DNA of 64,000 bases. Origin: Alphaproteobacteria bacterium (GTDB taxonomy: Bacteria; Pseudomonadota; Alphaproteobacteria; Caulobacterales; Hyphomonadaceae). The position numbers and the translations under genes are program-made. The notes below the pieces were generated by a model that saw nothing but the letters and a program-made list of their open reading frames with translations, was not told the origin of the DNA and did no database searches. How positions within the stretch are numbered: position 1 is the first letter of the stretch; each line of letters begins with the position of its first letter. Below, one piece after another: positions 1 to 64,000 of the stretch. The DNA is taken from positions 372,001 through 436,000 of the forward strand of contig JAAEZZ010000001.1 of NCBI GenBank assembly GCA_018222605.1. The letters are read 5' to 3'.

Positions 1-3000
1 TGCATGCATCAGGACGTCTGGTATCAGACGCACCAGACTTGCCTGCATCACGGGAAGATATGGCGTCTCGTACCATCAAACTTGCTCAGGAAAACCTGGC
101 TGCAGACCATCTGAACAAGCTAGGCTCCCTCGGCATCAAACTTTCCGGCGGCTTCCGTACGCTGGATAAGTTACACAAACGCGACGGCGAACTGATTGCC
201 CATCTCACTCTGCCTGACACGGCCGCGCAAATGGATGCTCCGCTAGCCCATCCGGGGCTTCTGGATGGCGTCTTGCAGGCTGCAGGCGCTACATTGGCTG
301 AGACGACTGACAGTGCTGACACACCCCTGTTCTTCCTGACCGGCATTGGACACCTGACCCTGAAAGACGAGCTTCCAAACCGCATCTGGTGTCATGCCAT
401 TCAGACTTCCGCTTCTACAGCAGACGTAAAATGCGTGGATGTGAACATTTACGACGAGGCTGGCTACGCATGCGGCAGACTGGAAAACATACAGCTGACT
501 CGCACGAACAGTCAGCAGGCTGAGCGCGCTCCAGCCTACGAGATCGCCTGGCATGAAACGCCGGCAAGATCGGTTGCGGCCCGTGATCTGACATCCCCGG
601 CCGCTGTCGCAGAAGACCTTGCGCACGCCTTTGCCGACATCTCCCGGCAGCAGGGCCTGGAAGCTTACTCATCCGTATTGCCAATACTGGATAACATCTC
701 CGTCGGCTATATATCTGAAGCCTTGGGTAAACTTGGCTTTGATCAAACCTTGGGCCGATCCTTCAACATCGCAGAAGAAGCTAAACGACTTTCGATCACG
801 GATGGCCAGAAACAGCTTTTTGGCAGACTGCTGAAGGTCTTGACTGAACAGAGCATTCTCAGCGCAGAGGCCGATCAGTTCACGGTCAGGGCCGCTTTGC
901 CAAGGGCTGATATTGCGAGCTTGTCTGAAACTATCCGCAAATCAAACACAGCTCATGCAGAACTCTCCATTCTGCAGCGCTGCGGGACATCTCTCGCGGA
1001 GGTGTTGACCGGAGACGCGGATGCTCTCGACCTGTTGTTCCCCGGCGGATCACTTGCTGAGGCACGGGAGCTATATGTAGAGGCACCGTTCGCAAGAACC
1101 TATAATGGAACAATCGCATCCTTCTTGAAACAAGTGACACGAGACCTTCCCGAAGGACGGCCTGTGCGGGTTCTGGAAATTGGCGGCGGAACCGGCGGCA
1201 GCACCGGCGCTGTGCTTGAGGCGCTCTCATCTTGCCCCGTTGAATACATGTTTACGGATGTCTCGCCCCATTTCCTTGAGGCCGCATCTGAACACTTTGG
1301 GCATAATAAAGGCTTTCGAACAGGCCTTCTCGATATCGAGAAAAGTCCTGCCTCCCAAGGCTATGAAGGCAAGGAATATGACCTTGTGATCGCCGCCAAT
1401 GTGCTACATGCGACGCAAGATTTGTCACAAACAATTGGCCATGCCAGCCAGTTACTTGCCCCAGGTGGTATCATGACGCTGCTGGAAGGTGTGGTCCCTG
1501 AATTGTGGGTAGACCTGACCTTTGGAATGACACCGGGCTGGTGGCGGTTTACGGATCAAAATCTGCGTGCAAATTACCCTCTGATTTCCAGGAACGCTTG
1601 GCAAACATTGCTACAAGACGCCGAGTTAGCAGACATTGCGAGTGTCGGCGGAGAACAGACGCTGAACCGCGCCGCCTCCCAGCAAATGCTGATCGCAGCG
1701 CGCAAACCTCTGGCCAAACACCGGATTGCCATTCTGGGAGAGAAAACGAACTTCACGGACACGCTGTCCCACGTGCTTGAAACATGCGGGGCTGAACTCC
1801 TGATGGTCTCAGATGTGAATGAGGTGCCAGACGGGGTGCGGGACATTCTGTATCTGGATGCTCTTGCGCTGCCCGATTCAGACCCCATGCCAGCGGATTT
1901 GGAAGCCAGAGCATTCCTCACCCCTCTCAGCCATCTGCAAAACCTGATGGAAGCCCAAAAGGATTGCCACCTCTGGATCGTAACACGCCGGGCATTTGCT
2001 TGCGGAGATGCGCCAGCCAAGTCATGCGGGCAATGGCAGGCACCTCTGCTGGGCCTTGGCCGCGTCGCGGCCCTGGAATGCCCATCCGTTTGGGGCGGCA
2101 TCATCGATCTCAATACGGACGATGACATGCAAACCCAGGCCCAATGCGTGGCGGACTCTCTTCTCAACGCTGACACAGAAGACCAGACGGCATGGCGACA
2201 AGGCAAACGCTACGCCCCAAGGCTTGTGGAGTCTTTCGTGCCTTCTCGGTCCATCCAGTTTGACAAGAATGGCACATATCTGGTCACAGGCGGCTTTGGT
2301 GGGCTAGGCGCCCTGATTGGCCGCTGGCTTGCAGAAAATGGCGCTGGACGCGTCGCTCTGCTGGGCCGGCATCCGGACCCTGATGGCCCTGCCATGACGG
2401 CCATCCGAGAAGCGGGCGCAGAAGCCGTTGCCCTGAAGGCTGATATTTCAGACCCTGAGGCCTTGAATGCCGCTCTGGATACACTGCTTCAGACCGGTCC
2501 CGCCCTGCGTGGCGCGTTCCACGCAGCCGCTCATCTGGAAGCCGCTCCGCTGAAAGACCTGAACGAGGAGCGGGTGCAGTCCATGTTCCGTCCGAAAATC
2601 ATGGGCACATTGGCGCTGGAGCAGGCGCTGAATAAGCGCAGTGCGGATTTCCTCGTCCTGTTCTCTTCAACAACCGCCGTTCTGGGAGCTCCGGGCTTTG
2701 CCCATTATGCTGCCGCAAATGCTTTCCTGGATGCTACGGCAGAGCGTAAGCCGGAAGAATTGCAGGTCTTTTCGATTGGCTGGGGCACTTGGGATACGAT
2801 GCGTCTCGCCTCTGATGATACACAAAAGACCTATACGACTCAGGGCCTGATACCGATGCAGGCCGAAGCCGCGCTCGCCTCATTGGGAGACTTGTTACGT
2901 GACACCAGAACCGGCCATACACTTATTGCCGAGATCGACTGGCAGCGTCTGACAGACCTTCACGAAACCCGCCGCCCGCGGCCCATGTTAAGCGGCCTGA

Positions 3001-3482
3001 AGAAGGTGTCAGGACGCATCCAGCCCGCTGGGGTGAAACAAACCATCAGCCCCGCTGATACTCCGGAAACGGATCTCCATCAGCAAATCGCCAATGCGCC
3101 AGAAGCAGCCCGGCTGGACATACTCGCGCGCTTTGTTTCAGAGCAGGCTGCGCAAGTGATGGGAGAGTCCTCCGGCGACAATATTCCTCCTGACCGGGGC
3201 CTGTTTGAAATGGGGATGGACAGTCTCATGTCCGTAGAGCTACGTCGCAAACTGGAAGTCGGAACGGGCCTGAAACTGCCCTCAACGCTGACATTCAACT
3301 ATCCCAATGTGAACGCACTGGCAGGTTTTCTGGAAACACGCTTCGCTCCGCAGGAGGCCGCCGCCCCCAAGGCCCCTGCCGCATCTGCCGATACGAATAC
3401 CGGCCAAGCAGATGAAGATGACGATATGAGCGAAGAAGACATCATGGCCCGTCTTCGCGCGAAACTGGATACGCTTGAATGA
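1..3482 (+). CDS. Type I polyketide synthase, 3' part (DH-cMT-KR-ACP), truncated by window edge
   Basis: The reading frame is open from base 3 with no stop, so the gene begins upstream and only its C-terminal 1160 or so residues are visible. In order I see the second half of a dehydratase double hotdog (LLDGVLQ, the DxxxQ motif, Asp codon at 264), a SAM-dependent C-methyltransferase (LEIGGGTGGS near 1173), a structural KR-like segment, a ketoreductase (YLVTGGFGGLG near 2277, with the Ser and Tyr of the active site in LFSSTTAV...AHYAAAN), and an acyl carrier domain with the phosphopantetheine Ser codon at 3222 (GMDSLMS). No ER is present. The C-terminus is acidic and then helical (SEEDIMARLRAKLDTLE), like PKS docking tails, which suggests hand-over to the next PKS. 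The stop overlaps the following gene by ATGA. Family and domains are clear; the product is unknown. Confidence 0.93.
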   Translation, partial: HASGRLVSDAPDLPASREDMASRTIKLAQENLAADHLNKLGSLGIKLSGGFRTLDKLHKRDGELIAHLTLPDTAAQMDAPLAHPGLLDGVLQAAGATLAETTDSADTPLFFLTGIGHLTLKDELPNRIWCHAIQTSASTADVKCVDVNIYDEAGYACGRLENIQLTRTNSQQAERAPAYEIAWHETPARSVAARDLTSPAAVAEDLAHAFADISRQQGLEAYSSVLPILDNISVGYISEALGKLGFDQTLGRSFNIAEEAKRLSITDGQKQLFGRLLKVLTEQSILSAEADQFTVRAALPRADIASLSETIRKSNTAHAELSILQRCGTSLAEVLTGDADALDLLFPGGSLAEARELYVEAPFARTYNGTIASFLKQVTRDLPEGRPVRVLEIGGGTGGSTGAVLEALSSCPVEYMFTDVSPHFLEAASEHFGHNKGFRTGLLDIEKSPASQGYEGKEYDLVIAANVLHATQDLSQTIGHASQLLAPGGIMTLLEGVVPELWVDLTFGMTPGWWRFTDQNLRANYPLISRNAWQTLLQDAELADIASVGGEQTLNRAASQQMLIAARKPLAKHRIAILGEKTNFTDTLSHVLETCGAELLMVSDVNEVPDGVRDILYLDALALPDSDPMPADLEARAFLTPLSHLQNLMEAQKDCHLWIVTRRAFACGDAPAKSCGQWQAPLLGLGRVAALECPSVWGGIIDLNTDDDMQTQAQCVADSLLNADTEDQTAWRQGKRYAPRLVESFVPSRSIQFDKNGTYLVTGGFGGLGALIGRWLAENGAGRVALLGRHPDPDGPAMTAIREAGAEAVALKADISDPEALNAALDTLLQTGPALRGAFHAAAHLEAAPLKDLNEERVQSMFRPKIMGTLALEQALNKRSADFLVLFSSTTAVLGAPGFAHYAAANAFLDATAERKPEELQVFSIGWGTWDTMRLASDDTQKTYTTQGLIPMQAEAALASLGDLLRDTRTGHTLIAEIDWQRLTDLHETRRPRPMLSGLKKVSGRIQPAGVKQTISPADTPETDLHQQIANAPEAARLDILARFVSEQAAQVMGESSGDNIPPDRGLFEMGMDSLMSVELRRKLEVGTGLKLPSTLTFNYPNVNALAGFLETRFAPQEAAAPKAPAASADTNTGQADEDDDMSEEDIMARLRAKLDTLE

Positions 3483-4348
3483 CTATGGCATCGCGCAGCA
3501 TAGCCCTGATGGTCGGCTTTGTTCTGGTCTGGACCGTTACGGAAGCCATCATAGGCTCGCTTCTCAACGCCTATTCGCCTCTTCAAATAGTCTGGATGCA
3601 CTATCTGGTGCAGTTGGTGATCTGGGGGCTTGTTGTGGGTGTTCGGGCCCCCAAAAGGCTGGTCCGCACTGGAAAACTCCCCTTCCAGTTTCTGCGGGCT
3701 GTCATGCTGTTGATGATGCCCCTTTCCTGGGCCTTGGCCAGGCAGCAGGGGTTCGGAGACACAGCCTATGCCGCATTCTGGGCCACTCCCTTTTTGGTCA
3801 TCCTTTTTACGGCGATCCTGTCAAAAGACCGGACACCAGCTTTCCTCTGGCTGGCGGCCATTGCAGGCGGTCTGGCGGCAGGCCTGATCTTCACTCAGCC
3901 AGCCATTCCTCATGCACGTGCCTTGGCCGGAATCATTGGAATGCCTGTATCGTTCAGCCTGTTCATTGTGCTGACGCGCGCCCTGAAAACCGAACCAACA
4001 TCGGCAAATCTTTTCTATTTGCCGCTCGGGATCGTCGCTTGCCTGATGCCGTTCATTCCGAAGGTCTGGATGGCACCGGACTTGCAACACATTCTCTTCT
4101 TTATGCTTACCGGAGGAATGAGTTTGGTCGCTTTGTGGATGCTTGATAAAGCCGCAAAAACCGCGCCTCTGGCGCCGGTTGCGCCGCTGTTGCTTGCCCC
4201 AATTCCACTCACATTCCTTCTGAACTGGCTCAGCACACATCAGCGGCCTGGCATTCAGCTTCTTATTCTTCTGGCAATTGTTTGCCTGGCCAGTATTGCC
4301 CCCATACTCCTCGGCCTCAAAGCCCTTCGTAAGAGACTCCCTTCATGA
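3479..4348 (+). CDS. EamA/DMT-family membrane protein embedded in the PKS operon
   Basis: A 289-residue, very hydrophobic protein with about ten predicted membrane segments in two similar halves, as in drug/metabolite transporter (EamA) proteins. It starts inside the stop region of the upstream PKS and its own stop overlaps the start of the next PKS (both ATGA), so the three genes are probably translationally coupled. In this family substrates range from amino acids to drugs and lipids and cannot be read from sequence. The position between two PKS subunits suggests, by inference only, that it moves the polyketide product, a precursor or a pathway by-product across the inner membrane. No signal peptide or soluble domain is visible. 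Confidence 0.85.
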   Translation: MTMASRSIALMVGFVLVWTVTEAIIGSLLNAYSPLQIVWMHYLVQLVIWGLVVGVRAPKRLVRTGKLPFQFLRAVMLLMMPLSWALARQQGFGDTAYAAFWATPFLVILFTAILSKDRTPAFLWLAAIAGGLAAGLIFTQPAIPHARALAGIIGMPVSFSLFIVLTRALKTEPTSANLFYLPLGIVACLMPFIPKVWMAPDLQHILFFMLTGGMSLVALWMLDKAAKTAPLAPVAPLLLAPIPLTFLLNWLSTHQRPGIQLLILLAIVCLASIAPILLGLKALRKRLPS

Positions 4349-7300
4349 CGACCTCCCGTGACATGCTGAAAGACGCACTCAGCGCCATTGAGCGGCTTCA
4401 ATCCAAACTGGATGCTGCCAAGCATGCCAAGACCGAACCGATCGCGATCATCGGGTGCGGTATGCGTTACCCTGGCGGGGTAAAGTCTCTGGATGACCTG
4501 CACAACCTGCTCGCTGGCAAGGTGAACGCGGTTGACACGATCCCGGCCGACCGCTGGGATGCTGATGCATATTACTCGCCTGACCAGAATGCGGCGGGCA
4601 AGATCGTCACCAAAAAGGGGGGATTTGTTGACGGCATTGACCTGTTCGATCCGCAATTCTTCGGCATCTCTCCACGCGAGGCAAAATCCCTCGACCCTCA
4701 GCAACGTCTCCTCCTGCAAACGGCTCATGAAGCCATGGAGACGGCAGGCATAGCGCCAGACAAGCTAGAGGGCAGCGCGACGGGCGTTTTCGTCGGCATG
4801 TCCACGACCGAATATGCTCGCCTCATGTGGGCGAAGGGTGCCGAACAGTCCGATGTCTATTCTGCGACAGGCGGCGCGCTGAATGCCGCTCCCGGCCGCA
4901 TCTCCTTTACCTATGGTTTTCTTGGGCCCTCTGTAGCCGTTGACACGGCCTGCTCTTCGTCTCTGAACGCAATCCACCTTGCCTGCGCCAGCCTTCGCGA
5001 GGGGGAGAGCAATCTGGCCCTGGCCGGTGGCGCCGCCGTGATTGCCCTGCCGGATGCCATGGCCATGTTCTCACGCTGGGGCATGCTTTCGCCAGACGGT
5101 GCCTGCAAGACGTTCGATGCCTCCGCGAATGGCTTTGCCAGGGCAGAAGGCTGCGCCATGATTGCGCTGAAGCGCCTGTCTGACGCAAAGGCTGACGGAA
5201 ACCCCATTCTCGGTCTGATTGTCGGCTCTGCGACCAATTCCGATGGTCGCTCAAGCGGCATGACCGTCCCCAGCGGCCCAGCCCAGGAACGCATGCTCCG
5301 TAACGCCCTGAAGAGCGCAAGCCTGACCCCGCTGGATATCGACTATATCGAGACCCACGGCACCGGCACCCCCATTGGTGACCCGATTGAAGCAGGCGCT
5401 CTGGGTGCCGTTCTGTGCGAAGGGCGCGAGCGCTCAAACCCGCTGCGCATCGGTTCCATCAAGACCAATATCGGCCATACGGAAGCGGCTTCCGGCATTG
5501 CAGGACTGCTGAAGGTTCTGGCCTGCATGAGATCAGAAACGCTTCTGCCCCAGCTGCATTTCGAAACACCCAATCCCGGCATTGACTGGGATGACCTCGC
5601 TTTGGAGGTTGTAACGTCCCCTACGCCATGGCCGCACCGCGAAACGCCACGCCGGGCGGGTGTCAGCTCCTTTGGTTTCAGCGGCACGAATGTGCACATT
5701 TTGCTCGCTGATGCGCCCGAGGCCGAGACGGCAGAGACAGAACAAGATCATGCCCTGCGCACAGTCCCGCTATCAGCCGAGACGCCGAACGCCCTGCGGG
5801 ATCTTGCCGAGCGATACGCGAACTATCTGAGCCGTGACAATGCTGCGGACTTTCCCTCTTTCACGCGCACACTTGCCGTTGGCCGCGCGCACCGTATGCA
5901 CCGCGCCGCACTTGTTGCTTCGAGCACAGATGACCTGCGGCAAAGCCTTGAGGCCCTGGCCCAGGGCGCTCCCTTGCCCGGCTCCGCGACGGGACATGCC
6001 AGCACGAGCCAATCCCCCCGCATTGCATTCCTGTGTACCGGTCAGGGCTCTCAATATCCCGGCATGACACGAGAACTGTACGACACCGAGCCAGTCTTCC
6101 GCGCGTCCATCGACACCTCGGCACAAATCCTGTCCGGCATACTGGATCGCCCGCTTCTCGATGTGCTGTATACTGAGAGCGAAGAAGACAGCCGTATCTC
6201 TGAAACCCTCTACACCCAGCCTTGCCTGTTTGCCGTGGAATACGCCATGGCAGAGCTATGGAAATCATGGGGCGTTACGCCAAACATGGTCGCCGGGCAT
6301 AGCATCGGCGAATATGTCGCCGCCTGCCTGGCCGGGGTCATGTCGCATGAAGATGCCCTGCGTCTGGTTGCCGAACGCGGGCGCCTGATGCAGCAATTGC
6401 CCGCTGGCGGTGCCATGGCGGCAGTCTTTGCAAGCGAAGACCAGATTGCGAACCTACTGAAAGGCCGCGAGAAAGACATTGCCATCGCCGGGGTCAACGG
6501 CCCTGAAGAGACCGTCATTTCCGGTAGTGAGGAAGCCGTTGAGGCCGTCCTCGCAGAGCTGGAAAGCAAGGAGGTCGGGTTCCGCCGCCTGTCGGTCAGC
6601 CATGCCTTCCACTCGCCGCTGTTGGACCCGATGCTGGACGCCTTTGAGCAGGCAGCAAATAAAGTCTCTTACCAATCTGCGCGATTGCCGCTCATTTCGA
6701 ACCTGACCGGTCAGGCTTTCCCGACCAGCAAGAAGCCTGACGCCAGATATTGGCGGGACCATGCTCGCGGAGCCGTACGCTTCGCAGACTGTATTGGCGC
6801 ACTGGAAGACGCGGGCGCAGATATCCTCATCGAACTTGGCCCTCAGCCAGCCCTGCTTGGGCTCGCGGCTCGCGCACGGCCTGCAGCCAAATGGAAAACC
6901 ATTCCATCTCTCCGCCGCGGCCAAAAGGATGTGCCAACCATTCGCGGGGCCTTGGCACAGGCCTATACAGCTGGCGCGAAAATCAACTGGCAGAATGTCT
7001 ATAAAGAGACCGGCGGGCGACTTGTGGCCGTACCGACCTATCCTTTCCAGCAGCAACGCTACTGGATCGACGAACAGCCAGCACGCCGTCAACGCGCCAG
7101 CGAAGCCTCTCATCCTCTGCTGGGCGACACGCAGAAAGTGCCCCCTCCGGTACATGCGCATATTGCAACGCTGAGCGCTGACTTCCCGGCCTTTCTGGCA
7201 GATCACAAGATTCTTGATCGTGTCATCTTCCCCGCGACCGGCTATATCGAGATGGCCTTGTCAGCCGGCAAGGCGGCGATGGGCAACCAGCCCGTCACGC

Positions 7301-10300
7301 TTTCCGGGCTGATGATCGATGCCCCGCTGGAATTACAGGCTGGCACGGATCATACGCTGCATACGGAACTCATGCCCTCACATGAGGGAGGCTTTGACTT
7401 CATCGTCCGCGGTGTGCCTGAAGACGAGAGAGCTGACTGGCAAAATCTGGCGCATGCTCGCGTGTCCGGCACCACAACATCCGACAGCGTAAATATTCCG
7501 ACCGTGGCTGAGGCACGCGCCGTATGCGTTGAGGCCGTCGATGTTGCGGCGCTTTACGAGAGGCTGGAAAATCTGGGCCTGCAATACGGACCTCTGTTCC
7601 GTGGGCTCACCACCCTGAACAAGGGAGACGGCATCGCCGTCGGCATGGCAACCCTGCCGAACACAGAACAGGACATTACCAGCTACAGTTTCCATCCGGC
7701 CCTTCTGGACAGCGTCTTCCATGCTGTCACCGCAATCGTGCCAAGCGATGGCGAGGACCGCCTCTACCTGCCGACCGGGATCGACAAGATCCAGTGGCTG
7801 AGGCCTGCCCCGCGCAATGTCGTCATGGTTGCCCGCCTGCGCCAGGAAAGCTCTGATGATGTTGAGCTTGTCGCTGACCTGCTTATGGAAACAGAACAGG
7901 GCGACCCCATCGCCCGGCTGGAAGGGCTTCATGCCCGCGTTGTTTCAGTTGAATCACTGGCGCGCGCCCTGGGCACAGGAAAGATGTCTCTCAATGAACT
8001 GACCTTGTCCTGGCAGCCTGTTGCCTCTGTTGAGGCCGCAAGCCCGGAGAGCATCCTTGTCGTCGGGAATGGCGACGCCCAGTCTGAGACTATCGCAAAG
8101 ACACTGAACGCACGCCTGATCGCGCCTTCGCAATTGTCAGCAGCGCTCAAGCAAGCCCCTACGTCCTGGGTCATTTCCTGCGCAGGTATGGAGGCGACAA
8201 ATGGCGATGAGGAGGACACCTTTGGCGCAGCAAAATATGATGCTGTCCTGTCCACACTTCAGACCCTTCAGCATGACGGCGCCGGGACAAATGTGTGCGT
8301 CCTGACCCGCGGGGCCAAGGTCGTCCTCCCTGAGGAACTGCCGGACCTTTCAGCAGGCACACTTGCCGGCCTATGCCGTACAGCAGATACGGAAATTCAG
8401 ACCTCGCACATCCTGCAGCTGGATCTCGATCCCCATACGGATCTAAATCCGAAAATAATTCTGCAAGCCCTGGCGTTGTCCGACAGTCAACCGGAACTGG
8501 CCCTGCGCAATGGCACATTCTTCTCTCCCCGCCTCAGCCCTGTGGAAGCCCCGGCCGCGCTGGCGGAAGACACACGTAGCGTACTGCGCGTGACAGAGCG
8601 TGGGGACCTCAACCGGCTGCGCCTTGAGGAAGAACCGCGCACTGCGCCAGGTGATCACGATGTAGAGATTGCCATCCGCGCGAGCGGCCTCAACTTCCGG
8701 GACGTGCTGAACGCGCTTGGCATGTATCCAGGCGATCCTGGCCGACTGGGCAGTGAATGCTCCGGTGTGGTCAGCAGGGTTGGCAAGCATGTTTCCAGCT
8801 TGAAACCCGGAGACCCTGTCGTAGCCCTCGCAGGCGACAGCTTTGCCAGCCATGTCACCGTCAGGGAGCGCTTTGTGCTTCCCAAACCGGCCTCAATTAC
8901 TTTTGCGGACGCCGTCACGCTGCCGAACACCTACCTGACGGCTGCGCTGTGCTTTGCTACGGCAGGCGGGCTGAAACCAGGCCAGCGCGTACTGGTCCAT
9001 GCCGCTGCCGGGGGCGTCGGATTTGCGGCCATGCAGCTTGCCCTGCGGGCGGGCGCCGAAGTGATTGCCACGGCGGGCAATGAGAGAAAGCGCGCCTTCG
9101 TGCTTGAACACGGCGCCTCTCACGCATTCGATTCCCGGTCTGACAGTTTCGGCGAACAGATCGAACAGGTCACGAAAGGCGAAGGCGTCGACATGGTCAT
9201 CAACGCGCTGTCCGGAGACATGATCGTCGCTGGCATGCGTGTGACCAAGCCAGGCGGCTATTTCCTGGAGATCGGCAAAAACAATATCTGGACACCGGAA
9301 GAAGCAGCCGAGCGTGCTCCACATGTGAATTACCGTATTGTTGATCTGGGCGAGCAGATCATTGCAGATCCCGATCAGGTCAGATCCTCCTTCGACAGTC
9401 TTCTGAAGGATGTTGAAGCCGGATCCCTCGCCCCGCTTCCTGTACAGGCCTTTCCTCTGTCCAGGGCCGCTGATGCGTTCCGCTTCATGGCGAATGCCCG
9501 GCATACGGGCAAGGTTGCCATCCTGCCTGATTTTCAGACAGGCAATAGCATGGAAGTGCGTCAGGACGGGGCCTATCTGGTCACCGGGGGACTTTCAGGT
9601 CTTGGGCTGGCTGTTGCAGAACGTCTCGCAAAGCGTGGGGCTGGCGAGATCATTTTGGCAGGCCGCTCAGGCGACAGCGCCGAAGCGCAGCAGACGGCCA
9701 CCCGGATGGCTGAGGCCCATGGCTGCACAGTCCGCGCCATTGCCTGCGATATCGCAGATTCTGCCTCTGTCGATCATCTCTTCACCACTGCATTGAAAGA
9801 CAGCCTGCCCCTGCGCGGTATCATGCATGCCGCCGGCATTCTGGACGACTCTCCACTCAGCGAACAATCTTTGGACAGCCTTCTTAGGGTTGCTGGACCG
9901 AAGATCGATGGCGCGCAAAATCTGACACGCGCCGCATCCCGTGCGCCGCTTGATTGGTTCGTCCTCTTCTCCTCCAGCTCCGCCATGTTTGGCGGGCCGG
10001 GTCAGGCGAACTATGCGGGCGCAAACGCCTGGCTGGACAGCCTGGCCGCACACGGGCGTAGCGAGGGCAGACCGATCACCAGCATTGGCTGGGGCGCCTG
10101 GGCAGATGTCGGCATGGCCGCACGCCTGCCGGAATCCGTTCGGCAACGCTGGGAGCGCATTGGTCTGGGCCAGATCGGCGTTGAAGCAGGCCTGGATGCG
10201 ATGGAAAAGCTGGTGAGCCAGAACCTTCCCTATGCGAGCGTGGTTGAGGCGAACCTCAATCTTCTCGCTTCACAAAGCGGCACCCGCGTGCGCGCCCTTC

Positions 10301-10686
10301 TGGGCCGCAATGCTGTCCCGGCTGAGACAGCGGGCGCTGACGCTTCTACCGAAGCAGAAATTGATATCCTGTCTGCCCCTGCGGATCAGAGACCCGAACT
10401 TCTGGAAGGCTTCCTGAGAATCCATGTCGGGCGTGCCCTTGGCTATGCACCATCCTCGCTGGATCCCGACATGCCGATCTCTGATCTGGGATTCGATTCC
10501 CTGATGGCTGTGCAAGTCCGCAATGCTATCACGGCTAGCCTCAAGATAGATATCGGTCTGCGTGACCTGCTGAGCGGGATCACCATTAATGAGGCAGTCA
10601 CAAAACTGATCTCAGCCCTGAATGCGGCAAACAATGAGGCTGCCGGAGCGGAAACAGAAGAAGAATGGGAGGAAGGCGTTATCTGA
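4345..10686 (+). CDS. Type I polyketide synthase module KS-AT-DH-ER-KR-ACP
   Basis: A 2113-residue complete reducing PKS module. Residues 1-30 form a charged helix, probably a docking coiled coil. The ketosynthase (about 31-455) has the triad Cys203 (DTACSSS), His338 (HGTGT) and His378 (NIGHTEA). The acyltransferase has GHSIGEYV (Ser653) and HAFH (His756), the pattern usual for malonyl-CoA loading. The dehydratase has His954 and Asp1122, but HKILDRVIFP carries Asp where HxxxGxxxxP normally has Gly. The enoyl reductase shows LNFRDVLNALG near 1450 and the NADPH loop HAAAGGVG near 1552. The ketoreductase shows YLVTGGLSGLG near 1744 with Ser1877 and Tyr1890. The ACP Ser is 2052 (GFDSLMA). The tail is acidic and there is no thioesterase, so chain release must be done elsewhere or in trans. 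A fully reduced acyl extension is predicted. Confidence 0.96.
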   Translation: MTTSRDMLKDALSAIERLQSKLDAAKHAKTEPIAIIGCGMRYPGGVKSLDDLHNLLAGKVNAVDTIPADRWDADAYYSPDQNAAGKIVTKKGGFVDGIDLFDPQFFGISPREAKSLDPQQRLLLQTAHEAMETAGIAPDKLEGSATGVFVGMSTTEYARLMWAKGAEQSDVYSATGGALNAAPGRISFTYGFLGPSVAVDTACSSSLNAIHLACASLREGESNLALAGGAAVIALPDAMAMFSRWGMLSPDGACKTFDASANGFARAEGCAMIALKRLSDAKADGNPILGLIVGSATNSDGRSSGMTVPSGPAQERMLRNALKSASLTPLDIDYIETHGTGTPIGDPIEAGALGAVLCEGRERSNPLRIGSIKTNIGHTEAASGIAGLLKVLACMRSETLLPQLHFETPNPGIDWDDLALEVVTSPTPWPHRETPRRAGVSSFGFSGTNVHILLADAPEAETAETEQDHALRTVPLSAETPNALRDLAERYANYLSRDNAADFPSFTRTLAVGRAHRMHRAALVASSTDDLRQSLEALAQGAPLPGSATGHASTSQSPRIAFLCTGQGSQYPGMTRELYDTEPVFRASIDTSAQILSGILDRPLLDVLYTESEEDSRISETLYTQPCLFAVEYAMAELWKSWGVTPNMVAGHSIGEYVAACLAGVMSHEDALRLVAERGRLMQQLPAGGAMAAVFASEDQIANLLKGREKDIAIAGVNGPEETVISGSEEAVEAVLAELESKEVGFRRLSVSHAFHSPLLDPMLDAFEQAANKVSYQSARLPLISNLTGQAFPTSKKPDARYWRDHARGAVRFADCIGALEDAGADILIELGPQPALLGLAARARPAAKWKTIPSLRRGQKDVPTIRGALAQAYTAGAKINWQNVYKETGGRLVAVPTYPFQQQRYWIDEQPARRQRASEASHPLLGDTQKVPPPVHAHIATLSADFPAFLADHKILDRVIFPATGYIEMALSAGKAAMGNQPVTLSGLMIDAPLELQAGTDHTLHTELMPSHEGGFDFIVRGVPEDERADWQNLAHARVSGTTTSDSVNIPTVAEARAVCVEAVDVAALYERLENLGLQYGPLFRGLTTLNKGDGIAVGMATLPNTEQDITSYSFHPALLDSVFHAVTAIVPSDGEDRLYLPTGIDKIQWLRPAPRNVVMVARLRQESSDDVELVADLLMETEQGDPIARLEGLHARVVSVESLARALGTGKMSLNELTLSWQPVASVEAASPESILVVGNGDAQSETIAKTLNARLIAPSQLSAALKQAPTSWVISCAGMEATNGDEEDTFGAAKYDAVLSTLQTLQHDGAGTNVCVLTRGAKVVLPEELPDLSAGTLAGLCRTADTEIQTSHILQLDLDPHTDLNPKIILQALALSDSQPELALRNGTFFSPRLSPVEAPAALAEDTRSVLRVTERGDLNRLRLEEEPRTAPGDHDVEIAIRASGLNFRDVLNALGMYPGDPGRLGSECSGVVSRVGKHVSSLKPGDPVVALAGDSFASHVTVRERFVLPKPASITFADAVTLPNTYLTAALCFATAGGLKPGQRVLVHAAAGGVGFAAMQLALRAGAEVIATAGNERKRAFVLEHGASHAFDSRSDSFGEQIEQVTKGEGVDMVINALSGDMIVAGMRVTKPGGYFLEIGKNNIWTPEEAAERAPHVNYRIVDLGEQIIADPDQVRSSFDSLLKDVEAGSLAPLPVQAFPLSRAADAFRFMANARHTGKVAILPDFQTGNSMEVRQDGAYLVTGGLSGLGLAVAERLAKRGAGEIILAGRSGDSAEAQQTATRMAEAHGCTVRAIACDIADSASVDHLFTTALKDSLPLRGIMHAAGILDDSPLSEQSLDSLLRVAGPKIDGAQNLTRAASRAPLDWFVLFSSSSAMFGGPGQANYAGANAWLDSLAAHGRSEGRPITSIGWGAWADVGMAARLPESVRQRWERIGLGQIGVEAGLDAMEKLVSQNLPYASVVEANLNLLASQSGTRVRALLGRNAVPAETAGADASTEAEIDILSAPADQRPELLEGFLRIHVGRALGYAPSSLDPDMPISDLGFDSLMAVQVRNAITASLKIDIGLRDLLSGITINEAVTKLISALNAANNEAAGAETEEEWEEGVI

Positions 10687-10831
10687 CGCTTCCTCTCAAA
10701 CCGGCAAAACGCATTTTAGGGAAAACTCTTCACGGGCACATAGACTGACGCAATCCGACAAACCGGGCAGATTTTCCTGAAAGATATCAAAGCCTGTGAG
10801 GATAGTTTTCCCACCCCCATAAGGGCTGGCG

Positions 10832-11030
10832 TATACTCATCCCTGTCGCGGCTTGTGACATGGCTCGCGGCGGGTCCGAAGCTTTGGGGGACCCTCCCGA
10901 TTACCCCCCCTCGGCTTCACGCGGATGGACGGCGCCCATGTGCACAGGGGCGCATCAGATCCACTCCAACCCATGAATTTGTCCCTGTCACACATGGAGC
11001 GCCGCTCCATCCGCAAGGACCCAAAAATGC
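10832..11030 (+). ncRNA. Candidate structured RNA with three-way-junction potential
   Basis: No convincing coding sequence lies between the PKS and the next gene (10687-11086). This stretch has a TATACT hexamer at 10832-10837 followed by strong complementarity. GGGTCC at 10872-10877 can close with GGACCC at 11017-11022. Inside lie a small hairpin (GAAGC 10878-10882 with GCTTC 10914-10918, extended by G and C runs) and a long stem of 10921-10949 with 10983-11014 that is nearly perfect over more than 25 pairs. Two alternative folds exist: GGGTCC can pair locally with GGACCC at 10889-10894, and the 3' arm holds its own 15-nt palindrome at 10995-11009. No tmRNA tag, SRP core or tRNA feature was found. 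The strand is inferred from the promoter-like hexamer and the terminator-like hairpin at 11037. Confidence 0.4.
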
Positions 11031-11036
11031 AAAAAA

Positions 11037-11060
11037 CCGGACGGGCAACGCCCGGTCCGG
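11037..11060. terminator. Terminator hairpin between candidate RNA and hydrophilic protein gene
   Basis: CCGGACGGGC and GCCCGGTCCGG form a GC-rich inverted repeat with a short loop. Read on the minus strand it is followed by a run of T residues (GTTTTTTGC), a classic intrinsic terminator for the minus-strand gene ending at 11087. On the plus strand the T run is short (CTTTT), so it may also end the candidate RNA, though less strongly. Confidence 0.75.
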
Positions 11061-11086
11061 CTTTTGGTACTGATACTAGCCTTCTG

Positions 11087-11485
11087 CTAGTCTTTGGTTT
11101 CGACACCAGGATCATTCTTGGAATAGGCATCTTCCAGTTCCTGTGTATCAGGCGCGGGCTTAAGAGCCCCCGGTGTGGCGCTTTCTGCGCCCTTGTCCGC
11201 ATTCAGGGTCTCTGGCGCATTGGGGTGGCGACCATCCCTAGGCATCAGGACGGGATTATTACCTTCGTCCAGATGCTCCGCGCGTTCTGCAGCGGTCTCA
11301 TCAGGCTGCGGGCGGTCTTTCTGACCGTCGTCCCGAAGGAAACCATGCTTGCCATCGCGCAGTTCCTCGCCGCGACGAAAGCCTGCCTGGTCTGTATCCT
11401 TGCGTCCCGGTGTTTCGCCATCGCCTCGCTGCTCGCTGAGGTCTTCGCGGCGCTGAGGGTCCAGATCTGTCTCATACTTGCTCAT
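11087..11485 (-). CDS. Very hydrophilic, probably disordered small protein
   Basis: A 132-residue protein made largely of Asp, Glu, Arg, Lys, Gly, Pro and Gln with almost no hydrophobic stretch, so it is predicted to be disordered and soluble. There is no signal peptide or membrane segment and I do not recognise a family. The start is supported by AAGGAG about eight bases upstream. A strong terminator follows it and tRNA-Lys lies upstream on the same strand. Composition resembles hydrophilin-like stress proteins, but that is only a composition argument. Confidence 0.7.
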   Translation of the reverse strand: MSKYETDLDPQRREDLSEQRGDGETPGRKDTDQAGFRRGEELRDGKHGFLRDDGQKDRPQPDETAAERAEHLDEGNNPVLMPRDGRHPNAPETLNADKGAESATPGALKPAPDTQELEDAYSKNDPGVETKD

Positions 11486-11655
11486 GATGGTCTCCTTTCA
11501 GAAAACCAACGGGCGAAGCCGCATGGATGTTCCGCATGTGACTGGCTGGAACAGATTAATTCGCGGCCATCACCACACACGCCCGCACATCACATGATGG
11601 CGACAAAGCCGAACCGGGACCGGTTTCAGCTCTGATTATCTCTCGGGAGGGAGGA

Positions 11656-11731
11656 TGGTGTGCCCTACAGGGTTCGAACCTGTGACCTACTGATTAAAAG
11701 TCAGTTGCTCTACCAACTGAGCTAAGGGCAC
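11656..11731 (-). tRNA. tRNA-Lys (anticodon TTT)
   Basis: Read on the minus strand this is a complete 76-nt cloverleaf. It has acceptor GTGCCCT with AGGGCAC, D arm AGCTCAGTTGGTAGAGC, anticodon loop CTTTTAA giving TTT, T arm ACAGG-TTCGAAC-CCTGT, discriminator A and an encoded CCA end. Confidence 0.98.
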
Positions 11732-11831
11732 CGCCAGAACGCGCGATTTAGGCGACCAGACCGGTGCGGTCAACCGCCTGATGCAGCCTATGGCTTGATG
11801 TCGCCATAATTTTCGCATCACCCTCCCGATT

Positions 11832-12605
11832 ATGTTGAGATTTACGCCCTTTTTACTAACACTTCTCCTGATCGGCGCCTGCGCGAGCCAACCTGCTCCT
11901 GTTGAACAGAAGGCGGAGGGGAATGATTCTCTGACAGAGAATGTCGGCGAGGCAGCCGGAACGGCCTACACGAAGACACGTGACGGATTCGCGGATGCCG
12001 CCCTTTCCCCGCTCGAAGACCTGAATCTGCGGCGGGAAGAAATTCCGCCGATCCTGAAAGGCGTGGAAAGCCCTTACGATTTGCCGACAGATCTGACCTG
12101 TCAGGACATCCAGCGCCTTCTAGGCCAGCTGGACACCGTGCTGGGCCCGGACTGGGATACGCCTTCGCCAGACGAGCGCCTGCGTACAGAGAAGCTGGCC
12201 GACTCGGCATCACAAGCGACGCTCAATGCCGTAGCCTCAGAGGCGAGAGGACTGATCCCCTTCCGCGGCATCATCCGCCAGGCGACTGGCGCGGAAAGCC
12301 ACCAGAAGAAGTACAATCTTGCCTACAAGATCGGCGCACAACGCCGGGCGTATCTGAAAGGCATGGGGCTCGCCAAGGGCTGCCCCCTGCCCGCGCGTCC
12401 GAACTTCACGGTGAAGCGGGATGAAAACGCCGTAACGTACAAGGGCGACAGCCCGGTCGCGCCGCCGCCGTCACAAGCCTATGATGACTACCAGCAGAAA
12501 CAGCTGGAGAATCTCACGCCCGTTCATCCTTCGGAGACGACTTCGTCGACGCCCAGGCCGTCTGAAGTCGGGAGCGAAGCGCCTCAAACCGTCCCTCGGC
12601 AATAG
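11832..12605 (+). CDS. Hypothetical lipoprotein
   Basis: A 257-residue protein with a short lipoprotein signal (hydrophobic run then LIGAC, Cys17), so it is probably anchored to a periplasmic membrane face. The body is mostly hydrophilic and helical with a Pro/Ser/Thr-rich C-terminal tail. The central part ([16 protein letters not shown]) includes a hydrophobic patch. I do not recognise a family. Its last 92 bases overlap the 3' end of tgt on the opposite strand, so the final 30 residues are encoded antisense to the Tgt C-terminus. The lipobox at the right distance from the start supports the gene being real. Confidence 0.75.
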
Positions 12606-13656
12606 AGGCACGGATCTCCTGCATCAGAGCCTGGAAGAAGGCCGTATTGTGCCAGCTGAGCAGCATGGGACCGAGATACTCCCCGGCCTTGAACAGGTGA
12701 TGGTAATAGGCGCGTGAATAGTCCTGGCTCGCCGGACAGTTCACGGCCTCGTCCAGAGGCGACAGGTCCTCGGCAAATTTGGCGTTCTTCACATTGACCG
12801 GCCCGTCCCAGGTCCAGGCTTGACCGTGACGCCCGGAACGAGTCGGCAGAACGCAATCAAACATGTCGATCCCGCGCGCCACGCTTTCGACCAGGTCAAT
12901 CGGCTTGCCGACGCCCATCACATAGCGTGGCAGATGATCCGGCAGGTGCGGCGCGGTCAGATCAATGGTCGCGCACATCTGCTCATGCCCCTCCCCCACG
13001 GCGAGGCCGCCCAGTGCGATGCCGCCAAAGCCCTGCGAGACAACGCCCTTGGCAGACTTCTCTCTCAGGTCTGCGTAATTCGACCCCTGAATGATGCCGA
13101 ACAGGGTCTGGCTGTCGCGGTCTCCGAAGGCGTCAAGGCTGCGCTGGCCCCAATCGAGCGACAGGTCCAGGCTGCGTTCGGCCTCCTCATGCGAACAGGG
13201 ATAGTCCGTGCACTCGTCCAGCTGCATGGAGATGTCGGCACCGAGCAGGTCCGCCTGAATCTCGATGCTGCGCGCCGGGGTCAGCCGGTGGGTCGAGCCA
13301 TCAATATGACTCTGAAAGGTGACGCCGTCCGGGTCCATTTTGCGCAGCTGCGCGAGGGACCAGACCTGAAAGCCGCCACTATCGGTCAGCATCGGGCCAT
13401 CCCAGTGCGCGAAGGCATGCAGGCCCCCAAGACGCTTCACGCGCTCGGCGCCCGGACGCAGCATCAAATGATAGGTGTTGCCGAGTATGATATCCGCCCC
13501 GGCATCCTTCACTTGATCCATGTACAGCGCCTTCACCGTACCGGCGGTGCCGACCGGCATGAAAGCGGGTGTGCGAATGTCTCCACGCGGCGTCTTCAGA
13601 ATGCCGGTGCGGGCCTTGCCTTCGGTGGCTTTGATCTCAAACGGGAATATTGCCAT
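12514..13656 (-). CDS. tgt: tRNA-guanine transglycosylase with altered zinc site
   Basis: A 380-residue TIM-barrel enzyme that exchanges guanine-34 of Tyr, His, Asn and Asp tRNAs for preQ1 in queuosine synthesis. Length and order match bacterial Tgt. The general acid/base Asp is in TDSGGFQ (Asp92) and the nucleophile in FDCVLPTR (Asp267). The odd point is the structural zinc site. Bacterial Tgt has Cys-x-Cys-x2-Cys followed by a His, but here the aligned positions are Val305, Cys307 and Ser310, with His336 (WHN) retained. The DNA reads this unambiguously, with no frameshift and intact flanks. Either zinc binding is lost or rebuilt, or this lineage tolerates it. It overlaps the lipoprotein gene tail to tail by 92 bp. 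Confidence 0.95.
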
Positions 13657-13703
13657 GGGCCGGGCCTATACGGGCTTCCCTGCCGTCTGCCTAGTCCGCA
13701 GCC

Positions 13704-14696
13704 TCAGAGGCGATAGATACGCCGGGCCGTGACTTCAAACAGGGCGTGCTGCTCCACTTCGGAATACTTGGCAGCAATCTTCTTCAGGCCATTCCAGAGA
13801 ACCGGATAGCTGATCGACCAGCGGTCGACCGGGAAGTTGCTTTCGAACATGCAGCGACCAGCGCCGAAACAGTCGATCATATGATCATACCAGCGCTGCT
13901 GAGACTCCACGAACTCATCGGAGCTTGGCGGCATATCACGCTCATGCCAGCCCCAGCCATTGTCCGGCATGGCAAGCCCGCCCAGCTTCGCAACCACGTT
14001 CGGGCACTTCGCGATCTCGGCGACATCTTCCTTCCATTTCGCGAAGATCTCTTCGCGCTGGTCCGCATAGGGCCCGACACCAATTGGCGTGCCGAAATGG
14101 TCGAGCACGAGCGTCGTATTGGGGACGGCTCTGGCGAGATCGAGAAAATCCTGATTCTGATGGTGATAGTGCCAGGTGTCATAAGTCAGGCCGCGTTCGC
14201 CCAGACGCGCGACACCCTGGCGGAATTCATCATCTGCATAAAGACGTTCGGGCGCCCTGCCCGGAATGCGCAGCGTCGCGCCGCTCGTATCGCGAGACCC
14301 TGCATGACGAATACCGCGGAACAGGCCGTCAGCCGCCTCAATATGCGCATCCAGCACCTCATCGAGATCTGCGCTACGCAGGTCGGCATGGCCGATGATG
14401 GCCGCGATGTAGGGCCCGCCGCGCGCCTTCATGTCCTTGGCGGCCGCTGTCACGAATTCGGTTTCACCCACAGGCTTCAGATGGTCCGGTCCATCCTCGC
14501 GATAGGCCGCGCCGCATTCCATGAAGATGGTCTGCTTCACATTGTGGCCGCTGGTAAGGTCGGCCAGGAATTCGTCGACATTATAGTGCATGTCCGGCTG
14601 CGGCCAGAGATGGTGATGGGGGTCAATGATCTCGCGGTCCGGATCGATGATCTCTTCCTGAACCTGCGCCAGCCAGTCACTATTATTGAACACCAT
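13704..14696 (-). CDS. Amidohydrolase-family TIM-barrel hydrolase
   Basis: A 330-residue protein of the amidohydrolase-2 type (relatives include lactonases and decarboxylases). The metal-binding entry motif DPHHHLW is near residue 25, and barrel-end motifs DTWHYHHQ and LVLDHFG follow. No signal peptide is present, so it acts in the cytoplasm. The start at 14696 is chosen because AAGGAGG sits about eight bases upstream; a longer reading frame upstream lacks a site and has no family similarity. A weak terminator separates it from mipZ upstream. The substrate cannot be named; a lactone or aromatic-derived acid is possible from family precedent. Confidence 0.85.
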   Translation of the reverse strand: MVFNNSDWLAQVQEEIIDPDREIIDPHHHLWPQPDMHYNVDEFLADLTSGHNVKQTIFMECGAAYREDGPDHLKPVGETEFVTAAAKDMKARGGPYIAAIIGHADLRSADLDEVLDAHIEAADGLFRGIRHAGSRDTSGATLRIPGRAPERLYADDEFRQGVARLGERGLTYDTWHYHHQNQDFLDLARAVPNTTLVLDHFGTPIGVGPYADQREEIFAKWKEDVAEIAKCPNVVAKLGGLAMPDNGWGWHERDMPPSSDEFVESQQRWYDHMIDCFGAGRCMFESNFPVDRWSISYPVLWNGLKKIAAKYSEVEQHALFEVTARRIYRL

Positions 14697-14747
14697 ACAC
14701 ACTTCCTCCTTTGTCGTTGAGGATAATGTGGGGCCCAGAATGCAGAA

Positions 14748-14768
14748 AGGCCAGCACTTGGCTGGCCT
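14748..14768 (-). terminator. Hairpin downstream of mipZ
   Basis: AGGCCAGC and GCTGGCCT form an 8-bp stem with a 5-nt loop, followed on the minus strand by TTTCTGC. It lies between mipZ and the amidohydrolase gene. The short T run makes it a moderate intrinsic terminator. Confidence 0.5.
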
Positions 14769-14793
14769 GAAGGACTCTAAATCTTTGTAATTT

Positions 14794-15681
14794 CTAGAAT
14801 TCGATCTCTGCGCCGACGAGTTCCGGCAATTGCAGGACAATCAACAGATCGCGCATTTCCTGGCGGGCGGCCACATGGCTCATCGTGAAAGACACGTTGG
14901 AACCCTTCTCTGTCAGGTCCAGCAGGGTCAGGCCCGCCGGAAAGAGTTCGCGATAGATCACACGCTCGGACAGGCCGGGCGCGAGGCGGAAGCCGATGCG
15001 CTTGGAGAGGTTCGTAAGCGCTTCGCCGACACGTTCCTTGTTGCGCGCCGCCAGCGGCGACATCCGGTTGCGCATCACGATCCAGTCGATCGGACGGCGG
15101 GACGTCTGCGCCTTCTTCTTGCGGCAGGACCAGACCATTTCGGAATAGAAGCTCGGCCGGATCACTTCCAGCGTCTGCGGGTTCACATCGCCCAGAAGGT
15201 CAAAGTCCACGAAGCTGTCATTCAGCGGCGTGATCAGCGTATCCGCATTCACATGCGCAAGACGTGACAGGTAGGTGTCGCCGCCAGGGCCGTCTATGAT
15301 GATAAAGTCGCATGCCTTTTTCAGGCGCGCCACACTGCTGAGGAAACGTTGGGTCTCTTCGGATTCGGCACGGTCCAGGTCGCGCTCTGTCGAGGCGTCA
15401 ACGCGGACAATTTCCGGCATGGGGAGCTTCGCGCCCGTGGACTGCATCCAGCGGAGACGATTTTCGAGATAGCGGGTCAGGCTGCGCTGGCGGACATCAA
15501 GGTCGATTACGCCGACCTTCTTGCCCATGCGCATAAGGGCCACCGACAAGTGCATCGACACTGTGGACTTGCCGGCGCCGCCCTTTTCATTACCCACGAC
15601 AATGACACGGGCCTCGCGCTGCTGCGCTGACAGGTCCGGGCCACCTACCGTCTCCAGTGGGGCGAATCCATCAGCGGGCAT
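14794..15681 (-). CDS. mipZ: Division-plane positioning ATPase MipZ
   Basis: A 295-residue ParA-superfamily ATPase. It has the deviant Walker A NEKGGAGKST (residues 31-40), IDLDVRQRS, the Walker B-like IIIDGPGGD, and the stretch TLITPLNDSFVDFDLLG. The C-terminal RVIYRELFPAGLTLLDL is characteristic of Caulobacter MipZ. In that family MipZ forms a gradient from the ParB-bound origin and blocks FtsZ assembly near the poles, so division occurs at mid-cell. The first 22 residues before REARVIVVGNEKGG extend beyond the usual start, but AAGGAG lies upstream of the chosen ATG. A small gene of unknown function precedes it by 49 bp on the same strand, possibly in one transcript. Confidence 0.95.
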   Translation of the reverse strand: MPADGFAPLETVGGPDLSAQQREARVIVVGNEKGGAGKSTVSMHLSVALMRMGKKVGVIDLDVRQRSLTRYLENRLRWMQSTGAKLPMPEIVRVDASTERDLDRAESEETQRFLSSVARLKKACDFIIIDGPGGDTYLSRLAHVNADTLITPLNDSFVDFDLLGDVNPQTLEVIRPSFYSEMVWSCRKKKAQTSRRPIDWIVMRNRMSPLAARNKERVGEALTNLSKRIGFRLAPGLSERVIYRELFPAGLTLLDLTEKGSNVSFTMSHVAARQEMRDLLIVLQLPELVGAEIEF

Positions 15682-15730
15682 ATTCGAGGGCTCCTTCAGT
15701 CGTTTGTCTCGCAGGCTTTAGTAACGTGAT

Positions 15731-16180
15731 TCAGGCAACGTGGGAGAGGTTACCCTGCGTCGTCTTTTCGCTGGCGATCACATCCATGAAGAGCTCAGCA
15801 TCCTCCATGGGCGCGTCGGCATAGTAAGGCGCCATCGGCTCGCCGTCGAAAAGCAAATCGTCGGACATGATCGGGCCGAAGGCTGCATCGACCGGAAGGT
15901 CAGCGCGGACCGGCTGGTGCGCTGAGATCTCTGACAGCAGGTTGCGAAGCGTACCGAGCGCCCCGGCCACGCGGCCAAGATCGCGAGAGTAGACTTCTGC
16001 TGCTTCCGTGACAGGCGTGCCGTCGCGGTCAAACATCCATTCATCAACCATATTCGGGCTGATATAGCGTGTCCGGGCCTCTGGCGCGGCCACAACCGGA
16101 TGTTTGGACTTGCCGGCTGCCAGACGAAGCCCGACAGAAAGCGCGAATGATTTAATCGGAGCGAGGATGCGGTGTGTCAT
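15731..16180 (-). CDS. Conserved-looking small protein upstream of mipZ, unknown function
   Basis: A 149-residue acidic protein with no signal peptide, although the N-terminus (RILAPIKSFALSVGLRLAAG) is a basic amphipathic helix that could touch a membrane. The middle (YISPNMVDEWMFDRDGTPVTEAAEVYSRDLGRVAGALGTLRNLLSEI, positions about 39-85) looks folded and helical, and the end is acidic. I do not recognise the family. It is divergent from panC and followed by mipZ 49 bp downstream, so the two may be co-transcribed. A GGAGG lies rather far (about 12 nt) from the ATG. Function is unknown. Confidence 0.7.
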   Translation of the reverse strand: MTHRILAPIKSFALSVGLRLAAGKSKHPVVAAPEARTRYISPNMVDEWMFDRDGTPVTEAAEVYSRDLGRVAGALGTLRNLLSEISAHQPVRADLPVDAAFGPIMSDDLLFDGEPMAPYYADAPMEDAELFMDVIASEKTTQGNLSHVA

Positions 16181-16248
16181 GTGTTTAAAATTCCTCCGAA
16201 TGGGTTAACAGGGCGTTTACACAATCCTCAGACGGGACGTTTTTCAAA

Positions 16249-17127
16249 GTGAATTCGAAGACAGATACGTTAACACCTGCCGTGCGCACGCGGGCCGACC
16301 TTCAGAGCCAGATTCGCGAGTGGCGCCAAGCCGGTGAAACTATTGGATTTGTTCCGACAATGGGCGCTCTGCACTCGGGTCATTTGTCCCTGGTCCGGAT
16401 TGCGAAAAAAAATGCAACAAAGGTGATCGCAAGCATCTTTGTTAACCCGACCCAGTTCGCCCCGGGCGAAGACTTCGACACGTATCCTCGTGACGAATCA
16501 GCTGACCGCGCCAAACTTGATTCTGCCGGCTGTGATCTCGTCTACCTGCCGACCGTCGAGGAGATGTATCCGGACGGCACGAAGACGAATGTACGCGTCG
16601 AGGAAATGTCGGACCTGCTGGACGGCATATATCGCCCGCACTTCTTCTATGGCGTGGCAACGGTCGTTGCGCGCCTGTTCCTGCACACGCAGCCAGATGT
16701 CGCCGTGTTTGGCGAGAAGGACTACCAGCAGCTGCAGATCATCCGGCGCATGGTGCGTGATCTGGGCTTCCCGATCGAGATCATCGGCGGCGAGACAGCC
16801 CGTGATGCCGATGGACTGGCGCAGTCTTCCCGCAATCTGTATCTGACGCCTGAGGAGCGCCGTATTGCCCCGGCCATGCAGGCGGCGCTGCACCGCGCCT
16901 CGGTTCGCCTGTCCCTTGGAACGCTGCCATCCGTCGCGCTGGAAGAAGCGCGCACGCTGATCATGACAGCCGGCTTTACGGAGATGAACTATGTCAGCCT
17001 GGTCGATCCGGCGACGCTGGAAGACCTGCCGGACGCACCCCTGCCCCAAGGCACTGTTGCGCGCCTTCTGGCCGCCGCCTGGCTGGGTAAGACGCGCCTG
17101 ATCGACAATATCAGTGTGACGCGGTGA
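16249..17127 (+). CDS. panC: Pantothenate synthetase
   Basis: A 292-residue enzyme that joins pantoate to beta-alanine using ATP, the last step of vitamin B5 synthesis. The nucleotide-binding motifs are clear: FVPTMGALHSGHLSLV (HxGH) near residue 35, IFVNPTQFAPGEDF, and FGEKDYQQL near 150. The start is GTG at 16249. It is divergent from the gene upstream of mipZ and its last 17 bases overlap the end of hisC on the other strand. No panB or panD is visible nearby. Confidence 0.96.
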   Translation: MNSKTDTLTPAVRTRADLQSQIREWRQAGETIGFVPTMGALHSGHLSLVRIAKKNATKVIASIFVNPTQFAPGEDFDTYPRDESADRAKLDSAGCDLVYLPTVEEMYPDGTKTNVRVEEMSDLLDGIYRPHFFYGVATVVARLFLHTQPDVAVFGEKDYQQLQIIRRMVRDLGFPIEIIGGETARDADGLAQSSRNLYLTPEERRIAPAMQAALHRASVRLSLGTLPSVALEEARTLIMTAGFTEMNYVSLVDPATLEDLPDAPLPQGTVARLLAAAWLGKTRLIDNISVTR

Positions 17128-18208
17128 ACTCCCGCAGGGTCGCAAGCACTGTCTCATTATCTTCTGCGGAGCCGACACTGATCCGCAAACGCGTCGGCAG
17201 GCCATAGCCGCCCACGGCGCGCACCAGAATGTTGCGTGCCTTCAGGAATTCGTTCGCGGCATTGGCCCGCTCGGCCGCGCCGAAATCCGGCAGCACGAAG
17301 TTCGCATGGCTGGGCGGTGTTGGCAGGCCCATTGCGTTCAGCGCCTCCGTCATTCTGGCACGCCATTCGGCATTATGCTCGCGGCTTTTCGTGAGGAATT
17401 CCGTGTCCTGAATGCTGGCCATGCCCGCAGCGACCGCCAGCCCATTCACATTGAAAGGCCCGCGAATGCGCTGAAATGTCTGCATAATTTCTTCAGGCAT
17501 GTAGGCCCAGCCAAGGCGTAGCGCTGCCAGACCGTGAATTTTAGAGAAGGTGCGCATCATCACCGTATTGGCGCGGCGATCCACAAGATCGCGGATCTGA
17601 GCCTCGTAATCCGGGCTGACATATTCGGAATAGGCGCCATCTACCACGAACAGGACATGTGGCGGCAGGCTGTCCTGCAGGCGCTCCAGCTCCTCCACCG
17701 TCATCATCGTGCCGGTCGGGTTGTTCGGGTTCGCCAGGAACAGGATCTTGGTCTTGTCCGTCACCGCGCCGAGAATGGCATTCGCTCCTGCGGTCAGGTC
17801 TGTCTCCGGCACCGTGACCGGCTCAGCGCCGTGAGACAGCGCGGAGACGCGGTACATGGAGAAGGCATGTTCGGTGAACAGGATCTCATCGCCCGGCCCG
17901 GCATAGCATTGCGTCAGCAGGTGGATGATCTCGTCAGAGCCTGAAGACACGACAATCCGCGACGCATCCGCAATGCCGGTTGCCTTGGCAATTGTTTCCC
18001 GGAGGGCGCCATATTCGGGGTCCGGATAGATATGAACCTCTTCGGCAGCCGCCTTCATCGCCTCCACCGCCCTGGGGCTAGGCCCGAAGGGATTCTCGTT
18101 GGAAGCCAGCATGATTACATGCCCGGTCGAGCCTTTCAGCTTGCCACCAGGAACATAGGGCTTGGTCAGCGCGATATGCGGCAGAGGAAGTATGCGTGTC
18201 ATCGCCAC
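17111..18208 (-). CDS. hisC: Histidinol-phosphate aminotransferase
   Basis: A 365-residue class I/II PLP aminotransferase. It has the N-terminal LASNENPFGPSP, LANPNNPTG in the cofactor region, VDGAYSEY, and the Schiff-base lysine in TFSKIHGLAALRLGW. This matches HisC, which converts imidazole-acetol phosphate to histidinol phosphate; family members can also use aromatic substrates. Start codons at 18208 (MAMTR) and 18202 (MTR) are both possible. It lies 47 bp downstream of a LacI regulator on the same strand and is separate from other his genes, so regulation by histidine is not evident. It overlaps panC tail to tail by 17 bp. Confidence 0.93.
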   Translation of the reverse strand: MAMTRILPLPHIALTKPYVPGGKLKGSTGHVIMLASNENPFGPSPRAVEAMKAAAEEVHIYPDPEYGALRETIAKATGIADASRIVVSSGSDEIIHLLTQCYAGPGDEILFTEHAFSMYRVSALSHGAEPVTVPETDLTAGANAILGAVTDKTKILFLANPNNPTGTMMTVEELERLQDSLPPHVLFVVDGAYSEYVSPDYEAQIRDLVDRRANTVMMRTFSKIHGLAALRLGWAYMPEEIMQTFQRIRGPFNVNGLAVAAGMASIQDTEFLTKSREHNAEWRARMTEALNAMGLPTPPSHANFVLPDFGAAERANAANEFLKARNILVRAVGGYGLPTRLRISVGSAEDNETVLATLREFTASH

Positions 18209-18255
18209 GCGGCTTACACGAAAGCCTCAGCGCTGGGAACGGGTAGAATTGCGTT

Positions 18256-19296
18256 TCAGGCGCGCGGCGGCGCGGTCGATTCCCGCAGGACCAGCCGGTA
18301 ATCCAGCACTTCGTGGCGAGGCTCATCCGAAGGGTTGCTTGTCTCTTCCAGCAGGATGCGGACAGCGGCAGAAGCCAGTTCGCGGCTCGGCTGATAAACC
18401 GTCGTCAGCGAGGGGCTGATGGTGGAGGCCAGTGGCGTGTCATCGAAGCCGACAACCGACAGGTCTTTCGGCACGCTGATCTGACGACGATAGGCCGTCG
18501 CCAGCACGCCTGCAGCCATGTCATCATTGCTGGCAAAGATGACGGTGGGCGGGTTGGGCAGATCAAGCAGCGTTTCGGCACAGCCAAGGCCGGAATCGAA
18601 TGCGAAATTGCCCTGGCATACGAGGTCCGGGTCTAGCGGAATGCCCGCCTTTTCCAGTGCCGCAAGATAGCCCTTGTGGCGCAAATTCGCCTGTGTGTGG
18701 CTCTCCGGCCCGCGGATAAAGCCAATGCGTTTATGACCAAGGCCGATCAGGTATTCCGTCATTTCCTGACCTGCGGCGGTATCATCCATGGAAACGTTCA
18801 GACCCTGCCCCTCTTCCGAGGCAGATATCCGCACGAAGGGAATACGCCGGTCGCGCAGTTCGGCGACGAGGTTCTGATCATCTGACAGAGGAGGCGTCAG
18901 CACAGCGCCGGCCAGTTTCGTTTCGGCGCGCAGGGCCAGCAGAGAAGGGTGATTGTCGCTGCAGTCCTCGGCAATCAGGCTGTAGCCTTCCGCCTGACAG
19001 CGCTGCAGGGCGCCAAGCTGGACCTCGCCAACATAATTGCGGGACGGGTTTGCGTAGAACAGACAGATAATGTGGCTTTGCCGGGCGCGCAGGTTTCGCG
19101 CATTGTGATTGGTGCGATAGTCCAGCGTGCGGACCGCTTCCATCACCTTGTGCCGGGTTTCCTCGCGGACATTGGTCTCGCCGTTCAGCACGCGGCTGAC
19201 TGTCTTGAAAGACACGCCAGCTTCGCGCGCCACATCAATAATGGTCGCGGGTCGGCCCTTTGGGGGTGTGCTGTGCATGTTGAGGCCGTCCGGCAT
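18256..19296 (-). CDS. LacI-family transcriptional regulator, xylose locus copy 1
   Basis: A 346-residue regulator. A helix-turn-helix is near residues 17-40 (TIIDVAREAGVSFKTVSRVLNG, the usual LacI hinge pattern). A periplasmic-binding-protein-like sensor domain follows, with VIFASNDDMAAGV and SVVGFDDTPLAS. It lies immediately downstream of xylA on the same strand, separated by a terminator, so it probably has its own promoter. The sensor region is similar in layout to the second LacI protein at 23423. Context makes xylose or a xylo-oligosaccharide the likely effector, but which operator it binds is not known from sequence. Confidence 0.92.
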   Translation of the reverse strand: MPDGLNMHSTPPKGRPATIIDVAREAGVSFKTVSRVLNGETNVREETRHKVMEAVRTLDYRTNHNARNLRARQSHIICLFYANPSRNYVGEVQLGALQRCQAEGYSLIAEDCSDNHPSLLALRAETKLAGAVLTPPLSDDQNLVAELRDRRIPFVRISASEEGQGLNVSMDDTAAGQEMTEYLIGLGHKRIGFIRGPESHTQANLRHKGYLAALEKAGIPLDPDLVCQGNFAFDSGLGCAETLLDLPNPPTVIFASNDDMAAGVLATAYRRQISVPKDLSVVGFDDTPLASTISPSLTTVYQPSRELASAAVRILLEETSNPSDEPRHEVLDYRLVLRESTAPPRA

Positions 19297-19419
19297 GGTT
19301 TATCCCTTGTCACGCCCTGGGAGGGAGGACATCAGCGCGCAGGGTATCAAGCGTGTGAAATCGTCCAGCCACATGGGTCATGTGAACTGAAACTAGCTTG
19401 TTTTTCCTCATAGTGACAA

Positions 19420-19450
19420 GACCTTGCCGGAGTTTCCATCCGGCAAGGTC
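19420..19450 (-). terminator. Intrinsic terminator after xylA
   Basis: ACCTTGCCGG and CCGGCAAGGT pair across a 9-nt loop just past the xylA stop codon. On the minus strand the stem is followed by CTTGTC. It separates xylBA from the LacI gene downstream. Confidence 0.6.
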
Positions 19451-19465
19451 TTTGAAGCAATGGGC

Positions 19466-20812
19466 CTATTTCAGGCTGCGGTTCACCAGGTTTTCCAGCA
19501 TTTCCTGACGGCCGCTGGTGTGAGACGGGTTAAGACCCGTCGCGGCGGCCTTGTCGGCAATGCTCTCAAGGCTCGCGCCGTCAGACAGCATCATCTTGCC
19601 AAGGTCGCTGCCTTCCCAGCCAGCATAGCGCTCGGCCTTGAACTTCGCGATCTCGCCCTTCTCAATGATGTCTGCGGCAGACAGCAGAGCACGGGCAAGC
19701 GCGTCGACACCGCCCACATGGGCGTAGAAGAGATCATCCAGGTCACTGGACTGACGACGCACTTTGGCATCGAAGTTGAAGCCGCCGGTATCGAGACCGC
19801 CAGACGGCAGCAGCTCGATCAGGGCCAGTGTGATGTCACGGACGTCCAGATTGAACTGGTCCGTATCCCATCCATTCTGGTAGTTGCCGCAATTGATATC
19901 GATGGAACCCATGATACCCAGCGACACCGCGGTTGCGATCTCGTGCGCAAAGCTGTGACCGGACAGTGTGGCATGGTTCGGCTCGATATTCACATGCACT
20001 TCCTTCTCCAGGCCGAAACGCTGAAGGAAGCCATGGATGGTGGCAGAGTCGAAATCATACTGATGGTACATCGGCTCATGCGGTTTCGGCTCGATCAGGA
20101 TCTTGCCCTTGAAGCCGATCTTGTGCTTGTGCTCTACAACCATGGAGAGGAAGCGGCCAAAATTGTTCAGCTCACGATCAAGGTTGGTGTTCAGCAGGGT
20201 GTCATAGCCTTCCCGGCCGCCCCACAGAACATAGTTTTCACCGCCAAGCTGGTTGGTGACTTCCAGACAGTCACGGATCTGGCGCACGGCGCAGGCGGCA
20301 ACTTCCGGGTTCGGATTGGTCAGGCCACCAGCCGCAAAGCGCGGATTACTGAACAGGTTTGCAGTGCCCCATAGCAGTTTCACGCCGGTCGCTTCCTGAT
20401 AGGCAGCCAGACGATCTGCAGCGCGCTTGAGATTATTGGAGAGTTCATCCGGCGTTGCGGAGTCTTCCGTCACGTCCACATCGTGGAAGCAATAATAAGG
20501 CAGGCCCAGCTTGGTGAAGAACTCGAATGCAGCTGCCATCTTGGCATCCGCAGCGGCGCGGTCATTCCGGGCGGCGTGCCATGGGCGATCCGTTGTGCCT
20601 GCGCCGAAGATGTCAAAGCCATCCCAGCAGAAGGTGTGCCAATAGCACACGGCCATGCGCAGATGGTCTTCCATGCGCTTGCCAAGAACCATTTGGTCCT
20701 TGTCATAGTAACGATAGGCCAGCGGATTGTCGCTATTCGGGCCTTCATACTTGATCGGGTCGATCCCTTTGAAAACGGGATCGCTATCTACCTTGATCTC
20801 ACCGTCAGCCAT
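19466..20812 (-). CDS. xylA: Xylose isomerase
   Basis: A 448-residue enzyme converting D-xylose to D-xylulose, the first step of the isomerase pathway. It has the class II length and N-terminal region (YEGPNSDNPLAYRYYD). The catalytic His110 and Asp113 are in YCFHDVDV, and metal-binding motifs (LIEPKPHEP, NIEPNHATLSGHSF, MGSIDINCGNYQNGWDTDQF) are intact. The gene begins 12 bp after xylB stops, so the two form an operon. The presence of xylA and xylB shows this organism uses the isomerase route rather than the oxidative xylX pathway known in Caulobacter. Confidence 0.98.
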   Translation of the reverse strand: MADGEIKVDSDPVFKGIDPIKYEGPNSDNPLAYRYYDKDQMVLGKRMEDHLRMAVCYWHTFCWDGFDIFGAGTTDRPWHAARNDRAAADAKMAAAFEFFTKLGLPYYCFHDVDVTEDSATPDELSNNLKRAADRLAAYQEATGVKLLWGTANLFSNPRFAAGGLTNPNPEVAACAVRQIRDCLEVTNQLGGENYVLWGGREGYDTLLNTNLDRELNNFGRFLSMVVEHKHKIGFKGKILIEPKPHEPMYHQYDFDSATIHGFLQRFGLEKEVHVNIEPNHATLSGHSFAHEIATAVSLGIMGSIDINCGNYQNGWDTDQFNLDVRDITLALIELLPSGGLDTGGFNFDAKVRRQSSDLDDLFYAHVGGVDALARALLSAADIIEKGEIAKFKAERYAGWEGSDLGKMMLSDGASLESIADKAAATGLNPSHTSGRQEMLENLVNRSLK

Positions 20813-20824
20813 AATTCGTTCTCC

Positions 20825-22270
20825 TTAGAAAGCATCTTTCAGCATACGGTACAGTGTACCGAATTTCTCATATTTTGGGGCCAGCTTGTCCTGGTCGCTG
20901 TCTTTCGGCTCCACGATCTGGATCACTTCGGGGGCCTCGAACATTTCTTCGACGTCTCCGCCCAGCGTCGCAAAGCGGGCAAGCCGCGCTGCGCCATAAG
21001 CCGGGCCGGTGGCCGCGCCATCGCGGTAGACCATCGGGCAATCCAGAACGGCAGACAGGATACGCCCCCAATAGGTGGACTGCGCCCCGCCACCGATGAC
21101 AGAAATGCTGTGCACATCGACACCGGATTCGACCAGCGCGTTAAACCCGTCAGCCATGCCAAAGGCTACGCCTTCCAGGACGGCCTGGCCTATCTGCGCC
21201 GGGCCGGAATCATGCCCCAGACCGAACAGAACACCTGACGCATGCGGATTATTGTGGGGCGTGCGTTCACCTGACAGATATGGGAGGAAGTGTTCAGGTC
21301 CCCCGAGGCGGGCCTCGGTTTGCGCGCGCCTGACAAGCTCTCCAGCGTCAGGTGTTCCGGTCAGTTTGACGGCCCAGTCAAGGCAACTGGCCGCACTCAG
21401 CATCACAGACATCAAATGCCAGCGGTCCGGCAAGGCATGACAGAAGGCATGCGCCGCGGAGCCGGGATTTGATCTGAATGTATTGCCCGCCACAAAGATG
21501 ACGCCGGACGTGCCAAGCGAGAGAAGGGCTTCGCCTTCATCAATCACCCCTACCCCCACAGCGCCGGCGGCATTGTCTCCGCCGCCCGCCACAACCGGAA
21601 CGCGCTGCATGCCCCAGGCCTCAGCGGCCTCCTGGCGCAGCACGCCGGTCACTTCATGGCCCTCGTAGAGCTTCGGCATGTTGGCTTCGCTGAGACCGCA
21701 GGCCGCGAGCAGTTCGTCACACCATTTGCGGTTTTCAACATCCATCCAGAGCGTGCCGGAGGAATCCGACATGTCGGAGGCGAGATCGCCAGTCATCCGT
21801 AGGCGCACATAATCCTTGGGCAGCAGAACGGCATGGATCTTTTCGAAGATGTGAGGCTCGTGACGGCGTACCCATTCCAGCTTCGGTGCGGTGAAACCCG
21901 GCATGACCAGATTGCCGCCCTTGCTGACGAATTCCGGTGTAGAATCCTGAAGCTCCCGGCACTCTTCAAAGCTGCGGCCATCATTCCAGAGAATGGCCGG
22001 GCGGAGCGGTGCCAGGGATTTGTCGAGCAGGGTTGCGCCATGCATTTGTCCGGAGAGGCCGATGGCCTTCACATCATGGCGGCGGTTTACGTCCAGCTTT
22101 GCAACAGCCATGTTCGTGGCCGTCCACCAGTCAGACGGGTTCTGCTCAGACCAGAGCGGCTTTGGACGGGAAATCGGCAGGTCAGCCTGGCTGACCTCTA
22201 CCTGGCGCCCGCTCTCATCGATGAGCGCTGCCTTGACGCTGGATGTGCCGATGTCGATGCCAAGAAACAC
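20825..22270 (-). CDS. xylB: Xylulokinase
   Basis: A 481-residue FGGY-family kinase that phosphorylates D-xylulose to xylulose 5-phosphate. The N-terminal phosphate loop FLGIDIGTSSVKAAL, GLSGQMHGATLL, and the C-terminal ISVIGGGAQSTYWG are all present. The start is GTG at 22270 with GGGAGG upstream. It heads the xylBA operon. An operator-like sequence lies at 22318-22333, between it and the divergent epimerase gene, and probably controls both. Confidence 0.97.
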   Translation of the reverse strand: MFLGIDIGTSSVKAALIDESGRQVEVSQADLPISRPKPLWSEQNPSDWWTATNMAVAKLDVNRRHDVKAIGLSGQMHGATLLDKSLAPLRPAILWNDGRSFEECRELQDSTPEFVSKGGNLVMPGFTAPKLEWVRRHEPHIFEKIHAVLLPKDYVRLRMTGDLASDMSDSSGTLWMDVENRKWCDELLAACGLSEANMPKLYEGHEVTGVLRQEAAEAWGMQRVPVVAGGGDNAAGAVGVGVIDEGEALLSLGTSGVIFVAGNTFRSNPGSAAHAFCHALPDRWHLMSVMLSAASCLDWAVKLTGTPDAGELVRRAQTEARLGGPEHFLPYLSGERTPHNNPHASGVLFGLGHDSGPAQIGQAVLEGVAFGMADGFNALVESGVDVHSISVIGGGAQSTYWGRILSAVLDCPMVYRDGAATGPAYGAARLARFATLGGDVEEMFEAPEVIQIVEPKDSDQDKLAPKYEKFGTLYRMLKDAF

Positions 22271-22317
22271 GATTTACTACCCTCCCGCTGGCAAATTTTT
22301 CTGAGCTTGCCTCGCAA

Positions 22318-22333
22318 ATGATACCGCTATCAT
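22318..22333. promoter_or_regulatory. LacI-type operator, copy 1 (xylB/epimerase intergenic region)
   Basis: ATGATACCGCTATCAT: 6-bp perfect arms ATGATA and TATCAT around CCGC, with a central CG step as in LacI-family sites. The identical 16 bases recur at 25800-25815 between the divergent GH10 and GH43 genes, which makes a shared regulator very likely. Confidence 0.8.
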
Positions 22334-22438
22334 TTCAATCGGAACCTCGCAAGACTCGATTGAAGGCGAACTGCTCAGACGCACTGAATTTCCCGGATTT
22401 GCCTGCTTTGACGGGCGATCCGGGCAAATTGGACCGGA

Positions 22439-23413
22439 TTGGACCTTTTCATGACAACGTTCTCATGCTTTCTGGCGCCGACTCAAAACAGAAAACAGGC
22501 GGCGGCTCTCAAAAGCACGCCGAAAGCCGGCATGCCCCTGCACCTCTCTCATGGCCCCTGCGAATTGACCCTTCTGCCGGAAATTGGCGGCTCAACAGGG
22601 GCTTTTACCTATAAGGGCATGGACATTCTGCGCCCCTTCCCGACGGTCGAGGCCAGCACCTCCGTCGGGCCGCTGGAGAGCGCGGGCTTCCCGCTGTTTC
22701 CGTTTTCGGGACGTATTCAGAACGGCATCTTCACTTGGCAGGGACGCCAGATTGAGCTGGAACCAAACTTTCTGCCAGAGCCGCATGCCATTCACGGCCA
22801 AGCCTGGCAGAACCCTTGGACAGGTGAGAAGACCGGCGAGGCAAGTGCCCACATGGTCTATGATCACGCGCCCGGAAACTGGCCCTGGGCCTATCGCGCC
22901 GAACAGCTGTTCGAACTGACAGGGGACGGCCTGACGCTGACCATGCGCCTGACCAATACCGGAACAGAGGCAATGCCGGCTGGTCTGGGATGGCACCCCT
23001 ATTTCCCCCGCCATGATGCCCGCCTCATGGTGAACGTGAAAGGCATCTGGCGGTCTGGTGAAGACATGATCCCTACTGAAGTGGCGCCTCCCTCAGAGGA
23101 GGAAGATCTCACGATCTGGCGGGAAGTCGACAGCCTGTCTCTGGACAATGCCTTTGTCGTGGAAGAGCCGGAGGCCGCGATCTATTGGCCTGGGCGCAAA
23201 ATCCGTGTCGATATCAGTGCCGATACGGTCATGAGCCACACTGTGGTCTATACTCCCAAAGGACAGGACTTTTTCTGCGTAGAGCCCGTGACCCATTCGC
23301 CGGACGCCGTAAACAGCACGCATGGCGCAGATGTAACGGGACTGCGCTCGCTCACGGGCGGCGAAACGCTGTCAGGTACCCTGCAGCTGGCCGTGCATGA
23401 AGTGGCCGATTGA
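22439..23413 (+). CDS. Aldose 1-epimerase-like protein
   Basis: A 324-residue mutarotase-family protein that interconverts alpha and beta anomers of sugars. Catalytic features are visible: the histidines in PHAIHGQAW and GWHPYF, and the Glu in FFCVEPVTH. An in-frame ATG at 22451 is an alternative start, and the first 30 residues may not be part of the fold. It is divergent from xylB across an operator-like site, and it is convergent with a LacI gene. The role in the locus would be to supply the anomer preferred by XylA or the transporter. Confidence 0.9.
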   Translation: MDLFMTTFSCFLAPTQNRKQAAALKSTPKAGMPLHLSHGPCELTLLPEIGGSTGAFTYKGMDILRPFPTVEASTSVGPLESAGFPLFPFSGRIQNGIFTWQGRQIELEPNFLPEPHAIHGQAWQNPWTGEKTGEASAHMVYDHAPGNWPWAYRAEQLFELTGDGLTLTMRLTNTGTEAMPAGLGWHPYFPRHDARLMVNVKGIWRSGEDMIPTEVAPPSEEEDLTIWREVDSLSLDNAFVVEEPEAAIYWPGRKIRVDISADTVMSHTVVYTPKGQDFFCVEPVTHSPDAVNSTHGADVTGLRSLTGGETLSGTLQLAVHEVAD

Positions 23414-23422
23414 GCGCCCGCT

Positions 23423-24481
23423 CTAGGAGCTCAACTTACGGACCGAGTCACGCTCGATGACGGAAACATCCAGCACTGCGTGGCGCTGACTGCTGTCTGC
23501 CTCATCATCATTCGAGATGTAATTCGCCAGCAGATCAACTGACTGATAGCCCATTTCAGCAATCGGCTGACGGACCGTGGTCAGCTGAGGCCAGATCGCG
23601 CTGGCAATCGGCGTATCATCGTATCCAACAACGGAAATGTCTTCCGGCACGCGCTTTCCATGGCGGAACGCTGACGCGATCACGCCTGCAGCCATGTCAT
23701 CATTGCTGGCGAAAATAGCCGTAGGCAGATCATCCAGAGCCAGCATGGCATCTGCCGCTTCCATGCCGCTGCGATAGGTAAACTTGCCCTGTCTGACGAG
23801 TGCGGGATCAACCTCCAGCCCATGTGCCTGCATGGCTTTCATGAACCCACTATGGCGACGGTGAGAGGACATCTGGTCTTCAGCGCCGATCACAAAGCCG
23901 ATGCGCTTGTGTCCGTGGTCAATCAGATATTCCGTCATCCGCGTGGCGGCGGCTTCATCATCAATTGCCAGGCTGATGCCAGCCTCTTCAGCAGATTTCG
24001 GGGCGATCAGAACGGCGGGAATTCCAGCCTCATCCAGTTTGCTGAGCAGCAAGTCATCCTCGCTGAGCGGCGGAACGACGAGGATGCCGTCCAGGCCCGC
24101 ACCGCTGAGGCGCTCTACCAGCTGGTCTACATCTGCCGGTTCGACATAGGAGGAGAAGTCTTCCAACACGAGGTGGTGGCCAGCCTCCCGGCAGCGATTC
24201 ATCGCGCCGATCAGAAGCTCACTGAGATAGCTGTTGCTGGGGTTATTGAAGATCATGCCGATGAACAGCGAGCTACCGCCTGCCAGGCTGCGCGCAAGCA
24301 AATTGGGCCGGTATTTAAGTTCGCGAATGGCTTCCTCGACACGCACACGCGTTGCTTCACGCACCACATTCCGGCCGTTTAGCACGCGGGAGACGGTCAT
24401 TTGCGAGACGCCCGCCAGTTCGGCCACTTCCTTAATCGTGGCGTGCTGGCGTCTGCCATTTCTTGTAACTTTTTCGGCCAT
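23423..24481 (-). CDS. LacI-family transcriptional regulator, xylose locus copy 2
   Basis: A 352-residue regulator with helix-turn-helix ATIKEVAELAGVSQMTVSRVL near residues 14-34 and a LacI/GalR sensor domain (AIFASNDDMAAGV, SVVGYDDTPIAS). ATG at 24481 is chosen over the TTG two codons earlier because AGGA is well placed before it. It lies beside the GH10 xylanase gene on the same strand. With the copy at 18256 it gives two paralogous sensors in one locus, perhaps one for xylose and one for oligosaccharides (inference). Confidence 0.93.
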   Translation of the reverse strand: MAEKVTRNGRRQHATIKEVAELAGVSQMTVSRVLNGRNVVREATRVRVEEAIRELKYRPNLLARSLAGGSSLFIGMIFNNPSNSYLSELLIGAMNRCREAGHHLVLEDFSSYVEPADVDQLVERLSGAGLDGILVVPPLSEDDLLLSKLDEAGIPAVLIAPKSAEEAGISLAIDDEAAATRMTEYLIDHGHKRIGFVIGAEDQMSSHRRHSGFMKAMQAHGLEVDPALVRQGKFTYRSGMEAADAMLALDDLPTAIFASNDDMAAGVIASAFRHGKRVPEDISVVGYDDTPIASAIWPQLTTVRQPIAEMGYQSVDLLANYISNDDEADSSQRHAVLDVSVIERDSVRKLSS

Positions 24482-24620
24482 TTTCAATCCTGTACGCCCC
24501 CTCAGCGTGTCCCCCTTTTCGGCTCCGTGCTCTGGTCTTTCTGCCAGTAATTCGGGGGGACCTGAAACCGTTTCTGCAAGATTTTCAAGCCAATTCAGGC
24601 AGTAAGAGAGAAACCTGCGA

Positions 24621-25745
24621 CTAAGCGCGCCTGTCTGGGGCAGACTTCAGCGCGGATGCGACGGCATCCCGCATCAGCTTTGGACGGTACTGGCTGTCAT
24701 ACAAGGTGGGTCGTTTTTCAATGCCATCCTCGCGCGGCTTGAAGCCCTGCAACCAGTTCTGATTGTCCACCATCCCCCAGATCAGCAGGTCTTTTGTCTG
24801 CGGATAAGCGAACATCATGTCGAGATAATCACGCGTATAGGCGGCCATTTCGCGGTCGCGCTGGGCGATGCCGGGTGCCATCTGCGTGTCATTCACGTCA
24901 AACTCGGTAAGATAAATATCCAGCCCCATGCCGACGACCTCATCGACAAAGTCACGCCAGAGACGCTGTTGCGTGGCATTAAAGGCCGAGGGCGGCGCAT
25001 CATTTGAATGGCTCTGGATGCCGAGCGCATGGATCGGCACATCACTCTTCCTGAGCCGCTCCAGTAACCTCAGCACGCCGGCGCGGTGCGTCTCATGGGA
25101 AGGCTCCCAGCTCATATAATCATTATAGGCGAGTGTCGCGTTTGGCGCTGCGGCATGCGCGGTACGGAAGGCGAAATCGATCACTTCTGGCCCCATGGCG
25201 CGCGTCAGAGAGGTTTCGCGAATGTCACCCGTTTCCGGATCGATCGTCTCGTTCACGACATCCCAGGAATAGATGAAGCCTGCATCATGGGAGGCGACTT
25301 TGGTGATGTAGTTCCCGAGCAGCGCCTCGGCCTCAGCGCGGCTGGCGAATTGCGTTTCGTTGACCCATTTCGGCAGCCATTGTGAATGCTGCCACAGCAA
25401 GGTGTGACCACGCATGCCGAGACCGTTGGCCTTGGCAAAGGCGACCAGCTTGTCACCGGGCGCGAAGTTCAGTTCGCCCGGCTCAGGCTGAATCACATAC
25501 ATTTTGTGGGCATTGTCAGCGACGATGACCGCGCAATCGCGCAGCACGATCTCCACATATTTCGGATCGTCCAGCTGCTGCGGCGCGATGGCTGTGCCGA
25601 AACGTATGCCCTTTGCTGCGGCCAGGTCTTTCAGTGGAGCGGTCTGCGTTCCCAGAGGCGGCACATCCCCGCCCGGCATGGCACACGCCGCAGCTGCGGC
25701 ACTGGCAGATATCAGGGCAAGCGCGTGGCGTCTGGTGAATGTCAT
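24621..25745 (-). CDS. GH10 endo-1,4-beta-xylanase
   Basis: A 374-residue glycoside hydrolase family 10 enzyme that cuts the xylan backbone. The acid/base Glu166 (WDVVNETID) and nucleophile Glu281 (YLTEFDVN) are both present, as are RGHTLLWQHSQWLP and the C-terminal WGMVDNQNW. The N-terminus TFTRRHALAL followed by a hydrophobic run ending AAAAAC looks like a twin-arginine or lipoprotein signal, so the enzyme is exported, possibly lipid-anchored at Cys21. It is divergent from the GH43 gene with a LacI-type operator between them. Confidence 0.97.
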   Translation of the reverse strand: MTFTRRHALALISASAAAAACAMPGGDVPPLGTQTAPLKDLAAAKGIRFGTAIAPQQLDDPKYVEIVLRDCAVIVADNAHKMYVIQPEPGELNFAPGDKLVAFAKANGLGMRGHTLLWQHSQWLPKWVNETQFASRAEAEALLGNYITKVASHDAGFIYSWDVVNETIDPETGDIRETSLTRAMGPEVIDFAFRTAHAAAPNATLAYNDYMSWEPSHETHRAGVLRLLERLRKSDVPIHALGIQSHSNDAPPSAFNATQQRLWRDFVDEVVGMGLDIYLTEFDVNDTQMAPGIAQRDREMAAYTRDYLDMMFAYPQTKDLLIWGMVDNQNWLQGFKPREDGIEKRPTLYDSQYRPKLMRDAVASALKSAPDRRA

Positions 25746-25799
25746 GTGAATTTTCCTCCCTTGGCGCAGAGGGCTTTAATGACCCTTGGCTTTTGATTT

Positions 25800-25815
25800 A
25801 TGATACCGCTATCAT
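25800..25815. promoter_or_regulatory. LacI-type operator, copy 2 (GH10/GH43 intergenic region)
   Basis: ATGATACCGCTATCAT, identical to 22318-22333. It lies 55 bp from the GH10 start and overlaps an in-frame ATG (25814) of the GH43 frame, which argues that GH43 translation really begins downstream at TTG 25868. Confidence 0.8.
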
Positions 25816-25867
25816 GAGAAATCAAACAAGGTCTATACCAAGAAAAAACACGAGGGAGAGAGAGACA

Positions 25868-27610
25868 TTGACGCGATCCGGAAACCGGAAATTCATCCTG
25901 GCCGCCAGCGCTGGCATGATGGCCCTGCTGGCAGGCTGCGCGGAAAAATCCGCCCTGCCCGAGCAGCCTGAAACGAGCAGCGAGGCGGCCTTTGAATACC
26001 TGACATATAAAGGCCAAGACGCCATCTTCGAGACGCCGCTAGCGGACAATCAGGCGCGCAATCCTATCCTGGCCGGTTTTTATCCTGACCCAAGCATCAC
26101 ACAGGTGGGCGGGGATTATTATCTCGTGCACTCCACTTTCACCTATTATCCCGGCATTCCGGTGTTCCACAGCAAGGATCTGATCAACTGGACGCAGATC
26201 GGCAATGTCATCGACCGGCCGGACATGCTGGACTTTGGCAAGCTGGGCGTGTCGCGCGGGGTTTTTGCACCGACAATCGAATATTATGACGGCCTGTTCC
26301 ATGTCGTGAATACGTGCGTCGATTGCGGCGGCAATTTCGTCGTCACCGCAGCAGATCCAAGCGGGCCATGGTCTGATCCCGTCTGGGTGCCAGATGTTGG
26401 CGGGATCGATCCCTCGATCTTTTTTGATCTCGATGGCAAGGCCTACATGATCAACAATGATGAACCCAAAGGCGGCTCCACCTATGAGGGGCACAGGGCC
26501 ATCTGGATTCGCGAGATCGACCCGAAGACCTTCCAGCCTGTTGGAGATGCCGTCATGGCCGTAAATGGCGGTGTACGGATAGAAGACAAGCCGATCTGGA
26601 TTGAAGGGCCGCACCTCTATCGCCTGGGAGACGAATACCTGCTCAGCATGGCGGAAGGTGGCACCGGGCCGCAGCACTCTCAAGTCGTCTTCAAATCAGA
26701 CAGTCCGCTTGGACCTTTTACGCCCTATGAAGGCAATCCCGTGCTGACGCAGAGGGATCTGCCGCAAGACCGGGCCAATCCCGTCACCTCAGTTGGCCAT
26801 GCGGACTTCGCGCAGGATGCCGCCGGAAACTGGTGGGCCGTCTTTCTTGGCACCCGCCCCTATCAGGGCAACCAATACAATACCGGGCGGGAGACCTTCC
26901 TGCTGCCGGTGACATGGGAAGATGGATGGCCCCGCATCGGCCCGAAACCCGGTGAGGAAGTGCCCTATGTAATCGACAAGCCGGATCTGCCGGAACAGCC
27001 CGACGCGCCCCTGCCCCTGACAGGCAACTTCACCGTCACACAGGAGTTTGACGGCGACACGCTGCCGCTCAACTGGATGACCGTCCGTGTGCCACAGGAA
27101 GACTGGTACAGAATGGAAGACGGGAGGCTGATTCTGGAAAAGCGCGCCGTAGGCCTAGGTGATTTCGGACAACCATCTTTCGCGGCGCGGCGTCAGCAGC
27201 ACATGAATGCAGAAGCCTCAACTGAAGTCAGCTTCACACCCGCCAGCCCACGGGAAGAAGCCGGCATTGCCGCATTCCAGAATGATGAATTCTATTATGC
27301 GCTGGGCGTATCCGTGGACCCAGATGGTCAGCGCGTCATCCGACTGCGCAAACGCGCAGGCGGGGACATGGACGCGGAAGGCGAGGTCGTTGCGGAAGCT
27401 CCAGCCCTGTCTTCCGAGGGGCAGACCATCCGACTGAAAATCACCGCGCGGGCAGACCGTTATGATTTCCATCAGGCCGCCCCCGGGGGCGACTGGGCAG
27501 CCATAGCCATGGATCAGGACGGTACGATCCTCAGCACGGATACGGCAGGGGGTTTTGTCGGCACGATGCTAGGGCTCTATGCGCAGTCTGACAGGAGATC
27601 AGCAGACTGA
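25868..27610 (+). CDS. GH43 beta-xylosidase/arabinofuranosidase lipoprotein
   Basis: Family 43 five-bladed propeller. The catalytic base Asp is in FYPDPSITQ, the pKa-modulating Asp in GGIDPSIFF, and the acid Glu in WIEGPHLY. The C-terminal third resembles the concanavalin-like domain of beta-xylosidases. I chose TTG at 25868 (580 residues) because a purine-rich ribosome site precedes it and the resulting N-terminus is a clean lipoprotein signal (MMALLAGC, Cys24). The longer frame from 25814 starts inside the operator. It would release xylose or arabinose from xylan fragments in the periplasm or at the cell surface. Confidence 0.94.
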   Translation: MTRSGNRKFILAASAGMMALLAGCAEKSALPEQPETSSEAAFEYLTYKGQDAIFETPLADNQARNPILAGFYPDPSITQVGGDYYLVHSTFTYYPGIPVFHSKDLINWTQIGNVIDRPDMLDFGKLGVSRGVFAPTIEYYDGLFHVVNTCVDCGGNFVVTAADPSGPWSDPVWVPDVGGIDPSIFFDLDGKAYMINNDEPKGGSTYEGHRAIWIREIDPKTFQPVGDAVMAVNGGVRIEDKPIWIEGPHLYRLGDEYLLSMAEGGTGPQHSQVVFKSDSPLGPFTPYEGNPVLTQRDLPQDRANPVTSVGHADFAQDAAGNWWAVFLGTRPYQGNQYNTGRETFLLPVTWEDGWPRIGPKPGEEVPYVIDKPDLPEQPDAPLPLTGNFTVTQEFDGDTLPLNWMTVRVPQEDWYRMEDGRLILEKRAVGLGDFGQPSFAARRQQHMNAEASTEVSFTPASPREEAGIAAFQNDEFYYALGVSVDPDGQRVIRLRKRAGGDMDAEGEVVAEAPALSSEGQTIRLKITARADRYDFHQAAPGGDWAAIAMDQDGTILSTDTAGGFVGTMLGLYAQSDRRSAD

Positions 27611-27617
27611 ACAAGAA

Positions 27618-27649
27618 ATCGGGCGCGCACCTGATGATGCGCGCCCGAT
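27618..27649. terminator. Bidirectional terminator between GH43 and GH3
   Basis: ATCGGGCGCGCA and TGCGCGCCCGAT form a 12-bp perfect stem with an 8-nt loop between two convergent genes. The T tracts are short on both sides. Confidence 0.65.
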
Positions 27650-27671
27650 AGTATCACTAAGTTGGTTCTGC

Positions 27672-30260
27672 TTACTCAGCGCACTTTGCATTGCCCGTGG
27701 CGGGTGCGAAGTGAACATCCGCGATGGCCACACTGCCCGCCGTTTCAGAACTGAACGCCGCCGGCACCATCACCATGGACGAGTCGGCCAGGCCGATGCA
27801 GGCTCCGGGAACACGGTACTCAGCCCATTCATCGCCGCTCACTGTTACGTTCTGGGTGCCAGCGCATTCGCCGTCTTGCTGACAATTGCCGCTGACCGTC
27901 AGGTTATGGCTACCACCATCAGGCTGCTTGGCCGCAAAGACGAGGTCCATGGCATTATCGGCTGATCCGCTGATGTTGATTGGCAAGCCCATCGAAACGA
28001 AGGCCAGTCGGCCCTGGTTACCCGCCCCCCAATTCAGGACAAGCGCGTCTTCCTGAATTTGATAGTCGGTGCGGCCAACTTCAAAACTTCCCACTTTCGC
28101 CGCGCCTTGCTGCAGCGGAGCATATGCGTCTGCATCGATCAGCATGCCGCTCCAACTGCCACGCGTTTTGCCGGAAGAGAAGATCTCGCGCGGGTCACCA
28201 TCCTTCAGGTCTTCTGCTGTCAGGCCAGACTCCTCAGAGACAAGCCCGAGATTCGGCGTGTCATTGCCATAGCTGAGACCGTAGCCGTAAGCGAACAGTG
28301 GATCATACCCCGCCTCACCCGGATTTGACTGGTAGCCCTTCGCCTTGGCAGGCCATGAGAAAGACAGACGCCCCGTGAAGTCATACTCAGGCTCTGTCTG
28401 GAACAGCACATCAGCAACGCCGCCGCCTTCCGTGCCCGGCCACCAGGCCGCGACGAAGGCATCGGAATTGTTCAGTTCCGGGTTCACCCAAAGCGGGCGA
28501 CCAGACAGGAACACCGAGACGACCGGAATGCCTTTCTCCTTGTAGGTTTTCAGGTGTTCCGTATCAAAACCATTCGGCCGGAAGTCCAGATTGTTCGCGT
28601 CTCCCACGCCCTCGGCGTAGGGGTTTTCACCATACACCGCGATGACGACATCCGCCTTGGCGTCAGAATTTCCTTCCGGATCAAAGATCAGCTTGCCGCC
28701 CCCCGGCAGAAGCGCCTCTTCGATACCCTGCAGGATCGACTCGCCATTCGGGAAATAGCTATTGTCATAGCCGCCGCCCTGCCAAGAGAGCGTCCAGCCG
28801 CCAGCCGCCTTGGAAATGCTTTCCGCGCCATCCCCGATGACCAGCACGGTCTTGTCCGTGCTGAGTGGCAAGACATTGTCATCATTCTTCAGGAGGACGA
28901 GAGACTCGCGCACGGCACGGCGGGCAAGTGCCCGCGCTTCGTCAGAGGCCAGCAGACTCTCTTCATTTGCGCCAGGGCGCGCGCTAGGCGCGGCCTTGTC
29001 GAAGATGCCATAGGCCAACTTCACACGCAGAATGCGACGCACGGCATCATCCAGACGCTCCATCGGAATGTCGCCATTCTGGACGTGCATCAGTGTGGAT
29101 TCGTAAATCCCTTTCCAGCTATCCGGCGCCATGTACATGTCGAGTCCGGCATTCATCGATTGCGGGCAATCCGTGTTCGTACAACCTGGCACTTGGCCAT
29201 GACCGTTCCAGTCTCCGACGACAAAGCCGGTGAAGCCGAGACGGTCTTTCAGGATCTGCGTCAACATCGCGTGGCTGCCATGCATCTTCACGCCGTTCCA
29301 GCTGGAGAAGGATGACATCACAGTCTGAACACCGGCTTCAAGCGCGGTGAAATAGCCTTGCGCGTGAATGCCGATCAGGTCCTGCTCGCTGATCTGGGCG
29401 TCGCCCTGATCGTGGCCATCTTGGGTACCGCCATCGGCAACATAGTGTTTCGCACTTGAGATGACGCGACCATTGCCCAGGAAGTCGTCCTGTCCCGGAA
29501 CACCCTGCAGGCCATGTACAATGCGCTCGGCATAGGCGGCGACGATTTCCGGACGCTCGGAATACCCCTCATAGGTGCGACCCCAGCGATCATCCTGCGG
29601 CGTGGCGATGGTGGGGGCGAATGTCCAGTCATGGCCGGATACGATCAGTTCCTGCGCCGTGATACGGGCAATGTCCTCGATCAGGCCCGGATCATTGGCG
29701 GCGCCAAGACCGATATTGTGCGGGAATACGGTTGCGCGAAACAGGTTTGCGTGTCCGTGCACGGCATCAATGCCCCAGATGATCGGGATAGCAATCTCGA
29801 CGCCCTCAGGATCGATAGATGCATTCCAGTAGGCATCGGCCGCCTCCAGCCAGGCTTCCTTGCTGGCGAAGGGCTCGTCGCCCGGCGCAGAGCTGCCGCC
29901 GCTCAACACGGAGCCGAGACGGTATTTCTTCACATCTTCGGGCGTCAGGGAGTCAGTGTCGCCCTGAACCACCTGCCCGACTTTCTGCTCCAGCGTCATC
30001 TTCGACATGATGTCATCAATGCGCGCCTCAATGGCGGGATCGAGTGCGGGTACCGTAATGTCCGGCCACAGGCTGGGCGTGACGGTGACGTCCTTCTCGG
30101 TCATGAGCGGAGCGTGCACGGGCTTAACCGTTTCGATGATGGTCTCGGTAACCTCAACCTCTGCAGGCTCGGATGTGGTCGCGCAGGCGCTCAGCAAGGC
30201 AACACATGCCGCGCCGCCCATCAGCTTCAGTATGGATGATTTTCGGGTCTTGATAGACAT
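27672..30260 (-). CDS. GH3 beta-glucosidase/beta-xylosidase lipoprotein
   Basis: An 862-residue family 3 glycoside hydrolase. The N-terminus is a lipoprotein signal (ALLSAC, Cys26). The barrel domain carries the nucleophile Asp in GFVVGDWNGHGQ, preceded by KHYVADGGT. The alpha/beta sandwich domain follows (LVLLKNDDNVLPL, VSVFLSGRPLW), and the last 170 residues form an extra beta-rich, probably carbohydrate-binding region. The start at 30260 follows GGGAGGAAG. It probably cleaves xylo- or gluco-oligosaccharides to monomers. It lies downstream of the sugar porter on the same strand, with a terminator between. Confidence 0.94.
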   Translation of the reverse strand: MSIKTRKSSILKLMGGAACVALLSACATTSEPAEVEVTETIIETVKPVHAPLMTEKDVTVTPSLWPDITVPALDPAIEARIDDIMSKMTLEQKVGQVVQGDTDSLTPEDVKKYRLGSVLSGGSSAPGDEPFASKEAWLEAADAYWNASIDPEGVEIAIPIIWGIDAVHGHANLFRATVFPHNIGLGAANDPGLIEDIARITAQELIVSGHDWTFAPTIATPQDDRWGRTYEGYSERPEIVAAYAERIVHGLQGVPGQDDFLGNGRVISSAKHYVADGGTQDGHDQGDAQISEQDLIGIHAQGYFTALEAGVQTVMSSFSSWNGVKMHGSHAMLTQILKDRLGFTGFVVGDWNGHGQVPGCTNTDCPQSMNAGLDMYMAPDSWKGIYESTLMHVQNGDIPMERLDDAVRRILRVKLAYGIFDKAAPSARPGANEESLLASDEARALARRAVRESLVLLKNDDNVLPLSTDKTVLVIGDGAESISKAAGGWTLSWQGGGYDNSYFPNGESILQGIEEALLPGGGKLIFDPEGNSDAKADVVIAVYGENPYAEGVGDANNLDFRPNGFDTEHLKTYKEKGIPVVSVFLSGRPLWVNPELNNSDAFVAAWWPGTEGGGVADVLFQTEPEYDFTGRLSFSWPAKAKGYQSNPGEAGYDPLFAYGYGLSYGNDTPNLGLVSEESGLTAEDLKDGDPREIFSSGKTRGSWSGMLIDADAYAPLQQGAAKVGSFEVGRTDYQIQEDALVLNWGAGNQGRLAFVSMGLPINISGSADNAMDLVFAAKQPDGGSHNLTVSGNCQQDGECAGTQNVTVSGDEWAEYRVPGACIGLADSSMVMVPAAFSSETAGSVAIADVHFAPATGNAKCAE

Positions 30261-30282
30261 AACTTCCTCCCACGGAATTTTA

Positions 30283-30313
30283 TGTAAGAAGCCCCTGCCG
30301 GTCTTCCGGCAGG
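30283..30313 (-). terminator. Terminator between the sugar porter and GH3
   Basis: AAGCCCCTGCCGG and CCGGCAGGGGCTT form a 13-bp stem with a 4-nt loop just past the porter stop codon. On the minus strand it is followed by a CTTAC stretch, so the T run is short. It may attenuate rather than end transcription into GH3. Confidence 0.6.
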
Positions 30314-30331
30314 GGCTTGAAAATTGCGGGC

Positions 30332-31759
30332 TTAGCCCTGCATGTCTTCGAGTTCGAGACCTTTGGTTTCCTTCACCGCCCAAACGACGAAGAAGACAGA
30401 GATCAGAGCGCAGATCGCGTAGAAGCCATAGGCTCCCGTCAGCCCCACGCCTGCTGTCGCCAGCATGATCGGGAAGGTCATCGTGATCGCGAAATTGGCA
30501 ATCCATTGCGCAAATCCGGATACGGCCAGACCTGCTCCGCGCACCTGGTTCGGGAACATCTCGCCCAGCGCAACCCACATGACAGGGCCCCAGGATGCGT
30601 TGAAGAACATCACATACGCATTTGCCGCCAGAAGCGCGATCAGGCCGTAGCTGCCCGGCAGGCTGACTACTCCATCCACGCGCACAGCCTGCGAGAAGCA
30701 GAATGTCACGGTGGCCAGCGTTACTGTCATGCCGACAGAGCCAACCCAGAGCAGCGGCTTGCGCCCAATCCGGTCAATCAGCAATAGGGCAATGATCACG
30801 GCAATGATCGATACCGCACCAGAGATCACATTGATCAGAAGCGCGTCGCCTTCAGAGAAGCCAACCGCCTGCCACAGCACGGCGCCATAATAGAATACCA
30901 CATTGATACCAACGAGCTGTTGGAACACGGCCAGGCCGATACCAACCCAGACAATCGGGCGGAAGCCGAACTTGCCAAGTGCATCACGAATGGACGGCTT
31001 GTGGTCGTTGGCGAGGGATTCCTCAATCTCATCCACCTTGCGTTTTGCAGCACGCGCTCCTGCGAGACGTGTCAGCACAGACCGGGCACGTTCGGATGAG
31101 CCCTGCGCCACCAGAAAGCGCGGGCTTTCAGGAATGAACAGCAGCGCGACCAGGAAGAAGATTGCCGGCAGAAGCTCTACCCAGAACATCCAGCGCCAGC
31201 CTTCATAGCCCAGCAGCCATTCATTGAGGGCGGACCCGCCGGTTGCCTGCGCGATCAGATAGTTCGACAGGAACGCAATGAAGAGGCCGGAAATGATGGC
31301 GACCTGCTGGATGGAGGAAAGCCGACCGCGATACTTGGCGGGGGCCACCTCTGAAATATAGGCCGGTGACATGACGCTCGCAGCACCGACAGCAAGGCCG
31401 CCAATCACGCGATAAACGACAAATTCCGCTGAAGAGCCTGACACGCCAGAGCCCCAAGCAGAGATGATAAAACAGATCGCAGCGGCGATCATCATTGTAC
31501 GGCGACCGAAGGCGTCTGACAGGCTGCCCGCAAGCGCTGCCCCGACCGCGCAACCCAGCAGCATGGAGGCCACATTGAAGCCTGTGCCGATATCCTGAGA
31601 CTGGAAGGCGGACTTCAGACCTTCAACCGTACCGTTGATCACGCCCGAGTCGAAGCCGAACAGAAAACCGCCAATGGTCGCGACGGCGGTAATCAGAAGG
31701 ACCTGCGCAAAGCTGCCCTCCCCGGATTCCACCTTTGGATTCAGTGATGCGTCGCTCAT
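30332..31759 (-). CDS. MFS sugar porter (probable xylose/H+ symporter)
   Basis: A 475-residue twelve-helix transporter of the sugar porter family. Diagnostic motifs are present: FGFDSGVING in helix 1, DAFGRRTMM after helix 2, PESPRFL before the central loop, DRIGRKPLLW after helix 8, and KETKGLELEDM at the end. The start at 31759 follows GGGAGGG; the longer frame lacks a site. Its place among xylan-degrading enzymes makes xylose the likely substrate. A perfect 14-bp palindrome lies about 110 bp upstream. Confidence 0.93.
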   Translation of the reverse strand: MSDASLNPKVESGEGSFAQVLLITAVATIGGFLFGFDSGVINGTVEGLKSAFQSQDIGTGFNVASMLLGCAVGAALAGSLSDAFGRRTMMIAAAICFIISAWGSGVSGSSAEFVVYRVIGGLAVGAASVMSPAYISEVAPAKYRGRLSSIQQVAIISGLFIAFLSNYLIAQATGGSALNEWLLGYEGWRWMFWVELLPAIFFLVALLFIPESPRFLVAQGSSERARSVLTRLAGARAAKRKVDEIEESLANDHKPSIRDALGKFGFRPIVWVGIGLAVFQQLVGINVVFYYGAVLWQAVGFSEGDALLINVISGAVSIIAVIIALLLIDRIGRKPLLWVGSVGMTVTLATVTFCFSQAVRVDGVVSLPGSYGLIALLAANAYVMFFNASWGPVMWVALGEMFPNQVRGAGLAVSGFAQWIANFAITMTFPIMLATAGVGLTGAYGFYAICALISVFFVVWAVKETKGLELEDMQG

Positions 31760-31870
31760 GCGCGCGCCCTCCCATGTTTGCAGTGACAGGTCAGTTCCTG
31801 CCACGTGTCGTTATAATCGAAGCTATGCCCCATTTTGGATTTAAGAAGTAGGACCTCATGAGAAACCGTC

Positions 31871-31884
31871 TGTCAACGTTGACA
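31871..31884. promoter_or_regulatory. LacI/GalR-like palindrome upstream of the sugar porter
   Basis: TGTCAACGTTGACA is a perfect 14-bp palindrome with a central CG, the general shape of LacI/GalR operators, but a different sequence from the two copies at 22318 and 25800. It probably belongs to the other LacI regulator of the locus or to another regulator. Confidence 0.55.
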
Positions 31885-31944
31885 TTCTTGCTATTTCCTG
31901 AGTGCACCCTCAACCAAACGAAGTTTATGCTAGCGCAAACATAA

Positions 31945-31969
31945 ACTGCCCGGCAACGGGCCGGGCAGT
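31945..31969 (-). terminator. Terminator after the small secreted protein gene
   Basis: ACTGCCCGGC and GCCGGGCAGT pair with a 5-nt loop, followed on the minus strand by TTATGTTT. It ends the gene at 31995. Confidence 0.65.
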
Positions 31970-31994
31970 CCAGAGGAAAATTCTTCTCAGGCGC

Positions 31995-32375
31995 TTATTC
32001 TTCAGTTGAACAGGTCTGGTTGTAGGACGCAATGTCCTGGTTGAACTGCCGCACCGTGGCCTGCAGGGCCTGTTCGGACTGCATCAGTTTCTTCTTCCCG
32101 GCCTCATAGGCTTGCTTCGCCTCATCTGCCTTGGCGGCGTGCGCAGCCGATGCCAGGCGCAGCGTTTCGGCATCTTCCCAGGCTTCACCGCGCGCCTCTA
32201 CCGTGACCGCCAATTCATCCCGTTTGGCCTTCATCTCATCGATCTCGGCCGTCTTCGGGGCGAGCGTTGCCTGCATCGCCTTGCAGCGTTTGATGTCCGC
32301 TGCCGTCATGGCATCCGCCATGGCGCCTTGGGCGGCCAGAGCAATAATCATCGCGGTCACGCTAGTCCTGATCAT
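31995..32375 (-). CDS. Small secreted helical protein, unknown function
   Basis: A 126-residue protein. The start is placed at 32375 because the resulting N-terminus (MIRTSVTAMIIALAAQGAMA) is a typical Sec signal peptide. The mature part is almost wholly helical and rich in Ala, Lys and Glu, probably a short coiled coil. Two cysteines near the ends (KRCKAMQ and NQTCSTE) could form a disulfide in the periplasm. I do not recognise a family. It is followed by a terminator and is likely monocistronic. Confidence 0.72.
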   Translation of the reverse strand: MIRTSVTAMIIALAAQGAMADAMTAADIKRCKAMQATLAPKTAEIDEMKAKRDELAVTVEARGEAWEDAETLRLASAAHAAKADEAKQAYEAGKKKLMQSEQALQATVRQFNQDIASYNQTCSTEE

Positions 32376-32468
32376 GGGAGGGCCTTTCTGCAAGTTCCCG
32401 GTTTTCCTTGCATAATTCCACTGAAGCAAAGCTGAACAGCGCTGCCCAGACACCGCCGCATTTGCCCC

Positions 32469-33494
32469 TCAGTCGCCACGTTCCTGCGCTTCACGGCGGC
32501 GACCGGCAAGGACGGCGTCGATGATCTGGAACATGGCAGCAAAATCATTGAGCAGCTCCTTCACGCGGTCCACGCTGTCGAAGGGCTTGAACATACTGCC
32601 GGGCTCAAACAGGTTTCCGCCCTGCAGCGTGATATACATCTGGCCTTCATTGAAGGCGCACTTCAAACGCCCACCATGGAAGGCCTCCTCCAGATCGACC
32701 AGTTTCTGCATCAAATCCGGCGTCAGCAGGAAACGGCTCTCAACCTGGTCGGTGGTGTAGACTTCAAAGATCTTTTCGAATTTCGGATCTTCCAGACTGG
32801 CACGCTGCAGCCCGTTGCCGCCGCCGAATCGATTGAAAATACCGGCATCGCGCGTCACCAACGTACGGCCATAGAATTTTTTCGGGAAATTAAATCGTAG
32901 ACATTGCCCCTGAAACACGGTGACCCAGGTCGTTTTGGTGCGCCCTTTGGAATCGGTGCTGGTGCGTCGCTCTTCCAGATGCGCTTCAAAGAGTTCGAAG
33001 TCGACGCCATGACGTTGGCCGGTCAGATGATCCTCATAGCTGGCCCTGTCCCAGCTGGGCACGATGCCCACATCATGGTGCTTGTAGATCGTATCGACTG
33101 CGCCCGGGACGGCAGTGAAATTGAGCCCAAGATGCTGCGCCACCGGCAGGACGATCAGATCCTTGGCCTCACGCCCCACCTTCCGGACATCCCGGCCGCC
33201 CCAATAGAGATAGCCTACGCCGACGATAACAGAGATGAATGCCACAAAAGGCTGGCGAATAACGGCCAGCCCGATCACGGCGCCCAAGACAGCCACAGCA
33301 ATGCCGACATAACGCGCCTTGCGGGCCTTTGAGACCGCGTCCTGACGGTCTCCCTCACGCGCCAGCAGGGCGGGGCGGATCTCCTCCTGATAGATGCGCG
33401 GAAAGTCCCGGAACTCCTCAGGCAGGTCTTTCAGGCCATTGACCACATCCGGGTCCACCCCGCCTGCCCCCATATCTGTTTGCTCATCCGTCAT
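32469..33494 (-). CDS. DUF3137-like membrane protein
   Basis: A 341-residue protein. After a hydrophilic N-terminus, two close membrane segments lie near residues 63-97 (VGIAVAVLGAVIGLAVI and FVAFISVIVGVGYLYWG). The large C-terminal domain has the pattern seen in DUF3137 proteins (DFELFEAHLEER..., a W-x-TVFQGQ segment and a late MYITLQGG). The function of that family is not established. No operon partner is evident; the next gene upstream is 38 bp away and encodes an isoaspartyl peptidase. Confidence 0.75.
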   Translation of the reverse strand: MTDEQTDMGAGGVDPDVVNGLKDLPEEFRDFPRIYQEEIRPALLAREGDRQDAVSKARKARYVGIAVAVLGAVIGLAVIRQPFVAFISVIVGVGYLYWGGRDVRKVGREAKDLIVLPVAQHLGLNFTAVPGAVDTIYKHHDVGIVPSWDRASYEDHLTGQRHGVDFELFEAHLEERRTSTDSKGRTKTTWVTVFQGQCLRFNFPKKFYGRTLVTRDAGIFNRFGGGNGLQRASLEDPKFEKIFEVYTTDQVESRFLLTPDLMQKLVDLEEAFHGGRLKCAFNEGQMYITLQGGNLFEPGSMFKPFDSVDRVKELLNDFAAMFQIIDAVLAGRRREAQERGD

Positions 33495-33532
33495 GCAGAG
33501 TTTTCCCGATCCGTATCAGCCCGCAAAGGGCT

Positions 33533-34522
33533 TTATTCGTCACCATAAATGGCGGTCTGGCTGCCGGTCGCGTCAATCATGCCGCGATACATGCCTTCGG
33601 AATTGAATTCGAAGGCATAATGTCCGTCTCCATCTATCACAATCACGCCGCCATCGCCGCCCAGTGCAGCCACCTCGCCGAGCGCGACACGCGCCGCCTC
33701 ATCAATGCTGTCGCCAGCCAGTTTGACCCGGTCGCAGATTGTCTTCGCCACGCCGACGCGGATGAAGTATTCGCCATGCCCGGTGGCAGAGACAGCGCAG
33801 ACGCCATTCTCGGCATAGGTCGCCGCGCCGATCAGGGGCGAATCGCCGACACGGCCCATGGCCTTCGCGGTCATGCCGCCGGTTGTGGTCGCAGCGGCCA
33901 GATTACCCTCGGAATCGATGGCGACAGCGCCGACCGTGCCGTGGCGATCTGCAGCCTGGCGGACCTGCTCTTCCAGCACGCGCTCAAGCGACTGACGGCG
34001 GCGATCGGTGTCGAAATAGGAATTGTCGACAATTTCCAGCTGCTGTGACTCGGCAAAGCGGTCTGCGCCCTCCCCGGCGAACATGACATGCTCCGATTTG
34101 TCCATCACGGCCCGCGCAGCCTTGATCGGGTTCTTTACGCGGGTCACTCCGGTGACAGCGCCGGCATTCCTGTCGCGGCCATCCATGATTGAGGCGTCCA
34201 GCTCATGCACACCCGCCGCCGTGAACACGGCGCCATAGCCGGCATTGAACAGCGGATCGTCTTCCATCGGGATGACCGCCGCCTCGACCGCATCCAGCGC
34301 GCTGCCGCCATGGCGCAGCACATCTGCCCCGGTTTCAAGCGCGGTTTGAAGAGCTGCAGTATAGGCCGCTTCCGTTTCCGGCGTCATGCCGTCACGCGTG
34401 ATGACGCCAGCCCCGCCATGGATCACCAGCCGCCACTCAGGCACGCCCGCCTCCGGCTTTGGGGTGGCAGCACAGGCACTGAGAGCAAACGCTGCCGCGA
34501 TTGCCAGAATACGAGAGGTCAT
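33533..34522 (-). CDS. Isoaspartyl peptidase/L-asparaginase (Ntn hydrolase), lipoprotein-like
   Basis: A 329-residue plant-type asparaginase. These enzymes self-cleave before a Thr, here HGTVGAVA (Thr196), to make the active alpha/beta form that removes isoaspartyl residues or hydrolyses asparagine. The N-terminal IHGGAGVI, EDDPLFNAGYGAVF and the late VSATGHGEYFIR are family motifs. The N-terminus carries an export signal with lipobox LSAC (Cys17), so it acts in the periplasm or at a membrane. Confidence 0.93.
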   Translation of the reverse strand: MTSRILAIAAAFALSACAATPKPEAGVPEWRLVIHGGAGVITRDGMTPETEAAYTAALQTALETGADVLRHGGSALDAVEAAVIPMEDDPLFNAGYGAVFTAAGVHELDASIMDGRDRNAGAVTGVTRVKNPIKAARAVMDKSEHVMFAGEGADRFAESQQLEIVDNSYFDTDRRRQSLERVLEEQVRQAADRHGTVGAVAIDSEGNLAAATTTGGMTAKAMGRVGDSPLIGAATYAENGVCAVSATGHGEYFIRVGVAKTICDRVKLAGDSIDEAARVALGEVAALGGDGGVIVIDGDGHYAFEFNSEGMYRGMIDATGSQTAIYGDE

Positions 34523-34565
34523 GAGGGAGGCTCCTGTTCATCTGACAACAGGATGCCCCCATTGA

Positions 34566-37304
34566 TCAGAGACCTTCAAGCCCCTTGCGGGCCGCTTGCA
34601 GTTTTTCCCGCCGCGCCGTCCAGTCACGGACACGCTCGCGGTTCTCTTCGACGATCTCTTCCGGAGCCCGGGAGACGAAATTCTCATTGGAGAGCTTCTT
34701 CTCGGTGGACGTGATGTCCTTGTCGAGCTGGCCGAGCTCCTTGTCGAGGCGCTTGCGGACTTCTTCGACGTCGACAAAGTCAGCAATCGACAGTGCGGAC
34801 ATGGTCTCACCGACGACAACCGAGACCGCGCCTTCCGGAGAGGTTTCCGTCATGGAGATGTCTTCCAGACGCGCCAAGCGCTTCAGGACATCTTCGTGGC
34901 GCATTGCCCGTTGCTCGATCTCGGAGCCTGCATTGACCAGCGTCAAAGGCACGCGGGAACCTGCCGGCACGCCCAGATCATTCCGCAGGGAGCGGATCTC
35001 GGTGATCATGTCAATCACCCAGTCGATCTCGGCCGTTGCGGCTTCATCCGTGAACGGCTCACCGGCCGGCCAGCTCTGGCTCATCAGGAAGCCTTTGCTT
35101 GCGGCGCGGCCCGGAGAGCGACGCTCCCACAGCTCTTCCGTCACAAAGGGCATGAAGGGATGCAACAGCTTCAGCGTCTCATCCAGCACATAACCACAGA
35201 CAGCGCGGGTCTCCTGCTTGTCGGTATCATCCATGCCGGCCAGCAGCGGCTTGATCAGCTCAAGATACCAGTCGCACAGCGTGTTCCAGATGAATTTGTA
35301 GAGCGCGTCGGATGCCTCATTGAAGCGATAGTCTTCCAGGCCGCGCGTCACATCTGCCGCGCATTGGGACAGCTCACTGAGGATCCAGCGGTTGACCGGA
35401 CTCTTCACCGCGCTGCAATCCATCTCGCCCGGCGCGCCGCATTCATTCATCTCGGCAAAGCGGGCCGCGTTCCACAGCTTGGTCGCGAAGTTGCGATAGC
35501 CTTCCACGCGTTGTTTCGACAGGCGAATATTGCGCCCCTGCGCGGCCATCGCCGACATGGTGAAGCGCAGCGCGTCTGCGCCATATTCATCCACCAGCTC
35601 CAGCGGGTCCATGGCATTGCCCTTGGACTTGGACATCTTCTGGCCCTTCTCGTCCAGGACGAGGGCGTGGATGTAGACATCCGGGAACGGAACTTCACCC
35701 ATGAATTCGAGGCCCATCATCATCATCCGGGCAACCCAGAAGAAGATGATGTCGAACGCCGTGATCAATGTTGCCGTCGGATAGAAGGTCTCCAGCTCCG
35801 GCGTCTTGTCCGGCCAGCCCATGGTCGTGAACGGCCACAGCGCGGAAGAGAACCAGGTGTCGAGGACGTCTTCGTCCTGAACCAGTTTCTTGCCCTTGCC
35901 CGCCTCGGCCTCCGCCTCTTTCTCAGAGTACGCAACATAGACATTGCCATCTTCGTCATACCAAGCCGGGATCCGATGCCCCCACCAGAGCTGACGGGAG
36001 ACGCACCAAGGCTGGATGTTGTCCATCCAGTTGTAATAGGTCTTTTCCCAGTTCTCGGGCACGAAACGGGTCTTGCCGGTTTTCACCGCTTCAATGGCAG
36101 GCTGCGCCATCGTCTTGGCGTCAACATACCATTGATCCGTCATCCAGGGCTCAATGACCACGTTGGAGCGATCACCAAAAGGCTGCTCGATCTTCAGGTC
36201 TTCGATGTGCTGAAGCAACTCAGCCGCCTCAAAAGCCTCGACGACTTTCTTGCGCGCCTCGAACCGGTCGAGCCCGCGATAGTCTGCCGGAATGCCCGCT
36301 GCATCAGCCTCACCGCCATCCACAATGGAGGCAACGGAATTCAGAATGTTCAGCGGCGTATGGCCCGCGCGCTTGCCGACTTCAAAGTCGTTGAAGTCGT
36401 GCGCCGGGGTGATTTTCACGGCGCCGGAGCCCTTTTCCGGGTCTGCATAGTCATCGGCAATGATCGGCACGCGGCGGCCAACAATGGGCAGCTCCACGAA
36501 CTTGCCGATCAGGCCGGCATAGCGCGGGTCTTCCGGGTGCACGGCCACGCCGGTATCGCCCAGCATGGTTTCCGGACGGGACGTCGCGACAACGATATAG
36601 TTGCGCGTCTCGGTGCCCGTGACATTGCCCTCTTCATCCTTGACCGGATGCTCATAGGTAACGCCATCGGCCAGCGGATAGCGCAGATGCCAGTAATGGC
36701 CCGGCACTTCGCGCTGGTCGACTTCGAGGTCTGAAATCGCTGTCTGGAAGTGAGGGTCCCAGTTCACGAGGCGCTTGTCGCGGTAGATCAGACCCTTCTT
36801 GTAGAGCTCGACGAACACCTTGGTCACTGCCCGCATCATGTTGTTGTCCGGATCGTTCCGGTCGCCCATCGTGAAAGCTTCGCGCGACCAGTCGCAGGAC
36901 GCACCCAGGCGCTTCAGCTGGCCGACAATCGCGCCGCCGGATTCCTCACGCCACGCCCAGACACGGTCCACAAAGGCGTCGCGGCCCATGGAGCGGCGGT
37001 CCTGATTGCCTTCTTCGGCCAGCTTGCGCTCGACGACCATTTGCGTTGCGATGCCGGCATGGTCCGTTCCAGGCTGCCAGAGCACATTCTTGCCGCGCAT
37101 CCGCTCAAACCGGATCAGCAGATCCTGCAGCGTGTTGTTCAGCGCGTGGCCCATATGCAGCACGCCGGTCACGTTCGGTGGCGGGATGACGATGGAATAG
37201 GCCTGCGCAGAGGTGTCGCCGGATGGCTTGAAGCATCCGGACTCTTCCCAGGCCTTGTACAGGCGCGGTTCGGCTTCGGCGGGATCAAATCTTTGGTCGA
37301 GCAT
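34566..37304 (-). CDS. valS: Valyl-tRNA synthetase
   Basis: A 912-residue class I synthetase that charges tRNA-Val. The HIGH-type motif is PPPNVTGVLHMGHAL near residue 40 and the KMSKS motif is GQKMSKSKGNAMDP near 555. The editing domain lies between them, an anticodon-binding domain follows, and the C-terminal coiled coil (residues about 845-905) is typical of ValRS. Its upstream neighbour on the same strand is popZ, with a strong terminator between them, so valS has its own promoter. Confidence 0.98.
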   Translation of the reverse strand: MLDQRFDPAEAEPRLYKAWEESGCFKPSGDTSAQAYSIVIPPPNVTGVLHMGHALNNTLQDLLIRFERMRGKNVLWQPGTDHAGIATQMVVERKLAEEGNQDRRSMGRDAFVDRVWAWREESGGAIVGQLKRLGASCDWSREAFTMGDRNDPDNNMMRAVTKVFVELYKKGLIYRDKRLVNWDPHFQTAISDLEVDQREVPGHYWHLRYPLADGVTYEHPVKDEEGNVTGTETRNYIVVATSRPETMLGDTGVAVHPEDPRYAGLIGKFVELPIVGRRVPIIADDYADPEKGSGAVKITPAHDFNDFEVGKRAGHTPLNILNSVASIVDGGEADAAGIPADYRGLDRFEARKKVVEAFEAAELLQHIEDLKIEQPFGDRSNVVIEPWMTDQWYVDAKTMAQPAIEAVKTGKTRFVPENWEKTYYNWMDNIQPWCVSRQLWWGHRIPAWYDEDGNVYVAYSEKEAEAEAGKGKKLVQDEDVLDTWFSSALWPFTTMGWPDKTPELETFYPTATLITAFDIIFFWVARMMMMGLEFMGEVPFPDVYIHALVLDEKGQKMSKSKGNAMDPLELVDEYGADALRFTMSAMAAQGRNIRLSKQRVEGYRNFATKLWNAARFAEMNECGAPGEMDCSAVKSPVNRWILSELSQCAADVTRGLEDYRFNEASDALYKFIWNTLCDWYLELIKPLLAGMDDTDKQETRAVCGYVLDETLKLLHPFMPFVTEELWERRSPGRAASKGFLMSQSWPAGEPFTDEAATAEIDWVIDMITEIRSLRNDLGVPAGSRVPLTLVNAGSEIEQRAMRHEDVLKRLARLEDISMTETSPEGAVSVVVGETMSALSIADFVDVEEVRKRLDKELGQLDKDITSTEKKLSNENFVSRAPEEIVEENRERVRDWTARREKLQAARKGLEGL

Positions 37305-37335
37305 CGTTTCAGGCGTATTCCAGTGTAAAAGAAAA

Positions 37336-37357
37336 GGCGCGCCGGTTAAGGCGCGCC
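37336..37357 (-). terminator. Terminator after popZ
   Basis: Two copies of GGCGCGCC pair as a hairpin with a 6-nt loop, followed on the minus strand by TTTTCTTTT. It lies 30 bp past the popZ stop and before valS. Confidence 0.8.
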
Positions 37358-37386
37358 CTTCCCTATAACGTTTTTATCGGGTGAGG

Positions 37387-38127
37387 CTAGCGCGCCATGC
37401 GGGCAATGCGCTGTACTTCTGCTTCTACCTTCTCTTCAACGATGCTCGGCAGGTTGGCATCCAGCCATTCCTTGATCATCGGCTTGAGCAATTCGCGAAC
37501 CAGACCTTCAAGCGTGTTGTCGCTGCCCATGTCCATTTTGGAGATGAGTTTGCCAAGCGCGCCAGCCGCTGCATCAGCGGTTTGGTCATCGGTCAGAACG
37601 GTTTGCTGGTAACGAGCGGTGGCCGCCATGTCTTCCTCCACGGATGCGGGCTCCGGCATCTCGGCCGGGGCAGCGTTTTCAGGTTCAGGTGCAGTTTCTA
37701 TCTCCGGCTCGAAAGCCGACTCTTCCGGAATGTGCGTGACTTCCTTCAGCACGCTCAGCACATCTTCATCAGGCTCGGGCTGTTCAGGCCTGGCTTCAGC
37801 TTTGGCTTCTTCGCTGATGGCCCGGGCCGTTCCGAGCATGTCTTCAAAGCTTGGGGAGGGCTCAGGCGTTTCATCTTCATCGGAGTCAAAGCTGTCAAAG
37901 TCAGCGCCGAAGACCTCCTCTTCCTCGAACATCGTCTCATCAAGCTCCTGATCGGCTTCCACCAGTTCAAGGCTTTCAAAGGCGTCTTCGTCGGAAACGT
38001 CTTCGGCTTGTGCCTGTTCAGCCGGCGCGGCAGCGGGAGACGGCGCGACGTCATCATCAGAAATGATCTTGCGGATCGACGCGAGGATTTCCTCCATCGT
38101 CGGCTCCTTGTGCGCTTCGTTGGCCAT
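37387..38127 (-). CDS. popZ: Polar organising protein PopZ
   Basis: A 246-residue protein with the PopZ/DUF2497 layout. A short N-terminal helix (EPTMEEILASIRKIISDDD), a long acidic Pro/Glu-rich disordered middle (about residues 28-165), and C-terminal helices (LVRELLKPMIKEWLDANLPSIVEEKV) give the known parts for partner binding, spacing and self-assembly. In Caulobacter PopZ makes a polymeric hub at the pole that anchors ParB-parS and client proteins. The order valS, popZ, tolC homologue supports the call. An inverted repeat lies in the upstream region at 38190-38215. Confidence 0.93.
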   Translation of the reverse strand: MANEAHKEPTMEEILASIRKIISDDDVAPSPAAAPAEQAQAEDVSDEDAFESLELVEADQELDETMFEEEEVFGADFDSFDSDEDETPEPSPSFEDMLGTARAISEEAKAEARPEQPEPDEDVLSVLKEVTHIPEESAFEPEIETAPEPENAAPAEMPEPASVEEDMAATARYQQTVLTDDQTADAAAGALGKLISKMDMGSDNTLEGLVRELLKPMIKEWLDANLPSIVEEKVEAEVQRIARMAR

Positions 38128-38189
38128 TCAATACGCCCCTTGATGTTTTCCCGTGCGAATCTTCGTCCCTTAACCGCTAAGGGGATTGT

Positions 38190-38215
38190 GTTAACAACCG
38201 TTTAGCATTGTTAAC
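38190..38215. promoter_or_regulatory. Inverted repeat upstream of popZ
   Basis: GTTAACAA at 38190-38197 and TTGTTAAC at 38208-38215 form 8-bp arms with a 10-bp spacer. The left arm also starts TTAA-N7-TTAG, one base from the CtrA box TTAA-N7-TTAA. It lies about 63-88 bp before the popZ start and could be a regulator site. Confidence 0.4.
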
Positions 38216-38240
38216 CTGAGTCCGGGTCCGCGTCAGTGGG

Positions 38241-39530
38241 TCAGAGCAATTCCGGCGACAATTGCCCCGTTGCCCGCAGCAGGTTGAACGCCGCCACATA
38301 AGCGTCGCGCTCAGCCTCTACCAGTGCGAGGCGAGACTCGAACAATTGCTGTTCCTGATCCAGTACGTCCAGCGTGGTGCGGACACCGACAGCCAGTTCT
38401 TCCTTCGCGCCATCATAGGCAATCTCTGCCGCCTCAACCTGACGACGTGAGGCCTCAATAGAACGCAGGGACGCCTTGTACAGATACCAGGACTGGGCCA
38501 CTTGCGCGCGAATCTGGCGCTGCAGAGTATCGATCTGCTGACGTGCCTGAGAGCGCTGCAGCTTGGCCGACCGCACCTGGCTCTTGATCAGACCGCCGGA
38601 GAGAAGCGGAATTTTGCCCTGCGCAACCGCTGACACAGTCGTATCGCGCTGGGTGATGTCATTATAGGTTTCCTGGACTGAGGCCGTGCCGACAATGCTG
38701 ACCTGCGGCTTGTACTGACCGCGCGCCACCTCAATGGCCTCAGACGCAGCGCGCTCAGAATACCGCGCAGCAATAATATCCGGATTGTTGTCGAGCGCGA
38801 TCTGTACAGCCTGCTCCAGCGTTTCCGGCAGAGGCGGAACCGGCGGCGGCGGAACCAGATCGCCCGGTGCATTGCCCGTCAGGAATTCATAATTCGCGAT
38901 GCTGCCTTCAAGCGCCGCCTGTGCACCGGCAAGAGAAGCCCGTGCACCTTCAAGGCGCGCCTGTGAGAGGGAGACGTCTGTGCGGGTCACAACGCCCACA
39001 TCAAAGCGATCATTGGCGGCGCGAACCTGCTCGCCCGTCACCTCAACATTGTTCTGGCGAATAGCAACGGCTTCGCGGTCGCGGCGGACATCCATATAGG
39101 CAGTGACGACCTGAAGCGTCAGATCCTGCAGCGCTGAATCATATTGCGCCTCCGCAGCGCTGACACCGGCGGTCGCCTGACGAATGCCAGCATTGACGCG
39201 GCCGCCTGTATAGATCGGCTTGGATGCCTGCACCTGCGCATTGGCGATTGTGCGGTCGCCGGTATAGCCTGGGAACGCGGCCAGAGCAGAATTGGTGTCG
39301 ACATATTCATACCCGGCACTGCCGGAGAGATTGACCGATGCATTACCCTGCGCGCGTGCCTGGGCGACGTTTTCCTTGGCAATATCCGTTTCGACGCGCT
39401 GGGCTTCGAGCCCGGGATTGGTCATCCGCGCAGCAGATACAGCGTCAGACAGGGTCTCGGCGTGCGCAGCCAGGGGCCCCGCCATCATCAATGCAAACGT
39501 GGAAACCGTTAGGGAATGGCGGAATTTCAT
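38241..39530 (-). CDS. tolC: TolC-family outer membrane channel protein
   Basis: A 429-residue outer membrane efflux protein. A Sec signal peptide (LTVSTFALMMAGPLAAHA) is followed by two repeats of long helical segments and beta strands as in TolC (repeat starts ETLSDAVSAARMTNP and PLPETLEQAVQIALDNNPDI). The start at 39530 follows AAGGAG. It forms trimers that connect inner membrane pumps or type I secretion machines to the outside. No inner membrane partner is adjacent. The promoter region contains two palindromes (39547-39563 and 39590-39606), suggesting repression. Confidence 0.92.
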   Translation of the reverse strand: MKFRHSLTVSTFALMMAGPLAAHAETLSDAVSAARMTNPGLEAQRVETDIAKENVAQARAQGNASVNLSGSAGYEYVDTNSALAAFPGYTGDRTIANAQVQASKPIYTGGRVNAGIRQATAGVSAAEAQYDSALQDLTLQVVTAYMDVRRDREAVAIRQNNVEVTGEQVRAANDRFDVGVVTRTDVSLSQARLEGARASLAGAQAALEGSIANYEFLTGNAPGDLVPPPPVPPLPETLEQAVQIALDNNPDIIAARYSERAASEAIEVARGQYKPQVSIVGTASVQETYNDITQRDTTVSAVAQGKIPLLSGGLIKSQVRSAKLQRSQARQQIDTLQRQIRAQVAQSWYLYKASLRSIEASRRQVEAAEIAYDGAKEELAVGVRTTLDVLDQEQQLFESRLALVEAERDAYVAAFNLLRATGQLSPELL

Positions 39531-39546
39531 GCGTGACTCCTTAAGA

Positions 39547-39563
39547 GACCAGTCTAACTGGTC
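39547..39563. promoter_or_regulatory. Palindrome at the tolC transcription start region
   Basis: GACCAGTCTAACTGGTC has 7-bp perfect arms with a 3-bp centre, TetR-operator-like. It sits just downstream of the TATATA hexamer of the proposed tolC promoter and upstream of the ribosome site. Confidence 0.5.
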
Positions 39564-39589
39564 CCCTATATAGAGACCCGTTAGCCAAG

Positions 39590-39606
39590 AGTGAACAGTG
39601 TTCACT
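39590..39606. promoter_or_regulatory. Palindrome over the proposed tolC -35 region
   Basis: AGTGAACAGTGTTCACT has 8-bp perfect arms with a single centre base. On the minus strand it contains TTCACT, 17 bp before TATATA, a plausible -35/-10 pair. It would be well placed for a repressor of tolC. Confidence 0.55.
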
Positions 39607-39646
39607 TTTCGGGAGTCTTAATGCCGCATGCTCGCGGCTCAAGAAA

Positions 39647-40300
39647 CTAGAAAACGAAGGCTTTTTTCTTGTCGAACTGGCTGAATTTCGGCGGGAAGGC
39701 ATCAAACCCTTCGCGCGCAGAGACCGTGTCGCCCGCCCGCGTGAACACTTTACCCCGACCAAGGCCTTCACCCTTCATCTCAACCAATGCCAAACGACCA
39801 CCCTCGCCCAGCTGGTTCGTCCAGGCTTCGGGCACGGTCTCGACCATGCCGCAGACATAGATGACATCAAATGGGGCCTGATCCGGCAGGCCTTCGGCCA
39901 GTTTGCCCTCAACAGCAACAGCCTGATCGATCCCGAGGGAAGCGAATCGCTCGGACATGGCATCAACCAGCTCGGCATCCTCTTCCAGCGCGATGACTGT
40001 TTCAGCCAGACGGCTGATCAGGGCGACTTCGTATCCCGCACCCGCACCAATTACGAGCACAATGTCTGTCGGCTTGATCGCGGCCAGCTTGACCAGCTTA
40101 CCCGTATCTCGCGGCGTCCATAGCGCGCGGCCTTCAGATGTCGCGATTTCCAGTTCGGAATACGCCACAGACTTGCGCGAGCTTGGCACGAAGGATTCGC
40201 GCGGCGTTCTCAGGAAAGCGGATACGATTTCCGGGTCCGAAACGTCATTCGGGCGAATCTGGCTGTCGACCATGATTTCGCGGGCAAGCTCGTAATTCAT
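39647..40300 (-). CDS. PCMT-like methyltransferase, divergent
   Basis: A 217-residue protein of the protein-L-isoaspartate O-methyltransferase fold. The N-terminus (REIMVDSQIRPNDVSDPEIVSAFLRTPRESFVP) is family-like and the SAM loop is IGAGAGYEVALISRL. Two canonical features are changed: the usual TISQPYIV segment is replaced by LWTPRDTGKLVKLA, and the glycine loop is more Ala-rich. It may therefore not repair isoaspartate, but be a related methyltransferase. It lies upstream of tolC on the same strand with regulatory palindromes between. Confidence 0.82.
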   Translation of the reverse strand: MNYELAREIMVDSQIRPNDVSDPEIVSAFLRTPRESFVPSSRKSVAYSELEIATSEGRALWTPRDTGKLVKLAAIKPTDIVLVIGAGAGYEVALISRLAETVIALEEDAELVDAMSERFASLGIDQAVAVEGKLAEGLPDQAPFDVIYVCGMVETVPEAWTNQLGEGGRLALVEMKGEGLGRGKVFTRAGDTVSAREGFDAFPPKFSQFDKKKAFVF

Positions 40301-40454
40301 CTCGAATTCCCTTTCGGGCTAGGTCATTAGAGGGTCTTGAGATGCCCTTTATCACGGGTTTCGGGCGGCGCAATGCGTGATAAACGCACGCTGCCTGAAA
40401 AGGACAGATTGCAACGCGTGAAGTTCATTGCTAGTGACGCGCCTTCTGGTTGCT

Positions 40455-40528
40455 GGCTCTGTGGCGGAGTGGTGACGCAGCGGATTGCAAATCCGTGTAC
40501 GCCGGTTCGATTCCGGCCGGAGCCTCCA
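40455..40528 (+). tRNA. tRNA-Cys (anticodon GCA)
   Basis: A 74-nt cloverleaf. It has acceptor GGCTCTG with CGGAGCC, a short D arm, anticodon stem GCGGA/TCCGT enclosing a loop with GCA, T arm GCCGG-TTCGATT-CCGGC, discriminator T and encoded CCA. Confidence 0.97.
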
Positions 40529-40680
40529 GAACCTTTCCGAACATCCCGGAGACGACTCACCACCCACCGCTTTCCAGCGGCGGGGCGTCTCTGCGCGATG
40601 TCATGATTTCCCAATGGTAAATACAGTTTCGGCAATTTTCAGGCCCGCGTTCGCAAACCGTTTACAGCCCGTTAACCAAT

Positions 40681-40768
40681 TTGGGTGATGTTGATCCTGT
40701 CTTCTCTTGGAGACACCCACCATCACCCAACGCCTCGGCGGGAGCTTTAAGTCTCCCGCCTTTTTTTT
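40681..40768 (+). ncRNA. Candidate small RNA with its own intrinsic terminator
   Basis: Between tRNA-Cys and tRNA-Asn lie 325 bases without a gene. Within them TTGGGTGATG (40681-40690) and CATCACCCAA (40721-40730) form a perfect 10-bp stem. An inner TGTCT/AGACA stem and a loop containing CTCTTGG complete the hairpin. Six bases later a strong terminator (40737-40760 plus eight T) follows. The unit is about 90 nt and has no ribosome site or ORF, as expected of a trans-acting sRNA. A transcription start near 40680 is inferred. Confidence 0.5.
40737..40768 (+). terminator. Strong intrinsic terminator of the candidate sRNA
   Basis: GGCGGGAG and CTCCCGCC form an 8-bp stem with an 8-nt loop, followed by eight T residues. 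Confidence 0.9.
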
Positions 40769-40853
40769 GCGAAAACTGCAGGTTTTTGTCAGTCGGAAGC
40801 AGATCGGGGCTTGCACCCAAAATCGGGTCTGCTATTCACCCGTCTCCAGCTGT

Positions 40854-40929
40854 TCCGCGATAGCTCAGTTGGTAGAGCAGGCGACTGTTAATCGCCCGGT
40901 CGTAGGTTCGAGTCCTACTCGCGGAGCCA
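40854..40929 (+). tRNA. tRNA-Asn (anticodon GTT)
   Basis: A 76-nt cloverleaf. It has acceptor TCCGCGA with TCGCGGA, D arm AGCTCAGTTGGTAGAGC, anticodon loop CTGTTAA giving GTT, T arm GTAGG-TTCGAGT-CCTAC, discriminator G and encoded CCA. Confidence 0.98.
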
Positions 40930-41065
40930 CTTTACCCCGTAGCAATCAGACACATTCCAGCATCCATGCACGCCATGGTTCTGGCTGCGCCGTAAGGCCT
41001 GCATTTGATGAACTGCCGAATCGCAATGGCGTGAATCTTGTCGGCCTGCGTCCCTCGCCCGTGCT

Positions 41066-41656
41066 TTAGCCGAACAGCCGCGCCCAGAGGTGAATCATCA
41101 GCCAGAGACTGCCGCAAAGGGCTGCACCGGCCAGCATCAGCACAACCCCATCCCGCGATGTGAGGGCCAGACCAAACAGCAGAACAGTCAGTGACGGCAA
41201 GACCGGGCCAAAGGGAATCAGCCCCAAAGGAAACGTGACCAGCGCCGCGCCGATACAAACCAGCGCCACCAGCTGCACGAAAGGCGGCTCTGTCAGAATC
41301 GCAAAGCGCGGTTTCAGAAACCGGTCGATCTGGCAGACATAGGGGTCAGCGATCTCTATTCCCTGGATCAGGGCTGAGCGGGGAAACTCGAAATTCAGGA
41401 CCCGGGAGGGCAACCATGGATACTTCTTGCCGAACAGGATCTGCCCCGCCATCAGCAGGATGATCAGCGCGACCAGCCAGTTCGCGCCGGGAATGATTGT
41501 CAGCGGGCTGAGCGCAATAAAGCCCAGCAAAAGCAGAATGGGGCCGTAAGATCGCCGCCCGACCGCGTTGAGCATAGCCTCAACACTTACCTTGTCGCCG
41601 GAAGTTCGATCTTCCAGGCTTCTCAGAAGCGTGCCGAGATTATTGACTCGCGCCAT
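41066..41656 (-). CDS. ExoD-like membrane protein
   Basis: A 196-residue protein with about four membrane segments and the conserved start of ExoD-family proteins (LGTLLRSLEDRTSGDKVSVEAMLNAVGRRSYGPILLLLGFI, near residues 6-46). ExoD is linked to exopolysaccharide and alkaline tolerance in rhizobia, but its reaction is not known. ATG at 41656 overlaps the sdaA stop as TGATG, so the two genes are translationally coupled; a GTG two codons earlier is also possible. Confidence 0.85.
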   Translation of the reverse strand: MARVNNLGTLLRSLEDRTSGDKVSVEAMLNAVGRRSYGPILLLLGFIALSPLTIIPGANWLVALIILLMAGQILFGKKYPWLPSRVLNFEFPRSALIQGIEIADPYVCQIDRFLKPRFAILTEPPFVQLVALVCIGAALVTFPLGLIPFGPVLPSLTVLLFGLALTSRDGVVLMLAGAALCGSLWLMIHLWARLFG

Positions 41657-43032
41657 CAGCACTCCACGACGTTAACGGCAAGACCACCCTGACTGGTTTC
41701 CTTGTATTTGGAGGACATGTCGAGCCCCGTCTGCCGCATGGTCTCGATCACCTGATCCAGAGACACGCGCGAATGGCCTGTCGCATGAAGGGACAGCCGC
41801 GCTGCATTAACCGCTTTCACCGCGCCAATCGCATTGCGCTCGATGCAGGGGATCTGCACGAGGCCGCCGACCGGGTCGCAGGTCAGGCCCAGATTGTGCT
41901 CCATGCCGATCTCGGCCGCATTCGTCACTTGCTGAGGGGTCGCGCCCCACACAGCCGCCAGGCCAGCTGCCGCCATGGAACAGGCCACGCCGACCTCTCC
42001 CTGGCAGCCCATCTCTGCACCGGAAATCGACGCGCGCTGCTTGTAGAGAATGCCCACAGCCCCTGCCGTCAGCAGGAAAGTCCGCATACGCTCGGTACGA
42101 TCTTCTGTGTCTGCACAATAATGACGAATGACGGATGGAATAATCCCGGCAGCCCCATTGGTCGGCGCCGTCACCACCTGCCCGCCGGACGCGTTCTCTT
42201 CATTCACCGCCATTGCATAGACGTTCAGCCAGTCGAACAATTGTTCGCGTTCATTGTCCCCGCTGCCGCTGACCAGCTTGGTCCACAGGCCCGGCGCCCT
42301 GCGCTTTACCTTCAGGCCGCCCGGAAGCTCTCCCTCACGGGACAGGCCGCGTTCAATACAGCCCAGCATGACCTCGGCAATCCGGTCCAGCGCGCTCAGC
42401 GTTTCCTCGCGAGGGCGCATTGCGTCTTCATTGGCCAACGTGATCTCCTGAATGCTCATCCCCTCATGAGCACACATCGCCAGCAATTCCGCGGCAGACG
42501 TATAGGCAAACGGCACGCTCGGGCCAGTCGGCACAAGATCGTCCTCCAGCGGACGTTCCAGCTGCTTTTGCGATGCAATGAAGCCGCCGCCCGTGGAGTA
42601 CCAGGTCTCATCGGCCAGCAGATCATGCTCCGCGCCAAAGGCTTTCAGCCGCATGCCATTGGGGTGAAGCGCGGGAATGACGTCATAGGCCATCACAATG
42701 TCACGCTCCGGATCGAAAGCGATGTCATACTCTCCGGCCAATTTGATGCGTTTTGTCTTGCGGATCTCTGCTTCACTGGCTTCCGCCTCATCAGGGTCCA
42801 GTGTCTCGGGCTCAAACCCGGCCAGGCCAAGCAGAACAGCTTTCGGTGTTGCATGCCCTGCCCCGGTCAAGGCCAGTGAGCCCTGCAGCTCGACCTCGAC
42901 CCGCGCGATATCGCCGAGGCCGCCCCGGTCGCGCAAAGCAGAGATAAACCGCCCGGCAATCCGGATCGGACCGACAGTATGAGAACTGGAAGGCCCAATA
43001 CCAACGCGAAAGAGATCAAGTACAGAAAGCAT
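41656..43032 (-). CDS. sdaA: L-serine ammonia-lyase (iron-sulfur type)
   Basis: A 458-residue single-chain enzyme that deaminates L-serine to pyruvate. The N-terminal beta domain begins [20 protein letters not shown]. The C-terminal catalytic domain has the cysteines for a [4Fe-4S] cluster in [10 protein letters not shown] and [18 protein letters not shown]. Length is that of the fused alpha-beta form. It is followed by the ExoD-like gene with overlapping stop and start codons. Confidence 0.97.
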
Positions 43033-43102
43033 GCAAACCCGCTAGACATTTAAATGATGGAATCGAAACAGGAGTGTTTCGTATTAGACAGATAACGATG
43101 TG

Positions 43103-44287
43103 TCAGCTGCAGGTCACGTCATGACTGTAAAGCCAGTCATTCCGGGAGTGCACAAAGCCCTTCATCGTTCGCCCAGCAATCCACATCGGCCCATAGGTAG
43201 ACATCTGAGTCAACGGATTGCGGCGGTGGAACACCCGCGCATTGGCACGCGCCCCGGCCTGCACACGGCTAGTGCGGGGCTTGCGAGCGGCCTCATAGGC
43301 CTTGAGGGCGGCTTCAGGTGTTGCCTCGCCTGACAGCTGCTGCGCCAGCACATAGGCATCCTCGATCGCCATCACCGCACCCTGCGCCAGGAAGGGCAGC
43401 ATTGGGTGACAGGCATCACCCAGCAGCGTGACGCGGCCATCGCACCAGCGCGGCAGCTCATCCCGGTCATACAGCGCCCAGCGATGAAGCACGTCTGCCT
43501 TTTCGATGATCGCCGTGACAGCGTGATTCCAGCCCTGAAAGTCTTTCAGCGCATCCTCGCGAGAGCCTTCCGCGGTCCAGGATTCGACATGCTGTTCCTT
43601 GCGTTCGACCACGCCAACAAAGTTTGCCAGCGATCCACCGCGCAAGAGATACGTCACCGCATGTCGGCGAGAGCCGACCCATACGCTGGCCGTGGGCGGC
43701 GGAGCCTGATCCCCAAGAGCCGTGACCGGTGCGACGGCGCGCCAGGCCGTCATGCCCGTATAGCGCGGGGCATCCGGCCCCAGCATCTGCGCGCGGATTA
43801 CGGAATGGATGCCATCGGCGCCCACCAGCACATCGCCTTCAAACACGTCGCCGGACTGCAGCTGCAACCGCACAGCCTTGTCGTCCTGACTGTAGGAAGC
43901 CGCCTTACAGCCAAGATGGATGCTGCCCGGCTCACGTTCCAGCAGCACCTCTTTCAGCGCCTCGACCATATCGGCCCGGTGAACATGCAGGTAATCCGCG
44001 CCCCAGCGATTGATCGCGGTCTTGCGAAGCGGAATGTCGAACAGGCGCCGACCATTGCGGCCCATACGCATCTCAAGCGCCTTCGGGCGAAACGCATTGC
44101 GGGAAACCCGCGCTTCAACGCCCAGCGCCTTCAACACTTTCACGCCATTCGGGCTGACCTGAATGCCTGCGCCAACTTCATCCAGCACACCTGACTGCTC
44201 AAACACCAGAACCTCATGGCCCAGGCGTTGAAGCGCAACTGCTGCCGTCAGCCCCCCTATGCCTCCGCCTGCTATCAGGACACGCAT
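43103..44287 (-). CDS. FAD-dependent monooxygenase (salicylate hydroxylase-like)
   Basis: A 394-residue group A flavoprotein hydroxylase. The FAD motif is VLIAGGGIGGLTAAVAL at the N-terminus, the DG motif is DVLVGADGIHSVIR in the middle, and the GD motif is LLGDACHPMLPFLAQGA. Relatives hydroxylate aromatic acids such as salicylate or 3-hydroxybenzoate with NAD(P)H. No aromatic ring-cleavage genes are nearby, so the substrate is undecided. It stands between sdaA and a zinc-finger gene on the same strand. Confidence 0.9.
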   Translation of the reverse strand: MRVLIAGGGIGGLTAAVALQRLGHEVLVFEQSGVLDEVGAGIQVSPNGVKVLKALGVEARVSRNAFRPKALEMRMGRNGRRLFDIPLRKTAINRWGADYLHVHRADMVEALKEVLLEREPGSIHLGCKAASYSQDDKAVRLQLQSGDVFEGDVLVGADGIHSVIRAQMLGPDAPRYTGMTAWRAVAPVTALGDQAPPPTASVWVGSRRHAVTYLLRGGSLANFVGVVERKEQHVESWTAEGSREDALKDFQGWNHAVTAIIEKADVLHRWALYDRDELPRWCDGRVTLLGDACHPMLPFLAQGAVMAIEDAYVLAQQLSGEATPEAALKAYEAARKPRTSRVQAGARANARVFHRRNPLTQMSTYGPMWIAGRTMKGFVHSRNDWLYSHDVTCS

Positions 44288-44315
44288 TAGGAAACCTCAC
44301 TTAATCGCAAAAAGC

Positions 44316-44519
44316 CTATTTGGCGCTGGAAGGGTCTTCCCGGCCACCGATCAGAACGAAGCGCCGGTCGCAGTATTTGCACTCGACGAAATCTTCATCG
44401 CCCATCTCATACCAGACGCGCGGATGGCCCAGCGCACCGCCACCCCCATTGCAGGAAACCTTGCGGCTGGTCACCATGGAAACTTCCGGCGGATCAAACA
44501 CATCGCGTTTAGTGGACAT
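44316..44519 (-). CDS. Zinc-finger protein of the CHCC (NDUFS6-like) type
   Basis: A 67-residue protein with Cys23, His32, Cys47 and Cys50 in the order of the zf-CHCC family, whose mitochondrial members (NDUFS6) belong to complex I. GHPRVWYEMG and VECKYCDRRFVL are the characteristic segments. The start at 44519 is chosen because the family begins there. It lies divergent from the ABC ATPase gene and 28 bp before the monooxygenase. Confidence 0.85.
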   Translation of the reverse strand: MSTKRDVFDPPEVSMVTSRKVSCNGGGGALGHPRVWYEMGDEDFVECKYCDRRFVLIGGREDPSSAK

Positions 44520-44637
44520 GACTTGTCTTTCCATCTGCAATTTCTGCGGCACCGGTTGCCCACAGTGCTACTCGACCCTACCTAGATTGCGCCGCCGTAA
44601 GGTGCAAGATCGTATGGACAGAGTGAAAAGGCCCAGC

Positions 44638-45591
44638 ATGTCATCCACGAAAACGGCCCCCGACTTCGCCATTAAAGTCTCAAACCTCCAGAAAACCTAC
44701 AAAGCCTCGGGAAAGATGCCCGAAAAGCATGCTTTGAAAGGGATCAATCTGCAGGTTCCGCGAGGGTCTATCTTCGGACTACTTGGACCAAATGGCGCAG
44801 GTAAATCCACTTTTATCAACATTCTGGCCGGTCTGGTGAACAAGACATCCGGCTCCGCCAGTATCTGGGGGCTCGATATTGACGAATATCCTCGTCAGAG
44901 CCGCGCAGCCATCGGCGTCGTGAACCAGGAGATCGTCGCAGACCCGTTCTTCACCCCGCTGGAAATGCTGGAACTGATGGCCGGTTTCTATGGCGTGCCA
45001 AAATCAGAGCGCCGCAGCCTGGAGATTCTCACAGCCGTCGGCCTGGACGACAAGAAAGACGCCTATGTGCGCCAACTCTCCGGCGGCATGAAGCGTCGCC
45101 TGATGGTGGCGAAGGCGCTCGTCCACAATCCGCCCGTCCTGATCCTGGACGAGCCGACCGCCGGTGTGGACGTCGAATTGCGCCGCTCGATGTGGGAATA
45201 TGTGCAGGAACTGCACGCCAATGGCACGACAATCATTCTGACGACGCACTATCTGGAAGAAGCCGAAGAGCTTTGCGATACCATCGCCATTGTGAACCAT
45301 GGGGAGATTGTCGCCTGCGAATCGACGCCCAAACTGCTGTCGCGCCTCGATTACAAGACGCTGGTCATCACCCCGCGTGAACCTCTAGCCGCTGTGCCGG
45401 ATGCCCTGGCAGGCATGGATGCCTCGATCACGCCATCAGGCGATCTGGCCATTACCTTCCGCACCAGCGAGACCGGCATTGGCCGTCTTCTGGAACTGGT
45501 CCGCTCCAACGGCATCAGCGTGGCAGATCTGGAGACAAAGGCGCCGGACCTCGAAGACGTCTTCATCTCGCTGACCAGCGAACCCGCCTAA
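44638..45591 (+). CDS. ABC transporter ATP-binding protein (ABC-2 exporter type)
   Basis: A 317-residue ATPase. It has Walker A GLLGPNGAGKST (residues about 48-59), Q-loop VVNQE, signature LSGGMKRRL, Walker B VLILDEPTAGVD and switch His in TTHYLEEAE. The long C-terminal extension is usual in drug, heme or polysaccharide ABC-2 exporters. No membrane permease is next to it; the following gene is trxA on the other strand, so the partner must be elsewhere. ATG at 44614 is an alternative start. A strong terminator follows the stop. Confidence 0.92.
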   Translation: MSSTKTAPDFAIKVSNLQKTYKASGKMPEKHALKGINLQVPRGSIFGLLGPNGAGKSTFINILAGLVNKTSGSASIWGLDIDEYPRQSRAAIGVVNQEIVADPFFTPLEMLELMAGFYGVPKSERRSLEILTAVGLDDKKDAYVRQLSGGMKRRLMVAKALVHNPPVLILDEPTAGVDVELRRSMWEYVQELHANGTTIILTTHYLEEAEELCDTIAIVNHGEIVACESTPKLLSRLDYKTLVITPREPLAAVPDALAGMDASITPSGDLAITFRTSETGIGRLLELVRSNGISVADLETKAPDLEDVFISLTSEPA

Positions 45592-45595
45592 AAAA

Positions 45596-45627
45596 ACGCC
45601 GGCGATCTCTCGCCGGCGTTTTTTTAT
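45596..45627. terminator. Bidirectional terminator between ABC ATPase and trxA
   Basis: ACGCCGGCGA and TCGCCGGCGT form a 10-bp stem with a TCTC loop, flanked by A runs on the left and seven T on the right. It serves the convergent ABC and trxA genes. Confidence 0.92.
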
Positions 45628-45648
45628 CTCTTTAAGGGCAGACGCGGA

Positions 45649-45969
45649 TCAGACGCTCTGCTTGATCCAGTCGGCAATTGCCTGCTTGCTCATCGCGCCC
45701 AGATGCGTCGCAGCAACCTTGCCATCCTTGAACATCACCAGTGTCGGCAGACCACGCACGCCATATTTGGACGGGGCAATCGGGTTTTCGTCGACATTGA
45801 TCTTGGCGACCTTCACCTTGCCGTCGAGTTCGTCGGACACCGCCTCGATATGGGGCGACATTTGCTTACATGGGCCGCACCATTCCGCCCAGAAGTCCAC
45901 TACGACGGGCACATCGGAAGAACCGATCACGCCGTCAAAATCATCGTCTGTTACATTGATCGCAGCCAT
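45649..45969 (-). CDS. trxA: Thioredoxin
   Basis: A 106-residue classical thioredoxin with the redox site WCGPCK (Cys31, Cys34), the cis-Pro in GLPTLVMF and the usual start MAAINVTDDDF. It keeps cytoplasmic protein thiols reduced. It follows addA by 59 bp on the same strand and is probably at the end of that operon, as is common in alphaproteobacteria; a separate promoter in the gap is possible. Confidence 0.97.
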   Translation of the reverse strand: MAAINVTDDDFDGVIGSSDVPVVVDFWAEWCGPCKQMSPHIEAVSDELDGKVKVAKINVDENPIAPSKYGVRGLPTLVMFKDGKVAATHLGAMSKQAIADWIKQSV

Positions 45970-46028
45970 TGCGGGAATCCTCAGTTTTTCGTTTTGCCTG
46001 AATGATACATAGAGACTCTTCTGTGAAG

Positions 46029-49000
46029 TCAAACCGGCCTGTCTGCACCCTTTAGAGCTGCTAAAAGCATGTCTTCGGGCAAAAACATCAGCCGGGGCCC
46101 GTCTGTCCAGCACAGCGCAGCCCGTACCGTGCGGCCCGGATAGGCCCGTCTCAGCACCACCCAATAGGCCCCCATCTGCGCCATATAGGTGTCTGCAACG
46201 CCGTCCGGTGTGTCCGGCGCAGGCTGGTCTGTCTTGAAGTCGACGATAAGCACATCACGCTCCGTGACCACCAGACGGTCGACCCGGCCGTTAATGACCA
46301 GCCCTTTCGGCAATTCCGGCGCAGTGCCGACAATGGCCGCTTCCGCACGTCCGCCCGGTGCGAACAGCGCCTTCATCTCCGGTGCCTGCAGCACGGCCAT
46401 GGCCGCTTGCTTCATCTCGTGGCGGTCTTCCGCTTCCAGCTCCGGCAGGCGTTCAAGATAGGCCTCTGCAGCGGCATTTCTGCGCTCAGGCGCCAACTGC
46501 GGCAGGTATTCGAACAGCGTATGGATGATGCGGCCCCGGCGCAGGCGCGCTTCACGTGTCTTGCCGAAGGGGGCGAGCACCGGCGTCTTCTGGCCAAGCA
46601 GGGTCGTCGCCGCACTATAGCGCCTCGCTGCCACAGCTTTCGGCGGCGCGCGGAACACCCAGTCCGGAAGCGTGTGGCTGTCTTCTTCCGGCCCGGACCC
46701 GTCAATCGACAGCGGTGCCAGACCACCATAACGCATCATGCCGTCTTCATCAGCTTCCACGCCCAGCCGGTTCATCGCCCTCTCACACAGGGCATACCAG
46801 CTGCGGGCATGATAGCCGGGCGCCGCGGCGCCATGCCAGTGTCCGGCAATGATCAGCCTGTCCTGCGCCCGCGTCAGCGCCACATAGAGCAGCCTTCGGA
46901 ACTCCTCCTCAGACTTCGCATTGGCAATCGCCCGCGCCAGCGCTGCGCCCGGAATATCGCCATCTTTGCGGGGCGACCAGATGGGCAGGCCATCAACATC
47001 GAATAGGGTGTCAGACACGGTCTTCGGCCCGGCAGTCGTATCCGGCATCACGACAACGGGGGCCTGCAGGCCTTTTGCGCCGTGTACGGTCATCACCCTC
47101 ACCTGCCCCTCGGGGGCGGCAAGGTCTCGCTTGATCTCGACCGTTTTGGATTCCATCTCGGCCACAAAGGCCTGCATGGAGGATGGCCCCGTCGCATCAA
47201 AGGCCTGCGTCCGCGCGATCAGCGCCTCGACCGGATCATGCGCTGGCGTGCCAAGCCGCGCATTGATCTTTTCCCACCCGGTCGTGCCATCCGCAGCCGG
47301 CACGTCCAGAACGGCAGACAGGAATTCAAAGGGCGGCAAATGGCGCTGCGCCAAAAGGCCGGACAGGAACGTCGCTGCCTGCTGCACTTCGGTCCGTGTG
47401 TCTGCCTGCATTCGGGACCACAACGTTTCCCCGCGCCCGCGCTCCGCTCCGAAGCGATAGAGATAGCGGTCATCATCCACAAAGCCGACAAATGGCCCGC
47501 GCAGTATTTCCGCCAGCGTCAGATCACGCTCTGGCCTCAGCGCAAAGCGCATCAGATTGAGGCAATCCTGCACACCGATATGGTCTGTCAGCTTAAGCCG
47601 GTCCGCGCCTGCCACCGGCAAGCCTTCGGATTTCAACGCCGAGATCATCGCATCAAACAGGCCACCCGTCCGGCTGCGGACCAGAATGAGAATATCCTCG
47701 GCGCGCATACGGCGGCGCTTCCAGTCCCGGTTCGGCAATTCTTCCCAAACGGTTTCACCCCGGTCGACCATCTCGCGCAATTGCCGCGCAATCTGCTTGG
47801 CCAGCCGCGCCTTGGGAGAGGATGACCGCATTGCATTCACGGGCCGGGACCAGGCGTCTTCGTCCGCCTCTTCTGCCCGCTCTTCCACAGGCCACAGCTC
47901 AACCAGGCCCGGCTGGTTTGCCCGGCGGGCCGTGTGCTTCACTTGCTCTGCAGAGAAAGGTGGATGATTGTCAGCGGCCACATCCACAGGCGGCGCAGAA
48001 TTCCAGACGGCATCTACATAGGACAAGACTTCCGGAGATGACCGGAATGACATCTCCATGGTGAGAGAGTGCAATTCCGGGTCCATCTTGCCCTTTTCCT
48101 GCTCCTGCGCGCGCAGCTGGGCGGGCTCTGCCCCCTGAAAGGAATAGATGGACTGTTTCTCATCGCCCACAACGAATAGGGTTCGCGGGTCTTGCTGGCG
48201 CTCGGCGCCCTGGCCGGAGAAAAACTCCTTCGTCAGTTCCGAGATCAAATCCCATTGCAAGGGGCTTGTATCCTGCGCCTCGTCCAGCAGGACATGGCTG
48301 ATGCCGCCATCCAGCTTGTAGAGCACCCAGTCAGACATGCCCCGGCTTTTCAGAAGATCATGCGTGCTGCGGATCAGATCATCAAAGTCGAGCGCGCCGC
48401 GCTTGCGCTTTTCCTGCTGATAGGCGCGTACAGCCGGCAAGCCGACCTTCAGCAGCGCCATATTGCGCTCCACCGCCGCCGCGAGGCGCAGCTTTTCCGC
48501 CAGCTCCATCACGCGGCTGACCTCCGACCCGATCGGGTCCGCCGTAGAGAACAGACCGACCACATTGGCATCTTTCCCGGCCCCGGCATTGTAGAGCCGC
48601 GAATAAGGCTTCTGCGTGCCGAAAAACGCACCCTTATAGGCCTCCCATCGCGCCTCTGCAGTCTCTGCCAGCAAGGCGGCCTCCACCGCGCCAGCCGTGC
48701 GCATGTCATCGCGCTTGCCGGACGCATGTAGCGAGATCAGCGCCTCCCGCAGAGCCGTCACGGGCATCTCCTCGCCCATAGCCAGATCCAGAATGTCCGC
48801 CGCGCTGCCTTCCGGCGCGTTCAACCCGTTGCGCAGGGCCTGCTCCATCCGGTCATGATCAAACTCATGCGCTTCGGCAAAATCCAGGAAGGGCTGGATA
48901 CGATAGCGCATGGCGTTCAGGGGCAGGTCCGCGCCCTCATGCCCTGCTTCCGTGGCCAGAAGATCCAGGGCCTCGGGATGTTCCTCCTGCGCCTTCAGCA

Positions 49001-49553
49001 CGGCCGCGCCGCGCACCTGCCGCCAGATCGCGTCGGCCTCGTCTTCCTCAATCTCTGTAAAGCCCGGCAGGACGCCTGCCTCAAGCGGGAAGCGCCGCAG
49101 AATACGCGCGCAGAAGGCGTGGATCGTCTCAATCCGCAGGCCGCCCGGCGTTTCCAGAGCGCGGGCAAACAGCGCCCGCGCCCCGCGCAGATCATCCGCT
49201 GTATAGGCCGTCTTGTCCCGCCCTTCGAGGCGCGAGAGTTCTTCGCGCAGCTTCTCGTCCCGCATGATCGACCATTTGCCAAGTGTACGGAACAGGCGCG
49301 ACAACATCTCGTTCGCCGCCGCCTTGGTATAGGTGATACACAGAATGGAATCCGGCCGCGCGCCTTCCCGGCCATCCTCCCGGCGCAGCAAAAGGCGCGC
49401 CACGCGGTCAATCAGAACCTTGGTCTTGCCGCTACCGGCATTCGCCATCACGAACACGGGATAGGCTGGATCGGCAGAAGACAGCTGCGCCGCATTGGCA
49501 CGGCGGTAGTCTTCTGTATCCGGAGGGGTCACAGGCATCATGTCGTCAGCCAT
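46029..49553 (-). CDS. addA: Double-strand break repair helicase-nuclease AddA
   Basis: A 1174-residue UvrD-type helicase. Walker A is MANAGSGKTKVL (about residues 36-47) and Walker B is VLLDEAQDTSP. Motif III is VVGDEKQSIYSFQGA, motif VI is LYVALTRAQDRL, and a C-terminal PD-(D/E)xK nuclease site reads VLIVDFKTDQ. With AddB it resects DNA double-strand ends for RecA. The start at 49553 is inferred from the overlap with addB (8 bp); the longer frame would read through addB. This is the alphaproteobacterial AddA length. Confidence 0.97.
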   Translation of the reverse strand: MADDMMPVTPPDTEDYRRANAAQLSSADPAYPVFVMANAGSGKTKVLIDRVARLLLRREDGREGARPDSILCITYTKAAANEMLSRLFRTLGKWSIMRDEKLREELSRLEGRDKTAYTADDLRGARALFARALETPGGLRIETIHAFCARILRRFPLEAGVLPGFTEIEEDEADAIWRQVRGAAVLKAQEEHPEALDLLATEAGHEGADLPLNAMRYRIQPFLDFAEAHEFDHDRMEQALRNGLNAPEGSAADILDLAMGEEMPVTALREALISLHASGKRDDMRTAGAVEAALLAETAEARWEAYKGAFFGTQKPYSRLYNAGAGKDANVVGLFSTADPIGSEVSRVMELAEKLRLAAAVERNMALLKVGLPAVRAYQQEKRKRGALDFDDLIRSTHDLLKSRGMSDWVLYKLDGGISHVLLDEAQDTSPLQWDLISELTKEFFSGQGAERQQDPRTLFVVGDEKQSIYSFQGAEPAQLRAQEQEKGKMDPELHSLTMEMSFRSSPEVLSYVDAVWNSAPPVDVAADNHPPFSAEQVKHTARRANQPGLVELWPVEERAEEADEDAWSRPVNAMRSSSPKARLAKQIARQLREMVDRGETVWEELPNRDWKRRRMRAEDILILVRSRTGGLFDAMISALKSEGLPVAGADRLKLTDHIGVQDCLNLMRFALRPERDLTLAEILRGPFVGFVDDDRYLYRFGAERGRGETLWSRMQADTRTEVQQAATFLSGLLAQRHLPPFEFLSAVLDVPAADGTTGWEKINARLGTPAHDPVEALIARTQAFDATGPSSMQAFVAEMESKTVEIKRDLAAPEGQVRVMTVHGAKGLQAPVVVMPDTTAGPKTVSDTLFDVDGLPIWSPRKDGDIPGAALARAIANAKSEEEFRRLLYVALTRAQDRLIIAGHWHGAAAPGYHARSWYALCERAMNRLGVEADEDGMMRYGGLAPLSIDGSGPEEDSHTLPDWVFRAPPKAVAARRYSAATTLLGQKTPVLAPFGKTREARLRRGRIIHTLFEYLPQLAPERRNAAAEAYLERLPELEAEDRHEMKQAAMAVLQAPEMKALFAPGGRAEAAIVGTAPELPKGLVINGRVDRLVVTERDVLIVDFKTDQPAPDTPDGVADTYMAQMGAYWVVLRRAYPGRTVRAALCWTDGPRLMFLPEDMLLAALKGADRPV

Positions 49554-52500
49554 CGCTTGCCTCCCCGTCTTCGGTGTCGCCCGCCCATTCGGCACGGCGG
49601 GCCAGCAGATTGAAGCCATTGTCATATTTGACGAATTTCACACGCGGCGCTGACAGGAAAGCCGCAGACGGATTGCGATATTGCACGATCAGGCGCCGAA
49701 GCCCCTCCTCGGCCATTTCCGCCATCTCTGCCGGGTCAGACGGCAGATTATGTTTGCCGCCCAGCGTGAACGCATCCGGCTTGGCCTTGAAGGCCACATA
49801 GTGCAGCTGGTCCACGCGCGCCGCAGGCACCTTCTCATAGCCGCCTTTTTGCGCGATCAGGGCCTGCAGCGGCATCTGCTGGCTGAGGCCTGCGCCGACT
49901 TCCTTCTCGCGCGGCGGATTGCCGGTCTTGAAATCGACGATGACAATCTCCCCGGTCGAAGTCATCTCGATCCGGTCTGCTGTCGCGCTGAGACGAAATG
50001 GTCCGCCATCCAGATCCAGCTCGATATTGCCCCGCACCTCGAATTTTGGACGGCCGCCGCCGACATCGCGACCCTTGCGCCAATTGACATACCACTCCGA
50101 CGTGCGCGCCCATACCGCCTTGCGGGCGGCCCACGCCTCTTCCGTCTCGCCAACACGCATCAATTCGCGGTACAGTAGCTCCAGCAGATAGTCTGCTGTC
50201 TTGGGCTTGCCGGCTTCCTCAAAATCTTCCAGCGCCTTATGCACCGCCGTGCCGCGAGGGGCTGGCCCGAGATCGCCGCCCAGCGGGTCAACCCTTACAA
50301 GCCCCAGCACCTGCTCAGCCCACAGAGCATAAGGGTCACGCTGCAGCGTATCCACGCGCGTGACAGAGAGCTTCTTGGGCCAGCCTTCCGGCCGCGCGGT
50401 CGGCACAGGCTCGGCAGAGAAATCCCGTGGCAAGGCATCAACGCCCAGTTGCTTCAGCGCTTCTGAAAGCTTCAGCGGGTCCAGGCCTTCAGGGCTCAGC
50501 ATCGCCTTCGCCTTGTCGTCCAGCGCGCCTTCGGCCAGCGTCTTCAAGCGCCAGACCCAGCGGGACGCCACGGCCGGTGCATCATTGCGGCGCGCGGAAT
50601 ACACCAGCGTCACATCCGGCGCAGAGGCCAGCTGTGCAAAGTCATGCGCTGCAAGGCCCATCCGATCTTCCGGGTCGCTCAGCCCCAATTCCTTGCGGAA
50701 GTGGCGGGGCAAAAACGCATCCGGCGCAGGCCGCTTCGGCCAGACATCCTCATTCAGACCCGCCAGGATCACGCGGTCCGCTGACTGCAGGCGCGCTTCC
50801 AGAGGCCCCCAGATGAAGAGGTGCGGATGCTCTTCCTGCTTCAGGCTAACCGTCATCTGCGCGGCCTGTGCATTGACCAGATCGGCCAGTGCCGACGGCG
50901 GCATCGGCGTCAGATATTCGGACACTTCGCTGACGAATTCCATCAGCCGGCTTGCCGCCGCGCCATCTTCCCCGGCCCACGGCAAGGGGGTCTCACTAAC
51001 TGCAGCCGCGAGCAGCGCAATCCGTTCCAGCCCGTCACCGCCGGCAAGGTCTTCCATCTGGCTGAGATCCGCGCCGGTATCCTCAAAGATGGCAAGCAGC
51101 TTGCCGACAAGCGCCTCGGCCTCTGCCTGGTGGTCCGCCGTGAAATTCGGATAAGGCTCAATCTCGTGACGTGTGCGGATGCTTTCCTTCAGCCCCTCCA
51201 GACTGATCCAGCGGCGCGGGCCGCGCAGGAAGTAAAGCTCCAGATTTGACAGACCCGGTAAAGGCGCGGCCAGTGCGTGGTTTAAAACCGATACAAGCAG
51301 GGTCGGGTCGGACGGGTCCGTTGCCCATTGCGCGCACAGGCCAATGAAGCTGCCCGCCAGCGTGCGGCTAAGCGGCATGCCTGCCGATGGCGGCGCGTCC
51401 ACACCCCAGCGTCGCAGCAAGGCGGAGACCCGCCGGGCCAGCCCCGCATCCGGCGTGATCAGCGCCGCAGAGCGTCCCGCCTCTTCCAGCGTCTCGCGCA
51501 GGATCAGCGCCACCGACGCCGCCTCATCAGCCTCATCCGCCGCCTCGATGATGGACAGCCCCTGCAGCGCATCCGCCGCAAAGGCTTCGACACTGACCTC
51601 CGCAGCTTTGGCGAGTTTGTCCAGCGTATCGCGCCAGTCCGCTGTGGCATCTGCCGGGGCGAGCGCTTCATGGATCATCCGCCTTCGGGCCTGCCGCTCC
51701 CGCGCCAGAGACGCGCCCGGCCATTGCGAGACGGTCTTCGGCGCTACGTCCAGATGGGTCAGCGTCTGGAACAAGACATTCTGCGGGTGGCCGACCTCAC
51801 CAAGTATGGAGATACGCGCCTCTTCATCCGCACCAAGATCAAGACCCGGAAGAACAACCATACCGCGCGGCAATTGCAAGGCCGCTTTCATCAGCTCCCG
51901 CCCCGCCGGGGTTGCACCGGTAGAGCCTGCAATGATCACAGGTGCCTCAGGTGGATGCGCCAGCCACGCCTCCGCCGTGGCCTTCGCGGCCTTCAGGCGT
52001 CGCTCCAGTGGATCAGACACGCCCTGCTCTTCCAGCAAGGCAGGCCAGGCCGTGGTGATGATCTCCAGGAATTTGGCAGAGCTTTCCCAGTGCCGGGCAA
52101 GGTCTGCATCTTTCACCAGGTTGGGCAGTTCCTTCCAATCCGTATACGGACTGAGGTGTGCCTGATCCAGCAGGCGTGACAACTCCATCGCCGCAGACAG
52201 CGCAGACGAGGCTGGCAGTTCCGTCTCGTAATTCACCCGGTAGAAGGTCTGCACCATGGAGGCCAGCAGGCCGAGGCGCTTGCCGGGCGACAGGGCGGGC
52301 GGCAGGTCGATCAGGCTACTCTCGGCAACCGGCGGCAGTTCATCACTTTCCAGATCACCCAGCGCGCGGATCTCCGGCGGCAGGATCGGGCTCTCATCGG
52401 CAGCCTCGAACAGGGCTGCAGACAAGGCCCGCGCCGAACGCCGGTTCGGCACATAGATGATCGCATCGGCCAACGCATCCGGATGCGTCGACAGGTGAAC

Positions 52501-52605
52501 TTCTTTAGCCAGCGCCTTTGCGAAGACTTTCAGAAAGTCCTCTCCCGGAGGAATGGTCCAGACCTTTGGCCGGTCCGCGCCGAACAGCTTGCCATCACTC
52601 GCCAT
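49546..52605 (-). CDS. addB: Double-strand break repair protein AddB
   Basis: A 1019-residue partner of AddA. The N-terminal half is a helicase-like fold without a working Walker A, and the C-terminus has a RecB-type nuclease with EIVIVDFKTGNPP and GLSQQMPLQALI. YVPNRRSARALSAALFE near the N-terminus is characteristic of alphaproteobacterial AddB. It overlaps murU by 11 bp upstream and addA by 8 bp downstream, so the genes are tightly coupled. Confidence 0.96.
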   Translation of the reverse strand: MASDGKLFGADRPKVWTIPPGEDFLKVFAKALAKEVHLSTHPDALADAIIYVPNRRSARALSAALFEAADESPILPPEIRALGDLESDELPPVAESSLIDLPPALSPGKRLGLLASMVQTFYRVNYETELPASSALSAAMELSRLLDQAHLSPYTDWKELPNLVKDADLARHWESSAKFLEIITTAWPALLEEQGVSDPLERRLKAAKATAEAWLAHPPEAPVIIAGSTGATPAGRELMKAALQLPRGMVVLPGLDLGADEEARISILGEVGHPQNVLFQTLTHLDVAPKTVSQWPGASLARERQARRRMIHEALAPADATADWRDTLDKLAKAAEVSVEAFAADALQGLSIIEAADEADEAASVALILRETLEEAGRSAALITPDAGLARRVSALLRRWGVDAPPSAGMPLSRTLAGSFIGLCAQWATDPSDPTLLVSVLNHALAAPLPGLSNLELYFLRGPRRWISLEGLKESIRTRHEIEPYPNFTADHQAEAEALVGKLLAIFEDTGADLSQMEDLAGGDGLERIALLAAAVSETPLPWAGEDGAAASRLMEFVSEVSEYLTPMPPSALADLVNAQAAQMTVSLKQEEHPHLFIWGPLEARLQSADRVILAGLNEDVWPKRPAPDAFLPRHFRKELGLSDPEDRMGLAAHDFAQLASAPDVTLVYSARRNDAPAVASRWVWRLKTLAEGALDDKAKAMLSPEGLDPLKLSEALKQLGVDALPRDFSAEPVPTARPEGWPKKLSVTRVDTLQRDPYALWAEQVLGLVRVDPLGGDLGPAPRGTAVHKALEDFEEAGKPKTADYLLELLYRELMRVGETEEAWAARKAVWARTSEWYVNWRKGRDVGGGRPKFEVRGNIELDLDGGPFRLSATADRIEMTSTGEIVIVDFKTGNPPREKEVGAGLSQQMPLQALIAQKGGYEKVPAARVDQLHYVAFKAKPDAFTLGGKHNLPSDPAEMAEMAEEGLRRLIVQYRNPSAAFLSAPRVKFVKYDNGFNLLARRAEWAGDTEDGEASDG

Positions 52606-53323
52606 GGCACATCAGCCACATTCCGGCATCCTTGACCGCTTGCGGATCGCCCACATGCAGCCAGAAATCATCCAGCGGCAGTCCATGCAACCGCCCGGCC
52701 TCCACCAGAGGGCCCCAGATACGCCATGCCACAGAGTAGGGTTCGACAGGCTGGGACAGGAAGGCCTGCGGCTTCAGGATGCGCACACCTGCATAGGCCC
52801 ACGGCGCCGTCGGCGCATCCCCGCGCCGCGTCAGGCGGCCCGCCTCATCGCGCAGGAAATCCCCCGCCCCGGCAAAGCCGAGGCAACGCTGCGTGTCTGC
52901 CAGCAGCAGTAGCTCGTCCATCTGGTCCGGATCAAACGCCGCTGCCATGTCCAGCAAGGGCTTTGGCGACAGGCTGCCCCAAAAGGCATCTGTATTGACC
53001 ACGAAGACAGGCTCTTCACCCAGCAGCGGCGCGGCCTTGGCCAGCCCGCCGCCTGTCTCCAGCAATTGCTCGCGCTCGTCGGAGTAGATGATCTCGAAAT
53101 CGTCGCGGCCTGAGAGGTGCTGCTCGATCATGTCGGCGCACCAATGCACATTCACGACGAGGCGCTTTACCCCGGCGGTGCTCAAAGGGTCCAGCAGCCG
53201 GTCCATCAGGGCCTTGCCATTCACCTCGATCAGCGGCTTCGGCATAGTGTCCGTCAGCGGCCTCATCCGCGTGCCAAGCCCTGCGGCCAGAACCATGGCG
53301 GTGTGCGGTACAGAAATGCTCAT
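52595..53323 (-). CDS. murU: MurNAc-alpha-1-phosphate uridylyltransferase
   Basis: A 242-residue nucleotidyltransferase with the sugar-phosphate NTP motif LAAGLGTRMRPLTDTMPKPL near residues 12-31 and a hexose-1-phosphate fold. In Pseudomonas MurU makes UDP-MurNAc from MurNAc-1-phosphate supplied by AmgK, a fosfomycin-bypass route of peptidoglycan recycling. The call over a guanylyltransferase rests on its overlap with amgK (ATGA), the classic pair. Confidence 0.87.
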   Translation of the reverse strand: MSISVPHTAMVLAAGLGTRMRPLTDTMPKPLIEVNGKALMDRLLDPLSTAGVKRLVVNVHWCADMIEQHLSGRDDFEIIYSDEREQLLETGGGLAKAAPLLGEEPVFVVNTDAFWGSLSPKPLLDMAAAFDPDQMDELLLLADTQRCLGFAGAGDFLRDEAGRLTRRGDAPTAPWAYAGVRILKPQAFLSQPVEPYSVAWRIWGPLVEAGRLHGLPLDDFWLHVGDPQAVKDAGMWLMCHGE

Positions 53324-54414
53324 CTCAGCCCCGTGAATACCAAAGGTGTCGCCTCGCGCACAAGGGCGGCCATCGACTGAAGCGCCGGGTGCTGAAGGTT
53401 TTTCGCCAGCACGTTCAGCTGCCTCTGCTGAAATTTGCCATAGCGCGGCTTGCCATCTTGATGCTGAAGGCGGGAAAAGACCCCCGCAATACGCAGGGCA
53501 TTCAGCGCGCCAATCACAGCGAGGCGCTCTTCAAAGGCCGCGCGGTCTTTCCCCGTGCCGTCGAGATAGCGCCTGATGGCGGCCTCTGCGACGTCCGGCG
53601 AAACATCTCGCCGCGCATCCTGCGTCAGCATGGCCATATCCCAGGCGTCCCAACCCTTCACCGCATCCTGAAAGTCCAGCAGGCCGATCCTGCCATCGCC
53701 CAGCCACAGCAAATTCTCGGCATGGAAATCCCGCAGCGTAAGCGTGCGCGGAAAGGCCATGGCCTGATTAATCAGCGCATCGCGTTCGGCTTCCCAACGC
53801 TGGCGCATCTCACCAGACAGCTTGTCCTGCCCGGCTTCTGCAGGCAGCCAGTCTGCATACAGGTCCGCATTGGTGGCGAGGGCCAGACGGTCAAATTCCA
53901 GAATGGGCCAGCGTTCGCCCTCACGGCTCAGCACATCCGGCACGGGATGCTGATGCAGGGCCACCAGCACATCCACGGCGGCAAGATAGGCGTCCTGCTC
54001 TGCCACACGGCCCGCTTCGATCTGGCGGGCGATCTCCTTGCGCTCTCCAAAATCCTCGATCAGGGCAAAGCCCAGTTCAGTGTCGTGCGCGTAAATCTCC
54101 GGCGCCGCAAAGCCGAGGGATCGCAAATGCTGCGCAATCAGAACGAAGGCATCGACCCGCGAGGCTGCGAGCCGCGTCTGCGCGTTCCAGCCCATCCGAT
54201 TACGCTCCTGATCGCTTGCATATGGTGGGCACGGATCCGCTTCGATACGCGGGGCATCCATCAGCATGGCTTTCACGCCGTCCGGACGTGTCAGGCGAAT
54301 GTAGCGACGGGTAGAGGCGTCCTGATCCAGCGGGTGCAATTGCGCACCATCCCAGCCCTGCTTCGCCAGGAAGGATTCTATCTGCCGTTCGCGTTCGCTA
54401 GAATCGGAAGTCAT
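53320..54414 (-). CDS. amgK: Anomeric MurNAc/GlcNAc kinase
   Basis: A 364-residue aminoglycoside-phosphotransferase-like kinase. The catalytic loop is LRDFHAENLLWLGDG and the metal-binding motif is GLLDFQDA. It is paired with murU through an ATGA overlap and overlaps tsaE by 17 bp upstream, so function in cell-wall sugar salvage is inferred. ATG at 54414 is chosen; the longer frame starts within tsaE. Confidence 0.88.
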   Translation of the reverse strand: MTSDSSERERQIESFLAKQGWDGAQLHPLDQDASTRRYIRLTRPDGVKAMLMDAPRIEADPCPPYASDQERNRMGWNAQTRLAASRVDAFVLIAQHLRSLGFAAPEIYAHDTELGFALIEDFGERKEIARQIEAGRVAEQDAYLAAVDVLVALHQHPVPDVLSREGERWPILEFDRLALATNADLYADWLPAEAGQDKLSGEMRQRWEAERDALINQAMAFPRTLTLRDFHAENLLWLGDGRIGLLDFQDAVKGWDAWDMAMLTQDARRDVSPDVAEAAIRRYLDGTGKDRAAFEERLAVIGALNALRIAGVFSRLQHQDGKPRYGKFQQRQLNVLAKNLQHPALQSMAALVREATPLVFTGLR

Positions 54415-54853
54415 CAAGCCGTGTTTGCCAGTCTTCGCCATATGGCACCAGCCTTACAATCCGCTGATCGCCATCAAACTCAAGATGGACATCCAGACGC
54501 CAGGCGGGCAGCTGGTCGCCCGCCTTGTCCGGCCACTCCAGAATGGCAACACCCTGGTCAGTCTCATCCCAGCCCAGCTCGTACAGGTCTTCCGGGCTTT
54601 CCAGGCGATAGAGGTCAAAATGCCAGATCGGGAAGGCATCCGTGTCGTAAATCTGGACCAGCGTATAGGTCGGGCTGGGGACGTCTTCATTCTCCCCCAG
54701 CAGAGACTGGATCAGACCACGCGTCATCGTCGTCTTGCCAGCTCCCAACCCACCATGCAGGGCCAGTACGTCTCCAGCCTGCAAAATTGTCGCAATGGCT
54801 GCCCCAAAGTCACGGGTTTTCTCGTCAGAGGGAAGATGAAAGGTTTTCTCCAT
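54398..54853 (-). CDS. tsaE: tRNA threonylcarbamoyladenosine synthesis ATPase TsaE
   Basis: A 151-residue P-loop ATPase with Walker A GGLGAGKTTMTRGL and the TsaE motif SPTYTLVQIY, followed by WHFDLYRLESPEDLYELG. It drives the TsaB-TsaD complex that makes t6A37 in ANN-decoding tRNAs. The start is uncertain (54853 or 54865) because no clear ribosome site is visible. It leads the tsaE-amgK-murU-addB-addA operon. Confidence 0.95.
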   Translation of the reverse strand: MEKTFHLPSDEKTRDFGAAIATILQAGDVLALHGGLGAGKTTMTRGLIQSLLGENEDVPSPTYTLVQIYDTDAFPIWHFDLYRLESPEDLYELGWDETDQGVAILEWPDKAGDQLPAWRLDVHLEFDGDQRIVRLVPYGEDWQTRLDDFRF

Positions 54854-55018
54854 ACAGCGAGCCATATAAAACAGCGCGGGGAAACGCCATCCTTTCCTGT
54901 TGTGTCTGCGGCATATGGCTTGATGACATGTCTTGCCGCAGCAGGCAGAGTGGCGTACAAAAGCAAAAAATGACGCCAGCGTCACGAATTATGGCGTCAA
55001 ATAATGGGGAGGGAAGGC

Positions 55019-56263
55019 TTGGACCTTTCGGACGCAAAGAAGATCGTTATTCTTGGTGGGGGCCAGGCGGGAGCGCAGGCCATCCAGTCGCTTCGCATGG
55101 GCGGCTATGAAGGCGCCATTACCCTGATTGGGGATGAGCCATCCCTGCCCTATCAGCGCCCACCGCTTTCCAAGGCCTATATGAAGGGAGAGTTCGCCGA
55201 AGAGCGCCTCTTCTTCAAACCCGCCGCCTGGTATGAAGACAACAATGTCGAACTGATCCTGTCGACTCCGGCGACCCGCATCGACCGGAAAAACCAGACC
55301 ATTGAAATGGCCCATGGCGCTCATGTTGAATATGACGCGCTGGTCATTGCGACAGGCTCGCGCCCGCGCAGCCTGCCGCTGGAAGGCGCAAACCTTGAAA
55401 ATGTACATGATCTGCGCGGCCTGTCAGATGTTGAGCGTATCCAGCCGCAAATGATTGAAGGCCGCAATATTGTCATCATCGGCGCAGGCTATATCGGGCT
55501 CGAAGCGGCCGCTGTGGCCCGCCAGATGGGGCTGTCCGCCACTGTGCTGGAAATGGCGCCGCGCGTACTGGCGCGTGTCACCAGCCCGGTCATGAGCGAA
55601 TTCTACGAAGCCGAACACCGCCGTCAGGGCGTGGACATTCGTACCAATGCCCGCCTCGCCCGTCTTGAAGGCAAGGATGGCAAGGTGACGGCAGCCATTC
55701 TGGAAGACGGCACATCCCTGCCCGCGGATCTTGTCCTGGTCGGCATCGGCATCCTGCCGAATGAGGAGCTGGCCAATGAAGCCGGAATCGCCTGCAATAA
55801 TGGCATTCTGGTAGACCGCGACGCCCGCACATCTGACCCCCGTATCTTTGCGGCGGGTGATTGCGCCAGCCGTCCGCTGGTCCATTATGGACGCTCCTCG
55901 CGCCTCGAAAGCGTGCATAATGCCATTGAGCAGGGAAAGCTCGCCGCTGCCGCCATTCTGGGTAAGCCCCGCCCGCCGGAAGACTGCCCCTGGTTCTGGT
56001 CTGACCAGTATGATCTGAAGCTGCAGATTGCCGGCCTCAGCCAGGGGTATGACCAGATCGTGCTGCGCGGATCGCCTGAAGAGCGCAAGTTCGCCGCCTT
56101 TTACCTCAAAAATGGCACACTGATTGCTGTAGATGCCGTCAATAGTGCCCCGGAATTCCTGGCCTCAAAAAAGCTCATCATGATGGGCGCAAAGGTTGAG
56201 CCGGATACGCTTAGCGATACAACAGTCTCGATGAAAGACATTGCCGCTGCTGCTGCAGCCTGA
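55019..56263 (+). CDS. Ferredoxin reductase-type FAD/NAD(P) oxidoreductase
   Basis: A 414-residue flavoprotein of the bacterial ferredoxin reductase family. FAD binding is at [17 protein letters not shown](P) binding at [15 protein letters not shown], and the second FAD motif is [12 protein letters not shown]. These enzymes pass electrons from NAD(P)H to a ferredoxin for a P450, dioxygenase or similar. TTG at 55019 is chosen because GGGAGGGAAGG precedes it; ATG at 55004 is an alternative. The 2Fe-2S ferredoxin gene follows after 17 bp, so they form a pair. Confidence 0.9.
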
Positions 56264-56280
56264 AGGAGAGAAACCCGCCC

Positions 56281-56601
56281 ATGGCAAAAATCACCTATGT
56301 AGACCACGATGGTACCGAGCGCGTCGTTGAAGCCAAGAACGGCGAAACGGTCATGGAAGCTGCCGTGAAGAACTCCATTCCCGGCATTGATGCCGATTGC
56401 GGCGGCGCCTGTGCCTGCGCCACCTGCCACGTCTATGTGGATCAGGCCTTCATGGACAAGGTTGGCGAGCAACAGGAAATGGAGAAATCCATGCTCGACT
56501 TCGCCGAGAATGTTCAGGAGAACTCCCGCCTGTCCTGCCAGATCACCATCTCTGACGAGCTGGACGGCCTGCGCGTGACGACGCCGGAAAGCCAGCACTA
56601 G
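56281..56601 (+). CDS. Adrenodoxin-type [2Fe-2S] ferredoxin
   Basis: A 106-residue ferredoxin with cluster ligands Cys40, Cys46, Cys49 and Cys86 ([16 protein letters not shown] and RLSCQIT). This is the adrenodoxin/putidaredoxin pattern rather than the plant type. An extra cysteine, Cys44, lies within the loop. It is co-transcribed with the ferredoxin reductase upstream and followed by a strong terminator. No P450 is within the window, so the end user of the electrons is unknown; Fe-S assembly is another common role for this type. Confidence 0.94.
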
Positions 56602-56626
56602 ATCCGGCCTGCCAAATGCAGTGAAG

Positions 56627-56663
56627 AATACGCTCCGCCCTCTAATCGGAGCGTATTTTTTTA
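56627..56663 (+). terminator. Terminator after the ferredoxin gene
   Basis: ATACGCTCCG and CGGAGCGTAT form a 10-bp stem with a 9-nt loop, followed by a T-rich tail (TTTTTTT). Confidence 0.92.
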
Positions 56664-56738
56664 GCGGCATACCCCGGCGACATGCATTGGTTCCTTTTTG
56701 GAACCCGGTTATCCTGTCCGGCGCAAGAGGATAGAGAG

Positions 56739-57527
56739 ATGGACTTTAAAAAGCTGATGAACAGCGCGATTGCCTCCGGCAATACGCGGCTGACCTTTCA
56801 CGTTCCGGAAGACTGGATGCAGGGCCGCACCACCTATGGCGGCCTGACCGGCGCGATGTGTCTGCAGACGGCGCAGCGCCTTGCTGGCGACCGGGCCATC
56901 CGCTCTGCCCAGATTGCATTTGTCGGTCCGGTCTCTGGCGATGTAATTTGCCAGGCTGTTGTTCTGCGTGAGGGCAAGAACACGGTGTTCGTGAATGTCC
57001 GGATGACCGGCAGTGACGGTGTGGCAGCGGACTCCATTTTCGTGTTCGGCGCGCGCCGCGAGTCGGCACTTAATTTCGCCAACCTGTCCGCACCCGAGGT
57101 CACTGAGCCAAAAGAGACGGAAAGCTATTTCGGCGACAGACCGATGCGCCCCGCCTTCACACATCACTTCAACATGCGCCTCGTCGCAGGCTCTCGCCCC
57201 ATCTCGGGCGCAGCCGAAGGCGACATCTCGCTCTGGATGCGCCACAAGGATGACGCGCTGACGCCGGATGCGGTTTCAGTGCTGGCCCTCGCAGATGCCC
57301 CGCCTCCTGCTGCGCTTTCCATGCTGTCCGGCCCGGCCCGCATCAGCTCGATGACGTGGATGGCGGAATTCCTGACCGATGACATCCAGACCGATAATGG
57401 CTGGTTCCTCGCCCGTCACATCGCCGACACGTCGCGCGATGGCTATAGCAGCCAGTCCATGACGCTGTGGAACAGCCGCCGCGAGCCGATCATGATCGGG
57501 CGGCAGACCATCGCGGTCTTTGGCTAG
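56739..57527 (+). CDS. Acyl-CoA thioesterase-like double hotdog protein
   Basis: A 262-residue protein with two hotdog halves as in TesB-like thioesterases (N-half RTTYGGLTGAMCLQTA, with the usual SAQIAFVGPVSGDV; C-half starting around RPAFTHHFNMRLV). They hydrolyse acyl-CoA to free acid and CoA. The start at 56739 follows AGAGGA. It faces the TIR gene, with its stop 10 bp from it. Substrate chain length is not predictable. A role with the PKS is only a speculation based on activity class, 46 kb apart. Confidence 0.82.
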   Translation: MDFKKLMNSAIASGNTRLTFHVPEDWMQGRTTYGGLTGAMCLQTAQRLAGDRAIRSAQIAFVGPVSGDVICQAVVLREGKNTVFVNVRMTGSDGVAADSIFVFGARRESALNFANLSAPEVTEPKETESYFGDRPMRPAFTHHFNMRLVAGSRPISGAAEGDISLWMRHKDDALTPDAVSVLALADAPPPAALSMLSGPARISSMTWMAEFLTDDIQTDNGWFLARHIADTSRDGYSSQSMTLWNSRREPIMIGRQTIAVFG

Positions 57528-57536
57528 GCAGGCCTA

Positions 57537-58460
57537 CTACTCGGGCTCTTCCGTATCATTGATGATCGGGCCTGGCTCCAGCACCTTGATGAGCGATGCG
57601 GGCACCTGTCCGGCCGGGCAGGCTTCTGTCAGGCGGTAGGCATTGCCTACGGCTGGCAGACCGGCTTGCGTCGTCGCGGGCGCAATGGTCTGCGACCGGA
57701 AAACCCAGCTCATGAAGAACATGGCAACAATGGCCGCGCCCACCGCCGCGAGCGTGCCCCAGCCCATACCGAGATCCTCCGCCTTGGCAGCCACACCGCC
57801 ATTGGAACTTGCGGGGGATGCGGTCGCTCTCGTCACCGGACGGCTGGATGCGGCCTGGCTGTACTTGGAAGACGGCGCCTTGACGGAGGCTGCCGCCAGT
57901 GCAGCAGCCCCTGCTGCCTCAGCTGCTGGAGGCGGTTTGATGCCGAGGGCCTTCTCGCGCTTCTTCTTCGCATCGATGGCCAGCGGGTCTTCCGGGTGAG
58001 CCTCAAGCCAGGCGTCACGCTCGTCCTCATCCTTGGAGCCAAAGCCCATCCACTCACGCAGACCGGACCGGTTCTGGCGTTTGCCCAGCTCCTCGATCAG
58101 CTGATAAAAGCCTTCCGGCGTCTTGCGAGAGGTCATGCCCTCCAGCGAATAGCGCTTGTCCTGCTTGAAGGGCTCGTAGGGAATTGTCTTGTCGAGGCTC
58201 GCCTGTGCCAGCATGCCGGGCCGGGAATGGCCGACAGAGGCCGCCGCGCGTACCCAGTCACTCTTCACCGCATACTCGGACCAGATCACCAGCATGGACT
58301 CTGAATTGCCGGCATTGCGCGCATCTTTTGCGTCAAAGGTATTGTCGGTCTGCTTCTGATCGAACCAGACCTTGAACTTCAATGACCTCAAACGGCGCGC
58401 TACCAGCTTCGCCATATCGCGATCTTCTATCGCGGAGACCAGGAAAACATCATATGCCAT
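57537..58460 (-). CDS. TIR-domain membrane protein
   Basis: A 307-residue protein. Residues 2-130 form a TIR domain (YDVFLVSAIEDRDMAKLVARRL, KVWFDQK, MLVIWSEYAVKSDWV). A charged linker, a long Ala/Ser/Pro-rich disordered stretch (175-230), one membrane helix (about 234-255) and a short C-terminal tail with Cys281 follow. Bacterial NAD-cleaving TIRs have a Glu just after the conserved Trp; here the segment is DWVRAAASVG, so the acidic residue is missing and NADase activity is doubtful. The start at 58460 follows AGAGGT. No defence partner gene is adjacent, so a scaffold or signalling role is possible. Confidence 0.85.
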   Translation of the reverse strand: MAYDVFLVSAIEDRDMAKLVARRLRSLKFKVWFDQKQTDNTFDAKDARNAGNSESMLVIWSEYAVKSDWVRAAASVGHSRPGMLAQASLDKTIPYEPFKQDKRYSLEGMTSRKTPEGFYQLIEELGKRQNRSGLREWMGFGSKDEDERDAWLEAHPEDPLAIDAKKKREKALGIKPPPAAEAAGAAALAAASVKAPSSKYSQAASSRPVTRATASPASSNGGVAAKAEDLGMGWGTLAAVGAAIVAMFFMSWVFRSQTIAPATTQAGLPAVGNAYRLTEACPAGQVPASLIKVLEPGPIINDTEEPE

Positions 58461-58606
58461 GCGTGTTACCTCTTGATGTAACCCGCCAAGCATACCCATA
58501 GACCTTACTAATTCCACCCAATTCCGCTGTAAGGCGATAAATCAGCCTGTTTTTCGGTTGGAAATCCGGGTATTCGCGCGACGAGACAAATTATGAGGAG
58601 GCCAGT

Positions 58607-59704
58607 ATGGGCTTCAAATGTGGCATCGTGGGCCTGCCGAATGTTGGCAAATCCACCCTGTTCAACGCCCTGACCCAAACGGCAGCGGCGCAGGCGGCAA
58701 ACTATCCTTTCTGCACCATCGAGCCGAATGTCGGAGAAGTGGCCGTGCCGGAGCCGCGCCTGGCAAAGCTGGCCGAGATTGCCGGCTCCAAGGAAATCAT
58801 TCCCGCGCGCATGAACTTTGTGGATATTGCCGGCCTGGTCGAGGGCGCCTCCAAGGGCGAGGGCCTGGGCAACAAATTCCTGGCCAATATCCGCGAGACG
58901 GACGCCATCATCTATGTGCTGCGCTGTTTCGAGAATGATGACATTACACATGTCAGCGGCAAGGTGGACCCGATCGCCGACTATGAGGTCGTCGAGACCG
59001 AGCTGATGCTGGCTGACCTTGAGAGCCTGGAAAAGCGCAAAGCTGGCGTCATCAAGAAAGCCAATTCCGGCGATAAGGAAGCCAAGGCGCAGGTCGCCCT
59101 GATTGATCTGGCGCTGGCCGAACTGGTCGAAGGCCGCCCGGCCCGCCGCGCCGATGTCTCCAAGGACGACATGAAGGCCTGGAACATGCTGCAGCTGCTG
59201 ACGTCAAAGCCCGTCCTGTTCGTGGCCAATGTCGATGAAGAGAGCGCAGCAGAAGGCAATGAATACTCCAAGCGTGTCGTGGAACGCGCCGCCGAGGAGG
59301 GCGCAGCCTGTGTCGTCATCTCCGCCCAGATCGAAAGCGAGCTGGCCCTGCTGGATGATGATGACCGCGCCGAATATCTGGAAACGCTGGGCCTGGAAGA
59401 GCCGGGCCTGACCCGCCTGATCCATACCGGGTACAATCTGCTGGGCCTGCAGACCTATTTCACGGTTGGCCCGAAAGAGGCCCGCGCCTGGACCATCCGC
59501 GAAGGCTGGACGGCGCCGAAAGCGGCCGGTGTCATCCATGGTGACTTTGAGCGCGGTTTCATCCGCGCAGAAACTATCGCGTTTGAGGACTATGTTGCCT
59601 GTGGCGGCGAGACCGGCGCAAAAGATGCCGGCAAGATGCGCGCTGAAGGCAAGGAATACATCGTCCAGGACGGCGACGTGCTGCACTTCCGCTTCAACGT
59701 CTGA
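58607..59704 (+). CDS. ychF: Ribosome-associated ATPase YchF (OLA1 family)
   Basis: A 365-residue Obg-related P-loop protein that prefers ATP. G1 is [14 protein letters not shown], the YPFCTIEPN switch region follows, and [17 protein letters not shown] is G3. A coiled-coil insertion and the C-terminal TGS domain ([19 protein letters not shown]...) complete the family layout. The NxxE-type G4 that gives ATP preference is near NVDEE. It has a GGAGG ribosome site and stands alone, divergent from the TIR gene. Confidence 0.97.
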
Positions 59705-59768
59705 TCACGCCCCTGCCCGGCCCTTCAGCCGGGTACTGCCGCCCCTGTTTCCAAGGCCTTTGACTGGC

Positions 59769-60860
59769 TCAAACCGCCTCTTTATCTAGCAGGTCCGTAT
59801 TTGAAGCCACGATCGTGAGAGCGGGCCTGCCCGCCTTCGCGCGGGTAATGCTGTCAGCAATCCAGTCAAAGGATTGATTGACTCGCGCAACAGCATTGCG
59901 CTGCGCTGACAGCACGCTGGCACGGCCATCAGGTAGATAGAAATACGGGTTGGCTTCCCAGATCAGAATTGAACCATTTGGGCGCAGGCTGTAGTCCACT
60001 GCGGCAAAGTCCAGACCTATGGCGGACACGGCCCTGACAAGCTCCTCATGCCCTTTCGGCACTTCGGCAAAATACTTTTTATCCTCCTCGATCATCTCAT
60101 CCAGCAAGTGACGGTGATAGCCAAGGCGACGCGCGAGATTGCGGCGCGGTCTCTCTTCGCGCGCGAAGAGAGAACTGGAGAGGCCGACAATACGGTCCTT
60201 GGAGAAGAAGAGGTGGCTGCCGATCACACGATCCTGAAAGACGATCGCCCGCGCCTTGTGGTGAAAGCGACAGAACAGGCTGTCACTGTCCCAGCCAGCG
60301 CGGCGGTATTCATCGCGAACATCATAGCACTTCAAAACCACAGCCGGCAGAAGGGCTTCCAGATTGATACGCTCTGCATCCTTTTGGGACGTAATCCGAA
60401 TCACATTTCTCTGGGCGTGTTCCTGATCGCTGCGGATCAGGCAGGGAAAACCCACTTGCTCAATCGCCAAGGTCAGCTCGCTGGCATGCTCAACCGCAAC
60501 CGCGCAGGCACTTGGCACATCATTTTCCTGCCAGATACGGGCCTGACGTGATTTGGTGGTCATGCTCAACGCATCGGGATGGTTGATGATCTTGATGCCA
60601 GCGTCCTGGGCCGCCGTCGCGATCTCCAGGGCCTCCAGATAGCATTCCGGGTATTTCTGTTTCAGCGGGTCTCCCAGCCAGAAGATCACCAGGGACACAT
60701 TTGCAAGGTCCGGCTTGCCGGTGCCTGTCCGATGGATACGAATATCCATCAGAAGCGGATTATCTGTCATGGCCAGCCGACGCAGAAAGGCATCCCCTGT
60801 CGGGACGCAGCGCCCACGTTTTTCCCCATGTGCTACAACCAGAATATTACTATTGCTCAC
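59769..60860 (-). CDS. ATP-grasp-fold protein, RimK/glutathione synthase-like
   Basis: A 363-residue protein. The C-terminal part has the ATP-grasp pattern: a central strand VVLKCYDVRDEYRRAG, then LDFAAVDYSLRPNGSILIWEANPYF, where the Glu and Asn would bind magnesium. The N-terminal 120 residues form a Rossmann-like domain (ILVVAHGEKRG). Such enzymes join a carboxylate to an amine with ATP, but the substrates are unknown and there is no neighbour to guide. GTG at 60860 is chosen; the longer frame upstream runs into the crotonase gene on the other strand and is not family-like. Confidence 0.72.
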   Translation of the reverse strand: MSNSNILVVAHGEKRGRCVPTGDAFLRRLAMTDNPLLMDIRIHRTGTGKPDLANVSLVIFWLGDPLKQKYPECYLEALEIATAAQDAGIKIINHPDALSMTTKSRQARIWQENDVPSACAVAVEHASELTLAIEQVGFPCLIRSDQEHAQRNVIRITSQKDAERINLEALLPAVVLKCYDVRDEYRRAGWDSDSLFCRFHHKARAIVFQDRVIGSHLFFSKDRIVGLSSSLFAREERPRRNLARRLGYHRHLLDEMIEEDKKYFAEVPKGHEELVRAVSAIGLDFAAVDYSLRPNGSILIWEANPYFYLPDGRASVLSAQRNAVARVNQSFDWIADSITRAKAGRPALTIVASNTDLLDKEAV

Positions 60861-61023
60861 CGGCTGATCTCTCCCGCGATCCCATAAGAATACAGGATAA
60901 GCTGTTTTGCTTGTCCCTCTGCATTCACTCAGGCAATCGCCATGCCAAAATCGGGGCTGGCCCTTGGGGGCCCACTGGCCTAAATCGGGGCACTCCCATT
61001 CGAACAGACAAGAGGCCCGCGCC

Positions 61024-61809
61024 ATGACGTCATCTTCCATTCGCCTGCAGCTAAATGACGAAACGGCCGAGATCATTCTGGACAAGCCGGAAAAGCGCAA
61101 CGCGCTGTCATCCGACATGTGGGACGCAATCCCTGCCCTGGTCGATCAGGCCGTTGCCGAGAAGGCGGTGAAAGTGATCATCCTGCATGGCGGCACGGCG
61201 GGCGCCTTCGCGGCGGGCGCAGACATTTCCGAGTTCGAGGTGATCTACGCCACGGAGGAAACGGCTCAGGCCTCCGCCGATACGATCACGCGCGCAGTGA
61301 ACAGCCTGGCCAATTGCCCGAAGCCGGTGATCGCATCCATTGAGGGGGCCTGTGTGGGCGGCGGCGTCAGCCTGGCGCTGGCGACGGATTTGCGCATTGC
61401 GGCTGAGGGCTCGCGCTTTGCGGTGACACCGGCGCGGCTGGGCATCGTCTATCCGGCCGATGATACGCGCCGCCTGGCGGAAGTGGTTGGCGTGCCGAAT
61501 GCCAAGGACATCCTGCTGACCGGCCGCCTGTTCGAGTGTGAGGAAGCCTTCCATATGGGGCTTATCAACCGGCTGGTGCCGAAGGGTGACGCGCTGAAGG
61601 CGGCATACGAGATGGCAGAGGCCATTGGCGCCGTCTCGCAATGGTCTACCCGCGCGATCAAGGAGATGTTTGAGGGCGTCAGCCAGGGCTGGGACAATGC
61701 CACGCCTGAGGCAAACGCGCTGTTCCTGAATGGCTTCACGAATGAAGACTTCAAGGACGGGCACAAGGCCTTCCTCGAGAAGCGGCCCGCAAAATTCACG
61801 TTTCGCTAG
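61024..61809 (+). CDS. Enoyl-CoA hydratase/isomerase family protein (crotonase)
   Basis: A 261-residue crotonase-fold protein. The oxyanion hole is formed by FAAGADISEF and the GACVGGGVSLALATDLRIA loop. Of the two catalytic glutamates of true hydratases, the first is replaced by Ala (VTPARLGIVYP where hydratases have PE-x-LG), so it may be an isomerase, decarboxylase or other crotonase rather than a hydratase. The start at 61024 is an ATG preceding the family N-terminus. Confidence 0.88.
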   Translation: MTSSSIRLQLNDETAEIILDKPEKRNALSSDMWDAIPALVDQAVAEKAVKVIILHGGTAGAFAAGADISEFEVIYATEETAQASADTITRAVNSLANCPKPVIASIEGACVGGGVSLALATDLRIAAEGSRFAVTPARLGIVYPADDTRRLAEVVGVPNAKDILLTGRLFECEEAFHMGLINRLVPKGDALKAAYEMAEAIGAVSQWSTRAIKEMFEGVSQGWDNATPEANALFLNGFTNEDFKDGHKAFLEKRPAKFTFR

Positions 61810-61896
61810 GTGGACTGACCTTTCCGCCAGCTCGTTTGCCCGGCATGGCGGGGGCCATCCGGTGAGGTGAGCTGAATTCGGGCAGGAAGTTCCGTA

Positions 61897-62271
61897 TCAG
61901 GATGTGTCGGGGGCTGGCTCGCGGTATGCCGGGTACAGGTCTGCGAGGGCCGCGTGCAGGGCATCCACAAGCGCGCTCAGGATAAGCGGCTGGGCGTTCT
62001 CTGCGAACTCGGACGGCATGTCAGTGCCGAGCGCCGGGCGTTCCCACGCAGGCACGAGCGGCGCTTCATATGTGTAGAGATTTTTCGGTTTGGGCTTGCG
62101 GACGTCCGACACGTATTTGATGCGAACAAATCCGCAGCGCGTGACATTCAGGAGAAAGTCCTGCCCCGTCTCTTTCTGATGCGTCGCAATGGCCCAGAGC
62201 TGCAGCCAGAGCCACGGCCAGAAGACCGGGTGGACATAGGCATAGGCCGGGGCAAAGCGCGGATCAGACAT
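61897..62271 (-). CDS. Hypothetical protein, Trp-rich N-terminus
   Basis: A 124-residue protein that begins MSDPRFAPAYAYVHPVFWPWLWLQLWAI with many aromatic residues, perhaps one membrane-associated helix. It ends with a helix (LILSALVDALHAALADLYP). I do not recognise a family. The longer upstream frame is unlikely because it has no ribosome site. A repeat element lies in the gap upstream. Confidence 0.6.
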   Translation of the reverse strand: MSDPRFAPAYAYVHPVFWPWLWLQLWAIATHQKETGQDFLLNVTRCGFVRIKYVSDVRKPKPKNLYTYEAPLVPAWERPALGTDMPSEFAENAQPLILSALVDALHAALADLYPAYREPAPDTS

Positions 62272-62372
62272 GGGCTGACTATACACCGGGTGCGGAGGGT
62301 GTCGGACAAGTTTATTTTTGCGGCAATGTTTGCTGCAGGTTGGGGCGGGTTTTTTGTGGGATAAGGGGCCCG

Positions 62373-62479
62373 CTCTGTCATCCCGGAATTTGCGCCGCAA
62401 ATATCCGGGACCCAGTACTGAGTTGCGACTACGACCTGGGTCCCGGATAAATCCTTGCGGGCTTTCCGGGATGACAGAG
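62373..62479. repeat. Palindromic intergenic repeat element
   Basis: CTCTGTCATCCCGGAA at 62373-62388 and its exact complement TTCCGGGATGACAGAG at 62464-62479 enclose nested complementary segments (ATCCGGGACCCAG and CTGGGTCCCGGAT). Such GTCATCCCGG-type repeats occur between genes in many alphaproteobacteria. It can fold into a long hairpin. Only one full copy is in this window, with a smaller related hairpin (TCATCC...GGATGA) at about 62500-62527. Confidence 0.65.
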
Positions 62480-62677
62480 GGGCGTTTGTGCGCGTGCAGT
62501 CATCCTTCGACGTCGCTCGGGATGAGCTCATGTTCTGGGGCGGTGACAAAGAGGTGAGCTTGCGCACAGTCCCCAGAAGCGCCATGCAGGAGATGAGCGT
62601 AAACACCGGAGGCCGCCATTCCGAATTCATCTTCCCCTCAGCCTGCGAGGACTGAGCAGCTTTCAGCTTATGAAAGC

Positions 62678-63424
62678 GTGGCCCTGCGGCATGTGGTGGG
62701 AGAGTTTTCGACGCGTGTCCTGCCCGTGCTTGAGAAGGATGACGTTCATGTCTGGCTACTGCCAAGCCCGTGCCCTGCGCCGGCAATGGAGGCGCTGGCG
62801 AGCGTGCTCTCGGCACAAGAACGCGCGCGGGCCAAGCGTCTGGTCATGCCGGAGCACCGCGTGCGCTTCACCGCGTTTCATGGCCTGACGCGGTACATCC
62901 TCAGCGCCTATGGTGCAGACGCGCCAGACGCGCTGAGCTTTGATCTTGGCCCGAAGGGCAAACCGGCGCTCGCCGCAAGTGACGGCACGGCGCTGAGTTT
63001 CAATTTGTCTCATTCTGCTGACCTGGCGGTGCTGGCCGTCAGCCCTGAGGGAGAGCTGGGTGTGGACATTGAAGCGGTTCGCCAGATCGATCAGATGCAG
63101 GCACTGGCCCGCAACACATTCGCGCCTGCCGAGACGGCCGCCATTCTGGCCTTATCTGAGGCGCAGCAAATGGAAGCCTTCCTGACCTGCTGGACTCGCA
63201 AGGAGGCCCTGATCAAGGCTGATGGCCGCGGCATGGGCGTGCCGCTGAAGGCGTTTGAGGTGGCGGTCGATCCAGCCGCCCCAGCCCGCCTGTTGCGCGC
63301 AAAGGGGAACGCCAAAAGCCTGCTTCAGTTTGAGTTGCAGGACCTGCCTGCCCTACCGGGCTACAAAGGCGCGCTGGCCATGAGCAGACCGGGATGCGCT
63401 CTGAAATGCTTCCAACTGGTCTGA
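62678..63424 (+). CDS. Sfp-type 4'-phosphopantetheinyl transferase
   Basis: A 248-residue enzyme that moves phosphopantetheine from CoA to a carrier-protein serine. The metal-binding GVDIEAV (Asp130, Glu132) and WTRKEALIKADG (Glu176, Lys180) are both present, and FNLSHSADL is the CoA-site motif. It is the length of Sfp-type rather than AcpS enzymes, and so suits PKS ACPs. The start is GTG at 62678 with a weak ribosome site. It converges on the usp gene with 4 bp between stops. Confidence 0.94.
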   Translation: MALRHVVGEFSTRVLPVLEKDDVHVWLLPSPCPAPAMEALASVLSAQERARAKRLVMPEHRVRFTAFHGLTRYILSAYGADAPDALSFDLGPKGKPALAASDGTALSFNLSHSADLAVLAVSPEGELGVDIEAVRQIDQMQALARNTFAPAETAAILALSEAQQMEAFLTCWTRKEALIKADGRGMGVPLKAFEVAVDPAAPARLLRAKGNAKSLLQFELQDLPALPGYKGALAMSRPGCALKCFQLV

Positions 63425-63428
63425 TGCG

Positions 63429-63869
63429 CTAGCGGACAACAAAGACCGAGCATTTGGATTTCAGTGATATATTGGACGCCTTGGAGCCGAGCACATGCTC
63501 GACCAGCTTTGTCGGGCCGGACTGCAGGATGATGAGATCGATCTTGCGCTTCTCGGCGACGCGGACGACTTCATACACCACGGATTCATGCACGGTGAAC
63601 AAGGGCTCTATCGTGACACCCAGTTTCTCGGACTGGCGACGGGCATATTCCAGGAAATCCGGTTTGCGCTTCTCCGGCACATCCGCGATGTGCTTGCCCA
63701 GCGGGTAGGCCACCGTCATCAGGGTAAGGTTGGCCGACATGGCTTTGGCCATCCATGCCGCCAGATTCAGCGCCTTGTCGGCATGGTCCTTATGCTTCAT
63801 GTCGACCAGAACAAGGATGTTCTGTGCCTCGAAGTTCAGGTCTTCCAGCGTCACTTCCGTCTCTGACAT
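63429..63869 (-). CDS. Universal stress protein (UspA family)
   Basis: A 146-residue UspA-like protein. ILVLVDMKHKDHADKALNLAAWMA is the N-terminal strand-helix, and the C-terminal stretch VEHVLGSKASNISLKSKCSVFVV resembles the nucleotide-contact motif GSxxxxVxxxxxCxVxVV with changes. It follows the BCCT-like gene with its start 2 bp past the stop (AGGAGGAATAGGAATG), so the two are co-expressed; USP domains are often linked to transporters. Confidence 0.9.
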   Translation of the reverse strand: MSETEVTLEDLNFEAQNILVLVDMKHKDHADKALNLAAWMAKAMSANLTLMTVAYPLGKHIADVPEKRKPDFLEYARRQSEKLGVTIEPLFTVHESVVYEVVRVAEKRKIDLIILQSGPTKLVEHVLGSKASNISLKSKCSVFVVR

Positions 63870-63871
63870 TC

Positions 63872-64000
63872 CTATTCCTCCTGGGCGGCAATCTGCGCCG
63901 CTTTCCTGGCTGTCCGCTTTTCGTCCAGTAATCCGAGTAGCAGGCTGACACATGCCAGCAACAGGATCAGCGCAAAAGGGGTCGCCGTTGCGATGATGCC
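63872..64000 (-). CDS. C-terminal end of a probable BCCT-type transporter, cut by window edge
   Basis: Only 42 residues are visible, ending at TAG (63872-63874). They consist of a hydrophobic membrane segment (TPFALILLLACVSLLLGLLDE) and a charged tail rich in Ala and Glu. Betaine/choline/carnitine transporters end this way, with an xPFxxxLLLxxxSL helix and a cytoplasmic tail. The universal stress protein gene follows directly. The family is suggested by this end only. Confidence 0.4.
   Translation of the reverse strand, partial: GIIATATPFALILLLACVSLLLGLLDEKRTARKAAQIAAQEE

Follow-up and report, generated by a model that had tools for sequence, protein, structure and literature searches.

The window, a 64,000-nucleotide stretch from the genome of a marine Hyphomonas bacterium (G000), opens inside a polyketide synthase (PKS) gene. 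The 3' part of this gene, PKS5, occupies positions 1..3482 on the + strand and is open at the window edge; ORF analysis and Pfam give the order KS-AT-DH-MT-KR-ACP, and the whole gene (C14:368895-375482, +) encodes 2195 aa with a class-2-like docking tail, MSEEDIMARLRAKLDTLE, at the C-terminal end. It is followed by a gene predicted to encode a 289-aa DMT/EamA-type membrane transporter (3479..4348, +) and by PKS6 (4345..10686, +), whose 2113-aa product has an N-terminal docking helix, the domains KS-AT-DH-ER-KR-ACP, no TE and an acidic C-terminal tail with EWEEGVI as its last residues. The ORF coordinates bear out the original prediction of a 289-aa membrane protein between two PKS genes with a 4-nt ATGA overlap on both sides, and docking-type ends flank the transporter, in agreement with the docking-like tail and N-terminal helix proposed there. 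A malonyl-type AT had also been put forward; the PKS6 AT does carry HAFH, whereas FAAH stands at the corresponding place in the PKS5 AT, so that the specificity of the latter is not clear.

A PKS-NRPS island in Hyphomonas

Upstream extension, recommended along with the original prediction, was run on flanking contig sequence with Pfam scans and revealed that the window truncates both PKS5 and the cluster, which spans ~55 kb in total. Four more PKS genes lie further upstream, together with a discrete thioesterase (C14:345242-346078; Pfam PF00975, 4e-43) just ahead of PKS1 on the same strand. The thioesterase gene is followed by six one-module PKSs in a row, with the transporter between PKS5 and PKS6, and the cluster also includes genes for a PPTase and a flippase and a divergent NRPS/PKS/NRPS/hydrolase operon. 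All nine megasynthases were scanned with Pfam, giving KS-AT-(DH/MT/ER/KR)-ACP modules, in which the AT is integrated, alongside C-A-T modules; the KS Cys and the AT GHSxG motif are present in 7/7 PKSs, and HHxxxD is kept in the three C domains across four genomes. By its domain content the cluster is a modular cis-AT PKS-NRPS assembly line. The predicted product is a long, methylated, partly reduced chain with amino acids attached, and would be some lipid-peptide-like compound.

Two copies of a 333-bp direct repeat enclose the cluster as an island: the downstream copy lies at 10742..11074 (+) and the upstream one, 92% identical to it, outside the window at C14:327483-327815, so that the pair brackets the whole island. 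A chromosomal tRNA-Lys(TTT) gene (11656..11731, -) adjoins the island and is also found at the empty site of a relative (G013), from which the island is absent. The cluster occurs in 4 of 42 Hyphomonas genomes and, in the searches made, in Hyphomonas only. A plasmid search with the PKS matched 587 records. DNA identity does not support a recent cluster transfer between G000 and G009 (H. pacifica): it is 91-98% for the cluster genes and 95.7% for the upstream chromosomal 2.5 kb.

The ATGA overlaps had been read as fixing the ratio of transporter to PKS polypeptides. They are no hallmark of the transporter: all six junctions of the PKS1-PKS6 operon, those of the transporter included, overlap by 4 nt, as do two junctions of the divergent operon. 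The overlap is therefore a general style of the operon, and as an overlap alone sets no ratio, the fixed-ratio reading is not supported.

Chain transfer and release

The lack of a TE, one of the features that had made the layout look unusual, holds for the PKS5 and PKS6 proteins, and Pfam, at the E-value limits applied, detected a TE domain in none of the nine megasynthases; it does not hold for the cluster, given the discrete thioesterase just before PKS1. Candidate release enzymes are this thioesterase and two alpha/beta hydrolases. A line ending at PKS6 without a TE is unlikely, since PKS6 and PKS7 carry short C-terminal motifs and the Pfam scan places two TubC_N domains on NRPS1 and one on NRPS2. 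In the four genomes PKS6 ends in EWEEGVI, EWEEGVI, EWEEGTL and EWEEGTI, and PKS7 in REEFVI. The PKS6 tail resembles C-terminal tails of the TubC_N-binding kind, as presented in passages of a review (PMC9113145), and the NRPSs carry TubC_N; the missing TE therefore has an ordinary likely explanation, namely that PKS6 probably stands mid-line and passes its chain to an NRPS. The chain would move from PKS1 to PKS6 via class-2 docking helices, to judge from the docking-type ends, whose class-2-like heads and tails are conserved in the four genomes. It may then be handed from PKS6 to an NRPS by the short C-terminal motif and a TubC_N domain, PKS7 probably using the same means, and would be released by the free thioesterase or by either alpha/beta hydrolase.

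The same review passages attribute class 2 and beta-hairpin docking to the curacin, enacyloxin, tubulysin and epothilone lines. The Hyphomonas cluster is like these Gram-negative hybrids in its cis-AT modules, with one module per polypeptide, and in its acidic C-terminal helices, N-terminal helices and NRPS TubC_N domains; it differs by the DMT gene between two PKS genes and, in the genomes searched, occurs in Hyphomonas only.

Family, conservation and decay of the transporter

The EamA label of the original prediction is not supported by Pfam on the window protein itself (PF00892: E 0.2, 12.4 bits, below the cut-off of 28.2) and is retained because the ortholog in G002 scores 31.6 bits, above that cut-off, and because of the homologs and the fold. 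Relatives outside the genus give near full-length matches, the four that were scanned having EamA E-values of 2e-16 to 3e-33, and the ten best of these matches share ~23-29% identity with the transporter. Among NCBIfam models the only one listed was a carboxylate/amino acid/amine transporter, at 13.8 against a cut-off of 230 bits, and a PDB sequence search with a 3-row transporter profile matched none of 177,635 entries. An earlier structure model from a 3-row alignment had a pLDDT of 41; the model of the full-length protein reaches a pLDDT of 86.6 and a pTM of 0.86. Foldseek returned 37 PDB matches at E <= 0.001, among them nucleotide-sugar, CMP-sialic acid and triose-phosphate transporters and the choline importer LicB (7paf, TM 0.77). 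The best, over the full length (TM 0.78), was 5i20, taken here as YddG, the amino-acid exporter from Starkeya novella. Homology and modelling thus indicate a divergent member of the DMT/EamA transporters, like the EamA branch of the DMT superfamily in fold, but too diverged to be recognized by Pfam alone and with close relatives, in the genomes searched, only in this PKS operon.

The transporter is intact, in the identical slot and with both 4-nt overlaps, in G000, H. pacifica and G002, a recurrence that argues against a chance layout. Identity to the window protein is 96% in H. pacifica and 51% in G002, the PKSs of G000 and G002 being 59-67% identical. Between G000 and H. pacifica, dN/dS is 0.165 for the transporter, 0.160 for PKS5 and 0.164 for PKS6; the transporter has accumulated 29 synonymous changes on 222.5 sites and 15 non-synonymous ones on 644.5 sites (Fisher p 9e-9), and on this codon comparison is under purifying selection at its neighbours' level. 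Slot, overlaps and selection uphold the view that the transporter has belonged to the PKS operon for a long time. Close homologs were detected in 3/61 genomes, its own included, every one inside this cluster, and a separate search gave one locus, in H. pacifica. The best-scoring match outside the genus, across 385 genomes of the class, is 29% identical, and tblastn of the transporter against plasmids gave no match. For the 19 out-of-genus relatives returned as loci, each with ~1.5 kb of flank either side, tblastn using the nine megasynthases found no PKS or NRPS gene save for one weak match. That exception, at locus L053, is a 63-aa match to the ER/dehydrogenase part of PKS6.

The fourth cluster, in G028, has a frameshifted, truncated remnant in the transporter slot, while each of its PKS1-PKS6 genes is one uninterrupted open frame. 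Frameshift-tolerant alignment of the remnant scores 82, 87 and 90 against the G000, H. pacifica and G002 proteins. As a control, 200 shuffles were scored on the G000 and G002 proteins only (means 34.5 and 34.2, SD 5.4 and 5.5, maxima 51 and 55), and the reverse strand scored 27-28. The remnant covers transporter residues 185-287, with frameshifts, and has an in-frame stop relative to G002; DNA similarity between G028 and G002 continues from it into the start of PKS6. A 104-aa ORF in this slot overlaps the decayed transporter, and a different small gene there was discarded. An AAGAG stretch upstream of the PKS6 start is present in G000 and G028, and PKS6 therefore shows no obvious need for the overlap.

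With the transporter decayed and the other frames still open in G028, an obligatory form of the coupling of transport to synthesis that had been envisaged is not supported. It had also been reasoned that the link to PKS function would weaken if related PKS pairs lacked the gene and it occurred elsewhere with other neighbours; the outcome is mixed, one of four clusters having lost the gene and no close relative with other neighbours having appeared in the searches made. Since three genomes keep it whole and a fourth has only a decayed copy, the transporter looks like an old, selected, accessory part of the cluster rather than a core one.

Possible roles of the transporter

The explanation that we favour, with moderate confidence, is a hybrid PKS-NRPS island with a docking-joined line and an accessory DMT transporter for a molecule of the pathway. 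The transporter would be cluster-specific, most likely carrying the product, a shunt product or a small precursor over the inner membrane, and with 5i20, the presumed exporter YddG, as the nearest fold, our first guess is export or self-protection. It may raise fitness in three lineages and yet be losable without loss of assembly-line genes, perhaps where the MOP/Wzx-type flippase encoded in the cluster of all four genomes, or host pumps, cover for it. Against this explanation, a gene that G028 has lost may never have had a link to the product, or the G028 cluster could itself be inactive; the window protein misses the Pfam cut-off, and transfer from motif to TubC_N is read from the tails and the review passages cited above (PMC9113145).

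The direction of transport is not readable from sequence, and DMT proteins include importers too, LicB standing beside 5i20 on the Foldseek list. Import of an amino acid for the NRPS modules, or of an acyl or carboxylate starter that G028 would source otherwise, agrees with the sub-threshold NCBIfam match and would make the loss easier where the cell also makes the precursor; we nevertheless regard it as unlikely, as none of the cluster enzymes examined suggests a special imported precursor and the ATs and A domains could draw on cell metabolites. We give similarly little weight to a DMT gene that landed between PKS genes and was kept for an unrelated reason or as an aid to PKS6 translation. 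Its decay beside open PKS genes, its greater divergence than that of the PKSs between G000 and G002 and the AAGAG stretch fit such a history, but purifying selection equal to that on the neighbours, the identical slot in three genomes and the confinement of close relatives, in the genomes searched, to this cluster speak against it.

ArnE and ArnF are small, half-size DMT flippases, and a comparable partnership in which the DMT protein and the MOP flippase place the same lipid-like product in the outer leaflet would suit the conserved flippase gene and the predicted long, amino-acid-joined chain. The transporter is full-length, however, and no glycosyltransferase match was found among the matches listed for the scanned cluster proteins, which leaves this the least probable reading. 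Scarcely more probable is a dedicated transporter, translationally nested in the line and perhaps acting on a PKS5/PKS6 intermediate at the membrane, with G028 rewired to make a different or unexported compound.

As for described systems, passages on the demurilactone (dml) cluster of Streptomyces (PMC9673147) report a similar combination of a type I PKS cluster with a single EamA-family transporter gene, DmlB; it differs in that DmlB lies outside the PKS run, beside regulators, in an actinobacterial cluster of other layout. The open-licence literature yielded no worked example of a DMT exporter of a PKS-NRPS product, and no paper on such a Hyphomonas cluster stood out in it: a passage of PMC12239160 mentions a sole Hyphomonadaceae isolate positive for biosynthetic domains, and in the passages of PMC3908369 Hyphomonas appears only as host of a homologue. 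The 55-kb Hyphomonas biosynthetic island is thus apparently uncharacterised. It offers a natural comparison, the embedded DMT transporter being whole in three genomes and a remnant in one, and this comparison of strains bears on whether small DMT proteins export from polyketide-peptide pathways or feed them.

Composition and distribution of the PKS-NRPS cluster

The sequence upstream of the window was read with Pfam and NCBIfam domain models to establish the extent of the cluster, apparently an uncharacterised hybrid PKS-NRPS system; our literature search found no publication on this Hyphomonas cluster. The window covers positions 372001-436000 of contig C14 of the source genome (G000). On the forward strand of this contig, the same models identified genes encoding an Sfp-like PPTase (342519-343466), a MOP flippase (343561-345039) and a discrete thioesterase (345242-346078). 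The same strand carries PKS1 (KS-AT-KR-ACP), PKS2 (KS-AT-DH-ER-KR-ACP), PKS3 (KS-AT-MT-ACP), PKS4 (KS-AT-DH-MT-ER-KR-ACP), PKS5 (KS-AT-DH-MT-KR-ACP), then the transporter gene and finally PKS6 (KS-AT-DH-ER-KR-ACP, ending at 382686). Divergent from these are NRPS1 (337420-342387), with two TubC_N docking domains, which are of the beta-hairpin type, and two condensation domains before a single A-T pair, PKS7 (332871-337457; KS-AT-KR-ACP), NRPS2 (329578-332874; TubC_N-C-A-T) and an alpha/beta hydrolase (328796-329581), whose nearest NCBIfam model, exosortase-A-associated hydrolase 2, scored below its cut-off. A second alpha/beta hydrolase, found by tblastn, adjoins it (327864-328808, also divergent). 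HHxxxD is kept in all three condensation domains of the cluster, the last G of the motif being replaced in two of them (HHxxxDA in the first of NRPS1, HHxxxDH in NRPS2). The PKS7 ketosynthase has QTACSTS where DTACSS is expected, a variant seen in KS domains downstream of an NRPS.

Among 42 Hyphomonas genomes, 12 matched PKS6 at E <= 1e-100 and only four, namely G000, G009 (H. pacifica), G028 and G002, have a full-length ortholog; the other eight gave partial matches to other PKSs (35-38% identity). Seven of these eight (loci L027-L032 and one more) have an ORF some 2080-2130 aa long with 36-38% identity to roughly the first 900 residues of PKS6. In a sample of 249 genomes from 48 genera of the order, drawn from a larger group, three matched at E 1e-200, all Hyphomonas and none of them G002. 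Cluster gene order is identical to that of G000 in G009 (proteins 94-99% identical) and G002 (48-67%), and is the same in G028 without an intact transporter. Another contig of G000 holds a second ketoacyl-synthase gene group (C15:416922-424161), perhaps, at a guess, a PUFA-type synthase; one of its open frames is 1317 aa long, and another, of 2044 aa, matches KS twice.

All four genomes, G028 included, conserve the tail of PKS5 and the N-terminal helix of PKS6, both of which resemble the class 2 docking domains described in PMC9113145. The same review reports that short C-terminal motifs (<15 residues) bind beta-hairpin domains, naming tubulysin, and the C-terminal tails of PKS6 (EWEEG-V/T-I/L) and PKS7 (REEFVI) could be such motifs. 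These tails thus suggest chain hand-over from PKS6 to an NRPS and from PKS7 to an NRPS.

Identity, junctions and selection of the transporter gene

Taken alone, neither Pfam (E 0.2) nor NCBIfam (E 0.028) placed the 289-aa protein encoded between PKS5 and PKS6 (window 3479-4348, forward strand). In G002 the ortholog exceeds the EamA cut-off (31.6 against 28.2 bits), and all four distant relatives scanned are clear EamA proteins. The predicted structure reached a pLDDT of 86.6 with an 11-row alignment (41 with a 3-row alignment), and Foldseek ranked DMT structures first (5i20, TM 0.78). Together, ortholog, relatives and modelled fold identify the transporter as a divergent DMT protein. It matches an H. 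pacifica protein at 96%, which is the basis for placing G000 in Hyphomonas. In 385 genomes of the class, the top-scoring match from any other genus has 29% identity; ordinary EamA proteins elsewhere in G000 account for 15 domain matches at 8 places. The nearest case in our literature search was the demurilactone cluster, whose EamA gene (PMC9673147) lies outside the PKS gene run, whereas the transporter gene here lies within it.

The open reading frames and the ATGA overlaps at both ends of the gene are exactly as in the original prediction. In G000, G009 and G002 each of the six junctions between PKS1 and PKS6 is a four-nucleotide overlap, as are the four PKS1-PKS5 junctions of G028, so the transporter gene is joined to its neighbours like the other genes of the run. 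The fixed transporter-to-PKS ratio once read from the two overlaps goes beyond what the sequence shows and is not supported. Between G000 and G009, dN/dS is 0.165 for the transporter, 0.160 for PKS5 and 0.164 for PKS6, with 29 synonymous and 15 non-synonymous changes in the transporter (p 9e-9); no value was calculated against G002 because synonymous sites are saturated.

Decay of the transporter gene in G028

From the PKS5 stop to the PKS6 start, G028 has about 380 nt, compared with an 870-nt gene in the other genomes. Frameshift-tolerant alignment of this gap (contig C47, about 27.6-28.0 kb, between open PKS5 and PKS6 genes) scored 82, 87 and 90 with the G000, G009 and G002 proteins. Chance similarity gives lower values: 200 dinucleotide shuffles scored on average 34.5 against the G000 protein and 34.2 against that of G002 (SD 5.4 and 5.5, maxima 51 and 55), and the reverse strand 27-28. 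The remnant covers residues 185-287, is frameshifted and has an in-frame stop relative to G002; a weak possible N-terminal trace lies at the right distance (tblastn E 0.11). The deletion is too large for a base-calling error, although an assembly fault is conceivable. The PKS, NRPS, flippase and thioesterase frames are all open. Decay of the gene shows that the transporter was present earlier in the G028 cluster and was lost while the other frames stayed open, which leaves the proposed obligatory coupling of transport to synthesis unsupported.

Chromosomal setting of the island

The whole 55-kb cluster lies between two direct copies of a 333-bp repeat that share 92% identity, one after PKS6 (window 10742-11074) and one immediately upstream (C14:327483-327815). 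Any match to this repeat was found in 10 of the 42 genomes; full-length copies occur in G000 (two), G009 (one) and G013 (one), the others being pieces of 34-161 bp. At E 1e-100 PKS6 finds no match in G013, whose single copy occupies the corresponding chromosomal position, flanked by folP and tRNA-Lys; this is a clean empty site for the island. folP was named by NCBIfam, and folK and tgt by eye. When the two sides of the G000 island are aligned to G013, the alignments overlap by 330 bp; thus, the island sits between two copies of an intergenic segment that is single in G013, and homologous recombination through this segment is one way in which the layout could have arisen. In the G009 assembly, contig C12 stops within the downstream copy, whose other end opens contig C46.

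None of seven G000-flank proteins, folP among them, matched in an 80-kb stretch of G028 that extends about 14 and 11 kb beyond the cluster, and in this genome the cluster seems to lie at another chromosomal place. An ORF named by eye as transposase-like adjoins the G028 cluster. With this different location, the transporter is part of a unit that seems to occupy two chromosomal sites. The original observation of a transporter gene between two PKS genes is sound, and the protein is an accessory DMT protein of the cluster.
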